Shown: one piece after another, positions 1 to 64,000 of the stretch | Layout of the letters: every line of letters starts with the position of its first letter | Position numbering within the stretch: position 1 is the first letter of the stretch | Assembly (NCBI GenBank): GCA_963920525.1 | Contig: OY986439.1 | Location: forward strand, 5,846,501 to 5,910,500 | Source: Dichetophora obliterata | Taxonomy: Eukaryota > Arthropoda > Insecta > Diptera > Sciomyzidae | Length of the DNA stretch: 64,000 nt | Direction of reading: 5' to 3' | Program-made: the position numbers and the translations under genes | Notes under the pieces: model-generated | Seen by the model: the letters and a program-made list of their open reading frames with translations, nothing else | Databases searched by the model: none | What the model was told of the DNA's origin: nothing

Positions 1-3000
1 CCTCTGTAGCTAATGCAATTGCTTCCTCTTCAGTGTCAACGCTGTCTAGCATGTCATCTACATAATGGCTGTCAGTTATACATTCGAAAGCTCGTGGATA
101 TTGATGGCTAAACTCCTTTGCGTTACTGTTTTTAACAAACTGTGCGCAGCTCGGTGAACATGTCGCACCAAACGTCATCACACTCATGACATATGTTGAT
201 GGTGCCTTTGCTCCTGGATCGAACCATAGAAAACGTTGAAAATGCTGGTCTTCCATGCGCATTTTTACTTGGTGAAACATCTCAGCTATGTCTCCACTTA
301 TTGCCACACTCTTCTGTCGGAAACGCCTTAATACAGTTAGCAGAGGCGTAAGTTGGTCAGGCCCTTTGAGAAGCATGCTATTAAGAGATATTCCGTTGAC
401 TTTGGCTGCTGCGTCCCATACAATTCGCAGCTTTTTTGGCTTACTGGAATTATGCACTGGAAATATTGGCAGGTACCAGCAGGGTTTCACGTCGATTTCA
501 TCTGGGCTCAGTTTTCTTGCGTAGCCTTTATATACATACTCCTCAATTTTTTGTTGCAGTGCCTCAGCTAATTTAGAATCTCTCTGCATGCGTTGTTCTA
601 AACAAAATGCTCTCCGCTCTGCCATAGGGTAGCTGTCAGGAATTGAAAATTGTTTATTTTGCCAGAGCAGCCCTGTTTCGTACTGACAACCTACCCGTAT
701 AGTCTTTGCTTGCAATTGTTTAATTGCATCCTGATCTTCGACCGCATTTAACGAGTTAGATTGATTTACTCCTAGATTATCAAGAAATATATAGTCCTTG
801 ACAGTTTGCAATAGTTCCGTATTGGCTGTCACATCACAGCCGCACGCGTGAAATACGTGGTGAGTGTTTGAGGTTAACAGTTTCTGTCCATCGGCTAGCG
901 GACCCTTTATGGTCCAGCCTAAGCGTGTCTTTTCTGCGATAGGTTCTATGGCCCCACCTTCTCTTTGCCGCAAGCTGAGCCCGAGCTTGCTGTTGTTTAG
1001 ACCAATCAATAACTTCGGCTCCGCATTTGAATACGATTTTAAGGGAATTCCTCGCAGATGCTTATATTTTGCTTGAAGAGTCTTAACATCGATCGATTGC
1101 AGCGGCAGTCCTAGTTTCTGAACTGTATGGACATCGTTAAGAGAAAAACGTTTATGGTTATTACCTCCAGATATTTCTAAATTTACCACACTTGAATTAT
1201 CCTCATAACGATGCGTATCTGCTGTCCAACGCATACATAATGGTTGTGGAGTTCCCTTAAGATTAAGTTCGATGCTGAGTTCCTCGTCTAGAAGCGTTAG
1301 TGAAGATCCGTCGTCAAAGAATGCGTATGTCTTTACCTGAGCTCCATTGGCATGTAAGATAACTGGCAAGATTCGAAATAAGATTGATGAGTTATCATCA
1401 CATTGGTTGGTGTGACTTACTGGTCTACTTATATCGTTTTCATCAGCTTCTTTATGCAAAATAGGATGGTGTAAAGAGAAACAGCCGGTTACGTTGCAAA
1501 CAGAAGTTTTTTTGCATGCTGTTGGGGAATGTTGCTTGAGACAACGACGACACAGTGCGAGCTCTCTCACTTTTTTCCACCTTTTTTCTGGCAGCATTTT
1601 AACGAACGATTCGCAGTTCTCCACACTTAGGCATGATCCCTCGCAGATAATGCATCCGTTCGCTTGGGAGTCCAATAAGGTATGGACATTGGTATTTCCC
1701 CGCTTTTGCGACTTTGTAGAGGTACTTGGGATCAAAACGCTATTTGCACCTTGGGCCAAATGGAAAAGCCAGCTGCTGAAGTGCCCTAGGTTGCTTGACT
1801 TTAGTGTGGTTTTGTGCATACCCCAAAATGCACCTAATAAACCTGGAAGTCTGCTCACCAGTTCTTGTTCAAGCTCTGGGTTATTAAGATAGCTTATCAG
1901 TCCTGATGCTTTCATGGTTGCGCATATGTTCTGCACTTCTATTGCGAAGTCTACTATTGAGTCTAGTCTATTTTCTTTAAGGGCTGGCAAATCTCGCACC
2001 TTTGTCAGAAGGACATCAATAATCAATTCCGGCCGTCCGAACTTCATACGCAGTGTTTGCAGAATTTGTGGGACGCATGATGAGTGTAGCAGCAAGCTCT
2101 TTACATAATAGCGCGCGGGACCATCCAAAGCATCACGGAGTCGTATAAGGTTTTCTTCATCTGAGAAACCGCACAGTGCAGTAGTCTGCTCAAAGCTTGC
2201 TAAAAATATTGGCCACTCGTCCGGCTTCCCAGTAAATTTTGGCAAGTCTGTGGATACTCCAGTTCGGGCAGCAATTTGTTCACGTGTGAGGCGTCGGGAA
2301 CCATGCTTCATTCTAACTTCACCTGACTCGGCACCCAAGGGTATATTTGCAGTCATCATGTCTGGCAACCATTGTGTTGTTGAATGGTCTTCTTTTGCAG
2401 ATACCTGCAACTCAAGTGCCTGCACCTTTTGTAGTAATTGGCTTAGAATTGAATTATACTCACTTAAATGTGAAGTGGACGCAGCTGACCCTTGAATAAC
2501 TTGAGCTTCAGTTGTCATCGTCGCTGCCGTACTTTCTGCTTGTGGGTATTTAGATCGAGAAGAGCGAGTTTTTGGCCACGAATTAGCGAGGATATTATCT
2601 CGAGCTTCTTCGTCAGATGTTTTATCGCTGTCTTCCTCTATTTGCTCAAGTAATTGTCTGCGTTGTTGCAGAAGCAATTCTTTACGGACTAGAACAGCCT
2701 CTTTGTCTTTTATAAGTGTCTGTTCCTCCTCTACGAACTTAATTTGCAGCTGCCTGCGTAACTTCGAACCAATAGAACCCTGGGAAAGTGCAGTTTTTGG
2801 CGTTAATGCATTATGACGAATTGCACCTTTTTTTATTGATGATTGTCGTAAAGCATTTGAATCATTGCCTTCTGCAACATTGTAAACAGTACGTTTCGCG
2901 GTTAAAGTGTCGGAAACCTCTGGATGCTCAGCGACCACAAAATTGTAATCTAGATCGTGCGTAGGCGGCATAGCTGCATTTTGACAATTTTGCTTTGCCA

Positions 3001-3247
3001 GGCCGCTGCAACTCAATTCCGTTCTTGCTATTTCCTCAGTAGCGACAACCTTGCTTTGTTGTGATTCTATTAGCGAAGTAGCCATCAGCTCCCGACAAGT
3101 TTCGCAGCGCCAATCAACATTAGCCACTGCAGAAGTTACACCCGCGCAGGTATAGTGTAACCAACTGTCGCAGTTATCACAGCAAACCATTTCTTGGTTG
3201 TCTTTTTTGTTGCAGTTTATGCAACTGAATGTAGTCTTTGGTGGCAT
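1..3247 (-). CDS. BEL/Pao LTR retrotransposon gag-protease-RT polyprotein (5' part, runs off window)
   Basis: I checked every codon from the ATG at 3247 down to base 2 and found no stop, so 1082 codons are open and the frame leaves the window. Residues 9-51 form a complete PHD finger (C9, C12, C23, C26, H31, C34, C48, C51, with the usual W46 two before C48). A coiled, charged stretch and a DUF1759-like gag region (from about residue 330) follow. Next are a Cys/His-rich segment (about 530-600), a DUF1758/A17-type aspartic protease motif FFDDGSS near residue 644, and a Pao-type reverse transcriptase with YVDD at 1062-1065 (bases 53-64). RNase H and integrase would lie beyond the edge. The order gag-PR-RT in one frame is typical of BEL/Pao. 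The lack of any stop suggests a young, possibly active copy. The plus-strand ORFs across 288-2495 are antisense shadows. Confidence 0.93.
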   Translation of the reverse strand, partial: MPPKTTFSCINCNKKDNQEMVCCDNCDSWLHYTCAGVTSAVANVDWRCETCRELMATSLIESQQSKVVATEEIARTELSCSGLAKQNCQNAAMPPTHDLDYNFVVAEHPEVSDTLTAKRTVYNVAEGNDSNALRQSSIKKGAIRHNALTPKTALSQGSIGSKLRRQLQIKFVEEEQTLIKDKEAVLVRKELLLQQRRQLLEQIEEDSDKTSDEEARDNILANSWPKTRSSRSKYPQAESTAATMTTEAQVIQGSAASTSHLSEYNSILSQLLQKVQALELQVSAKEDHSTTQWLPDMMTANIPLGAESGEVRMKHGSRRLTREQIAARTGVSTDLPKFTGKPDEWPIFLASFEQTTALCGFSDEENLIRLRDALDGPARYYVKSLLLHSSCVPQILQTLRMKFGRPELIIDVLLTKVRDLPALKENRLDSIVDFAIEVQNICATMKASGLISYLNNPELEQELVSRLPGLLGAFWGMHKTTLKSSNLGHFSSWLFHLAQGANSVLIPSTSTKSQKRGNTNVHTLLDSQANGCIICEGSCLSVENCESFVKMLPEKRWKKVRELALCRRCLKQHSPTACKKTSVCNVTGCFSLHHPILHKEADENDISRPVSHTNQCDDNSSILFRILPVILHANGAQVKTYAFFDDGSSLTLLDEELSIELNLKGTPQPLCMRWTADTHRYEDNSSVVNLEISGGNNHKRFSLNDVHTVQKLGLPLQSIDVKTLQAKYKHLRGIPLKSYSNAEPKLLIGLNNSKLGLSLRQREGGAIEPIAEKTRLGWTIKGPLADGQKLLTSNTHHVFHACGCDVTANTELLQTVKDYIFLDNLGVNQSNSLNAVEDQDAIKQLQAKTIRVGCQYETGLLWQNKQFSIPDSYPMAERRAFCLEQRMQRDSKLAEALQQKIEEYVYKGYARKLSPDEIDVKPCWYLPIFPVHNSSKPKKLRIVWDAAAKVNGISLNSMLLKGPDQLTPLLTVLRRFRQKSVAISGDIAEMFHQVKMRMEDQHFQRFLWFDPGAKAPSTYVMSVMTFGATCSPSCAQFVKNSNAKEFSHQYPRAFECITDSHYVDDMLDSVDTEEEAIALATE

Positions 3248-3290
3248 TGTCACAGTAGCAGAGATCGCACAATAAAAGAATTTTTAAATT

Positions 3291-3623
3291 TGTTGTCGAA
3301 AGAATCTGCTTTAATTTTTATCAACCTTCTTTATTGTTTTTAAATGGTTTAAAAATTCCTACATACAGTTCAAAGGATAAAGGATTATTATAATATTTGT
3401 ATTAAATTCAGTTAAGATTTTTATTAATTACTTTTAGTTTGTTCTTTCGATTCTATTTCTGCTGCTGCCGGGACGTGTCGTTGAAGCCAAAGAAAGAAAG
3501 GAGGAAGTTGCTTTAAAAACTAGAGCACGTTTCTTCGATTGACTTGTCAGGTTTGACAGATTATTTTTTGACAGGCTCCGCCGGCATTGCCAGATGCTTC
3601 GCAACAAGAGTTCTTTTGAGACA
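3291..3623 (-). mobile_element. candidate 5' LTR of the BEL/Pao element
   Basis: This 333 bp segment lies just upstream of the gag start, begins and ends TGT...ACA, and on the minus strand carries an AATAAA-like box close to its downstream end. The 44 bases between it and the ATG would be the leader. I could not identify a convincing primer-binding site, and the second LTR is outside the window, so the borders are a guess from position and terminal bases. Confidence 0.35.
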
Positions 3624-3844
3624 TACTAAAAAAAAACAAAAATGCCCGTTTTGTTGGATTGCGTTTGAAACTTTATGAAAAATTTGTTATTTTTAACCGC
3701 CTTCAAAAAGGAAGAGGTTCTCAAATTGGTTGGTTTCTTTTTTTTAATGTATGTACATCGATAACTCCTAAAGTACTCCTAAAGATTGCCGCAATTTTTT
3801 GTCCACAAATAGAGATATTGGACGCGGTGGTACCCGTTTAAAAA

Positions 3845-5095
3845 AGTAGGCGGTATTCAACAAAGGGGCGTGGCAATAATAGAAAAACGCTGTAACTCGA
3901 ATAATATTGACACTTCGATACTAAAATTAGCTACAGGAGTAGGAAAAATTATTACAAATTATTGGCAAAAAAGTAGGCGTTATGTGATAACGGGCGTGGC
4001 AATATTGTAAAAATGCTGTAACTCGAATAATATTGACACTAGGACACTGAAATTAGGTACAGGGGTAGGCATAATTATGAAAATCTACAGTCAAGAAAAT
4101 GGGCGTTATTGGGCAGAAGGGCGTGGCAATATAAGAAAAATACTGTATCTCAGTTAATATTGACAATAGGGTACTGGTAATCGGTGCAGGGATAGGAACA
4201 ATTATTACAAATTACGGTCAAGAAAGTGGGCGTTATTCGACAAAGGCGTGGCAGCATTAGAAAAACACTGTAATTGGAATAATATTGACACTAGGACACT
4301 GAAATTAGATTAGAAAGGTTAGGAATACTTATGAAAATAGAAAGTGGGCGTTATTGGACAGAAGGGCGTGGCAATATAAGAAAAATACTGTATCTCAGTA
4401 AATATTGACACTAGAGTACTAGAATTTGGTACAGGGGTAGGAACATAATTACAAATTACGGTCAATAAAGTGGGCGTTATTGGACAAAAAGGCGTGGCAA
4501 TATTAGAAAGACACTCTTGCTCTAATAATATGGACACTAATGTAATACAATTCATTACAAGAATGTGTAGAATTATTATAAAACACTATGGAGAAAGTGG
4601 GAGGTAACATACAAAGGGCGTGACACTTTTAGGAAAACACTGTATCTCAGTTAATATTGACACTAGGATTCTGAAATTTAGTACAGGGGTAGGCACAATT
4701 ATTACAAATTATGGTCAAAAAAGTGGGTGTTATTGGACAAAAGGGCGTGGCAATATTAGAAAGATACTCTATCTCGAATAATAATGACACTAGGGCAATA
4801 CAAATATTGCAATTATGACAATTATTACAAATTATGGTCAAAAAAGTGGGCGTTATTCAACAAAGGGCATGGAAATCTTAGAAAAACACTGTTATGCGAA
4901 TAATATCGATACTAGGGGACGGAAATTTGGTAAAAAAATAGGTAAAAATTATAACAAAACACAATCAAGAAAGTAGGCGCAATTTCTCAAAGGGCGTGTC
5001 ACTACAAGAAAAACACTTTATCTATAATATTGGCACTAGGGTACCAAAATTCGTTACAAGAATGGGCAAAATTGTTGTCATAATATCTTAAAAGG
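3845..5095. repeat. tandem array, about 10 diverged units of 118-127 bp
   Basis: Unit starts (AGTGGGCG or AGTAGGCG) fall at 3845, 3972, 4098, 4225, 4343, 4469, 4596, 4722, 4845 and 4972, giving periods of 127, 126, 127, 118, 126, 127, 126, 123 and 127 bp. Each unit carries AGTGGGCGTTAT, then GGGCGTGGCAA about 12 bases later, then a conserved AATATTGACACTAGG block. Units differ by many substitutions and small indels, so the array is old. Short minus-strand frames across it (around 4319-4841) are repeats of one peptide and are not taken as genes. A large foldback begins 13 bp beyond the last unit. Confidence 0.85.
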
Positions 5096-5107
5096 AAGAA
5101 ATAAAAA

Positions 5108-5541
5108 CTTTTTAACAAAAAAAAAACCAACTTAAAAAAAAAACCACTACAAAGTAAAAAATAATTTTAAATAACTTTTCACATTAGTTCTTGGTCAAAT
5201 TTGATAATGTATTTATATATATTATAAAATTGGAAATCTAATTATTATAATTTTTTCTATTTTGTATTATTATTATAAATATATTAATTTCTCCATGAGT
5301 ATAAAACCTTTAAAGTCGGCGTTAATATAATCAGATTTTTATAAATTAAACGCTCCGGCTTTAAAGGTTTTTTATTCATGGAGAAATTAATATATTTATG
5401 ATAATAAGAAAAAAATTCTAATAAGATTTCCAATTTAATAATATATATAAATGAATTGTCAAATTTGACCAAAATTAATGTGAAAAGTAATTTAAAATTA
5501 TTTTTTATTTGAAGTTGGATTTTTTTTTTTTTTTTAACAAG
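5108..5541. mobile_element. large foldback (inverted-repeat) element
   Basis: Bases around 5108-5310 and 5345-5541 are reverse complements. The outer ends pair poly-A/CCAACTT with AAGTTGG/poly-T, and the inner ends pair TTAATTTCTCCATGA (about 5285) with TCATGGAGAAATTAA (about 5378). The arms are about 200 bp with a loop of about 35 bp, and there is no coding content. It directly abuts the tandem array to its left, so array plus foldback may be one composite non-autonomous element. Confidence 0.75.
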
Positions 5542-6700
5542 TTTTTTCTTAAAATTTTGCGCATTTTCGTTAAAACATGATTTAGAAAAGTGGTCATAAA
5601 ATCCTTATTGTAATGTAGTCTGATACCAAACTTTGGGAATGTGTAAAGAAAGGTATGTTTTAAGTCATACTTAATAATAAAAAAAAAAATTATTTTTTAA
5701 TTGTATATAGAAACTTATGTTTTTTTTTTATTTCTAAGATTTTTCTTGTGGTATACGAACATTTTTTTATTTATATTTTTATATTTGTATTTTCTAGCAA
5801 GAACCTGTAAAATATATTTTTGCTAAAGTTTTCTATATGAATTTTACTAAAACTTTTGGAATTTTTTAAAATATTCAGCACTGAACTATAAAAACTGAAA
5901 TTTCCTAACATTTTCTAGGCAGCAGATAAAGACCATAACTACCACAAATGGAAAGATATCAAATAATCCTTTAAGATTCAAATAATTAAGACTCCAAGCT
6001 ATAAATTTGCATAATTACTTTTACAAATTTATGACTTTTTTTCCACCACTTCTGTCCACCTCGTTACACTGTGCGTCATTGCAATGAAGACACAGTTTCT
6101 AGATAATTAAAATGCAAACCTTTTGACATGTTGCTCGATTTTCTGAGATACCTGACTTCTCAGATATACACAAAATATTATAATATTTAATCATATTTTT
6201 CCAAAAAGAAAAATAATTAAACTGCTACCACCCTAAATCACTTGAAAAGTAAAAAGTAAATGAATTTAAAATGAAATACTTTCCCAAATGTATCAATTTT
6301 TAAAATAGCTGCTCTGCTATTGGCTATCTATTTTTAAAGTCTTTAGCTTATAGTCTTTACCACACAGCCAATGACAATCGTAGAAACTCATCCCTTACGT
6401 TCAAGATCCTCCAGACTGCACAGCATGTAGCCATTGTTTCTGCCTTCAGTGGATAATGATTAAGGCAAGCATATGGATGATGAAAACTAACAGTATTTCA
6501 AGTAGTTTAGTTTTGGTTTGTTTTGTTTGTGTTCGAAAGATATTCTGTTATTACTTTGCGATCACTTAAGTGCAAACGTTGATTGCATCGACACGAAAAT
6601 AGCCAGAGTCGCAATAGAAAAAATCTACAGAACTGACACAATCATAATTGTGTTTAAATTTATAAAAAAATTGCTAGTTGTTTTTTTAAAACTATTAAAA
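5542..6700. other. AT-rich intergenic region and probable Dmrt11E promoter/5' UTR
   Basis: No gene is supported here. The stretch is AT-rich with long T-runs. From about 6300 the base composition becomes more balanced, which fits a promoter and 5' UTR for the DM-domain gene beginning at 6701. An in-frame ATG at 6518 would add a hydrophobic 61-residue extension unlike the family, so I treat 6518-6700 as 5' UTR. Confidence 0.4.
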
Positions 6701-9700
6701 ATGTCCCAATCAAACGTGAGCTCATCCGATAGTAACCTCAAAGCGAACACAACCACAAAAGCATCATCCGCCGCAGCAACACTTAAAGAACGCCGAATGC
6801 TACGCACGCCAAAGTGTGCCAGATGTCGCAATCATGGAGTCATTTCCTGTGTGAAGGGACATAAAAAACTATGCCGTTGGCGTGAGTGCTGCTGCCCCAA
6901 TTGCCAACTTGTTGTAGATCGTCAGCGTGTTATGGCCGCTCAAGTCGCGCTCCGGAGACAGCAAACTATAGAGTCATTGGACTCAAACCTGGCATTTGCT
7001 ATACCCAATGACCCATGTCATACAACAGGCAAAACATCAACGCTGGCGTCATCCACCCTACGCACCAAGGAGGCGCTTATCATGCAAAAAAAGATCTACA
7101 AAGATCGACTACGTTCGCTACAACAATCATCGATTAATATAACCGCCGCAATTGAAGGTAAATAGTGTTAATAAATTTATCTTTATAAATACTATCCAAT
7201 ATCCAAGAACGATAACACGGTGTTACAGTGAAAAAAAACTCGGGTCGAGACACGGTAGAGGCTGTAGGTCTGGTTGAACATAAGATAACTGCATACTTAG
7301 TTTTTTAAATATACCCTCAAAATCGGGATTTGAGGTAGAAAACCCGATTTTTGGTAGGTGCATGAATAGTTTGTTGTGTAACTCCGTTTTGTCTAGCTGA
7401 ATTTTATCAATTAAAACGTTGAAAGAAAATAAACCTTTAAAATGGTATATAGACCATTTTTTACCGAACGAACCGACAAAGTTACAGGTAAAATCATTTG
7501 AAAATTTCTCATTTTTTAATTTTTTTAATTTGAACAACGTTTCGTTGAATAATTTTATTCCGTGGCACCATCATTTTGGTTAAATTTTAAAAGCCTGTTT
7601 AATTTTGGGTGCAACAAGCTATTATTTACCGCAATCGGCTGAATGCACTAGCAAATTTTTAGTATTCGTAATAAAACGCAAACAAAAAATTTTTTTTCTA
7701 AAAATGTTTGTTTGACCTTTTTCGTTTATATACCCTCCAGAAATATATATTATCATTGATTTCACGTATAAGTGACTAGTAGTAGTCTGCCAACATGAGA
7801 TGAGTTCTTTTCTTCAATTTTGAGTGATATTAGAATCATAACATACGAACGTGACCGAGATTTAGTTTCCAAATTAGAATTTTTTTACCCCCTTCTATTC
7901 AATATTGATGAGCACTGGACACATATAAATTTAGGTTCCATCCAATTGCTAGCGGTATATCAACGGCTAAAGGTGCTCCCAGACTATATGTTTCATACAG
8001 CTGATATGTCAAAAAAATTGCTTCTCCTTCGGCCATTCAAACTAAAAATAAATTCATTACAAATCAATTTATTTCTTTATCTTAAAATTAATTTATCTTA
8101 AAATTTCTTTTTTCTTCTATTTTCACAAAATAAATTTTTAAAAAATTTATCAAACTGACATTTTGTACAAATGGAAAAACATACGAAATTCGAGACAGTT
8201 CTAAATCAAAAATTTACAGACGCAAATACAAACGACATTTCAAAACCACAGTTGCATATGTTCCACACTATATGTAGCTAAGAACCATTTGTAATTTTTG
8301 ACGTGTCATATGTATGAAACATTTATAGGGTATTCACAAGGTGTGCTATCATGTCATATTATCATATTGTCCTAAAATTTTACAACTAATATTTACAAGA
8401 TAAATAAGTGCAAATAAGAAACATCTGTTTGATCACGACACTTCAATAAACATAGCATTCAGAGTTGAAATATACAAGTGCTTTTTTATATGCAAGACAA
8501 CAATAAAATGTTTAAACTAGTGTAAAATCTTAGGACAATATGACATTATGACATGATAGCACACCTTGTGAATACCCAAATAGTGTAGAGGCACTTTAAG
8601 CGATTTATTATACACCTCTATTAACCCTCTGTTACTAACGCTATTCGGAGTTACGTCATTACTAACCTGGGTGTAATCCACCCATAAATTTTAATTCATT
8701 AATTTGTAAAAAATAACGCTAAAACAGTAAAACTCTTCTGCTTTTATTAATTTCGTATATTTTATTATTCTATTAAACTTAAAATTTGTCCAGCTTAATT
8801 AATATTTTATTAATATTTTTAATAAAAATATATCAAAATAACGTTAATTAGCGAACCAAAAATAAAAAAATAGCATAATGATTTGAATAATTTCACATTT
8901 CGAGGTCAAATTATTTGCCACGTTCTTCGAGAGGGCCAATTTGAAAAGCTAAAAGATGTATGAAAAAAAATTTTCTAAAAATTTTCAAAAAAATTTTTTT
9001 TTGCAATGAAAATTTTTTAAAATAATGACCTCTAATTATTCGTTATAATTGAAACATTAGCCTCTCATGGCACAGCAGCGCAAGCATCGTAAATAAGCAG
9101 CTGGTACATAGAATAAATGTCGATTATGCAAAACTTAGTTACATAGTCAAAATAAAACGGAATTCAAAGGAATTCTTGGTCACAGAATTATACAATTTCA
9201 CATTTGTTTTGCCAAATCGTCAAATGCATTAAAGAATACGATGAAATCAAAATTAAATAGAACTTCAATGTTTATCTATCTAGAGATGCATTTTTGTTTT
9301 TATCTGAGCATTGCCATGCATTGCCATGTTGTGCATAATCAGATATACGGAAATCCCATTAAACAGATTTCTATGTTACACTTGTTAAGCCATGTCTAAT
9401 TGGACCATTACAAAAGTAATTGAATGATGCAATAATTGCATATTATTGCAAAATATTATAACAAAAAACCCTGTTCAAATGTTCAAATTGTTTGTCAAAT
9501 GGCTAGTCAAATACATATCATAGTTTCTGCACTTCCTTGTGAAGTAAAAATCATCTTAAACGCCAAAAAAAGGGATTTTCTTATTATTTATTGAAATTAT
9601 AATAAGAGACTTTTTTTATTTACTATGGAAATTAATTATTTTCTTTTCATTTTTCACAATATTTAATTTAATAAAAGTTATTAAAGAATTAAAAATAAAT

Positions 9701-12700
9701 ATATATTTTAAGTAACAACAAAAAAAATTAGTTAAATTTTATTGTGTTGTTTATGAGGATGTTTTCTTGTTGTTTTACTTTTACTATTGGTGGTGGTTTT
9801 TGTTGATTATTGTTTCTTGCATTCTTATGATGTTGGATTGTTGTTATTGTTGTTTTTTCTGTTGATGATTATAATGATGATTAATTTGTAAATATGATTA
9901 CTAGTAATGATGTGATTACGTTTGTTGTTGGCGTTGTTGTTTATGGTAGTATTGGTGTTGTTGTTGGTCTATTGCGATGATGTTTATGTTTTTCATTGTT
10001 ATTATTTTGTGGTATATCTTAGTAAAACTGAATGATCTACTGGAAAAATGTGATTTCGGAGGGTATATTCGGAGAAATATTTAAGGTAATTGAAAAATAA
10101 CGCCAGTATTTTATGCCAGGGCCTTAGTCAGTAATTTTTTTTCAAAATTAAAATATAGGGGCTATTATTTGTTTCATTTCAATTTTACGTTTAGTTTTTT
10201 ATATTTTATATACAGTTGCGAACAAAATAATAGCAGCCGTCTTATATTCAGATATGTTTGGATAAATAATGCTAGTATACAAATTTCGTATCTGGTAAAC
10301 CCATTCTTATTCGTATATGTCCGTTTAACCCTGGTTTCAAATCTGTACTCAATTTCCTCCTATATTGTAACATTTTCAATTTACAGGGTGTTTAACGTTT
10401 TTGGCACGTGTTTAGTATTATTGATCTAGAATCTGAACTACTCATCATAAAATTAAAAATATCATTTTGTATTTTAGAAAAAATATCAGCTCTTCAATCC
10501 ATATATCAACACTATCGTGAAGCCATTTTGCAAAAACCTCAAAAATTCATGTTTTTCGTAAATATATTGGCTGGTGTAATAGTTTTTGCAAACTTAAAGT
10601 AAAAATTAAATGAAACAAATAACTGTACCTATATATTAATTTTGAAAAAAAATTTCATCAAGATTCCCTCCCATGGGTAAATCCTAACTACGGCCCTGGC
10701 ATAAAATACTGGCGTTATTTTTCTAGTACCTTAAATATTTCTAAAAAATTCGAGTTAAAATGATGGAAAAAATACCCTCCGAAATCACATAAAATAATAC
10801 TTAAATTTGCAAAATATCACGATTTGAACATAAAAATCGAAAAAACGAACATATAATATGCACTTAAAACACTTAAATATTCGCTAAAAAAGGTAAAATA
10901 TGCAATTAAAAATATTTTTCTTATTTTTTATTATCGGTTAAAAAATCAATATTGCATTTAATTAACAAAAACAAAAAAACAATTAATTTTTAATACATAT
11001 AAAATTAATTTATAAAAAAAAAGTAAAGTGCATTTAAAAGTACCTAATAATTCAAAGTTATCGTTTTCCAAAATATTTCGTATTGAATTTTAATGGTTGC
11101 AAATCAAAAAAAGCAAAATATGCAAAAACCACATGAATTTATTGTATAAAAAATATACGCAATTAATATGCAAAAATAAGCATTTTTTGTATAATATGCA
11201 AAACCATGCATTTATTACAAAATATTTAAAAATATGCACTAACTATTGAATGCCATTTAGAAGGAATTTTCATGAATCGCAAAGATAACTTAACCATTTG
11301 CGCTTTAAGATGCCCAGAACGCATGAAATTTGCATGAAATTAATAGCCCTTAATATCTTTGCCAATGTTCTGCTGCGTTTGTTCTATACAACGAAAAACA
11401 TCGTGTTCTGGTAAAGCAAGCGGCGAACAAGTTCTGTTTTGAAGCCGACGAGTGTTCTGCACTGCTCGGTTCTTGTCGTTTAATGAATTGGTTATGTTCT
11501 GCTTGACATAACAGAGTTATGTTATGTTCTGAACTCGGCACTGTTGGCTCTACTGTTGTAGAAAAAACGAGTGCATTTGTGCAGAGGTTTAGGATATAGC
11601 AAAATATATTTCGAATTTCGCACATGATTTTTGTATTTAATTTGCACTACGCGCTTATTTTGTCGATTTACGAACCCCAATTGACAACAATGGAAATGGA
11701 TAGTTGACAACAAAAATGCAACACACGCGATTACGTGTTTTCTCTAGGTAAATTTCTTGGTTGAAAATTCGATAGTTCATTTCTATTGCAGCCGATTGAA
11801 GTAAATGATAGCTTATTGAACGCAAAACTAAACAGGCTTTTAGAATCCTGCCAAATTATTGCTGCCACAGAACAACATTTGTCAACAAAACCTTATTAAA
11901 GTTTAAAAAAATAAAAAAAAACGATACATTTTCAAATGATTTTATCTGTAACTTTGTCAATTCGTTCGATCAAAGAACCTTTATATTGTTTTGAAGGTCT
12001 ATTATTCTTCTTTTTATCAACGTTTAAATTTTTAAAATTGAGTTAGACGTAACGGAGTTACATAACAAACTATACATGCACCTACCATAAATCGGTTTTT
12101 TTACCACAAATCTTGATTTTGAGGGTATATTAAAAAAACCAAGTATGCAGTTATCTTATGTTCCATCAGATCTATAACATCTGCTATGTCTTATGCCAAG
12201 TTTTTTTGATTTTTTCTCATTTTGTTACACCGTTTAATTGTTAACAATCAATCATTTTATAAGAAATCAAAATAGAAATCAATAATTGATCGATATTTTT
12301 ACGATCGGGAAAAAATTTCATAATAAATCGAAATTTTTAAGATAAAATTTTCAGTCAATCAGTGAGCGATATTTTCTCAATCATTGTTGATCACAGTTTG
12401 GGATTTGATCAATCTAGGAGGAAAAAAGTAAAAAACAGTTGCTCAAAATTAATTTTTCCCTGGAAAATAAAGCTAGAACTCCCAGGAAGCCCTGTCAAAA
12501 GTTTGAAAAAGATTGCTTTTCTGATATACTTAAAACGGCTGTAGTAAAACGGTGCTTTTAGTGTTTTTTTATTAAAATTATTTCAAAATCCAAGATAGCA
12601 GTTTTTTGTATTAAGTACGCTGATTACGGCCAGTTTTTCAGAACGAGTTTAAAGTATAGTCAAATTAAACCTAGCTTAACTCACTAAAATTTGACGTTTA

Positions 12701-15700
12701 AACTTGATTTAGGCAAAAAAGAAACACATTATATGGTAATTGAAGTCAATTTAACTTCAATGAATGCTAAAATATCTATTTAAACCGAGTTTAAACGTCC
12801 AATTTGGGTGAGTTAAGCCAGGTTTAATTTGACTTAAGTTTAAACTCGTACTGAAAACTGGCCATTAACTTTTTTTGTTGAGGCAAACCTTCGAGAAGAT
12901 ATAAAGATTAATCTACAGTAATAAAACTCATTTTCTTGTTTGTTTGTTTGTTTGGCCTTTATACAAATCTAAACGGCTCAACGGATTTTGCTCAAACTAG
13001 ACATACATAGTAAGTGCATCTCAGCTTAAAATAATACATACTTAGTTTTTTCAACGCCCCCTTTGAAATTTTTCAACTAACGGTAATTTTGTTATTATAA
13101 AACTTTTTAGCATCGAAGATTTTTGTGTATTTAATTTTAAAAAATTCTGTAATTTTGACATCAAAAACGCTCACATATATTAAAAATTGTAGAAATTTTC
13201 AGTACTACGACTTTTTCATAAAACATTGTTACCTAAGAATGAGAAAAAACGACATTAAAATCAAAGTTTGATCTTTCGATGCAAATATCTCCGCTGTCCA
13301 TTAATATATTTTATTCAAATTTTTTTGTTCAAAAGTTCAATAAAATCACTTTACAAAAATAGGTTCAACTGTACCGTTAAGTCAGTGTATACATGTTTTA
13401 TGATTATGTCAAAAAAGATCCAAAGCATTGACGTTTTACTCAAAAAATGACTCAAAAATTGTTGTTGTTGTAAAAATGAAATCAATTAAAAACTGCACAT
13501 CTGGCTACCTTTCATATGACATAGCATTTATTTGCAAAAATTCTTCCAGCTAAGCGCAAAAATTATTTTACTGTTTTTGTCATCAAAACAACAAGGGTTT
13601 GATTGATTTTTTTCGCGAAATTTATTTTAACCAAAATGTTGTTTTTATATTTTTTACAAAAAAGTCAAGTCTCAAAAATAATTTATGTGAAAAATTACCC
13701 TAATAACTTTTTCCAATCAAAAATTATAGCTAAAAATCTATTTTTCCATACCAGACTATTATTAATTAAACTGAGTTTTGTCTTAAAATTCTCTATATAA
13801 TTTGAACGTCCCCATTTATCTCAATGATTGCAGTTGTGTGTCTAGAGTAATTGCGAACATTTTGGTTTATATAAAATCTTCCTTATAGTAAAATCTACTT
13901 AGTTTTTTTTTTGTCTCCCCACCTCCCGCCCCCCTGCTGTTAAATTTGTTTTGCTGTGATGGCTTTATTTTTTCTCACTATTGTATCACCGTTGTCACTC
14001 AGTTCTTTATCAATGGTACTTTAAATGTTGTATATACATCACCATTTCATCGAAAGATGACTGTGAATAAGAATGCTGTAAAAGTTAATTTTTTCATGTT
14101 ATCAGTTTCAGGTATATGGAGATATAATAAAACAGATGCGCATCTGGTAAGCACAATTATTTCATTGGTTTTGATCTGTGCTTTAAATTCACAGATAGAA
14201 GGCGCCGCATTTGTAAGTACTGTAGGTACAAACTATACACCTTGCGGTGAATAGCCGAATGATGTCTACCAAAAGTTTCTTCAAATTTAACCCCACACGT
14301 TTGGGATTACAGACAGGTGGCGCTATTTGCTGCCTACAGAAGAATATCTGATGTTCTTATGTAGCTAGCAGATAAGTTTTGCGAAATTTTTTGCGAAAAT
14401 GCTATGCTACCAAACTTTTAAAATGTCAAATTATGCAGTAATGCCAGTTTTTCAGTCTCAGCGTCATCTTGCCGTCAATAAGGGCTAAGTGTTGTTTACT
14501 TTTACAGGTGCGCTTTCAACACTTAAAAACATAGAATTGCATCAATTTAAATGTCCAGCTCACTTGCTGCATTATTTGTTGTTTTTGCTTTGCTTGCAAA
14601 TGCGATGATATGATCCTGATCTCCCATGAAAAAAACGCAGCTAACATAAATTTTAGTACAATCATTTTTAGTACAACGAATTTTTCATAAAACATTGATA
14701 GCTAAGAATGAGAAAAAAATTATATGGAAATCAAAGTTTTTTACTTTTATCAATCACCAATATCTCCGCTGTTTTTAATATATTTCATTAAAAAATTTTT
14801 TGTTAAAAAGTTCAATTTAATTTTTAATATAAATTTTTGATTAAATGTTAAAATGTCCATATCTTAAGAATGCATTGAGTCTCACCATAATTTTTATATT
14901 GTTGAAAAGGTAATTTCGCTAGCTTTAAGAATAAATAAATGTTTAAATTATTTTTCATTTTTAAAATATGTTTTTCGTACCCCTCTTTGAATTCAATTAG
15001 CTCACCGCAAGAGATGGAACCACCAACAACAAAAAATTTCCAAAACTTTTTTGGATTAAAATTCGTACAGCTACCTTTCTAACGGTAGCTTAAAATAAAA
15101 TTCAACATGTTTTTCATTATTCCAGAATTTAAAAAACATTTAATCGAAAAGTGTATATTAAAATGTTAATATAAATGACTCTCGAGTAACACCGGGTATA
15201 TCAGCTAGTTTAAAATAAAATTAGTTGCTTCATAAATCTTTGTTTTCTTTAAATTAGCGATGAAAAGTATAGCATAAAAATAACATGAAAACTGAGCTAA
15301 CATTTTGATGGACTGCCAAAAATTTTGTACGCATATGTTTGCATACATATTGAATTTGTTGTTAAGTTCCAATCTCATAGATAGTTCATACAAAAATTTA
15401 GCTGCTAGTTTTTAAAACTTTTTTCGATAAAACAAAAAAATAAAATTTTCTTTGAAAACCAAAAAGCCTGCAAGTTCTTTTAAATCGGTATTCATTGCAA
15501 TAACAGATAAGAAAGTTGCAAAATTTTCTGTTTTTCTAATATAATTTAGTTCTTCGAAGTCAAAACTCAAAGAGTAAATTTTCTCTATAGACAACTAGCT
15601 GAAACCCGGCGAGTTGCTGCCACGCCCTCTTGTTCAACAACCTTTTTAATGGCAGCCGTAGCTTACTAAGTAGAGTGCATGGCCTGTAAGCTAAGGAACC

Positions 15701-18700
15701 GTGGTAGCCCGGGTTCAATTCTCAACTCAGACAGTATGTTTTTCAATTGAATAACTATTTCTGTTCGACTGCCACCTAGCTATTTGATATCGTAAATTTT
15801 GGTTGTATAAGAAGTGCCATGTCCCCATGTTGTGCGCACATAAAATATTAAGGGTTCTCATCTAAGCATGTTAACATGTATAGCATTTAAACTTTTGATG
15901 AGCGATAAAGTGTAAATAGCGTTAATGTCGACAAAATGGCGGCTGGGGCTGTGACAACATTATGACTTTTTTAAATTTTAAACCTTTTCAAAATCTTCAT
16001 TTACACATAAAAATAAATAAAACGTGTTCAAATTTAGTTCAACTACTTAAAATATGTAATAATTAGCGCCAAAGGCAACCCTCATTCACACACGTAGATT
16101 TACATGCTAGTTTACACTACAAAATAGGCTCGGAAATGATGTAAACTCACGCCCATATAAATTTTGACAGATAGCTTACGCGCACGTAAGTTCACAAGGT
16201 TTACAATGTTTACGGGTTAGTTACATGCTTAGATGAGAACCCTTATTATCAATGAAACCAAAAATCATGAAAATCGACGATCCGTTCTCGAGTTATGAGT
16301 GCACACACGGACGGCGCTCAGTTCGCTTTTTTCGATTTTAGGATGACATTTGCATTATCCCAGAAACTATAAAAGCTAGGGCCATGAAACTTTGTACAAA
16401 TGAGTTTTAGCCTAAATTAAGTAACAGCAAAAACATAAGAATTCTAGGTCAACTGCATCGCCTGCGAACCATTTTTTTTTAATAAAAAAAACCCGCATAA
16501 AATTGCTTATTTATTTTTTTAAGAGTAAATTTAGTTTATATGGTTTGCTTAGTTTATTTAATATTTCAAATCGAATAACTTTTAGATTTATCTCCTATAA
16601 AACAATGTTACTAAATTAACGAAATTCAAAAAAAATTTTAAAAATGGTTGCTAATACAAAATAAGATCACAACTTGTTTTAAATTATGAATTCTTTTTTA
16701 TTTTTCTTTAAATATAAAAGTACCTACAAATTGTCTTGGAAATCAGTGCATTTTAGGGCAAAATTTGATTTTTAAGACTCTTTTCAAATTAAGTGGTTTT
16801 TCTTAATAGCAGCTAGATGCAGCAGGTTTTTACAGAAAGAAGTACGATATTTTATGATAGTTATACCCTTCGACTTTAATAATGCTTTATTAGCTAAATA
16901 TTTTCTACTAAATTTTACTTAAATTTTCATTGCTTGAAAAATGTACAATCATTTTTCTATTTTTATTTATTAACAGTTTTTTATTATGTTTTATATTAAA
17001 CTAGCTAATATACCCGGTGTTACTCGAGAGTCATTTATATAAACATTTTAACATACACTTCTCGATTAAATGTTTTTTTAAAATCTGGAATAATGAAAAA
17101 CATGTATTTTATTTGTAAGCTGCCGTTAGAAAGGTAATTGAATGAACATTAATCCAAAAAAGTTTTGGAAAATTTTTTTTGTTGTTGGTGGTTCCATCTC
17201 TTGCGGTAAGCTAATTGAAATCAAAGAAGGGGTACGAAAAACATATTTTAAAAATTAAAAATAATTTTTATATTTACTTAATCTTAAAGCAAGCACAATT
17301 ACCTTTTCAACAAAATAAAAATTATGGAGGGACTCAAGCGGAGTTATTGGCGTTAAAAGTAAAAACTTTGATTTTCATATAATTTTTTTCTCATTATAAG
17401 CCATCAATGTTTTATGAAAATTCGTTGTACTAAAAATGATTGTACCTACTAAAATTTCTATTAGATGTATTTTTTCATAGGAGATCAGGATCATATAATC
17501 GCATTTGCAAGCAAAGCAAAAACAACAAAAAGTCCAGCAAGTGAGCTGGACATTTAAATTGATCCAATTCTATGTTTATAAGTGTTGATGACGCTAGATG
17601 ACGCTGCGACTGAAAAAACTGGCAGTACTGCATTATTTTACTTTTTAAAAGTTTGGTAGCAATAGCATTTTCGCAAAATATTTCGCAAAACTTATCTGCT
17701 AGCTACATAAGAACATCAGATATTCTTCTGTAAGCAGAAAATACCACCACCTGTCTGTAATCCCAAACGTGTGGAGATGAATGTGAAGAAACTTTTGAAA
17801 AAACATTATTCAGCTATTCACCGCAAGGTGTATGTATAGTTTGTACCCAGAGTTCTTACAAATGTGGCGCCATCTATCTGTGAATTTAACGAACAGATCA
17901 AAACTAATGAAATAATTGTGCTGACCAGATGCGCATATGTTTTATTATATCGCCATATAGCTGAAACTGATTGCATGAAAATATTAACTTTTACAGCATT
18001 CTTATTCACAATCATCTTTTCGATAAAATTGTGATATATATACAACATTTAAAGTACCATTGATAAATAACTAATTGACAACGGTGACACAATAGTGAGA
18101 AAAAATAGAGCCATCACAACAAAACAAATTTAACAGGAGGGGGGCGGGAGGTGTGGAGACAAAAAAAAACTAAGTAGAACTATAAGGAAATTTTATATAA
18201 ACCAATATGTTCGCAATTACTCTAGGCACACAACTGCATTCTTAGAGAGATAAATGGGGATGTTCAAACTACATAGATAATTTTAACACAAAACTAAGTT
18301 ACATTAATAGTCTGATATAAAAATAGATTTTTAGCCATAAATTTTGAGTGGAAAGAGATATTGGGGTAATTTTTTCACATAAATTATTTTTGAGACTTGA
18401 CTTTTTTGTAAAAAATATAAAAACAACATTTTGGAAAAAATAAATTTCGCGAAAAAAATCAATCAAACCCTTGTTGTTTTGATGACAAAAACAGTAAAAT
18501 AATTTTTGTGCTTAGTTGGAAGAATTTTTGCAAATGAATGCTATGTCATATGAAAGGTAGCCAGATGTGCAGTTTTTAATTGATTTCATTTTTACAACAA
18601 CAACAATTTTTGAGTCATTTTTTGAGTAAAAAGTCAATGTTTTGGATCTTTTTTGACACTGACTTAACGGAACAGTTCATCCTGTTTTTGTGAAGTGATT

Positions 18701-21700
18701 TTATTGAACTTTTGAAAAAAAAAATTTTAATAAAATATATTAATGGACAGCGGAGATATTTGCATCGAAAGATCAAACTTTGATTTTAATGTCGTTTTTT
18801 CTCATTCTTAGGTAACGATGTCGTTTATGAAAAAGTCGTTGTGCTGAAAATTTCTCCAATTTTGAAGATATGTGAGAGTTTTTGATGTCAAAATAACAGA
18901 AATTTTTAAAAATTAAATACATAAAAATCTCCTATGGTAAAAAGTTTTATAATAACAAAATTACCGTTAGTTGAAAAATTTCAGAGGGGGCGTGGCACAA
19001 ACTAAGTATGTTAAATTTTAAGTTTGGATGCATTTAATATGTTTACTTAGTTTGAGCAAATTCCGTTGAGCCGTTTAAATTTGTATAAAGGCCAAACAAA
19101 CAAACAGAAAATGAGTTTTATTACAATACTATAGATTCAATAGCGATTAAGACATAAAAAAGTCCAAAAAACAAAACTTTGAAATATACTTTGTGCTCGA
19201 AGTTATTATTGTTTAAACATGACTTTATTTTTTGGGTTTTATTGAGCTTGTTTTTGTAAAAAAGTTTCAACTATGACGAATTTTATAAAAAAAAAATACA
19301 ATACATCAATTTCTAATAGCACATTCATAATACATGTTTTATAATCTGACGAATAAAAATATTTTTTTATAAATTTTAACAAAAAAATGTCATCCTAAAA
19401 TTAAAAAGCGCACTGTGCGGCGGTCCCTTTTATATATATAGATTCAATGAAACACCCTGTAACCAAGAGGGTGTTTGAAATAGACCGCAAGGAATGAACC
19501 AAGGAATCGTATCACAAAAATTTTAGAATTTTTTCCGGTTAGATTTAATTTTTTTTTCTCTATCAGTAAAGTGATGTGTCTGTGAACATGAGCAAGAATA
19601 CTTAAACGTGTTAACATAATTATGTTAAGGAGCACAAATTACACTTTGCGCCACTGTTTTCGAACATGGCATCCCATTATATTTTTCTTCTAGATTTTAG
19701 TCTCTATACACGAAAATTGCAAAAAAAAAGATAAAAAAAGAAGATTTGTAAAAGATAGGTATTTTTAATTTTCTAATTTTTTACGTTGTTTTCGAATATA
19801 GTTGCGTATATTTGAACATATCTTAGATAGCACTTATCCAATTTTTATAATTAAACCTATAAATTTGAGCCTAATGAAATTTCCTACATGTTTGTTCAAC
19901 AATTTTTTTCATTTCTATAAGTAGTTTTTGCGCTATCAAAATAAGTATTTTGAAAAAATATTTTTTTACGTATAAATGCAAGTCAAAATTGTTTTCAAAA
20001 ATTCATAAAAAATTCGATAACTGCAAAAGTGGGATATTATTTTTTTACAAAAACAATGTTATTTAAGTAAATAAGCTATCGCCAAGGGCGTTCGCAGGAT
20101 TTGTTCTAGGGGGGAGGGGGGAGCTATGTTTATATAATTCTATTTTCTGATATTTTTGGTACTTATTTTGTTATCATGATACGCTGGTTGACACACGCAT
20201 GAACAAATAATAAAATTATATATATTTCAAAGACGGTGTAAAATCTTTCTCGTATCATGCCCGAAAAATTTTTAAATTTAAATGTTTTTCATGTAATTTA
20301 AAAAAATTTTCTCAGCAAATATTCTTAGCATTAAATAAATTAAATAATGTGAGGTCTCCTTTGTCCTTATATAAAATCTCATTAATTACAATTAAGATCC
20401 TAAGTTTTCCTCTTTTCAAATAAGAATACAAGAATTTCCCACTTTTTTTTTTAATCGTCCTTGTCTGATATGTAGTTTGGATTTTAGGGCGAATTTATGG
20501 CAAAAAAATAAAAAAAGTTCACAAAAAAGGACATAAAATTAACATGAAATCTCATTTTTAAAATTCCTCCAAGGCTGCAGTCTTGTAGTAAGAGGCTCAA
20601 CAAACGTTTTGGTGTCATAAATCGTCCTTTTATGATGTATTGTTTAGTAGTTATGGCTAAAAAAAAACTAGAAAATCATTAAAAATTACGTATAAAACTA
20701 AGATTCTTGAAATAAAAATATTTTTTCTAAAAATGCAGTCTTGTATATATATGTATTAGAAACATTTTTGAGCATAAATCGTCCTTGTAGGATGTATGGT
20801 TTGGGAGTTATGATAAAAAAACCAGATGTTTTTGGCATACTTGTACTCCAAAAAGTGTTCTACAACTCCTAAACTACAAGAGATAAAGCTAAACGCATTT
20901 CGACAGAGAAGTAACTCGCCTTAAGGATGATGCCATGGTAATCATTTTAATACATGAATCGTTCTTGTCTGATATGTAGTTTGGATTTTAGGGCGAATTT
21001 ATGTCGAAAAAATAAAAAAAATTCGCAAAAAAGGACATAAAATTAACATGAAATCTAATTTTTAAAATTCCTCCAAGGCTGCAGTCTTGTAGTAAGAGTC
21101 TTAACAAACGTTTTGGTGGTATAAATCGTCCTTTATGATGTATTGTTTAGGAGTTATGGCTAAAAAAACTAGAAAATCATTAAAAATGACGTATAAAACT
21201 AAGATTCTTGAAAAAAAAAAAATTTTTTCTAAAATTGCAGTCTTATGTATATATGTATTAGAAACATTTTTGAGCATAAATCGTTCTTGTAGGATGTATT
21301 GTTTGGGAGTTATGATAAAAAAACCAGATGTTTTTGGCATACTTTTACTCCAAAAAGTGTTCTACAACTCCTAAACTACAAGAGATAGAGAAAAACGCAT
21401 TTCGACAGAGAAGTAACTCGCCTTAAGGACGATGCCATGGTAATCATTTTAATACATGAATCTTTCTTGTCTGATATGTAGTTTGGATTTTAGGGCGAAT
21501 TTATGTCGAAAAATAAAAAAAAGTTCACAAAAAAGGACATAAAATTAACATGAAATCTAATTTTAAAAATTCCTCCAAGGCTGCAGTCTTGTAGTAAGAG
21601 GCTTAACAAACATTTTGGTGGTATAAATCGTCCTTTTATGATGTATGATTTGGCTAAAAAACAAAAAAAAACTGGAAAATCTCCAAAAATTACGTATTCT

Positions 21701-24700
21701 TGAAAAAATAATATTTTATTCTAAAAATGCAGTCTTATTTATGTATGTATTAAAAAAATTTTTGAGCATAAATCGTCCCTGTAGGATGTATGGTTTGGGA
21801 GTTATGACGAAAAAACAGATTTTGTCAAATTTATGTTCATGTTCATCTAAATTCTAGTAAGTTGTTTTTTCTTGTAACTTTTTAGAGTAAAACATTAAAA
21901 CTCTATAATTAACTACTACCCACTGAACCATATGCGAAGGTTTTGGGTAAAGTGATAATTTTGAGTACGTTTTCGGTTAGACATTTTTTGTGATTTTTTT
22001 TTTAATTGTATAATCCTTTTTAGAGAAAATAAAATTCGTGAACATTTTTTACATAATTAACAACATTTTTAGAGCCTAAAACCAAACATTCTGTTATAGT
22101 TTTATGTCATTTTAGCAGGAAACAATTGCTGAACCATGAATAAGTTCAGAAATAATAATAAATGTTATTTTTTTCACATTCTAATGAGGGACGGGCCTGG
22201 ATATATTACAACTAAATATATTCAAATAAAGCATATTATCTATATGCAATAACAAGACAATTTAAGACTGAAAAAGTTTCATTTGTGAGTGCCGAAAAAG
22301 TGGTTTTCTATGGTTCGTTTATTTACTCGTTTTTGAACAAAAAAGATTCGCTTTTGAGAGGCATTTTAGGCCGACGAGTCCAAAAGGATTCATTTATGAG
22401 TCCCGAAAATTAACTTTTTTACCCGAAAAGGTTCATAAATGAATTAAAAAAAGATAGATGTTTCTAAAACATATATATACACAAGGCTGCATTTTTAGAA
22501 AAAAATATTTTTTTTCTAGAATCTTAGTTTTTTATACGTCATTTTTGGTGATTGTCTAGTTTTTTTTTTTTAGCCATAACTCCTAAACCATACATCATAA
22601 AAGGACGGTTTATGCACCAAATGTTCACTGTGTAGTTGTAAGATATTAAAAAAATATTTTTAAAAGTCTCAATAAATTTAACTTAAACTTTAACTTGGAC
22701 TTTACTGGAAAAGTTAAGCAATTTCCGTTTTTTAGGTACATACTTAAAAACTGAATGGGTTTCTTATTTTCTGATAAGCGATAATTTAAACATTATAGAA
22801 AAAGTTACAAATAGAACATTTTCCAGTAACAAGATTTTTTTATCTAACACACGCAACAACAGTCCATATGTTTAACGTCAAAAGAGAGAATTTGCTTCTT
22901 TCTTTTAATTCAGTTTGAGTGTAGAAGCAATGTAAACAAAGTTTAATAATTATAATTGACTGTGTGAGTTGTTTGAAAAGTTGAAACAATTTATACATGC
23001 GTTCATTTGCTTAAAAGCTATTTAATTTAATAGCCAACCACAAAGAGCAAATGTATCTCAAACGCTTCAATTTGATCGACATATTCATTTGAATCCATAT
23101 GTTTTACACGCTTTACTTATGATGACTTCAATGTTTATTTTTTTCGAAATGTACATTTATCTTCCATTACTTTCATCACTCCCCAGATTGCAGGAGTTAC
23201 TTGTGAGCCACACATACATAATTGTATTTGTACTCAAAATAAAATGCATTTTCAGTTTAGCCATATAGAGTTGAAACCAAAGATTCCACAAGTTCAGCCA
23301 GCATATGTCCATAGAAACATGCATAGTTTTTCTTTATTAATAAAATAAAATCAACAAATTTATTTCAATACCAAAACAGTTAGAAATTCAAAAGCAAATT
23401 CATGATCATCTAGAAAAAATATGGTGACAGACTGTCTGGATGAACTAGACATAATGTCTGACCGGACTTAAGTGTTTACTAAAAGTATCTATGAAAGTAA
23501 CACTTGAGGAAACCTGATGCATTGAAATGCATAAAATAGTTCTAGCTATACACAAACATATGGCACACCATACAGACAGGAAATTCCAATATGTAATTGG
23601 ATACAATAGCAAATTGCTATAAGCTTAAAATTTGAAATTAGAATAAAAGGTCGTCGTTTCGAAAATAACAAACCGATTTTCACTCTAAGGTCTCTGTTGA
23701 CATGCTTGCAAGACTCTTATAATGTGTAAATTGATATCTGAAAATAGAAAGAGCACATTAGAAAAACAAAAATCCATACAACTCCTTAGATCTGGCATCA
23801 ACAGATCAGTGTAAAAGTCAAGCTACTTCATAGAATACCATGATACAAAGAACTACAGATAAAGTATTGCGCATGTCCGCCATCTTTGCTGTGACGTGCA
23901 AGGTGCTCATTGGTTTCAACGTAGTTACAATTTTTTCATAGGGTGTAAAGATTTTAAAATGCCTAAATTTTCTTATGAAAACTTGCTTTACTGAAATGAA
24001 ATAAATATTGTTAAATAAAGCACATGTTCAAGAAAAAGTAAATATATTTTTTAGTACTGGTTGTTATAAAAATTACATATTTTGTAGGGGTGTTTTTTTC
24101 CCTTTTTTACCGATTTACACAAAAAGCGGCTACGTTGCTTGATGTGCTTGACAGAATTTTGACTGTTTGTTCATTTTCATTTTGCTATCTTCGTCTCTTA
24201 TTGACATTTTCTTTTGAATGTATTCATAAAGTGTCACATTTCACGAGCACCGATGACGAGGTGCGCAGTAAATGTTGTTGGTTGGGCCGGGAATACTTTA
24301 TCTGTAGTTCTTTGTATCATGATAGAATACCATACATAGCATATGTTTGGTCGAGAAACTGGTGCCGCGATGTCTGACTCGCAGAACATTGCAGCGGTTT
24401 TCACTGTCATGCATGCATGCATGCCTTAAAATATTTATTTTACGATTGACCCTTGAGTGTCAGTGTTAGAGTTAGCAGCTAAATGGCTATCTTTAAACAT
24501 TTGAAGTATATTTTTGCACCTTAGTAGCTAAACAAATATTATGAGCAATATGAAAACTAACTGCAAACTTTGACTGTATAAAAACGTTTCTAAGCATTAT
24601 TTGACTACGGTTGTTCTATAAAACTTTTTAGTTTAATGTACTTCAAACATTATCATTTTCATTGCAGAATATAACCATCGTTTTCCCACCGTTAATTCAC

Positions 24701-25113
24701 CATTTATGGAAAGAATTCGTAAGCGTCGCGCCTTTGCAGATCCTGAACTCAATTATGTACTAGATGCGGCAACACTTAGTGCAGCTGTTAAGCAAATTCA
24801 TATGGAAGTTGTACCTGTCGATTTTAGCTACAGATGTTCTCCCACCAGTGCTCAAGAATCTAAGCCCACAATAGCAGTTCCAGAAAATGTCGCTTATCTC
24901 TCGCATACTGACTATTTGTTGAACTATTGCGATAGAACTGATGGGACAAATAAGTTTTCGGACATCCAGAGCAATGACATTATTTTCAAATTAACAACAA
25001 ACAGAGCGAAAAGTACTACATCTTTGTCTTCCAAGTCTGCTACGCATGAGTCACTCATTAAACGTCCTAAATTAAATTTCTCAATTGAATCTATTATTGG
25101 CAAAGTCCCGTAA
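6701..25113 (+). CDS. Dmrt11E: Dmrt11E / DMRT2-type DM-domain transcription factor (two coding exons)
   Basis: Exon 1 is 6701-7157 and exon 2 is 24668-25113. The donor (GAAG/GTAAAT) and acceptor (TTGCAG/AA) join in phase 1 to give 300 residues. The DM domain (about 33-91) has all eight zinc ligands: C39, C42, H45, H54, C58, C63, C65 and C68. The [13 protein letters not shown] core and the following [15 protein letters not shown] recognition helix resemble vertebrate DMRT2 and insect Dmrt11E rather than doublesex, Dmrt93B or Dmrt99B. The exon 2 segment [14 protein letters not shown] is a conserved post-DM motif. DM proteins bind DNA in the minor groove. DMRT2-class proteins act in mesoderm/muscle development in vertebrates; the insect role is less clear. 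The start was chosen at MSQSN because the ATG at 6518 adds an atypical extension. A polyadenylation signal AATAAA lies at 25170. The class assignment rests on memory of family sequences. Confidence 0.9.
8328..8577. mobile_element. MITE, 250 bp, about 55 bp terminal inverted repeats
   Basis: The ends GGGTATTCACAAGGTGTGCT and its reverse complement are perfect, and pairing continues for about 55 bp through CATGTCATA and TTGTCCTA blocks. The interior is non-coding. I see no clear target-site duplication, so the superfamily is open. Confidence 0.8.
9745..10000. repeat. low-complexity TTG/GTT-rich tract
   Basis: A run of about 250 bp is dominated by imperfect GTT/TTG/GAT triplets (for example TTGTTGTT blocks at 9770, 9838 and 9920). 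It is simple-sequence DNA with no gene. Confidence 0.7.
10048..10790. mobile_element. non-autonomous inverted-repeat element, 743 bp
   Basis: It starts ATGTGATTTCGGAGGGTAT and ends with the reverse complement. The inverted arms extend about 150-190 bp (for example the TATTTTATGCCAGGGCC block at 10110 against GGCCCTGGCATAAAATA at 10694). The central 400 bp includes two short unsupported frames. Flanks are A-rich, so no duplication can be assigned. Confidence 0.75.
12628..12863. mobile_element. MITE, 236 bp, long TIRs
   Basis: The ends are GGCCAGTTTTTCAGAACGAG and a near-perfect reverse complement (CTGAAAACTGGCC). Pairing extends to about 90 bp per side, with repeated GTTTAAAC and TTAACTCAC blocks. 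It is non-coding. ATTA occurs next to both ends but with one extra base on the left. Confidence 0.75.
12916..15214 (+). repeat. left arm of a large inverted repeat in the Dmrt11E intron
   Basis: This roughly 2.3 kb block is repeated in reverse orientation at 16990-19135. Paired landmarks include the outer AATAAAACTCATTTTCTTG (12921) against CAGAAAATGAGTTTTATT (19099), the C-rich CACCTCCCGCCCCCC (13920) against GGGGGGCGGGAGGTG (18138), and the inner ACTCTCGAGTAACACCGGGT (15178) against ACCCGGTGTTACTCGAGAGT (17010). Identity looks near 90 percent by eye, with indels. Frames at 13946-14254 and 17818-18048 are the same sequence read in the two arms and carry many amino-acid changes, so I do not call a gene. 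Confidence 0.85.
15592..16990. other. spacer of the large inverted repeat, with ACTAGCTGAAACCCGG-type repeat
   Basis: Bases 15594-15610 (ACTAGCTGAAACCCGG) open a dispersed repeat whose relatives start near 25590 and, in reverse, at 15212 and 16999. Around 16280-16360 it runs CTCGAGTTATGAGTGCACAC, then CGCTTTTTTCGATTTTAGG. This last part recurs in reverse at about 19375-19408. A tRNA-like segment lies inside at 15651-15735. No protein gene is supported. Confidence 0.45.
15651..15735 (+). mobile_element. tRNA-derived SINE head (degraded)
   Basis: An A-box-like stretch TAGCTTACTAAGTAGAG (about 15658) is followed by a B-box GGTTCAATTCT (about 15712), with about 45 bases between, as in tRNA genes. 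The sequence does not fold into a normal tRNA acceptor stem by eye and is followed by unrelated DNA. This suggests a pol III SINE promoter rather than a tRNA gene. A related reverse copy lies near 56575-56650. Confidence 0.5.
16990..19135 (-). repeat. right arm of the large inverted repeat
   Basis: It is the reverse-complement partner of 12916-15214. It is slightly shorter, with several small deletions. The spacer between arms is about 1.78 kb. The whole structure lies inside the Dmrt11E intron and would be transcribed with the pre-mRNA. Confidence 0.85.
20453..21835 (+). repeat. higher-order tandem repeat, 3 units of about 503 bp, each of 3 related submonomers
   Basis: The block beginning AATCGTCCTTGTCTGATATG recurs at 20453, 20957 and 21459 (periods 504 and 502). 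Inside each unit the AAATCGTCCTT...TATGATGTA...GAGTTATG cassette recurs two more times (about 20626 and 20767; 21123 and 21277; 21624 and 21769). The period of about 150-180 bp is therefore the ancestral monomer, later amplified as trimers. The third unit is truncated. A reverse fragment of the same family lies at 22461-22630. Confidence 0.85.
22461..22630 (-). repeat. inverted fragment of the 503 bp tandem family
   Basis: Reading the minus strand gives the AAACCGTCCTTTTATGATG ... GGAGTTATGGCTAAAAA ... ACGTATAAAAAACTAAGATTC order of the unit at 20626-20720. It is separated from the array by about 600 bp of AT-rich DNA with no gene. Confidence 0.7.
23839..24321. mobile_element. MITE with 9-bp target duplication (MULE-like?)
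   Basis: TIRs of 30 bp begin CATGATACAAAGAACTAC and are perfect inverted copies. Weaker pairing (GTGCTC, GCGCACCTCGTC) continues inward. The 9-mer ATAGAATAC flanks both ends (23830-23838 and 24322-24330). A 9-bp duplication fits Mutator-like elements; 8 bp (hAT) is possible if one base belongs to the TIR. It lies 346 bp upstream of Dmrt11E exon 2. Confidence 0.85.
24668..25113 (+). CDS. Dmrt11E: Dmrt11E terminal coding exon
   Basis: This exon completes the DM-domain gene. The acceptor is at 24666-24667 and the phase-1 junction restores a glutamate codon, followed by the conserved basic motif [14 protein letters not shown] and an ordinary low-complexity C terminus ending at the TAA at 25111-25113. 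The exon is Ser/Thr-rich with no recognisable second domain. It lies 17.5 kb downstream of exon 1 and about 350 bp after a MITE. Confidence 0.85.
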
Positions 25114-26454
25114 CGCTGGAATTTGCAATAACTGTAGAATTAGTTTTTAAGCACCATTTATATATATAAAATAAAAGCTCAAATCATTCTTAACAATGTC
25201 TTTTCAGTTTTATTACAATTGAATTTTTCAAATATAATTGTATGTGGTTTTCGAAGGATCTTGATTTCAAATTATGTATATAGCAAAGTCCTGCGTCCAG
25301 GACCGTAGGTAGCCAAATTCTGGCCCGGGAGATTACAATGTAAGGGCCCCCCTGAAAATGTTTTCAACACATCGGCACGTTATCAATGGCCACATTCCAG
25401 CCGAAAAAGTGCTCAGGTAGCGAAGTAGCATAAAGTGATACTTTCTGCTGAATGGGTTTTTTTGCGAAACGTCAAACGGCAAACAGCTGTTCGCCATTCG
25501 CTGTTTTTTTAACATCTAAAATTTGTTTATACAATTGTGCATTCGTTTCACACAAGAAATCATTAATTAACAGCTTTATTGAAGAACTAGCAAATACCCG
25601 CTGCTTAGCCTGCGATAAAAATATTAAATAACATGCACAAATTTTAAATCTTAAAATTAAAGTATTTAGTTGTATTAAAACAAATTCAAAATATAAAAAT
25701 TATTGTGTTCGTTTTGTTTAATTATGAAAAAATGGTATATATATTAAGAAATTACTTTATTTAATTTGAATAACTTATTTTAACGGTAATTGTTATGATG
25801 ACATAAATTTACCTGGCTTTCTTTTTTTTTACTTTTGAAAAAGTCCTGCATAACAGCGTTATAAATAAAAATTGGGTAAAAAAATTTTTAAAATTTATAA
25901 CCAAAAATTTAATTTTTTACATATATTCTGAAAATAATTATATTCTTCTTAAATTGTTGAAATTAAATTGAATCGGCCTTCTTCAGTTATTAATTGTTGT
26001 TATTGGGCTTCGTTCGGCCAAACAACAATTCTTCTGAAATTAAAAAAAACCGATATAATGACATCAAACTTTTGGCGATATCTCTATACTATAGACTTTC
26101 TCAATGCATGACAATGCATTTTTGTATGGAATCAAGTCGTTGATTAATAAAATTAACGGCAATTTTCTTTTCTTTTCGGAAATATTTTGTACGGATATTA
26201 GGTATGTTTTAAAAAAACCTGTTATTATAAAACTATAGATTTTCTCAGTATAACTCATAAGCCTCAGAATGAGAATAAAACGTTTGAAATTTCATTTTTG
26301 GCTTAGCAAGCAAACATTTCCGCAATGTACATATCGATTTTCATGCAATTTTTTTTTTTTTGTTTGAAAGTTCAATTAAGTAAATTGGGAAAATGAGAAA
26401 AGGTTTACCGTTTCCTCACCAATGCAATGTTTTATATTGTTTCAAAAAACCTCT
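25114..26454. other. intergenic, AT-rich, with ACTAGC-type repeat fragment
   Basis: After the Dmrt11E polyadenylation signal the DNA holds no supported gene. A GC-richer island lies at 25290-25500. From 25587 the start ACTAGCAAATACCCGCTGCTTAGCC resembles the dispersed repeat at 15594 in its first bases. The rest, to the LINE tail at 26455, is AT-rich. Confidence 0.35.
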
Positions 26455-27525
26455 AAAATATTTATTATTTATTATTTATTCATTCATTCATCAACAGATT
26501 AAAGTATCCTTACTGACTACTAGACTTAAAGTATTAACAGTTAACAATAAAATAATAAAAATAGTTAGTTATTCAAAATATTGCTTATAGTATGCAAATA
26601 AGAACATAAGTGATTTTTGAAAGCATCTCTGCTTAAACCTGGATAGAAATCAACATGTATGCAGACTGAATTCGACAGTTTTAAACAACGTGTTATTGGT
26701 TCATTACAAGTGTAGTTTACTCTGCGATATGGTATATGAAATAAATTCCGTGCTCTAAGATCTCGTGAGGGAATGCGAAAACTAATCTGAAGAAGCAATT
26801 CAGGACAATTAATGCTACTACATATAATATCCCTTACAAACATGACGGCAAAATATTTACGACGCATCTTCAAAGTGAGAATACCGAGAAGTAGACATCT
26901 TACTTTATAAGCCGGCATTTCTATATTCCAATTTAATCGTCCGATTGCCAATCTCGTGAATCGTCTTTGAACTCGTTCAATTCTATCAGAGTGCACTGCG
27001 TAAAAAGGATCCCATATAATGCAGCAGTATTCTAATACTGATTTCACAAAAGCATTATATAATGAAATTAAAGAAAAAGGATCGTTAAATTCCTTTGAGT
27101 TTCTAGCAATGAAACCCACCATGGAATTGGCTTTAGAGATCATATAATCAATGTGCCTAGATAAACTAAGCTTATGATCAAGAATTACTCCTAGATCTTT
27201 CATTTCCGTTATTCGTGATAAAGTTATATCGCCAAGCTTAAACGGGTAAAATAACGGATTAGAGTTTCTGTGAAAAGTCAAACATTGACATTTTGCAATA
27301 TTGAGCGGTAATAAGTTATCTCGACACCAAGTAGATAGTCTCTTTACATCTGACTCAAGATCCGCGCATTCGGATGTCAAGTTCAAACGAGCAAAAATTT
27401 TTATGTCGTCAGCGTACATCAAACACTGAGAAAATTTAAGAATTTTAGGTATTTCATTAACAAATAATAAAAACAGAAGAGGTCCTAAATGACTGCCTTG
27501 AGGAACGCCTGAAGTAACTTATACT
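26455..27525 (-). mobile_element. 5'-truncated LINE, reverse transcriptase C-terminal part
   Basis: The minus-strand frame reads SGVPQGSHLGPLLF (RT block B), then MYADDIKIF (catalytic block C), then thumb/C-terminal sequence containing VLEYCCIIWDP and RIERVQRRFTR. It stops at 26565. The frame upstream of the ATG-like methionine at 27422 continues open to about 27520 and then dissolves into AT-rich DNA, as in a 5'-truncated insertion. A TAAATAATAAATAATAAAT tail at 26460-26485 marks the 3' end. The protein belongs to the jockey/CR1-like non-LTR group. The surviving 285-residue frame has no stops. Confidence 0.88.
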
Positions 27526-28052
27526 AAACAATAGTTGCTTATGTTGTACATATTTTTTTTTTAATTTTAATTTTTTTTTTAATTTTCATTTTCCTTATTC
27601 TTTCATATAACATAATTTACCTGCACAAACAGTTTCTATCATTAAAAATCATGGGCAACCTACCCCCTGCCCACCCCTATGATTTTTTGATGAAAACTAA
27701 TTTGCTTAAAATGTTGTTATATTTTTTGCAATGTGTTACAGCTCAAAATCTAATTCATGTGAAAAACATATTTAAATATAGCTTAAAAAATAATTATGTG
27801 AAAAATATTTCAAATATTTCAAACTACTCCAAAGTTATATACATAAATCTATGTTTTAATCTATTTCCTTATCTATATATTCATAGTTAACGTTATAGTA
27901 GCATTTGTCCTGACCCAATTCAATAAATTTTTTATGATCGTTTTGTGAATTTGTAAAAGTTTAAGTTAACCATCGAACAAAACACATGCTAGACGTTTCC
28001 GTTTGAAACATCAATGCATGACGATCAGAATTTTCTGATATATACTTATTAA
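27526..28052. other. AT-rich intergenic DNA
   Basis: I see no gene, repeat border or RNA here apart from T-runs near 27551-27590. Confidence 0.4.
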
Positions 28053-29275
28053 TGTATAGTATTGCCCGGCAGACGTTGCCCTGCCGCAGGCCACCTTACT
28101 GCTATATGCGAATTTTCATGCTATTCGAAAAAAAAATTTATATATTCGCCATATTTAGTACAGTTACCGAAAGTAGCCGTATGAACTAAATTAACAAATT
28201 TTTGTCTAATACAACCAAAACCGTTCGAAGTATAACATTTTTGATTAATTCTGGGCGGTAATGGGGGAGTGGCAAAATTTGTTCACTTAAACCATCTCAT
28301 ACTCGAAACAATAGAATACCGGAATTTCAGCTCAATTGAGCTTAAACCTAGTGCGCTTGGCTTTACTCCAGGTTTATTCCCCGAAAAGTGGATTTAACTA
28401 AAGTGGGTCATGCCCATTTTTAGTAAAGTTAGCAAAAGTAACCATACAACGTAGATTACCAAATTCTAGTCTCTCATACGACCAAAATCGTCTGAACTAT
28501 AGCATTTTTTGCAAAAAGTGGGCATGGAAAGTAGACGTGGCAAATCTAACATAGCATATTACGATAAAGTTGGAATAACAAATCGTTTGATACCTATATC
28601 GTGTCAATCTGTTCAGTGGTTCTTGTGTGATTGTCAAACATCCGTGCAGTGTCACAACGCTTTTATATATTCGTATAGATAGACTAACACAATCTCAAGT
28701 GGGGAAAAGCTGGCTGGCAAGGCTGCAAAATATAATTAATGCTTATAACTAAATTCTGGCAACTCCCCTCAAAACATTAACAAAGAAAATTAATTAACAC
28801 TGTATGAAAGCAGGAATCTCCCTGAAAGTAAAGCTGGATTCACTGATCACCTTCAGAATGTTTTGAAAGTTTTTTCATTTGAAGTTTTCGCTCAGAGAGA
28901 AAAATCTCTGCACGCTCTCAACTTTATTAACATTATTTTAAATCCCACAAAAACATGCTGAAGGTTATCAGTGAATTCAGCTTAACTACACAACATGGCT
29001 GTCGTGTTATATTAAGAGAAGCTCTCCCGACAAAGAGAGAAAAGCTTTGTTTGCTGTTATATTGTGCTGCTGGTTGAATGTAGGCATCAAATAAAATGCG
29101 TGATTTTGCAATAAGAAAAGAATACATTTTTCGAAAACCTTGGTAAGCTATAACAATCTATATTATCATAGGAATCGAATAAAAAAATAATTAGCAAAAT
29201 CGGTTCAGCGGTTACCGAGCTTATTCTGGATCAATTTCGTGAGTCTCCTTTTATATAATAGTATAGATATAGATT
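28053..29275 (+). repeat. non-coding dispersed repeat with TATAGTAT...TATATAATAGTATAGAT ends
   Basis: It begins TATAGTATTGCCCGGCAGACGT and ends in CAGCGGTTACCGAGCTTAT, then CTTTTATATAATAGTATAGA. The 3' layout parallels the element end at 19425-19440 (CCTTTTATATATATAGATT). The interior contains GTGGGCATGG-type boxes and no coding sequence. A small foldback (28830-28984) is nested in it. The class is unknown. Confidence 0.5.
28830..28984. mobile_element. short foldback MITE, 155 bp
   Basis: TAAAGCTGGATTCACTGAT...CCTTCAG at the left is mirrored by CTGAAGG...ATCAGTGAATTCAGCTTAA at the right, with three mismatches in about 35 bp. The loop is non-coding. Confidence 0.7.
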
Positions 29276-29517
29276 AAATTTTCTGTGTACAAGCGTGTGT
29301 CAACCGGTGTAGTGTGCCTATCATATTCACAAAATTAGTACCAATAATCGTAGTAAATAGCATTGTTTAGGTTACATTTTGTTTATGTTCATTCTAGATT
29401 CAAGTATGCCTTTTCCCCCATAGAACAAATCCTTTAAGCAAATAAATAAAACAATGAGTTGTATAACCCCAAAAAATCGATTTCTATAGTGCCCATCAGA
29501 GAACTGCACAAGCCTTT

Positions 29518-29635
29518 CATTCCTTTATTCATTCATTATTCATTCATTCATTTATTTATGTATATATTTATTAATTTATTTATGTATTTATTTATTAATT
29601 TATTTATGTATTTATTTATTTATTAATTCATTTCT

Positions 29636-29702
<67 letters not shown>

Positions 29703-29735
29703 GTTATTTATTTATTTATTTATTTATTAACGTCT
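29518..29735. repeat. (TTTA)n microsatellite
   Basis: More than 200 bp of ATTT/TTTA tetranucleotide runs, with ATTC and TATG interruptions in the left part and a purer run at about 29640-29700. Confidence 0.95.
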
Positions 29736-30172
29736 CCTCAATAAAAGTCTACATCCTTTCTTATATAGAATTAAAATTTACAATTTTGTGAAGTTATATA
29801 AAATTTTTTGCATGTCGCACAGCTTTCGAACTGTCAAATATCGTAACGTGGCATAGAAATCTATTTTCTACAAACCTCTAGGTTGGGTCTCGCCGCGTTA
29901 CGATTTCAGTAACTATTTTTACACATTTATCATTAAACACTCTTTAACTTGACAGTTGGCAACGTCGCACTGCGTTACCTTACGCTTGGGTAATCAAGCC
30001 TTAACGTAAGGTGAATAAGTTATGATCAAAAATGTGAAAATCTACCTTATATTAATGTATCATCTTCGCAGCTACTACATTTAGTAATAATACTTTTATG
30101 TGTATGCATCTCTGTTGCTCAAAGGTTTTTGTTTCCAAACATGATACAATTCCAATCAAAAGTAAATAAGCG
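29736..30172. promoter_or_regulatory. Grip128 upstream region
   Basis: No gene is seen. Two GTTACG/CGTAAC-type boxes (around 29842, 29895 and 29975-30010, including the palindrome TTACG...CGTAA) lie within 350 bp of the start codon. The region is the only space available for the GCP5 promoter. The assignment is positional. Confidence 0.3.
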
Positions 30173-33100
30173 ATGTCGGCACAAGAAATACGCAATGAAT
30201 TAATACGCGAAAACTTGCCTAAACTAATTAAAAACTTGACTGGTTTTGAGGTAAGTGTAGAAATCAATTGCAATTGTATTTCTTCTAAATGTAAATTGCG
30301 ACTAAATGTAAATCCTTGGTCTCTAGGACGATGATGAAAACATACGTCAGTGCGAGCTCTTCGCTTGGTCCATTGTGCGGAATCATCGAAATTTGAGCAC
30401 AAACAGTCATGAAGTAAAACGGAAGATCGAAGGTATACAGGAAAAATTTACGGTAGACAACTGCAAGCAGTATGCTGACCATCTGGGGCTGCTTTGCGAT
30501 GAGATCATCAGACATCCCTTATGTTTGGAGCACTACGAAGTAGATGTTCATTGGTCACTCCTCGACTTTCTGTTAACACTCGCCTACAACCCTACAGGAG
30601 CCCTTAAACGAAACAAATACAATATTGACCTTAATCGCCAAAAAGTAGCTGAAGAAACACACGAAAGTGAGACAAATTTTTGGAAGAATGCGCTTAAGGA
30701 GGACTTTATACCATTAGAACCATATGAATGCTCTAATTCGGATTTGAGTGTAACATTATTTAAAAATTTTAAAATAATTTTATCTTTCATCATGGAACTG
30801 TTTTGCAGGACTGGTCTGAGGACAGCAGCTATTCTGATCTTGCAGCTTTATCCAGCGAACCCAAGTGTCACGAAGCAGTAAAATGTCCTTCAAAGCTCTC
30901 AGCAAATGCAACAACATTGCAAAACATTCAACCACCCACAAAACAAAAACATTACATTGAGTTCGATAATAACAGATCACAAGATTACTTATTTGAGCAT
31001 GTTCAAAATACGTGGTGGCTAAGATGTGCAAAACACCTACAAGCCCCCATCCAATGCGAGCGATATGAAGCAAACTTTGCAAGTGTTTACAGTGAGTTCT
31101 TAAGTGAAACATCCAACAACTTGATACGTTTTAAAGAACCTTCAACAGTCTACGAATTATGTCTAATACGCGAGTTGTTATGGATGTTTCATTCGCCACA
31201 AAATTGTAAATTTTTCAATATCAATTCCAATCGGGAAATCAAAGTTCGCGCCAACGTTTCAATACCAAGTGTTACAGTGGTGCGTTATGTTATGAAAATC
31301 ATACCGAATATGATTGATATCCGATAGTTATTCGCTTTTTTTTTCTATTCACAGAATGGTCTTTCCAACTTCTTGGGTCAACATTTTCTACCTTATATCC
31401 GCATGATGAATAGCTTACGTTCTTTTTTGGATTGCATTTACGCCGATTGTAATCCTCCAAAAACACTTGAGTGCTATGCTGCCAACTTACGTTCCTTGTT
31501 GACACCGATTTGGGAGGTGTTTCTGGACTATGAATCACGTTTACTTGCGGAAAAAGATTTTGAAATATGCACCATAATGCATATGCAAGCCGAGTTCAAA
31601 AACGCACTAAGAATTTTGGAATCGATTTACGAAGTACATTCGCAAGCAGTGCTTGTTCCCAATCAGTATCCAGGTGATGGAAAATATTTCTAAATATGAG
31701 ATATCTTATTTCGTAGGTTATTTTCTTTATTTATTTCAGCTCATATTGCAAGTTCGTATCTGCTAGCAAGTCTTATGCACAGCAATGAAATCGCCAGCTG
31801 CGCAACAGAAGCCAACTTAGCTGTTTCGCTTCTTCTTACATCAATAAAAATTTTTTGTATCATTATTGACACCTGGTGGACTGAAGGGCGATTGGATGAT
31901 TGGCAGCAGGAGTTTCTAGTCGAAAGGTTAAAATATGAAAACAACTTGAATTTCTTTATAATTGCTTTTAACTTGCTTAACTTGGCAGATCAACACTTCA
32001 CTCAGATCAAACCGTTAGTGTGCGCCCATTTGAAAAGAATAAAGAGAAATCTTTTTTTGTTCCAACTAATATTTCAAAGATGATAACAGAAAATACCTGC
32101 TTCCGACTGCTGTTGGAACACTCGTTGGAAGCTGGTTGCACATTGAACCTTTTGTATGAAATAAATCGCATGGGTGACTTGAAAAATGCATGCGAAGCTA
32201 TCGAGGGAAAACTTTATAATGTATTTATTGATGATGTCATGAAATACATCAAGAAGTTGCAAACTCAAGTCACAACGCAGACGATACCAAACGAGTCTGA
32301 AAGTAGTGACACAGAACCAGAAATCGAGGCAGAAAACAAAAACGAAGTTATTTTAAACAGTCTTACCACAACAGATGAATTTCTTCTCATGGCTTTTGCC
32401 TCGAATACCAACACTAAAAATACAGATCAAATCGCAAACTCGCGAAGAGAAAAAAACGAATTAAATGCTTTTGATATTTGGCAACAACTGCAGAGTACCA
32501 AGGACACTATACTGCCGCTCGAAGAAGTCGTTCACACTTCTTTAACACGTATTCTCAAAACACGTATTGCTTTTGCAAATAATTTCGTTATGAAACTTTA
32601 TCGCGAAGAGTTTGTTATTTTAAAGCATCTCGGAAATATACGCAAAGTACTACTTCTAGAAGCTAGCGATTTGATGTATCAATTTTATTCCAAGCTTTTT
32701 AAAAGCGTAAGTTACCATTTTGGAAAATGCTATACAGTAGAGTGGAGCGTTTTTTAACAATACTTAAAAATCACTGCGAGCAACGATAAGGGTGTTACAA
32801 ATAATAGTCGATACACATTGACTGCGACTAGCGACGAAAGCCAATTGTCAAAAAATAGAAAGCATGTTTTCTTATGAAGATGTATTTTTTGAAGACAGCA
32901 CGACAAAGAGAGAACACGACCACAATTGTTGCTGCCGCAGACTTCAATCTATTTCTAATTTGATAGACGACAGGAGCGAACATAGCAGTGTTTGTTTATG
33001 TTTTGTATGGGGCATGTCACACTTAACGGACACGGACAAATTTGTTGTTGTTTTCACGGGTAAAAGAAGCACTCTCAATTTCCAGTTTTTTTTTACCAGC

Positions 33101-35008
33101 GAAAACAACAACAAATTTGTCCGTGTCCGCGCAAGTGTGACATGCGCCTATGAAATACAGATTGTCGCTGTTGCGTTCATTATAATCAAGTCGTCGAGAA
33201 TACTGCGACATTTTTCTCTGACGGCAAGTTTTCATTTTGTCGGTGGACGACTGTTGCAGTCAATGTGTATCGGCTATAATCCGTAATAATCTCTTGAACT
33301 CATTTTGATAATTTTTTTTTTTAGTCTCTGATGGGGAAAAAATGAAAAGTTACACAGTGATTCGTCCTCTGGCTCAAAATCAAACAATTTTCTGATAGCA
33401 AATAAAATCGAACAAGATAGGTCAATAAAATTTTTAAAACTTAACGAACATCTGCTAGCTCAAAGAACTTGTAAAATTTTTATGTTTTGAATGAAATTTA
33501 ACTTTTTTTAAAAAATTTTATTAATTTGTATTAGTCGATGTTTTAACTTTAAAATAATATGTATATTTCCTTATTTTTTATAAAAAACTTTTGATTTTAT
33601 TACAGTGGACGAACTATTGTGTGACTTCCAAATTATTTTTTTTCATCAGCGACTCAAAAAACCTCCACTTTCCACTGTACACTTATTAAAATTGAAAAGA
33701 CTAACAAATTTTGCATTATTAGATTGAGTCAGGACATTCGTGGGCGAATCCATTTTTGCTAACAATGCATTTAGATGACATAATATGCTCAAAATTTCCA
33801 GAAATGTCTTCTTGTTTCCGTCTTGAAATCAATTCCAGCTTCAGATGTCAAACAAATAAGGTTTGGATTAAACAAAACAGCTTGGTAAAAATCCCCAAAA
33901 GCCTCCGTATTCTGTTTTTGCAGGTGTTTGAAGCAGTGGATGAGCTGACTGTGACTTACAATTTTAGCCGGGAACTATCACTTATTATCACCGAAGAGGA
34001 TATTCAACAATATAACAAAGTTTTTCGTTTTCTGCTTAAAGTAAAATGGGGATTAATGACTCTGGAGAATTTGCAATTTCCACGATCGCACAAACGTCGC
34101 ATTCCGTATGCAAATTTCGAAATGATTGATTTGTTGATGCGTCGCTTGGAACAGTTACGTTTCTGGATGATATATGCAATACAAAGTATTCATTTTCATT
34201 TGATGACTCACGTGCTACAATCCATGGGAGAGCAACTGGATGAAAAAATAACGAATTCAACTAATCTTAAAGAAATGGTTATGGTTCACAAATCGTATGT
34301 AAGCACTGTTTGCGAACATTGTTTTCTGGTGGATAGCTCAACGGCGATAAAATTGGGTGTAGAACAGGTAGGTTTACTAAATATTATATAACGCATAAAA
34401 ACAAGCTAAGCTGATTTCTTCTTTTCTGAACAAAAGTACAAAAATGGTTTCTTGTACTATATTTTCCTTTTCTAATTTTATTTTTCTTTATGCAACTAGG
34501 CTATTTATATATTATTTAGAGGCATTTTTTATTGTCCTTTATAGTTGTCTTTTTTATTTAAAAAATTTAAAACATGAACAAAATACAAGATTTTTTTAGA
34601 TTCAACTTTTTTATCCAGCAACACACTCCTTCCAACACTCTCAAATTATTTTATCATATTTGGTATTTTTTAGCTACTCAACCTTGCGTATATCTTACGT
34701 TTAGAATGGAATAGCTGTATAAAACATATAGAAAGCCACAATCCACTTGCTTTCGATGCAAATAACAGCACAAGTGACGATTGCGAACATGATTATGTTG
34801 TAAATTCGCAAATTGATGCAATTGAACTAACCTACATTCGCTGTCATCAGTATTTGGCTAATAGGCTTAATAATGAAGTCTACCTTAAACAAAAGACTTT
34901 CCGTAAGAAAAACACAAGCAAAAGTTATTGAATGACTAATATATATATCTATATTTTTTTTTAGTTTCTGGCCTCAGTGCTGCATTTAATACCAGTCTTC
35001 CATATTAA
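30173..35008 (+). CDS. Grip128: gamma-tubulin complex component 5 (GCP5 / Grip128), ten exons
   Basis: Exons: 30173-30250, 30327-30749, 30809-31279, 31355-31673, 31740-31926, 31989-32706, 33723-33860, 33924-34367, 34674-34902, 34965-35008. All junctions are GT-AG and in phase, giving 1016 residues, close to the roughly 1.1 kb-residue size of Drosophila Grip128. GCP proteins bind gamma-tubulin and build the gamma-tubulin ring complex that nucleates microtubules at centrosomes. The N-terminal GCP domain starts in exon 2. The GCP C-terminal signature is clear in exon 8 as YNKVFRFLLKVKWGLMTLE, followed by the LRFWMIYAIQSIHFHL helix. An acidic linker DLSDWSEDSSYSD spans the exon 2/3 junction. Exon 7 is followed by a 63 bp intron without stops (33861-33923), which would add 21 residues if retained. 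Intron 6 (1 kb) carries a foldback transposon. Confidence 0.93.
32785..33290. mobile_element. foldback transposon inside Grip128 intron 6
   Basis: Outer arms pair GATACACATTGACTGC (32811) with GCAGTCAATGTGTATC (33256). Inner arms pair CGGACACGGACAAATTTGTT (33028) with AACAAATTTGTCCGTGTCCG (33109). An unpaired stretch lies between the outer and inner pairs. It is non-coding. The frames at 32864-33286 and 33023-33235 are the two strands of this hairpin. Confidence 0.85.
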
Positions 35009-35996
35009 TACGAAACACATCTATTGGTCCGCGCTCCAGTATACTTATCATTAATTGTTATATTAACACCTCTCACTCTTATACTGTTTTATAAACATTT
35101 CATAAAACTTGAATTCATTAAATACTCATTTTTAATAGTTATTTGTTTTCAATACAAGATTAAAAAATAATAAAAACTAATACTATTTATGTTATACGTC
35201 TCTAAAGTTGCTAAACTAGTGGCTAAAACTAGTCAGGAATTATCTTTGACCTGACCGGACATAAAATACAACCACGGCCATATTTTAGTTTATTCGAAGT
35301 ATTGAATGTTACATTATTTTGATGATATCACTTTTATAAGGCATGGTTTTTATCCAAATATTTCACATTTATTAAAGCTTATGTGTACAATATTAAGTTT
35401 AAACAATAATTTTTTTCTTTATAAAAGTTTTACTGTTATGATGACGTCACATTATATGGGAGGTGGGCGGATTTCCATTTTTTTACCAATTTCCTAACAT
35501 CGAGTGCATATTAACCCTCTGATGCCCCAATTTTTATTTTATGCGATAAAATCCGATTAAACTAATTATGAGTCGAAACGAAAGAATCTGAAGTCAGATT
35601 TTGGATTTGATATTTAGTTTACATGATACAGGTGAAAATGTGAAACACTCCTAGAGGCTGACCTGGGTATTACACATAAAAAAGATGAGCAGGTGCCATG
35701 TATATATTTTGTTGAAACTGAACAAAAAAGTTATGCTTGACTTATTTATTTTATTCATTTTTTATTTAATATAATTTCAAAAGCACTTCAGTCCAAATCA
35801 ATAAATCATAGTTATAGAAGATTATGTGCTTAATGAATATAAAAAAATTTTCAAAGCTTAATAATATATTATTTGCTTAATTAAAACTAATCCTAATAAA
35901 AAAAAATTATTCATAATTTATATTCGAAATAAAATACAATAATTCTTTTATGCTTAAGATGCATGTTTACATAAAAATAAAAACGAACAGTTTTTG
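35009..35996. other. Grip128 3' flank and candidate piggyBac-like terminus
   Basis: The region is AT-rich. AATAAA-type signals occur soon after the Grip128 stop. At 35511-35523 the sequence TTAACCCTCTGAT has the TTAA-CCCT form of piggyBac-family ends. The same TTAACCCTCTG occurs at 8621. The transposase relic at 36.0-39.0 kb lies just downstream. A GGGAGGTGGGCGG box lies at 35459. Confidence 0.35.
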
Positions 35997-35999
35997 TGT

Positions 36000-36411
36000 C
36001 ACGCCATAAAACGTTGGATATATTACCCCAAAAGCTGAACCAACGAACACCTCGGAATAGCTGCGATCAATTTATTTGCAGTCAGATCAGCTTCAGAAGA
36101 CAATTTGATGTTTGGAACACGATTCGGCCGTACGGTTCCCAAGCTATAAATGCCACAGCTCCGAAGATAAACTATTAAACTCAGCGAAATATAAAAACTA
36201 TCAAAATATACCATGTGATTTATGTTGTCTGGAACATGTTGGATTGCCTTGCATTTTCGTCGAACACATCTGCTCATCAACAAAGAGTCGTTGGCGCTTG
36301 GTAACCGTCAAAAATCTTTCCATGAAATGCTTAATGAGTGGTCTAACTTTGTACAACTTATCAAGGCCACGTTGTACTCCGTAACAAAAGAAACAAACTT
36401 TGGCGCGCATA
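36000..36411 (-). pseudogene. piggyBac-like transposase relic, central/C-terminal part
   Basis: Minus-strand frames read LDKLYKVRPLIKHF ... FVDEQM (the first catalytic aspartate region of piggyBac DDE transposases) and, after a deletion and frame change, GIYSLGTVRPNRVPNIKL, the conserved block between the second and third catalytic residues. The expected KPHKWG segment is mostly lost. The N-terminal part of the same gene lies at 38500-39010 in the same orientation, displaced by a LINE. The family is recognised from remembered motifs. Confidence 0.75.
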
Positions 36412-36416
36412 TTAAA

Positions 36417-38492
36417 TTTCTCGTTCTTCTCTTGATCTCACAAATTATCTGCACGCCTATAACCTTTTTTCAGCACTCTGTGAAACACTATACGAGTATT
36501 ATTTTGCTCATATTCAAACTAAATTGTTGTCGGATCCGCAAAACTTCTACAAGTTCATCAATAGCAAAAGAAAATCTGACAACTACCCATCTACCCTTAT
36601 TTTTTCGAACATCTCCTCGGACAACTCGGAAATAATTGCAAACATATTCGCAAATTTTTTCGGTCAGTCATACACAAATCATAACGATGAACTAGACTAC
36701 GAATATTTTTCTATGTTTAGGAACAGTCCTCAAACGTCGCTGACTTTTATTGATATTACACTAGCTGATGTGTTAGGAAAGATAAATAATCTAAAGGACG
36801 ATTATTCTAATGGACCCGATGGTTTGCCTGCTATTGTTACCAAAAAATTCGCGAACTTGTTTCTTCGAATTCTTTCTTTCTTTCGAACTTTTTATTTCTA
36901 ATTCAGTTTTTCCTAAGTTATGGAAGAGTTCGTACATAATACCTTTGCATAAAAAAGGAACTAGAAATGATATTACAGAATTACATACCTATTGCAAAAC
37001 TGTTATGTACACCCAAAATTTTTGAAAGAATTATCTATGTCATTCTCTTTTTCTATTGCAAATCTATTTTTCCTCCTATTCAAACCGGCTTCCTCAAGGG
37101 AAGATCGACTGCCACTAACCTTACAGAAACTGTTTCAAACGCTTTATGCTCGTTGGAAAACGGATAAGAAGTTGATGCAGTTTCTACCGACTTTAGTAAA
37201 GCGTTCCACAAAATCTTGCACACTATCATTCTTCTTAAGCTTGAAGCCTTTGGTTTTCCATCACTGTTTATATCATGGATTAAATCATATCTCGAAGAAC
37301 GACGTTACCATGTCATCTTTAGATTTTCCAATTCAGAGTCTTTTACAGCTACCTCTGGTGTCCCACAAGGTCGTCACCTTGATCCATTGTTGATCGTCTT
37401 AACAATCTCTGATGTAGATGGAATCATCAAAGATTCCAATCTCTCTGTATATGCTGATGATATGAAAATCTATCGGCGCGTACAAACCAACGCCGATTCT
37501 TGCAATCTTCAAGATGATCTGGTTAGTTTTTCCACTTGGTGTCAAAAAATCTTCTTGAGCTCAACATCAGTAAATGTCAAGCAATTACATATTCACTAAA
37601 GCGTCTCCAGCTTCCCCCGTGATCTTATTACTTACTCGGCAAGCCAGTTCCTCCTGCAAGCTATTTACGGGACTTAGGTGTAGTATGTGACAAGGAACTT
37701 AATTTCAGGTATCATATTGATAATCAGCCCATTTTTTCATATCCATATTTTTCATTTTAAAAATAAAGCTCAAAAACATTTTGGATATTTTTATTTGTTC
37801 ATCAACGGTTTAGCAAACAATTTATATTAAATATTTCTAAAATGATATTGGGCTGTATCTTAAAAATGAAGACTCTCTTTTCGGATTCCGCGTGAAAAAT
37901 TATTCATGATAGAACTGAATATCATTAGTAGAGCCAACTTTGCACTGGGTTTCGTGAAACACTGGTCCAGTTCTCCAATCCTTACGTGACCAAATCTCCC
38001 TACCTTACCTTTGTTAGACCCATCCTTGAATATCCCAGCCAGGTTTAGTCTCCTATCTACAACACTCATTCTGTCCAAATCGAAGCCGTTCAACGAAGAT
38101 TCATTCTGTTCGCACTTCGTGGTCTTCCCAATTCTGACAGTTTCAACTTACCTCCTTATGCAGACCGCCTGAAAGTGATTAACATGCAAATTCTTGCAAA
38201 ACGAAGGGAAGTAGCCGATGTACTCTTCATTCATCAACTTGCATGCAAAAACCATTTACTGCCCAGCACTACTCCAATTAATATCCTTTAATACAAACCC
38301 ACGTAACCTTAGGTCTATTCCTCTCTTCCACCTCAACTTTCACCGCACTGACTACGAATGCAGTGAACCTGTAACCAGGATGCTTCGTGTAACCAACAAT
38401 TTGATTAGCGAATTCGATTTTCATCTGAGCAGATCTCGACTCCGAATGCTCTTCTTAACTCCAGCTTGTGTTAAGCTTAACGAATAAATACC
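36417..38492 (+). mobile_element. LINE (non-LTR retrotransposon) inserted in the piggyBac-like relic
   Basis: A degraded ORF2 is read across several frames: KFINSKRKSDNYPSTL (pre-RT); SNGPDGLPAIVTKKF; VFPKLWKSSYIIPLHKKGT; IAKLLCTPKIFERIIY; QTGFLKGRSTATNL; SGVPQGRHLDPLL; and VYADDMKIYRRV, with the YADD core intact. A C-terminal part ends at about 38487 with an AATAAATA tail. At least four frameshifts and internal stops make it dead. The endonuclease domain is absent (5' truncation near 36417). It resembles the copy at 26.5 kb in the C-terminal EPVTRMLRVTN / EPITRCLKLSN block but is a different family. Confidence 0.85.
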
Positions 38493-38499
38493 CGATCCA

Positions 38500-39010
38500 G
38501 TTAAATTAACCTCTGGGAATGCCAGCCAAATTATCGTTGAAATGCAGTCTTTGACCAAGCTCTTCAAAAAGACGGCGAGTCAAGAATAAGATACCAATTA
38601 ACTTACGTATTTCCATCCCAACCGTCACGAACCGAGTGTTTATATCTTACTGACGAGCGTATACATTCATCTGGTTGGCCAGGAACTGTAAATAAAGAAG
38701 GGAAAGAGATTAGACTGAGACATATCTTATCTATGGAATTGCGATATTACATTGAGGAAGTCGTCCGTCAAAAAATATTGAAAGCAATCAAATGTGGTTT
38801 CCAAGTCTTTCAGCTCGAAAATAGAACGCATTTAATTGAAGCTGTAAATTGTCCAAGTTATCGATTTTAACTGAGGAAAATCCTTTTTTACTTGATTGGA
38901 ATTGCCGGCAAATACACCAAAAGTAGGACCACCCTCCTCCATTTCGACATCAGTTATAGGTTTACGTCGACATTTATTCTAGCAAAATGGAAGCAGATAA
39001 AATGGTTCCC
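38500..39010 (-). pseudogene. piggyBac-like transposase relic, N-terminal part
   Basis: Reading the minus strand from about 39010 gives an acidic leader with DVEMEEGGPTFG, then FQYFLTDDFLNVIS, then NQMNVYARQ, and finally GMEIRKLIGILFLTRR and LHFNDN. This is the order of the piggyBac N-terminal domain (TN-x-YA, E-I-x-x-hhG, LHFxDN). Stops and shifts interrupt it. The reading breaks directly after LHFNDN, where the LINE begins, and resumes on the other side at 36411. Confidence 0.72.
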
Positions 39011-39049
39011 AAGCTAATAATGCCATGGACGGTTGCACTTTCCGATGAA

Positions 39050-39400
39050 TTCTAGCAAGTTTCTTTTATTTTATCGAAAGATAGATAAAATTCTAATCGA
39101 TAGGTAACAACTTTTCTTACTCACCAGTAATTTTTTTTTTTTTTGCTCGAAATCTTAAAAATCACCTTATTTCTTATAGTTTAAACGGACTATTTTCACG
39201 CACTGGCCGATAGCCTTTGTTGCTCGTGCCGTACAAATATAGTAATATAATTATTTATAATTGTATTTCTAACAAATAAATAAAATAAATATTTTCACGC
39301 AATTATTTATGTGGTCTGAAAGCAACAAAAGCTCACTTTCGATTGACTTAGCTGTAAAACAAACGGTGAAGGGCATTAGAGAATTAAAAATTCAAAGCCT
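39050..39400. other. AT-rich intergenic DNA
   Basis: A poly-T run lies at 39129, and an ACAAATAAATAAAATAAAT stretch at about 39270 resembles a LINE or SINE tail. No gene is seen. Confidence 0.35.
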
Positions 39401-39406
39401 CTGCAC

Positions 39407-39705
39407 TCAATTTTGTGGAATTTAAGGAGATTTTACCGTTTTCATAATGTCACTTTGTGTGGAGGTAGACGTGGTCTTCATTGGATTTTTACAAATTTCA
39501 TACTCAAAATGTATATAAAGAAAGGGTTAAGCTTATGTACAAAATTTGAAGTCATACTAAATTTATTGGAATTTAAAGAGATTTTACCGTTTTGGTAAAG
39601 TCAACTTGTATGGGAGGTAGGCGTGGTTTTCATCAGATTTGGCTCATTTTCGAAATTGTTCTGTATTTTGGGATATAAAGCTTATGTCTTGAATTTTGTT
39701 ACAAT
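39407..39705 (+). repeat. two diverged tandem units of about 150 bp with GGAGGTAGRCGTGGT box
   Basis: GTGGAATTTAAGGAGATTTTACCG (39415) recurs as TTGGAATTTAAAGAGATTTTACCG (39567). Each unit then carries GGAGGTAGACGTGGT or GGAGGTAGGCGTGGT followed by a CATNRGATTT block. Confidence 0.75.
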
Positions 39706-40034
39706 ATGCGTGGGGGTATACAAATAATGACGGTGATGACATGGCCAGTAGTCTGCAATTGAAACTCAATATTTTAGTGTTGGTTTTATTTCAAGAATTA
39801 CATAAAAATTCCTTATTTTAGAAAATCACTGGCTTTGATTCCTGCTGGGTTATTTCAGCCATTTCGCTGGTTTAAATTTAATTTCTTTGTATTCAAACTA
39901 TTTGTTGTCGTAACAGTTTCCATGACAATTGTTCTTCTCTTAATTAAAACATAAACAAAAGAATAATTGGTTATGATATTACTATTTTTAGCAAAAGGCG
40001 TAAATTTAAAAAATGTTGGATACAAAATTTTCAG

Positions 40035-40697
40035 GTTAATATTTTGAGTAAAATTTCTAATCTATATTATGTTTATAATACATTACGGATATCGATTGTA
40101 GCGGTTGAACACAAAGCTAATTTATTTTTGCAAATTCTACTGTACTTTAACGTTTACGTGTCAGCTATTTGGACATTATTTTTTGGACTGCACATATGGA
40201 ATAATGTAAGCGCATTTTGTTTTCATATTTTGATTCTCAGTTGAGACTATTTGTGCGTAGTTTTCAGCATTGTGGGACTTTCGAGGAGGATTTACGGTTT
40301 TAGGTTATTTTGTTGCTACCATGGCTGAAGTCGTACGTTTATATATGGGTTATTCAGGAAATCTTAGAGCTAAAGTAGCCAACTCGATATCACTTATCTT
40401 TATCAATAATCGCAATTTAAAGAAATACTTGTTTTACAGACTGGAGATTTGAGCATCTTTCTCATCGTTAGTCCGCTTATAATACTACCGTGTCATTTGG
40501 GTTTAATTCTATTCGTGAGCAAACATATGACACTAATAGCTATTATAACATACATACTTATCGCAATGATTGTTATGGAATTTTTTGTCGGCATCAGTGT
40601 TTGGCGGAAGCAATCCTATCATCAAGCCAAATTATTTCAACTTAAATTACAAAAATCTCTGCTACAGAATCCAAGTCATCAAGAAGACAATACATAA
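40035..40697 (+). CDS. TMEM17-like transmembrane protein (MKS transition-zone family), start exon not found
   Basis: Coding exons 40035-40205, 40261-40374 and 40440-40697 join in phase with GT-AG introns. The protein has four hydrophobic segments. LLYFNVYVSAIWTLFFGLH, VRLYMGYSGNLRAK and the IFLIVSPLIILPCHLGLILF region match, in order, the TMEM17/TMEM216 fold of the tectonic/MKS complex at the base of cilia. The GYSGNL motif is closer to TMEM17. The acceptor TTTTCAG at 40028-40034 implies an upstream exon carrying the ATG. Frames before it hit a stop, and I could not place the first exon in 39700-40000. The 3' end is 76 bp from the convergent GLTP stop codon. Confidence 0.78.
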
Positions 40698-40773
40698 TTT
40701 CTATGAATTAATATATTAATTGCTCCTTACTAATGAAATAAACCCTAATGAAAGTTAACAAAATAAATGCTAT

Positions 40774-43700
40774 TTATACTTTCCATGGATCGTCTAGATT
40801 ATATTCTTTTAAAAAACTATCAATTCTGTCTAAATGTGCACGCATGTTCGGTAAAAAAGTCTCCAGAACCGCTATGTTTTCATCATGAGCACTTCCTTGT
40901 CCAATAAGCTGAGATCTTGTTGGCACCCAACTGTATATGATCTAAGAAAAGTATTACAAAGATTATATTACATTATCTTACATTTAAGTTATCTTAAACT
41001 CACTTTTATTGTGGTCTGTACGATGAAGCCATGATAAGGTTTCAGCGTCCTTTCATAGGCATCTTGTAAATGGTTCTTAAGCGCTTCCACATATTGCTGA
41101 TCGTTGAAAATGTTCTCAAAGAACAAGCATATCAACTGTAAGCCTCGTTTTAGCCATAATAAAGCATCTGCAGCATAGTTATTGCCAGCATTGACGTTAA
41201 TAATTATGATATCCTCCAGATAGTGAAATTGTTGCTTGTCATTTTCGAAATATTTCGTTAATTTCTAAGTAAAATTGCGGTATATTTATTTTAGTGAAAA
41301 GAAAAACTTTTTAGAATAATAAAAACAGCTCAACACACCATTATATTGCCGTTCATATCATTTATGACTGGTGTAAAAAGCTTCCCGAATGTTTCTAAAA
41401 GAAAATAATTATATGTAAGATAATATAAGATAATAATAATTTTAGTAAATCGAACATTTCTTTTGAGTCTCTATGTATTGCACCCTAACAATTAAAGTGA
41501 CACAACTCATGTTTTAAAATGTTTTACTATTTTATTTAAAACTAATCAAAGTGTTTTTATCAAAGTCAAATTTTAACTTTTATTTTCGATCAAAAAAATA
41601 AAATTCAAATCTTAACTGTTATTTTGATCGAAAATTAAAAGTCAAATTTTAACTTTTATTTTTGATCAAAAAGTTTAAAATCAATTTAACAGGTAAAATA
41701 AATTTTCTTAACATTGATTTTTTTCTGAACTTAAACTTATGTATTCTAAATTTTAATTAAAATTCTTAAGTTTCAATTGACCTATTTTGAATTTTATTTG
41801 ATATTTTTTTAAACTATTCTTATCTGAATTTCAATTGACCTTACCTGAATTTTTTATTGATCTTAAATATGTTGATGAATTTAAAATATGTTTTTAATTT
41901 TAAATAAAATGTCTGAATTTCAATTATTCTTATCTGAATTTTAAATGGAATTTCTGAATTTCCATTGATCTTATCCCAATTTTTTACTGATCTTAAATTT
42001 GATGATGAATTTCAATTTTTAATTTTAAATAAACCACATATCTCTGAGGAAGCTATTAATATACCTGGCTACAAATTTTGTGGTATTAATCGCCCAATGA
42101 ATAGAGGAGGTGGTGTGGGTTTCTATATATCCAAAAGCATTACATTCAAAATTTTTGTTGAAAGCTCTAATTTTGATGTTTGTGAATCAATGTTTATTGA
42201 AATAGCACAGGAATCAGGCAAAATATTAGTAGGAGTAGTATATCTGCCATATGGTGATATTGCCTCAATCGAAGACTCTCTGGGTGACATTTTGGTTAGG
42301 TATCTCAACTCTATAAAAATGGGAGACATTAATATGAATCTTTTGATTAGTGTCAGCGTCTCAATATTAGCTGCACTTATAATTCGCGCCAACCCATTAC
42401 AATATTCCAAATTCCATCTCTCTAATTGACTAATTTTTATTAAGTGATTTTATTAAGTCTTCTTTTTTTCGGGTCAATTGCAATGTCCAGGTCTATCACA
42501 TCATGCTTTAATTTTAATATCTTTAAATATATTCCTCACTAGAAACAATGCACTTATTGAATTTCGGAATTATAATAAAATTAATTATTACCCCTATTAT
42601 GGTTTACAACTTTGCTTAAAGTTGAGTTGTCAAGTAAAAATCGGTATTATGATTTACAACAAAACCAAACTTCTAACTGCAAAGTTGTCTTTCCAGTTGT
42701 GTATGTACACTTTTTGGCATTATGAATTACAACCGAACTTGGGTGCGGTTGTGTCAAGTGTCAAAATTTTACAACGGCATTTGTGAGGTTGTCTGCTGGT
42801 TGTGTTATGAAGCAAAAGTGGCAAATAGCTTGTAAGTTGCAGCAATTATTAATAAAAACCGATTTTAATTAATATAAATAATATTTAGAAAAGTAACTAC
42901 CAAAAAACAATTTGATAGGATGGTTTCGTTGCTAGAGAAGTATCCAGATGTGACTAGGGTAAAAGGGCATTTTGGATCTAGCAATCATCTGACCAATGAG
43001 CTCTGGGATAAGTTTACTGTTGAGCTCAATAGCATCGTTCCTCCAACACGCTCACCACAGGAATGGCAAAGGGTTTGTTTATAAGTAAAATAAATAAAAG
43101 AAAATTTTGCAAAAACATTATTTTATTAATAAATATTATTAAACAACTATGCCCACTTGAAAAGAAATTTGGTAAACAACAAAAAAATATTTCCGCAACA
43201 GGAGGAGGTCCGTCACAAGAGATTAGTTTGACTCCACTTGAAGTGTTGCCGATTTGACTAAACTCCACAATACTTTAACACCGCCAGGCAGACCTTTCAC
43301 ATTTCAATTTCACACTTTCACATTTCAATCCTCAAATGCTGATTAAAGGGAAAATGATTATAACCACTTGAACTGCCAACTGCCCAATCAATGTGCTCAA
43401 ACCACAAGCCGATCTCCACTTCTTCCCAGCCAATCTCCTGCACATCCTAGCCGATCTCATGCGCATCCTAACATATTTCCTGCGCATCCTAGCCGATCAC
43501 CTGCACATCTAAACCGTTCTCCTACATATACAAGTCCATCTTTACAGCATCACCTATCGCCTACTAATCCTAGCCAATCTTCACAACCTAGCCAAACTGT
43601 TCCAAATCCCAGCCGTGGGCGATTTACCAAAGTACACAGCATTGAGGAAGAGCGTCTCAATGCTTTTAAAACACAAACAAAGAACCAAATAGAAATTTTG

Positions 43701-46393
43701 AAAAATTTCTTTGAAACTTTTTCTTTAAACCCTGTTCAATTGCATTAATAGATAAAAACAGTGAAAATAAAAAAAGCTGTTATTGTATACATATATTCGG
43801 CTGTCAAAATTGCATTAAATTCTATTACAATTTTTGAAAGCATCCCATACAACTCAACTTAGAATGGTTGTAAGCCATAATACCAACAAATATTCCAGTG
43901 GTGTGCTAAGTTGAGTTGAGTTGTAGACAACCCAACTCAGTTTGGTTGTAAATCATAATAGGGCTATTATTTAAAATAAACTTAAATGCAGTGGGCAATG
44001 ATGGCATCCCGCTAAAGTTTATAAAAATACTCTTTCCTTATATTCAGAACCTTTTACTCCACTTCATAAATTGTATTCTTATGACATCTGTCTTTCCTTC
44101 TGATTAGAAGATTGCCCGTGTAATCCCAATCAAAAAGAAAGACAAATCTAGTTCTCTTGAAAATTTGCGTCCCATCTCTGTTCTGCTTGTTCTATCAAAA
44201 GTAATTGAGAACTTAATGAAACAACAAATAATAGATTATACAAATCGACACTTGCTTGTAAATAGTTGCCAGTCAGGCTTTCGTAAGGGATATAACACCA
44301 CGTCGCACAGTGGTTTCAAAATGGAATTAAATAATTTTTTTCACGTTGTAATTTTTGTTCGTTTTTTTTTTTACTTTAAGTTTAGGAATGTTTCATTAAC
44401 ATATTAAAAAAAATCTAAGATAAGTCTTCTCAATTTTTGTGGCCGAGCAGTGAATGTCGGCAAAATTTTTTCCTCTCAAAAACAGCCATGATTTAAAGCC
44501 GGATTCCGGTAGCAACTGCTCCGACATAATTGCTTGTATTCACTTAAATCTTTTTATATACAATATTGTGATGTATCTAAAAAACATATTTATTAATGAT
44601 ACATTTTTTTATTACTGTGTTTTTTTAATAATTTTATTAAGACCATGTTTTTCCCCAGATTCCAAAGTTTGGTGGACCAGAACTAAGTTATCGTCACTTA
44701 TCGATATACTTATCGATACTTATCACTTATGCTGCTAACCTGGTTTTAACGAACAAAAGAGTGAATGCATATTTGTACTGCACACATTGTCAAAGGATAT
44801 GTAATATTTTTGTTTTCTTCTTTTTTTTTTTATTTTAATTATAATTGAAAATGTTATATAATCCTAAATGTTATATAATAAGAAAAAATATGTATGGGAG
44901 GTGGGCGTGGCAATTTTTTTTAAATATACACATATATATATTTTATATTCTTCATCATTTTAAATTTTTGTGTTATATGGGAGGTAGGCGTGTTTGTAGG
45001 CGGATTTGCAAAATTTTTTGTAAGTGCTCTTATATAGTTCATTTCAACTTATCGTCGTCCTAATTCTAATAGGATGTATGTCAATATTGGGCAAAGTATC
45101 GTTCATTAGCGTTTTACGTAGATTGGTTAAAACTACATCTAAACTACATTGGTTAAAACTACATCTATGTCTTTTTTTAGTTTTTAATGATTGTATGAAA
45201 ACAAGTGGGGTAGAACGTTTGAAACACTACATTATCGTATGAACTTCATACAAATAATAAACAGCTTTCTTTGCCTCCTGAACAATAGATAATTTTGGCT
45301 TACGTCGTATTAGAATTAGGCCGACGTTATGTATATACCAAATTTTATTGGTATACGACTACTCCATATTAATGCTATGCAAATATCGTATAAAAAGTAT
45401 GGGAGGTGGGCGTAGCAAATTTTTTTTAATATACATATATATTTCAGATCCTTGAGTGAGTTGTTTTGATATAACTTCAATACGAACAAAATATAGCTTT
45501 TTGAATTTTGTGTTATATGAGAGGCAGGCGTGTTTGTGGGCGGATTTCAAAAACTTTCTTTAATATCTGCTAATAGAGGTAATTCCAACTTATGTACCAA
45601 ATTTGATTGCTCTATGACGACTCCTTCTATTTTTTTCCAAACTTTATATGGGATTAATCCACTGTGCGTCGTTGCTTTTGTGACTCACTGATACTATAAG
45701 GAGCAATGTGAACCAGAATAAGCTATTTGTTGTTCTTTCGCTTGATTTATCTAAGGCTTTTGACTACATTAACCACTGTGTTTTGATAACCAAATTGTGC
45801 ACTAAATTTCAATTTTCTAAATCCGCGTGTGATTTAATCTCGTCATACCTTTCAAATAGTAAAAAATTTGTCTCATATAATGAACCAATATCAGACTTGC
45901 TGACTGTTAATGGTGGTGTGCCTCAGGATTCGGTCTAAGGACATACTTTGTTTATGTTTTACGTTAATGATTTAGTGGATTGCTAATATCACAATGCCTG
46001 CACTCCTTATATTTTTGCTAATGATATACAACTTCTGTTCAGTGGTGAAATGGAATTTGAAGCTGTCATAGATTTTAATATTCATAATATGTACATATAT
46101 GAAATGTAACTATTTCAATATCAATTCAAACAAGACTAAAGCTATGCTGTTCTCTAGTAAGTGATATGCTAACATAAATTGGTACATTCCTTATTATTGT
46201 CCAATTTATCCTACTGCATAGAGGTCTATTCCGGAGCATTATAACTAGTGTCCGACCGAATATTCGGTTTCGGTTACGGCCAGTTTCGGCCCTTTTTGGC
46301 AGTTTCGGCTGGTTTCAGCTATTCGGCCTCAATATGGCCATATTGAAACTTTTGCTAAAAATTTCGGAACATTTCAAGAATAGTGACAACTAT

Positions 46394-46428
<35 letters not shown>

Positions 46429-49400
46429 AGATTTTATGGATTTTGGCCTCCTTACTCCAAATCTGAAAAAATTGCAGGCCGCTCGCAATTGGTTTAGAAG
46501 TTATAGGACTCCAAAGTTGGAAAAAATAGCCTGCAAATCTTGCTATTTTTCTAAATCAAAACTACACTACACTACACCTATTCAACAAGGTACCTATTCA
46601 AATATGAAAATCCATGCCTAACTTTTAAAGATATACACATTTTTAGTGTGTTGCTTTCGTAAAAGGGAAACCACTAGTTTTCCAGACAAATTGTAAATAT
46701 AATAATAGTTATATCTTAAAAAGTTATGAATGGATTTTCATGTTTGAAACATACCTCGTTGAATAGGTACTCGCATTACCTTTCTTTTGATACCCACTAA
46801 AAACGAACACTAAAAAAAACAGAAAGATTTGTGGCCCATTTTGCAACATTGGAGGCCTATAACTTCTAAACCAATGCCAGCGGCCTGAAATTTGGATTTA
46901 GGAGGTTAAAATCCGAATAATCCAACAAAAAATATTAAAAATGGGAGTTATCGCTATTCTTAACTTATACCAAAATTTCTTGCATCAGTCATTTAATTCA
47001 AATATATAAGTTTGGTTTAATAAAAATATTTACAACGCATTGTACAAAACAAAAATTATGAACTCGTCTATAATTCGATTTATTTTGGTTAATTTTATGC
47101 GTTCGATACTATCATTTTCGATATTATCATCTCTATTGCAATTACCATTAAAGTTTTATAGATACTTAAGCCAAAAATTGATAATATACTTCCGAACGAA
47201 TTCTGTGTGTGTGGAATAAAGGAAAAGAAAACGAAATACATATTTCTATTTTTATAATAATAAACCTTTAAGAAAAACAGAAATACTTTTTTTTGTAGTT
47301 CTAAAAAAATGTACATTTTAGGTGCATACTATTTTGAGTGTGTACTAAAAAATAAAATAAAAAATTATCTCATTTATTATTATAGTAAACTTCAATTGAT
47401 TTTTATAAACTTCAATATTCAAATAATACTTGTTTTATACTAGTAGTACTTTTGTTTTCTTTTAATAAAAATAATCATTTGTAAAAACTTAAATTTTCAT
47501 ATTAATAACCAGTTTCGGTTTCGATTTCGGTTTCGGCCAAAATTCCGGTTTCGGTCTGACACTAATTATAACATTAGGAAAATTGTACTTTTATTTAACA
47601 GAACGCTTCGTTTTTTGTACAATTTGCGACCTCGAGATCATATTTCAGCATTCACTCACCAGTTTCTTGGTTGTTCGTTTGCTAATTTTATGCAATACAG
47701 AATGTAACTGTACTTTTCTAATATCATTAAAAATCAAATTCCGTCTGACTTAGTCAAAAGCTTTATTTTCTCTCGATCTACTAGAAACCCACAAATTGTA
47801 TTTCCGAAAATCTCTACGTCATTGATTGAGCGATCATTTTTCATACGCTCTACTAGAATCTGGAATGGCTTGAATCCAGGCTTAACATCTCTTGCTTCAT
47901 CGCAAAATGCTTTTTAACTATTGGCACATTTTAATTTTCAAGATGGTTCTTAATCTTTACTATTGTAGGGCTATCACATGGCTATGGGTTTATCGTTATG
48001 GGTTTATCATATTTATCTATATTTTATTTTTCTTGCATAAATTGGCTTTGTTGTGGAGGGGTGTGGCTGTGTTGAACAGAAACATTAGTTAATAACTAAA
48101 CAATAATCAAATACATTTGTATATATTATTTCTTATTTTTAACAACATTTTTTTTTATTTTCTACTACTCGTAATATACCTGTAATTTAATATTGGCCCT
48201 GGAGGCTTTGGAATAACATATTCATTAAACAAATAAATAAAAAATAAAATTCCTGATATTGAGTACCTATTTTGAATTTAAATTTTTTATTGATCTTCAT
48301 TCATTTATTTAATTTGAAGTATAGTAGCTCGACGTTTCATATTTTAACATCGCAACGTTACGTCTTCAAAAATGTTGATTTTTTACTCTCAAAAAAAACT
48401 ACGATAAAGATTAATAAAGATAAAGATTAATGTATAACATGCGTTGGTTTTTCGGCTCAATGATAAAAAATATGACATCATCAGAGTGCGAAAGAAATCC
48501 TTTTTCGTATCGAATTGTATCAAAAATGTTACGAAACTCTGACGACGTTGCATGCAATCACTCTCTGATTAAAGGTTGTTTTTTAGCCTCACGTAAAAAA
48601 CCGAAGAAAAGAGTAAAAATCCGAAAACAAAAGCATAACTAACAAAAATAAAAACAAAAAGAAATCAATAACAAAGAATACAAAGCCAAGGAAAATAAAT
48701 ACTACTTAGATAAAGAAAACACAGCAGAGACAAATACGAAAATAAAATCAAAACAAGGTGCTTACACCTGGCTAAAAGTATAAAACAAAAGTAAAAAGTT
48801 GTGTCGGCTTAATGAAAACGCTGTATTTCGACAATCAATCGATTGATCTTTTTTATTAAAAATATGGAACGTTATGGAACGAATATCTTAATATGTATGC
48901 CAATGTTGATGACACGTCTAAATATTATTTTTTTCATTTATTTGAATTATAAATAATAAGTAAATAAGTAAATAATTTCATTGAGTCTTTTCATTCAAGT
49001 TGCAAAGAGAAGATAACATTTGTTTCAAATTAGTACAAATTATTAAAACAAAAAAAATTTAGAACTGTTTTTGTATTATTCTAATATACATTTCAAAGTA
49101 AAACGCAACAAGCTTAAATATCAAGGTGAAGATGGCAATGTATCTTTAAGTTAGAGTAGAGAATGTGCTTGCTCCTGGCACTTAAATTTTTTTCTCCGAG
49201 AAGTGACATATCTACACTAAAAAAAAAAAATTAATTATAAAGATCATGGGAAAGCTGTTTCCTTTTTTTTAAAATATAAATTTGTTAAAAAAAATTTTTT
49301 TTAATAATACAGAAACAAAATATTTAAAAAGGTTCACATATCTGCGTCGATAAGCTATAAAAACTTAAATCGTCTTAAAACAAAACTGAGTTATTGATGT

Positions 49401-49731
49401 AACTGTGATCCACGCACTATAAACACACAAAATCTTGAGCTTCTAACATTACCTTAGCCAAAGTATAACAAAAAAACAAAAGACTATTTTATATAACTTA
49501 TAAGGCGATTGAAGACTTTGAAGCAAGATTTCTCGAGCCTTTGAATAACTTAAGCTGTTATGACTTGTCGGCAATAAAATAAGCTCGCCAACAAACACCA
49601 CACTTTAATGACTCACCAATAACTGCAACAATTTCTTTAGATGCGGTCAGAAATGCTTCCGTCTCAATTTTTTCACCAACTGGTGGAAACCCTTTAAGGG
49701 CTTTGAATTGTATACGTGGTTCTCCAGCCAT
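40774..49731 (-). CDS. Gltp: glycolipid transfer protein (GLTP), four exons
   Basis: Exons (minus): 49617-49731, 41339-41394, 41004-41264, 40774-40941. Phases fit at all junctions and give 199 residues (human GLTP has 209). GLTP moves glycosphingolipids between membranes in the cytosol. The ligand-site residues are all present: the D-x-x-x-N-x-x-K pattern in INDMNGNIMKL, the sugar-stacking tryptophan in LLWLKRGL, and the histidine in YHGFIVQ. The C terminus ends in WKV, whereas the human protein ends in YKV. The gene is convergent with the TMEM17-like gene (76 bp apart). Intron 1 spans 41395-49616 and is almost entirely transposable elements, whereas introns 2 and 3 are 74 and 62 bp. GC-AG sites are not needed; all donors are GT. 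Confidence 0.92.
41540..42034 (+). repeat. AT-rich tandem repeat interrupted by the LINE
   Basis: The CTGAATTTCAATTGACCTTA...TTTTAATTTTAAATAAA block at about 41826-41910 recurs at 41954-42034. A matching fragment (CCTATTTTGAATTTAAATTT...TTATTGATCTT) resumes at about 48263 beyond the LINE, so the LINE inserted into this repeat. Confidence 0.6.
42591..43964. mobile_element. Harbinger/ISL2EU-like element with Myb/SANT-type gene remnant
   Basis: TIRs CCCTATTATGGTTTACAAC (left) and the reverse complement of GTTGTAAATCATAATAGGG (right) bound 1374 bp, with TA on both sides (42589-42590 and 43965-43966). Inside, plus-strand frames read KKQFDRMVSLLEKYPDVTR, then NELWDKFTVELNSIVPPTRS and QEWQRV, then ISATGGGPSQEISLTPLEVL. 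This is the helix pattern of the Myb/SANT-like DNA-binding protein encoded by PIF/Harbinger transposons, broken by an intron or indels. A Pro/Ser-rich HPSRSPAHP repeat follows (43400-43600). No transposase is present, so it is non-autonomous. Confidence 0.72.
44306..45666. mobile_element. Transib transposon (non-autonomous)
   Basis: The element starts CACAGTGG and ends CCACTGTG, and both copies of the 5-bp duplication CGTCG flank it (44301-44305 and 45667-45671). Transib elements are defined by 5-bp, GC-rich CGNCG-like duplications and TIRs starting with a heptamer like the RAG recombination signal CACAGTG; both are seen here. The 1361 bp interior has no transposase and includes two copies of a TATGGGAGGTGGGCGTGGC box paired with GGGCGGATTT. 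Removing it joins the RT frame of the host LINE across SGFRKGYNTTS. Confidence 0.88.
46246..47564. mobile_element. hAT-superfamily transposon (non-autonomous) with nested foldback
   Basis: The ends TAGTGTCCGACCGAA and TTCGGTCTGACACTA are inverted repeats, and the 8-mer ATTATAAC flanks both ends (46238-46245 and 47565-47572). This is the hAT hallmark. Subterminal CGGTTTCGG repeats are dense at both ends, likely transposase-binding sites. Inside, about 46430-46940 is a second inverted repeat (TTGGCCTCCTTACTCC against GGAGGTTAAAATCC, TATTCAACAAGGTACC against ACCTCGTTGAATAGG) preceded by a T34 run. There is no transposase frame. Confidence 0.9.
48245..49616. other. rest of GLTP intron 1, AT-rich
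   Basis: A short remnant of the tandem repeat interrupted by the LINE lies at 48255-48300. After that I see only AT-rich DNA with A-runs (48640-48760) and no coding frame or clear repeat up to the donor of GLTP exon 1. Confidence 0.4.
49617..49731 (-). CDS. Gltp: GLTP first coding exon
   Basis: It encodes the first 38 codons plus one base, beginning MAGEPRIQFKALKGFPPVG and reaching ETEAFLTASKEIVAVI. The donor GTGAGT lies at 49611-49616. The phase-1 junction with 41394 restores glutamate and joins to the TFGKLFTPVI segment. The 8.2 kb gap to exon 2 is filled by nested transposons. Confidence 0.88.
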
Positions 49732-50397
49732 GCTGTCGTCTAAACGTTATTCTTGTGTTAACTGGCAAAACATTTGCTTATCAATTCGTTACTAAAATCT
49801 TTAAATTCAATTTATTAGACTTTAGTTATCTTGGTTGTGAGTATAAATATCCATCTATCTATATTCACTGATAAGGTGTCAGGGCTTCCACACATGCGAT
49901 AATAATAAATAATCAATTCGTTGAGTTTTCATTACAAATGTGAGTTCAAGGTATACTCTTATAAGTACGGTGTATTTACTCTTTAATATTTTATATTGTT
50001 TTTGTTGTTTTTGTTTATCATTAACAATGCGAATTTAAAAGTATGGTTTGACTAGATCTTTTAGTGTCTCAGCTACGTCAGCTTCTATCGAAGTATTAAA
50101 CAACACTGCAAGCTGAAATGCGAACCACTTGCGAAATTATGTTAGCTTCAAACAAAGAGTTCAATTGATTTTGTTAAATGAGCAGAATAGAGAAATTATT
50201 TTTTTATATTTAAAAATAGGTATGTTATCTTTAAGTTGCTTGATACTCTCCACAAAGACTGGTTTAGAGATTGAATCTTTAGAAAATAACGTAAAGAATA
50301 CTTATAGTGGTGAAATGGAAAGTGTTTCTTCCGTTCACCTTTTATTTTAACAAAATTTGATAATTCTTTGATTTGTGTTTGATATTTGGACAACCCC
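49732..50397. other. intergenic between GLTP start and metallopeptidase stop
   Basis: The minus-strand metallopeptidase ends here and GLTP starts downstream, so the roughly 670 bp includes the metallopeptidase 3' UTR and the GLTP promoter/5' UTR. A 73-residue plus-strand frame at 50129-50350 has no recognisable features. Confidence 0.4.
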
Positions 50398-51891
50398 TTA
50401 ATGAAAATATAAGCTTTTGGTGCATCCACCAACAGTTATCACAAATACGTAATGAGTTTTGTCTAGTTTTGTTGCACATGCGGGCAAGTTAAAGCGAAAA
50501 ACTGGCTTCTCGTTCGCATCATGAGAAAACTCGTAAAAAAGGTCCACTAAGCTATTGGAAGAGCTTCTTATTTCAATAAGTTTTAAAGCATCTTTACCTC
50601 CACTTATAACCGACTGGGTAGCACCATCGAATGTAAGCTCCTCATCGGTGCATCGAGCATCCAATTCCTTATTATTACGTTTCTTAATCCATAGATGGTG
50701 CGCCAGAATTACAGCACAATTTCGGGAAAAATAAAAACTATCTCCACACTTCTGTTCATGGTACTTTTCCATAAAATCACCACCATTGTTTTTGAGTTGT
50801 GTAAATCTGGAAGTATTTAGTGGACCTTTGCGTTTTATTGACTCTGTAATAGCTTTTTGTATTTGCCGTTTGGGTAAATGTTCAGTTAAATTGTCAATAG
50901 TAAAAACGCGGTTTAAATAATCGAAGCCTGTTCCCATGATGCCATCCTGCGTATGACCCAAATCAAAAATATGCCCAAGTTCATGACAAACTGCTCCAAG
51001 TGACGTTGCATATACGCCCGCATGTGTGCGCCTGTAGTTGCTATCATCAGGAAACTTTACAAGATCTACTTTAGATTCGTCTTGGAAGCATGGCATAACA
51101 CCCTTCAAGGATTGTGGCCAAGCATAAAAATAACTTGAACCAAAAAGAGCAAGTCCTCCCCCGCCTAGAGCTGCATGTGCCTTCAAATGCCGTCTGATAT
51201 TGGCGTATGAAAAGTCCTTTAGAGCAGCTACGGCAGCTCCATTATATCTGGTACACGCAATAAATGCTACGAATTTTAAGCTAGAGTCCCTCCCGAGTTC
51301 CGAGTTTAGAATTTCTTTTCCAAAGGCATACCACAATTCATCCTCAGTACTTTTCCAAGCCTGCTCGCTAGTTAGAGCCGAGTGAAATATTTGACACTGA
51401 CCATTCAGAGTAAAACTCTGTCGATCAAATCCATATTCTCGTAGTTTTTCAGCGTACAAACTCTGCACAAGCAACAAATTCAGGTCAATGAGTTTACATG
51501 CGGTGTCAGCATTTCCATTATTTCCCTGCCTTGTTAAGTATTCCCCTTTTTCACCCTGGCAGATTATGTACAACGGCTGAATCCGAAAGCAGTTGTCGGA
51601 AACTTGATGATATATTCTTAAATTTTGTTGCGAGTAACAGTAGTTTAATGTTAATCTCAATTCTAGATGATTTTGTAAATCCACTAAAAGTTTGAATTCG
51701 CCACTCCGAGCAACTCGAGTTGATTGTAAATTAATCTGCTGATTTTTGCTATCGGTTATTTTTATATTTACTTCATCATTTTGGCTGCAACGCGGAATAA
51801 CCTTTCCTATAACTAACAAGAGTTGATGATTTACAACATCATCGTTACGTATATTGTTTATTTTTATTTCATGCAAACACTTGTCTGTCAT
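50398..51891 (-). CDS. putative zinc metallopeptidase, YIL108W/Metallopep (PF12044-type) family
   Basis: A single open exon of 497 residues is read from MTDKCLHEIK at 51891; a TTG three codons upstream is in frame but is not a start. The zinc site CHELGHIFDLGHT lies at residues 302-314, giving the HExxHxxxxxH ligands and a following D/H-rich turn, with a Met-turn-like GIMGTGFDYLNR about 5 residues later. The N terminus is a beta-rich domain (GKVIPRC...). It contains ALGGGGLALFGS before the catalytic helix, as in the fungal YIL108W family of cytosolic putative metallopeptidases of unknown substrate. There is no signal peptide. An AATAAA lies at about 50343 on the minus strand, 50 bp past the stop. 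The family is usually longer (600-700 residues), so a further N- or C-terminal exon is possible. Confidence 0.85.
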   Translation of the reverse strand: MTDKCLHEIKINNIRNDDVVNHQLLLVIGKVIPRCSQNDEVNIKITDSKNQQINLQSTRVARSGEFKLLVDLQNHLELRLTLNYCYSQQNLRIYHQVSDNCFRIQPLYIICQGEKGEYLTRQGNNGNADTACKLIDLNLLLVQSLYAEKLREYGFDRQSFTLNGQCQIFHSALTSEQAWKSTEDELWYAFGKEILNSELGRDSSLKFVAFIACTRYNGAAVAALKDFSYANIRRHLKAHAALGGGGLALFGSSYFYAWPQSLKGVMPCFQDESKVDLVKFPDDSNYRRTHAGVYATSLGAVCHELGHIFDLGHTQDGIMGTGFDYLNRVFTIDNLTEHLPKRQIQKAITESIKRKGPLNTSRFTQLKNNGGDFMEKYHEQKCGDSFYFSRNCAVILAHHLWIKKRNNKELDARCTDEELTFDGATQSVISGGKDALKLIEIRSSSNSLVDLFYEFSHDANEKPVFRFNLPACATKLDKTHYVFVITVGGCTKSLYFH

Positions 51892-51931
51892 TGCATTCAA
51901 ACCAAATTTTGGACCTACATATTAGGACAGC

Positions 51932-52195
51932 TTGAGACTGGAATGCAAGCTATTCTTGAAGAAACTAAAAACTTTATGTACTATTTTTGGTCAAAGATTT
52001 TTTTTAAATTCACATATCAATAAAATTGATTGCAGTAGAAAAGTTCTAATGCAATTATCTAAAGAAAACTTACAATATTTAAGGTTGCCAGACTTGTGGG
52101 ATAAATACGAAATGGGGAAAATGGAATCCCATATGCTCTTATATTGGTTGTCCCGCAATAGAGTGCAACTATTTACTGAGGTGAAAGGTGATTTT
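51932..52195 (+). other. unrecognised open frame, possible exon, cut by a MITE
   Basis: A plus-strand frame, best from about 52040, reads with ordinary protein-like composition (LMQLSKENLQYLRLPDLWDK, then MESHMLLYWLSRNRVQLF). A possible acceptor TTGATTGCAG lies at 52028-52037 and a possible donor AAAG/GTGATT at 52187. It is divergent from the metallopeptidase. I do not recognise the family. The MITE at 52196 starts immediately after. It may be a genuine exon of an unlisted gene or a TE fragment. Confidence 0.25.
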
Positions 52196-52609
52196 GGCGC
52201 CTGCTACACGCTCAATATATATTGATCAATATACAGTATCGTGATATTTATTGAACGTGTAGCATATTGACGGATCGTGATCCATATCGCAAAATATTTA
52301 AATATTTTGAAATCTAGATCGCGGATCGGAAAACTGTCAATAAATATTGAACGTGTAGCACATTTTGTGTCATCAATACACGATACGGCAGTAGGCGGTA
52401 AAATCAAAATTTGTGGTATTCACGGTATTCACTTGCCTGTGCATTTGAGTACTTGTGCAGTTAGGTTTTCGTGAACACACTTAGCAAAAATTGTATGAAT
52501 ACTGACGCTATAAATATTGAACGTGTAGCATTCAACCGCGATCCATCAGTCCATGAATTTGGATCGCGATCCAGGTATCACAATAAATATTGAACGTGTA
52601 GCAGGCGCC
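52196..52609. mobile_element. MITE with GGCGCCTGCTACACG ends and internal direct repeats
   Basis: TIRs GGCGCCTGCTACACGYTCAA are near-perfect inverted copies. The terminal motif TATTGAACGTGTAGCA is also repeated in direct orientation inside at about 52250, 52342 and 52510 before the right end at 52587. GATCGCGATC-type palindromes lie between copies. It is non-coding. Confidence 0.85.
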
Positions 52610-52649
52610 TTAGAGTTGCACAAAAACTCGTATGTGGGGGGGTCTATTT

Positions 52650-53085
52650 TCACACCCTTAGGAGTTACGGGGCTAATTAGTATTTCATGACTTTGATGCA
52701 CATTATTGTTTTTAGCAGAAAAACGAACTCATAGAAAACTTATTTTAAGAAGTCGTTTAAAAGGTAGCGGATTGACTTTTCTAACGGTGCATCAGAAAAC
52801 CCACTCGACCTATTCATTACCGAGCTGTGATCATGTGAAGATGAAAACAATCCTTTGAAACTACTAAATTTAAATTTGGAGCTCAATTTTCTTAAAATTT
52901 CGCGTAATAAATCAATTTTGTTTCTTATCAGTTTTGTAATTTATGAAATTTTCTATTCAATGACATCAAAAATTTAAACATATCTTTAAAAATAAAAAAG
53001 TTATTTGAACTTAAAAATTTAGCTAAATTGAAAACATAATCATTGTACTGTTTTTTGTGAATTAAAAACAAAAAAATTTCAAATC
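52650..53085 (+). repeat. dispersed repeat, inverted relative to 57030-57590
   Basis: AGGAGTTACGGGGCTAATTAG (52669) matches the reverse complement of 57570-57590. Similarity continues for about 400 bp through TTTATGACTTTGA, TTTGTAATTTATG and AATCATTGTACTG. The copy lies just left of a LINE. Its partner is on the other side of the LINE/SINE block. Confidence 0.7.
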
Positions 53086-53941
53086 TGTTTATTCTAGCTC
53101 TGGGACTCTTTCCACCTCTTTCCCTAATACTGTAATCTACCTTGATTGTGGTGACCTCACTTTTGGATGTGGAATCAGCTCTGATAAGTCTTAAATCCAT
53201 ACCGTCCGATGGCCCTGATGGTATTGCTCCAATATTGTTGAAAACCTGTGCTATGCAAGTTTTGTTACCGCTTACAAAAATTTTTAATAAATCAATAAAT
53301 ACTGTCACATTCTTGGTGGAATGGAAAGTCCCTTTTATACCACCCATCCATAAATCGGGTCCTAAGCAAAATGTCTGCTATTACAGACCAATCAGTAAAC
53401 TTTTAACTATACCAAAGATCTAGCAAAAAATTGTATACGGGAAGCTTTATTTCTGTTTGAAAAATTTAGATCAACAGCCACAAATTTAAATATATTCTGT
53501 AATTAATAACTTTGCGAGAGGTTATCAAACAGATGTAATTTTTACTGACTTCGCCAAAGCGTTTGACAAAGTTAACCATATAACTTCACTAGCTAAACTC
53601 TCAGCTTTAGGTTTCCACTCAAATTTATTCAAATGGATTGCATCCTACCTACAGGATACACAACAGCTGGTAAAAATCAACCATTGTTTATCAAATGTGA
53701 TACACGTACTATCAGGGGTCCCTCAAGGTAGCCATTTGGGTCCACTCTTGTTCATAATCTTCATTAACGGATGATCTCAAATTATTTCAATCTATCAAAC
53801 ATATTAATGATTTAAATTTATTACAAAAGAACCTTGATTCCATTGCAAACTGGTGTACTCTCAATAACCTACCACTGAATATTTCAAAATGTGAGGTTCT
53901 TTCAATCGCTAGAGTGGCCACCCCTACCATCTGGAATTATA

Positions 53942-55185
53942 CAGGGTCCGCCAAATAACTTTTTTTTTTTTGAAAATTCTATAAAAAACTACTGAATATT
54001 GTCTCAAATGTCTTTTTTTTTATTTGAAAGTACAATCCTTCCGGTTAATAATGGAAAATAATTTCATTCAAATGGCTACCTCGGCTGGTCATGCAGTAGC
54101 CTACACGATCGGTCCAATTTTTAAGCACATTATCGATTGTGTACAGCTATATTTCACCAATGGCTTCACGGATATTGTCCTTTAAAACGTCAATTGTCTC
54201 TGGCTTGTCGGCGTAACACTTATCTTTGAGGGCACTCCACAAATAATAGTCCAACGGTTTCAAATCGCAGCTCCGAGGTGGCCAAACGACATCAGCTCTG
54301 CGGCTGATAATGTGATCTTCAAAAACAGGGCGCAAAACATCGAGTGTAGCTTCGGCTGTGTGGCACGTAGCGCTGTCCTGTTGAAACCAAATGATGCCAA
54401 TATCCTCCTCTTCAATTTTTGTGAACAAAAATTCGTTCAACATGGCCCGATAACGATCGCCATTGACTGTAACGGCCCCTCCTTGCTCATTTTCGAAGAA
54501 AAATGGCCCAATTATGCCTCTGGACCAAAATCCGCACCAAACAGTGACTCGTTTTGGGTGCACCGGCTTTTCAATGTATGCGTGCGGGTTTTCTGTGCCC
54601 CAAATGCGACAATTTTGCTTGTTTACATACCCGCCAAGATCAAAATGAGCTTCATCTGAAAAGATTATTTTTTTGGCAAAATCGGCATCTTCTGTAAGTC
54701 GATCGCAAGCCCACTTAGCGAAGCGAAAACGCATTGGATGGTCAGTTGGCTTCAACTCCTGAACCAATTGGACTTTGTATGGCGTCATACCAAGGTCTTT
54801 ATGCAAAATTCGTCTCAATGATGTCTCCGAAATGTTCTCGGCAGCAATATTCTCGGGTGTACGCACTGCTTTTGGCTTTTCACGCTTTGGTTTATCGATG
54901 AGGATGCCAGTTTCTTTCACTTTTTTTACAAGATAACGAACATACGGAGCTGACGGTGCTTATCTTCTTCCAAAATCCATACGCAATTTTCGCACACATT
55001 CTGCAACGTTACCATGATTTTCAAAGTAAAGTCGCAATATTTTCCAGCGTTGTTCAATCGTATACACAACCATATTCGTTCAGCGGAAGAATAAAACTAA
55101 TTATCTGTTAAATCAGACATGAGCTAAGTGTTACCATTCACGAAATAAGCACTAGTTAAAAAAAAACGTTAAATGGCTGACCCTG
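53942..55185 (-). mobile_element. rosa-type (DD41D) mariner transposon nested in the LINE
   Basis: TIRs CAGGGTCCGCCAAATAACTT and the inverted CAGGGTCAGCCATTTAACGT bound 1244 bp, with the TA duplication at 53940-53941 and 55186-55187. It carries one transposase pseudogene on the minus strand. Removing the element rejoins the host LINE at CTGGAATTA/TA. Confidence 0.93.
54045..55073 (-). pseudogene. mariner-superfamily transposase, DD41D, two in-frame stops
   Basis: The frame runs from ATG at 55073 (MVVYTIEQRWKIL) to TAA at 54045-54047, 342 codons. It is interrupted only by TAA at 54959-54961 and TAG at 54147-54149, so no frameshift has occurred and the copy is fairly young. An N-terminal helix-turn-helix is followed by the catalytic D in IFSDEAHFDLGG, the second D in FQQDSATCH, and the third in CDLKPLDYYLW. 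There are 41 residues between the second and third aspartates, the spacing of the rosa family rather than DD34D mariners. The C terminus after the second stop still reads NVLKNWTDRVGYC. A 257-residue frame (54147-54920) is the part between the stops. Confidence 0.93.
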
Positions 55186-56419
55186 TACCATAAATTCAAG
55201 AATTCTAGGTAGATCTACACTAAAAACAGATTCAGTAGTTCTCCTTGACCAAAGGCTGAACTTCGGAGATCATTTCGACTTTATTGTAGCCAAAGCACAT
55301 TCAATGCTAGCTTTCTGAAAAAGGAACTCAACGGAATTTTTAGATCCTTATACCCCCCAAAACCTCTACTCATCACTCGTAAGGCCTCAATTGGAATACT
55401 GCTCCACAATCTGGAACCCTTATTATCTTCAGTACTCCAATTGAATAGAACATATTGAAAGACATTTTACTAGATGCATGTGGAAAAAACTTAATTTGAA
55501 CTTGCCCTCAATGCCTTCCTATGATACTCGATGTGCCCTTAAAAGTTTTCATCCGCTTGAAACTAGGCGTAAAGCTTTTTCAGTCATGTTTATATGGAAT
55601 CTGATCCATAACAATATAAATTGCCCTGAACTTTTAGCAATGCTTAATTTCTATACAACATCTCGTCATCTCCGTTGCCAATTCCATTTTAGAGAGATGG
55701 TCCAAAGAACAAATTATAGTCAAAACAAGACTATAACTCGGTGTATTCGAGATTCAAACTATAAGGATCTTATCATGCTAAGTTTTATGGCACGTGATAC
55801 TTGATTAGAATTTCTAGTATCCTCACTCTATATCTTAGTCAATGTTGTTTATGGTTATTCATACATGAAATTAATTCTTTTTTTTTGCTTAATATTTATT
55901 ATAATATATATTTATTTGCATGATCTCAAATAAGAAAGTTAAGAAATTTATATACGAAGCGCTATCAGTAGATATTAAATTATTTTTAACAAATTAGTAG
56001 TCTATAAGAGCCCTGTACTCTGATTGATGAAATAAATGAAATTAAATGAAATAAAAATATGATTCTTCTCCACATTGCATGTTTGATATTAGTTTCGTTC
56101 ATTTCATCATGTTACAAAGTGATTGTTCTAAGACTGCAATTTTATCAATGGATGGAAGGATTTTTGACAACTATCTGACTGGACCATTTTTTTTCAATTC
56201 AAGCTTGAACGGTGAAATCTAACTTCATTTACCTGACGATACTCTGCCGGAGCTATTGGAAAATGCGCCTTACAGAATAAAAAAAATAAAAAAAATAAAA
56301 AAATAAACTGGCCATTTCAGCCCTTGGAAGGACTTTGACCTAGCTTCTATTGATCAATTGTGTTGTGCGTGTTATTAAATGTTTGATCACAAATGACCGA
56401 GAACTGGACCTACGTGTTT

Positions 56420-56652
56420 TATGTCGACTCCGAACGGCTTATGTTCTAAAGAAGCTTTACATGGCAATTTTTACTCTCTGAGGTTTGCCATTGTCTGCAG
56501 AGAGGTTTTAATGCAGAGAGGTTTTTAGTGCAGAGAGAAAATTAATTCAATTGAAAAAACTTTCTGTTTGAGCTAGCATTGAACCCGGGCTACCGTATAT
56601 TTCCTACAAGAATAGGAAATATACAATACGTGCACCGCCGCAACAACAAAAT
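56420..56652 (-). mobile_element. tRNA-derived SINE
   Basis: On the minus strand an A-box-like TTGCGGCGGTGCACG (about 56640) and B-box GGTTCAATGCT (56575-56585) are followed by a body with repeated CAGAGAGGTTT and AAATTGCCATGTAAAGC-type segments. The head shares the GGTAGCCCGGGTTCAAT core with the tRNA-like segment at 15700-15720. The body wording (GGTTTGCCATTG...) resembles a SINE I recall as common in higher flies. Confidence 0.6.
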
Positions 56653-56984
56653 ACAAGTAAAAAAATCGTAGAATATTTCCTGTGTATGCTACACTGATAC
56701 CCATGTATACGGCGTTGCTATGAAGCATAGTTTATGAAATGCAACAATGTGTTTTTAATGAAAGAGAAGAGAATGAGAGAGCAGCCAACCAGTAGGTGAA
56801 ATGAGCGTGAGTGAAGTGCAGCTAATTATAGAGTTCTTTGAGCTGTTGATTTTACTATGCTACGCTTGTATAATAGGGCGCTCTCGATCCATTGGATATT
56901 TAAGTATAGGATTGTTACAATCCGTACTCTCATGCAATTATACTAGACATAGAGAATACCCCTATTGTATTGCATTTAAAACAA

Positions 56985-57312
56985 TGGAGGACACTTCGAA
57001 CCTTTTTTATATTTTGTTCTCTTTAATTTATTAAAAAAAAACACAGTACAATGATTAAGTTTTTTATATAGTTAAATTTTTGAAATGCAAACAACTTTTT
57101 TATTTTCAAAGATATATTTGTGTTTTGGATGTCGTTGAAAAGAAACAATGGAGGACACTTCGAACCTTTTTTATATTTTGTTCTCTTTAATTTATTAAAA
57201 AAAACACAGTACAATGATTAAGTTTTTTATATAGATAAATTTTTGAAATGCAAACAACTTTTTTATTTTCAAAGATATATTTGTGTTTTGGATGTCGTTG
57301 AAAAGAGAATTG
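56985..57312 (+). repeat. recent 164 bp tandem duplication
   Basis: GGAGGACACTTCGAACC starts at 56986 and again at 57150. The two copies differ by about two changes over 164 bp. The duplicated DNA is the end of the inverted partner of the 52650-53085 repeat. Confidence 0.88.
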
Positions 57313-57590
57313 AATAAATTACAAAATTGATAAAAAAACAAATTTTATTTATTTCGCAAAATTCAGAGAAAATTGTGCTCAAACTTTAAATTTTATAGTA
57401 GAAACGCATTGAATTCATCTTCACACGAGCATAGCTCAAGAAGGGATAATTCAAAAGAGTTAGTTGAACCATCGTTAGAAAGGTCAATTCATTGCCATTG
57501 AAATATCTGAAAATATTCCGTCAATTAGTTGATCTGCCAAAAACAATAATGTCAAAGTCATAAAATACTAATTAACTCTGTAACTCCTAA
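57030..57590 (-). repeat. inverted partner of the 52650-53085 repeat
   Basis: Read in reverse it follows the 52650-53085 sequence with scattered substitutions and includes the tandem duplication at its left side. Its right edge abuts a Harbinger-type MITE. Confidence 0.7.
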
Positions 57591-57823
57591 GGCTTGAGCC
57601 AAATAACGCGGCTTTGCCGCGATCGCGACACCGCTCTCACGCTCTTTTTTCAGAAATACGGCTGAAAATAATGAGTTTTGCATTTATTTTAATACATTTA
57701 TTTATTTAATATATTTAATAACTTAAATACATGCCGAATTCAGTATTTTCAGCCGCATTTGAGAAAAAAGAGCGTGAGAGATGTGTCGCGATCACGGCAA
57801 AACTGCGTTATTCGGCCCCAGCC
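57591..57823. mobile_element. PIF/Harbinger-type MITE, 233 bp, TAA duplication
   Basis: Long TIRs (GGCTTGAGCCAAATAACGCG against the reverse complement of GTTATTCGGCCCCAGCC) pair over about 85 bp, including CGCGACAC and CTCTCACGCTCTTTTTTC blocks. The trinucleotide TAA flanks both sides (57588-57590 and 57824-57826). A 3-bp TWA duplication fits Harbinger. The frame at 57759-57968 is a shadow. Confidence 0.85.
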
Positions 57824-58194
57824 TAACGGTATGAACATAGACTCCCCTTCCATACTATTTTTGCTCGACTCGACATCAAATTTCACCTCAGTAAATAGAT
57901 GCGCTCTATTGCGAGATATACCTTACACATACCTATCCCTATATGTCTATGAAGTTCATTACGTATGACATAACATGCAAATGTTGGATCGTGTTTAGAT
58001 AGTTAATTTTAAATATATTAAGAAGTCGTCAAAAAACCTGAACTCATGTGAGTAATAAAATAGATAGTGATACTAAAATTACATATGAAATAGTCCATGA
58101 TAGAACAACAAATTCTGCGTATTATGACGTTATTAAAGTAAACAGTCGAAATTGTTTGTAAAAAAATACGATTAAATTAAAAATGTTACTTCCC

Positions 58195-58450
58195 TGCAAA
58201 CATTTTCAATCGCCTCAGAATCTCCAGCGAATCGCTTAGAAAATGAGACAATCACCGGCATGCAGCTGAGGCCATAAAAGCTATTCGCCGCGAAAATACG
58301 CAAACGAATCGCCTTAAGGGTTCGTAAGCGATTCGCTGGGAAGAGTCTCAAACGAATCGCCAAGAGAAGTCAGCGATTCGCGGGAAGAGTCGCAGACAAA
58401 TCGACAAAATGGTTCTTAGCGATTCGCCGACAAGAGTTGCAAAGCGTCTT
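58195..58450. repeat. GCGATTCG(C) motif cluster
   Basis: The octamer GCGATTCG or its complement CGAATCGC occurs about seven times in roughly 240 bp (for example about 58211, 58306, 58330, 58351, 58372, 58418), spaced about 20-55 bp and in both orientations. It looks like a degenerate minisatellite. One more copy (CGCGATTCGCC) lies at 58789, outside the cluster. Confidence 0.6.
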
Positions 58451-58961
58451 TTAGGGACAATCTTTATCAAATCGGCCAACAACAAAATCGACCACCGCAG
58501 ATCGTGCTGATATGAATATTTTCAGTGTCCATACTGCAATTAAACACAAAAACCATGATTCAATTAAATATAAGGTTAAGTAACCATGAAATTGTTCTCA
58601 TACAACAACAAAACTTGGATTGCAAAATGTCAAAGTAAAACAAAAAAGACAAGTAAACAATCAAATAAAAATTTCTGACTAGAAGTCAAACTATTGGATT
58701 TTAATGTTGAATTTGTGTTTCAAATAATTTTTAAACAATTTTCTTGGAGTTTAAGTTTTTGTTACTACCTCAAAATGCCGAAAAAGTACGCGATTCGCCA
58801 AAACTATTGGAACAAGGAAAACGATTCCTTTTTTAAAGTGCCCAGTGACATTTTAAACGAAAACGCTAGATGGATGGAATTTGGATCGACGAATGTCAAA
58901 GTAAAAGATAACAACACCAAACAGCTGTTTCTGACATTCGCCGAGAGATATGTGCTCTCAG

Positions 58962-59766
58962 CATAGAAATAAAAGATAAGGAAGTGGTGTTATACTCACA
59001 CACACTATACGTGTGTAGAAGGAATTTTCGACGCTGGGGAAGAGAGATAGAGCGTCGTTATTTGACATAAGTTCTTCCCGAGCAAAAAAAAAATCCATTT
59101 TTGAGGAAGAACATCTGTCAAAACACAAGTTCTGCTTCATGAGCGCATTCATTATTTAGGGTGGCAAGGGCCTTAATTTTTTTTCATATTGGAATAAGCT
59201 TTAATAGTTTTTTAATTGCTTACAATTTCTTTGAAATTTGGCATGAAATTAAAGTGGATTAGCAACCTAAGGTTACAAGCTATAACTAGGTATTTTTATA
59301 TAAAAAAAAACTAATTAAAAGCCGACAGTTCGGAAAAAACTACACAAAACTATTTATTTTAAAAGAGTTTAATTTGGTATGTATTTTAGTTGTTTAGTTT
59401 TTGTGTTATTTTAATATTAATTATTATTAGTTTATAAAAAATAGTTTTTTTAAATGAATTTTTAAAAAATCATTTAAAGTAACTTTTGTCGTTTCAGTTT
59501 TATTCTGAGTTCATGTCTTTTACTTTATTTAAGCAATGCTTTTATCTGTAAAAAAATTGGTAACGCAACATATTATATAACGGTGCTATATAAAAATTGC
59601 ATAGTAAGCATGCATCTAAAAAATAAAAAATAGTTTACGCCTTTATTTACTACATAATTGAATGCGGCCCTGTTTGAATGTTTTTGTGTTTGTGTCAACT
59701 TCACTGTGTTTGTAAAATACTTCATTTCACTTCAACTACACCGCTTCCTTATATTTTACTTCTATG
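58962..59766. mobile_element. hAT-like non-autonomous element, 805 bp, 8-bp duplication
   Basis: The ends CATAGAAATAAAAGATAAGG and an inverted imperfect copy (CATAGAAGTAAAATATAAGG) are flanked by the 8-mer GCTCTCAG on both sides (58954-58961 and 59767-59774). The interior is AT-rich without a transposase. Confidence 0.87.
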
Positions 59767-59917
59767 GCTCTCAGCTTACTCAACCTTATATATAATTGAA
59801 TCAAGACAAAAACTATTTTTTTACATTTTTTCGATGATTATTTTTAGTGAAGTATATAAAATAGCCTCCTTCATATTCCAACTAGCAAGTTTGAAAATTT
59901 TTAAAAAAGTCATCTTG

Positions 59918-60195
59918 CAAAGATCGCCGTATTGAGTGAAGGAGGATTTCTCTCGGATAGCGCATTCATCACTTGTGAGATCAAAAAGCTATCCATTTTC
60001 CAACGATCGCCGGAATGAGTAAAGGAAGATTTTGAAGATTTTTCTTGAATCGTACATTCATCGCTTGGGCGACCGAAAAGCGATCCTTCTTCCAACGATC
60101 GCCGGAATGAATGAAGAAGATTTTGAAAACTTTTCTTGAATTGCGCAATCATCGCTTGGGCGATCGAAAAGTGATCCATCTTCGAAAGAACTCTT
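59918..60195. repeat. three tandem units of about 83-98 bp
   Basis: GATCGCCGKAWTGARTRAAG starts at about 59921, 60004 and 60102. Each unit then has GATTTT or GATTTC, TTCTTGAAT/TCTCGGAT, CGCTTGGGCGA and a CTTCCAAC-type join. The minus-strand frame at 59910-60179 reads the repeats and is not called. Confidence 0.7.
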
Positions 60196-60742
60196 GGGCG
60201 AATCTCAAGTGCTTCGCAAAATTAACTTCTATTCCAATCGTCTTCCAAATGTTTGCAGGGTTAGAACTCAGTCGTATGTACATTCTCCAATATCATAATA
60301 AAAACAATACTCAAAAAATCTTTTTTTTTTCTAGTCCTATTATAAGTTAACCTCAAACCAAATCTTGAAACAAGGACTTTTAACTCTTTCCGGCCGATGG
60401 ATGATCTTCCGTTTTTTTCGTAATTCAAATACATACCACTTTTAAAAGCTACGTGCCCTTTAAAAAATATAAAATTTTCAATAAATAAATACAATTAAGT
60501 GTCGTTTAACTTTTACCAATTTCTTTTTACGCTCCGTAAAAAGTTTAAAATAAATTAAAGTTTTCTGTATGACCTTGTTATTTATTATGTTGATTTTCTA
60601 TGATTTAAATACAAACTGTAAATGTTTAATAGTTTAATTCATTCTTCATTTTAAATACAAATTCTAGTTGTTTGATAGTTTTAAATCGTTTATTGAGCTT
60701 TAGGTCAGGTTCGAACAATTAATTGCTCTACCGAATCTGTTT

Positions 60743-60916
60743 TCCAAAGAAACAACAACATTTTCAATATGAAAAGGAAAATATCACTAGGTGATTTTAT
60801 TGAAATTTCGGCCCTGCTACAGGCTTCATCAGAAATCTTTGTGATGCCCATGGGAATCGACCCCGGGCCGTGCTTGCTTCGTGCAAGCGCATCTGAGCGC
60901 ACTACATCACAGAGGC
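60743..60916 (-). mobile_element. tRNA-derived SINE, minus copy of a head-to-head pair
   Basis: On the minus strand GCCTCTGTGATGTAGTGCGC (A-box region) is followed by CAAGCAC and the B-box GGTCGATTCCC (60852-60862). The body then reads ATCACAAAGATTTCTGATGA and CTGTAGCAGGGCCGAAAT, ending in TTGTTTCTTTGGA. The tRNA-like head has both pol III boxes. Confidence 0.75.
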
Positions 60917-60942
60917 GATAAGATTTCAGTGTCAATTTCTAG

Positions 60943-61086
60943 GGTTGGATTGCCCGAGTTCGATTCCCGCCGTTATCACAAAGATTTCTGATGAAGCCTG
61001 TAGCAGGGCCGAAATTGCAATAAAATCAGCTAGTGATGTTTTACTTTTCATATTAAAAATGTTGTTGTCGTTATTGTTTCTTTGGA
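60943..61086 (+). mobile_element. tRNA-derived SINE, plus copy (head-truncated)
   Basis: It repeats the same family in the opposite orientation from the B-box (GAGTTCGATTCCC at 60956) through ATCACAAAGATTTCTGATGA, CTGTAGCAGGGCCGAAAT and GTTTCTTTGGA at 61085. The A-box half is missing. Only about 26 bp separate the two copies, so the pair can form a 130 bp hairpin. Confidence 0.75.
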
Positions 61087-61343
61087 AAAAAAATAAATAT
61101 GCAAAAAATCCAACAGTTCAGTTTGTATTGGCAATAACAGTAAACCAAATTTTAACCATTTGAGCACTTTTGTTTGTCTTAAAAATTGATTTTATGTAAA
61201 AACAATTTGATTTTCTGATAGTTCTATTGAATTTGGACGACTTCTATTGATGTTGATAATATTCGATCATATTTATTTATGTATAAGTTCTTATAGTCTA
61301 ATACTAAAATTTACAATCTTAAATATTTATTCCTGATATGTTT

Positions 61344-62460
61344 CTATGTGTGCGTTTTGCTTTCTTTAAAAGCTATTATCCTTTGAATGTACTGCTCATG
61401 ATTGGCCATAGTTGCCAACAGTCCACGTTTATTCACTGGTGAACCCCCTGCACTGTAGTCAATTAGTTCATCATCTAATGTGGTCATAGTTCCACCAAGA
61501 GCACGAAGAATTGCGTCTCCAGCACAGATATCCCATTTTTTTATCTTTGTGGAATGCAAATATGCCGTGGCATTGTTTGCTACCACTTGCAAAACTTTAT
61601 AGCCAGCACCTGCAGCTGTCAAAATGTTGGAATTTTTACCGAAAACTGATTTGGTTAGAACGTTAACGTCGCCAGGATGTGATCTTGAAACTGTTATAAT
61701 AGGGTGTGTTAGGTCTGGTCCGTTTAAATGAATAGCAGCAAGATATTCAGACATTGTGCGGTCGACCCATGCCCACGCTGTTTGGCCAATAAATGGGTTA
61801 TGAATGACACCTATGATTGGATTACCTTTTACAGCTACACATACCATCGTCGTAACGTACTGATACAGTTGCTCTAAAAATTACCTCATATTTTCATTTT
61901 TCATTCATAAAATTTCATTAAATAATACCTGTAAATTCTTGTGTAGCATCCAGTGGATCAATCCAAATTGTTACATCTTTTGAGTTTACTAGGATATCCG
62001 GAATATTGGCTGTTTCATGCAGCACAGTTGGATCCAAATCAAATGTACTGACATCGGGACAAGTTTGCTTGTCTTCTTCGGATACAATAGTAAGACGTGG
62101 AAATATTCGATGCATACCATGCTTCATAATACAATGCGATCGAGCATCAGCGTCGGTAAACGGATCGTTGGCACCTTCATCGGTTTTCCCTTTGCTTTTC
62201 TCGTTCAATTTTCTCGAACGAGCGACCTCGAGAATTTCAAGACCTCCACGCTGCGCCGCTTGAATTGAAGCAACTAGCAACTTACGTAGATTCACCTTAT
62301 TTTGATTTCGTAGCATTCCGTACATTGCTGGCCGCTCCTCCGAATGAAAATTTAAAAAGTAAACAAGTATGCAGGTGATCACAATTGCTACAAAGGTCGC
62401 CGGCACGCGATGTATGTGTATAGATCTGCCATTCATCTTATCGTACAAAACCACGGTCAT
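61344..62460 (-). CDS. Golgi 3'-phosphoadenosine 5'-phosphate phosphatase (BPNT2/IMPAD1, inositol monophosphatase 3)
   Basis: Exons 61929-62460 and 61344-61873 (minus) join in phase 1 (ACAG/GT...TTTTAG/AG) to 353 residues. A signal anchor at about 19-37 (ATFVAIVITCILVYFLNF) places the enzyme in the Golgi lumen as a type II protein. There it hydrolyses PAP made by sulfotransferases and so supports glycosaminoglycan sulfation. The Mg-dependent/Li-sensitive phosphatase motifs are intact: DPFTDAD (99-105), EED (128-130), WIDPLDATQEFTE (166-178) and WDICAGDAILRALGG. An AATAAA begins about 13 bases past the stop codon (minus, 61331-61326). Two head-to-head SINEs lie 260 bp further downstream. The Drosophila orthologue is the gene I recall as CG15743. 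Confidence 0.94.
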
Positions 62461-64000
62461 GGAACACAGGAAGTTAACGATTCGTTTACCAGCAGAGTGG
62501 TCAGATTATGACTCGTAAGCGTATGCGGTAAAACAAAGCAATCAGCTTTGCTTACGTATAACTTCTTGGTTTTCGGTTAAGATAATAAGATACTAAGATC
62601 ATCGTTTATGATAGGTCAGCATAAAACAAGGAACACGTAAACAAATAATGAAAGAATTTGATAAACAAATACCACCGCTTAAATAGCAACGTTACTAGAA
62701 CTGTCAAAAAGATTGGAGGGGAAATGCAAAGCCTGAAATGGTGCATTAAAAACTATCAATGGCCGCATTCAGTGCAGACAATATATGCCAACTGTTGTGT
62801 ATAAATTCGCTGAATGGTACAATTTTGGTAGCGCTCACTAAGAGCTCGAACAGAAACAAAGCGTATGTCGGTTGTCGGAATCAAAGTGCAAGAAAATACA
62901 TGAAAATATATGCAACCGCTAGAAATTAAACTGCCGTATAAATGCGCGACGGGAAAACGCCGGAATAGATCTATTCAAATTTTTCTCTTACGGCTGGCGG
63001 ATCTCTCTCTGAGTGTCTTTTAATATCTTACAAATTTGTTAAATCTTGCATATTACCTTCGAATACTTGCTATTCATTTCTCCAAATAGTATTGAATCAG
63101 AAAAGTGTTTTTCTATGGTGGGATATTTTTGCAATAAAATGCGCTCTAGTCTCTCTGACGAAACTTTTAATTGTTTAATTTTCCTAGGGTGTTTTTTCTA
63201 AAATGTTGAAAAGTAATTTATATACATTAATGTAGTCTAACAGCCCTATTCTGGTAAACTAACAATCGTTAACCAGTATTTTTTATATATCTATATGTTT
63301 GTTGTTTTCAAAACAAAATTTTAAGCTCAAAAAACAAAATTTTTGAATGAAATTGTCAATAACTGAAAAGCATTTTTATCAAAATTTATTATTTTTGAGC
63401 TTAAAATTTTGCTTCAATATTTTCAATAAACCGCCTTTATCCGGCACGTTAAAGCGAACAGTTTAATGTAGTGTGTTAAACCCAAGCACTGAATAGGCTT
63501 CAGTGAAAGCGATTGTGAAATAGTTTTGAAAAGTTGACAACTCAAATCAGCAGCTAAAATAAAATTTGACAATGAAAGCAAAACAACTTATTTTTGGAAC
63601 GATTTGAAAATAAATTCTTGCTAATGCGCACTTTCTAAGCGGCTTGAAAATTTAATTACTATATATTATATAATTTAATTAAATAATTAACAAATCGAAA
63701 TTTGATTTTATTAAATCGCGTTGAAATTTTCAAGGCGGTTTGAAATTCGGCTTATGCAACGGTTTCAATTAAATCAACTTCGTTCAAGTCGACTTGAAGC
63801 GTCGGATGAACGTGGCAATAAAAACGATACAGAATTTTTTTCACAGTAACTCAAATCTATCGAACTTACCTTGAAAACTTCACAATTATGTAACTTTAAA
63901 CCTAAGTCCTCGAGTCTTGCTAAAACACAATTGAATGAATTTGTTTATTTGACAATTACATCTAAGTCTGCTTTAATGAAATCTATTCTTTAAATTTACT
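62461..64000. other. BPNT2 upstream region and intergenic DNA, no gene seen
   Basis: The first few hundred bases must hold the BPNT2 promoter. A local palindrome occurs at about 63317-63410 (AAAATTTTAAGCTCAAAAA against TTTTTGAGCTTAAAATTTT). Another weak inverted match lies at 63630-63750 (GCGGCTTGAAAATTT against AAATTTTCAAGGCGG). No protein frame or RNA gene is supported. Confidence 0.4.

Follow-up and report, generated by a model that had tools for sequence, protein, structure and literature searches.

The window analysed here, the whole 64-kb stretch of the Dichetophora obliterata genome, carries genes or exons for a DM-domain protein (6506-7162, plus strand), a gamma-tubulin complex component (33723-34388, plus strand), a Metallopep peptidase (50398-51918, minus strand) and a member of the inositol monophosphatase family (61344-62502, minus strand). 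The best named matches of the metallopeptidase came from Rhagoletis, Bactrocera and Teleopsis at 46-47% identity, while its top match overall reached 56%. Tandem arrays occupy 3840-5058 (9.8 copies of a 126-bp unit, 71% matches) and 56979-57306 (2 copies of a 163-bp unit, 98% matches). Reverse-transcriptase fragments from other retroelement copies were noticed at 26565-27515 (minus strand) and 37168-37596 (plus strand), and a 269-aa frame at 54147-54956 (minus strand), which by eye resembles a Tc1/mariner-type transposase, gave no Pfam family at E <= 0.001.

The element studied here lies at 44306-45666 (plus strand), spans 1361 bp, starts with CACAGTGG at 44306-44313 and finishes with CCACTGTG at 45659-45666. 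Both termini show an exact CACAGTG, and CGTCG stands on either side, at 44301-44305 and 45667-45671, a target-site duplication read from the sequence and from the comparison with other copies. The ends, the CGTCG duplication and the length had been given by the first-pass annotation correctly to the single base. The left terminal inverted repeat (44306-44316, plus strand) belongs to an 11-bp family consensus, CACAGTGGTTT, whose bases 1-7 are the RSS heptamer, and the right one (45656-45666, minus strand), which has the same family consensus, reads CACAGTGGATT inward. Pairs of heptamer and anti-heptamer at 300-5000 bp spacing with identical 5-bp flanks occurred once in the window and not at all in 300 dinucleotide-preserving shuffles; when the flank condition was dropped, the window count rose to 4, the mean of the shuffles being 0.26. 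CACAGTGG itself was counted 3 times in the window where 0.56 were expected, its third copy lying at 45773-45780 (minus strand) within the reading of the LINE that surrounds the element. Inside the element there is no open reading frame of at least 120 aa, and tblastn with the protein of a sister Transib copy (L051, described below) gave no transposase match in it, the best E being 0.26. Because this copy codes for nothing, its membership rests on its ends, its target-site duplication and its relatives.

The surrounding LINE supplied a test of the borders. Its reverse-transcriptase reading lies on the plus strand at 44108-44305 (5' side) and, in the same frame, at 45672-45935 (3' side), and with the flanks joined it runs as ...QSGFRKGYNTTS|LLL*LTDTIRSN...VVLSLDLSKAF... 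in a single frame with no codon split. The two sides fall on consecutive stretches of the Pfam profile RVT_1, at positions 1-50 (E 0.00037) and 62-107 (E 0.00013), both being weak matches that score under Pfam's curated cut-off. The LINE is a dead copy: an in-frame TGA follows directly beyond the junction, near the start of the 3' side, and more stops come after it. The earlier claim that removal of the Transib together with one CGTCG rejoins this reading was borne out, as the frame does resume after the insert, in a LINE that has decayed. The Transib appears to have landed in this decayed LINE at CGTCG, the empty site being read from the reading frame.

The element is itself interrupted. Positions 45053-45326 (plus strand; element positions 748-1021) were missing at that point from the other Transib copies compared, which carry one TTAT or a near variant there, whereas in the window copy the 274-bp segment has TTAT on both sides (45049-45052 and 45327-45330) and inverted repeats of its own, CGTCGKCCTAATTCTAATA. 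We had tried the segment as Transib sequence and rejected this, since the copy comparison shows a nested transposon with a TTAT target duplication that stands outside the Transib proper, whose length is therefore about 1083 bp. A genome search with the nested insert, in which 40 of 1080 candidates were scored, gave 52 matches; the majority of the full-length matches are 81-84% identical, and the insert is a many-copy, MITE-like second element.

Furthermore, we searched the genome (1.31 Gb in 76 contigs) for other copies of the family, and collected them with the whole element and with 27-base end patterns rather than with the 40-bp ends that the first-pass annotation had proposed. The whole element gave 73 matches (best 40 of 1960 candidates scored). 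The end patterns, with at most 2 mismatches, marked 108 places for the left end (32 perfect) and 134 for the right end (39 perfect), while a reversed-pattern control found 0 places in the same genome. Both ends were located in 24 copies, which are skewed to good ones because they were taken from the best-scoring 40 of the 1960 candidates. Left out of this count were loci in which an end was absent or was not found (L007, L008, L011/L031, L012, L016/L033, L017/L034, L025/L038, L046, L047, L049 and L050), L020, whose left start was placed by eye though TGACG is readable on both sides, the tandem units L023, L026 and L027, and the first fetches of loci that were refetched longer. Together with L021 these tandem units form a Transib-derived array (G000:C1:157165096-157171233), in which four left ends follow one another at a spacing of 2036-2038 bp.

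The predicted CGNCG duplications were read at the 24 two-ended copies: the duplications are 5 bp long and of the CGNCG type, and the flank consensus is CGNCG. The 5-bp flanks were identical in 13 of the 24 and differed by one base in 7 more, giving at most one mismatch in 20/24. Mismatches of at least 2 bases were confined to four copies, L013 (3/5), L021 (2/5), L036 (4/5) and L048 (5/5); the left ends of L036 and L048 are visibly damaged, and L021 is the final unit of the tandem array. With the exception of these four, we saw neither other end points nor duplications of another length, the outcomes which the first-pass annotation had named as contrary to its reading. Identical flanks of 3, 4 or 6-9 bases were found in none of the 24 two-ended copies, and the 2-base agreement noticed in 13 of them is presumably what CG...CG flanks give by themselves. 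When flanks of different copies were paired, 35 of 552 cross pairs agreed. An exact CGNCG stood outside 11 of the 32 perfect left ends, where 0.03 were expected from the CGNCG density of the window, and outside 14 of the 39 perfect right ends, the expectation from this density being 0.03-0.04 for both ends. CACAGTG was exact at the right end of 21 and at the left end of 16 of the 24 copies; the perfect RAG-heptamer end singled out by the first-pass annotation is indeed exact in the window copy, but it is the normal end of the family and nothing special here. Divergence from the consensus, measured in 21 copies (the 24 without L021, L040 and L048), averaged 4.7% at left ends and 5.7% at right ends (one 17% outlier included), and with ends about 5% from the consensus the family is therefore not a fresh burst.

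The gene that is lacking in the window copy was found in longer relatives. Among 20 longer loci (L031-L050), tblastn with the L051 transposase gave matches of 30-66% identity in 8 (L033, L034, L036, L037, L038, L039, L040 and L048), and in five of these (L036, L037, L039, L040 and L048; 2.7 to 4.7 kb) both family ends were located. All of the transposase readings in the longer copies are broken. Two pieces from L040 matched the structure chain 6pqn_A (E 1.9e-35 and 3.5e-26), labelled in its record as a putative DNA-mediated transposase; we take this chain to be the HzTransib transposase. Motifs with D, D and E are spread over the copies, as SKWGCDG (L040), MIDGKV (L037/L048) and EEAQEAR (L036/L048), and by our own reading of the 6pqn_A alignment they would correspond to D126, D225 and E436, the catalytic residues named in PMC6941560. 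The second catalytic D has been lost in L040. A Pfam-A scan of three transposase pieces of the window family gave no match at E <= 0.001, and the same scan of the sister transposase gave DUF1280 only, at a borderline score, while many listed homologues carry PF26100. In place of the autonomous copy that the first-pass annotation proposed to look for, there are relatives with the same ends that bear a transposase, all decayed as far as seen. Some other copies of the family hold foreign readings (names by eye), reverse transcriptase and mariner-like in L041 and piggyBac-like in L045.

These longer copies also indicate how the window form arose. In both L036 and L048 the gene separates the sequence to the left of element position 586-590 from that to its right, and in the window copy these two sides are fused at GTAT (44892-44895, plus strand), the middle with the transposase gene being absent. 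Of the parent sequence the window element has kept about 590 bp on the left and about 495 bp on the right. A joined form with 6 extra bases (GTATTTGTAT-like) was seen in 12 of the 24 two-ended copies, the window joint being 6 bp shorter, and since half of the copies have one joined form, a single deletion derivative seems to have amplified. We argue that the ancestor would have been a Transib about 4 kb long which lost its gene through internal deletion, that the shortened form would then have spread, and that the nested element would have arrived later. By analogy with known Transibs, the element would have moved by cut-and-paste, full-length relatives providing the transposase in trans; the enzyme would bind the ends, cut so that hairpins form on the flanks, and join the ends to the target with a 5-bp stagger. 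Cut-and-paste movement with hairpins on the flanking DNA is described for Hztransib in PMC6941560.

Taken together, a GC-rich 5-bp target-site duplication favouring CGNCG, terminal inverted repeats opening with a CACNNTG-type heptamer, and a RAG1-core-related DDE transposase, present in longer same-ended copies and not in the window copy, make it almost certain that the window element is a non-autonomous Transib. It has no transposase gene, keeps the parental ends and exists in many copies, as do MITEs and other non-autonomous elements. The Transib call of the first-pass annotation therefore holds, with the amendment that the window copy is a MITE-like, non-autonomous internal-deletion derivative with a second transposon nested inside.

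We also looked at the activity of the family by searching the genome with a 178-aa transposase piece, for which the best 150 of 3424 candidates were scored. Ten of the 150 reached at least 78% identity, one of them being the query's own locus, and this level of identity indicates the same family or a very close one. None of these ten close matches (150 of 3424 scored) was open beyond 247 aa, so that an intact transposase of the window family was not among them. The remaining 140 showed at most 59% identity, and the frames of many are 500 to 726 aa long. Since the transposase genes seen in its own family are broken, the window copy has probably lost all or nearly all of its mobility at present. 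One of the 140, the sister copy L051, contains an open frame of 633 aa which matches 6pqn_A over 155-620 (E 3.7e-124); its left end is CACACTGGTTCA with GACCA outside, and its right end is mutated and then followed by GACCA. Its ends differ from those of the window family by one heptamer base (CACACTG instead of CACAGTG). L051 and L052 are 96% identical over 3.1 kb, and long open frames occur in many further Transib copies of the genome.

This raises the alternative that the window element is indeed a Transib deletion derivative, but one mobilised by the sister family, with its CACACTGGTTCA ends and long frame, and not by its own transposase. The 633-aa frame of L051, the closeness of its ends at a single heptamer base off, and the want of an intact transposase among the 10 close matches of the window family all agree with such a helper. 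On the other hand, copies that lie about 5% from their consensus may have moved when full-length relatives of their own were still intact, and we regard mobilisation by the sister family as unlikely. Transibs with different heptamers thus coexist in this genome, an apparently dead CACAGTG family and a long-frame CACACTG relative, and there is a small chance that the latter moves the former; if it does, this genome would offer an experiment of nature, showing at which positions of the heptamer a RAG1-type enzyme accepts a change.

A second alternative is a MITE from outside the Transib superfamily, with CACAGTG ends and a GC-rich 5-bp duplication that only look like those of Transib. It would fit the absence of a gene from the window copy, an inverted repeat of just about 11 bp and the foreign transposon genes within L041 and L045. 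We consider it very improbable, as five longer copies that share both ends contain Transib transposase fragments, including the L040 pieces that match 6pqn_A, the duplication is of 5 bp and the CGNCG type, and the foreign genes vary between copies, as is expected of nested insertions. That the element is instead a RAG-like transposon (RAG1L-RAG2L, ProtoRAG-type), which would share the RSS heptamer CACAGTG as given in PMC8289069, is hardly credible, because at E <= 0.001 the transposase pieces of the family match the HzTransib chain only and the sister protein reaches 418.7 bits with HzTransib and 27.1 with a RAG1L chain.

Having placed the element among the Transibs, we compared its ends with the vertebrate RSS used by RAG1/RAG2. 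An origin of RAG1 and its signal from Transibs is generally accepted, and our observations fit this view and leave it unchanged. The heptamer CACAGTG is shared with the RSS (PMC8289069), and a 5-bp duplication with RAG transposition (PMC6941560); unlike the RSS, the window family has no supported nonamer or 12/23 spacing. The first-pass annotation had suggested a search for a nonamer-like second block, and its outcome was not positive when the scores of the consensus ends were set against those of shuffled ends. Against the nonamer ACAAAAACC the right consensus agreed at 6/9 positions with a 23-bp spacer and at 5/9 with a 12-bp spacer, and the left consensus at 0/9 and 5/9, respectively, while among shuffled ends about 4% reached at least 6 and about 17% at least 5. 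Conservation in 20-column blocks, a resolution coarse enough to miss one, gave no clear second block. The inverted repeats of Hztransib are described in PMC8289069 as similar to the RSS in the heptamer and little or not at all in the nonamer. According to the parts cited of PMC8355894 and PMC6941560, nonamer-like blocks do exist in some Transibs, some of them with 12/23 asymmetry (PMC8355894), and some Transib heptamers are identical to those used by RAG (PMC6941560).

The end and duplication signatures of the window copy are typical for Transib and are already in print for Transibs, the CGNCG target in PMC4735498 and PMC5704228. What is added is one well-bounded fly Transib family that has the RSS heptamer in exact form and CGNCG as its target, compared here with published descriptions only. 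Full-length HzTransib of Helicoverpa zea is similar in its 5-bp duplication, GCTCG in the original copy (PMC1852546), in the heptamer of its terminal repeats (PMC8289069) and in its transposase, to which those of our longer relatives and the sister family are homologous. It differs in its length of 3518 bp, its long terminal repeats and its 489-aa protein, as described in PMC1852546, whereas the window element is non-coding, measures about 1083 bp plus the nested insert and has a repeat of about 11 bp. Insect Transib MITEs, as described for iMITEdb (PMC5199201), are likewise short and non-autonomous and are assigned by target-site duplication and terminal repeats, and those of Helicoverpa have a 5-bp duplication (PMC9033116). 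The window element is longer than these MITEs, which average about 482 bp in PMC5199201 and range over 75-564 bp in PMC9033116.
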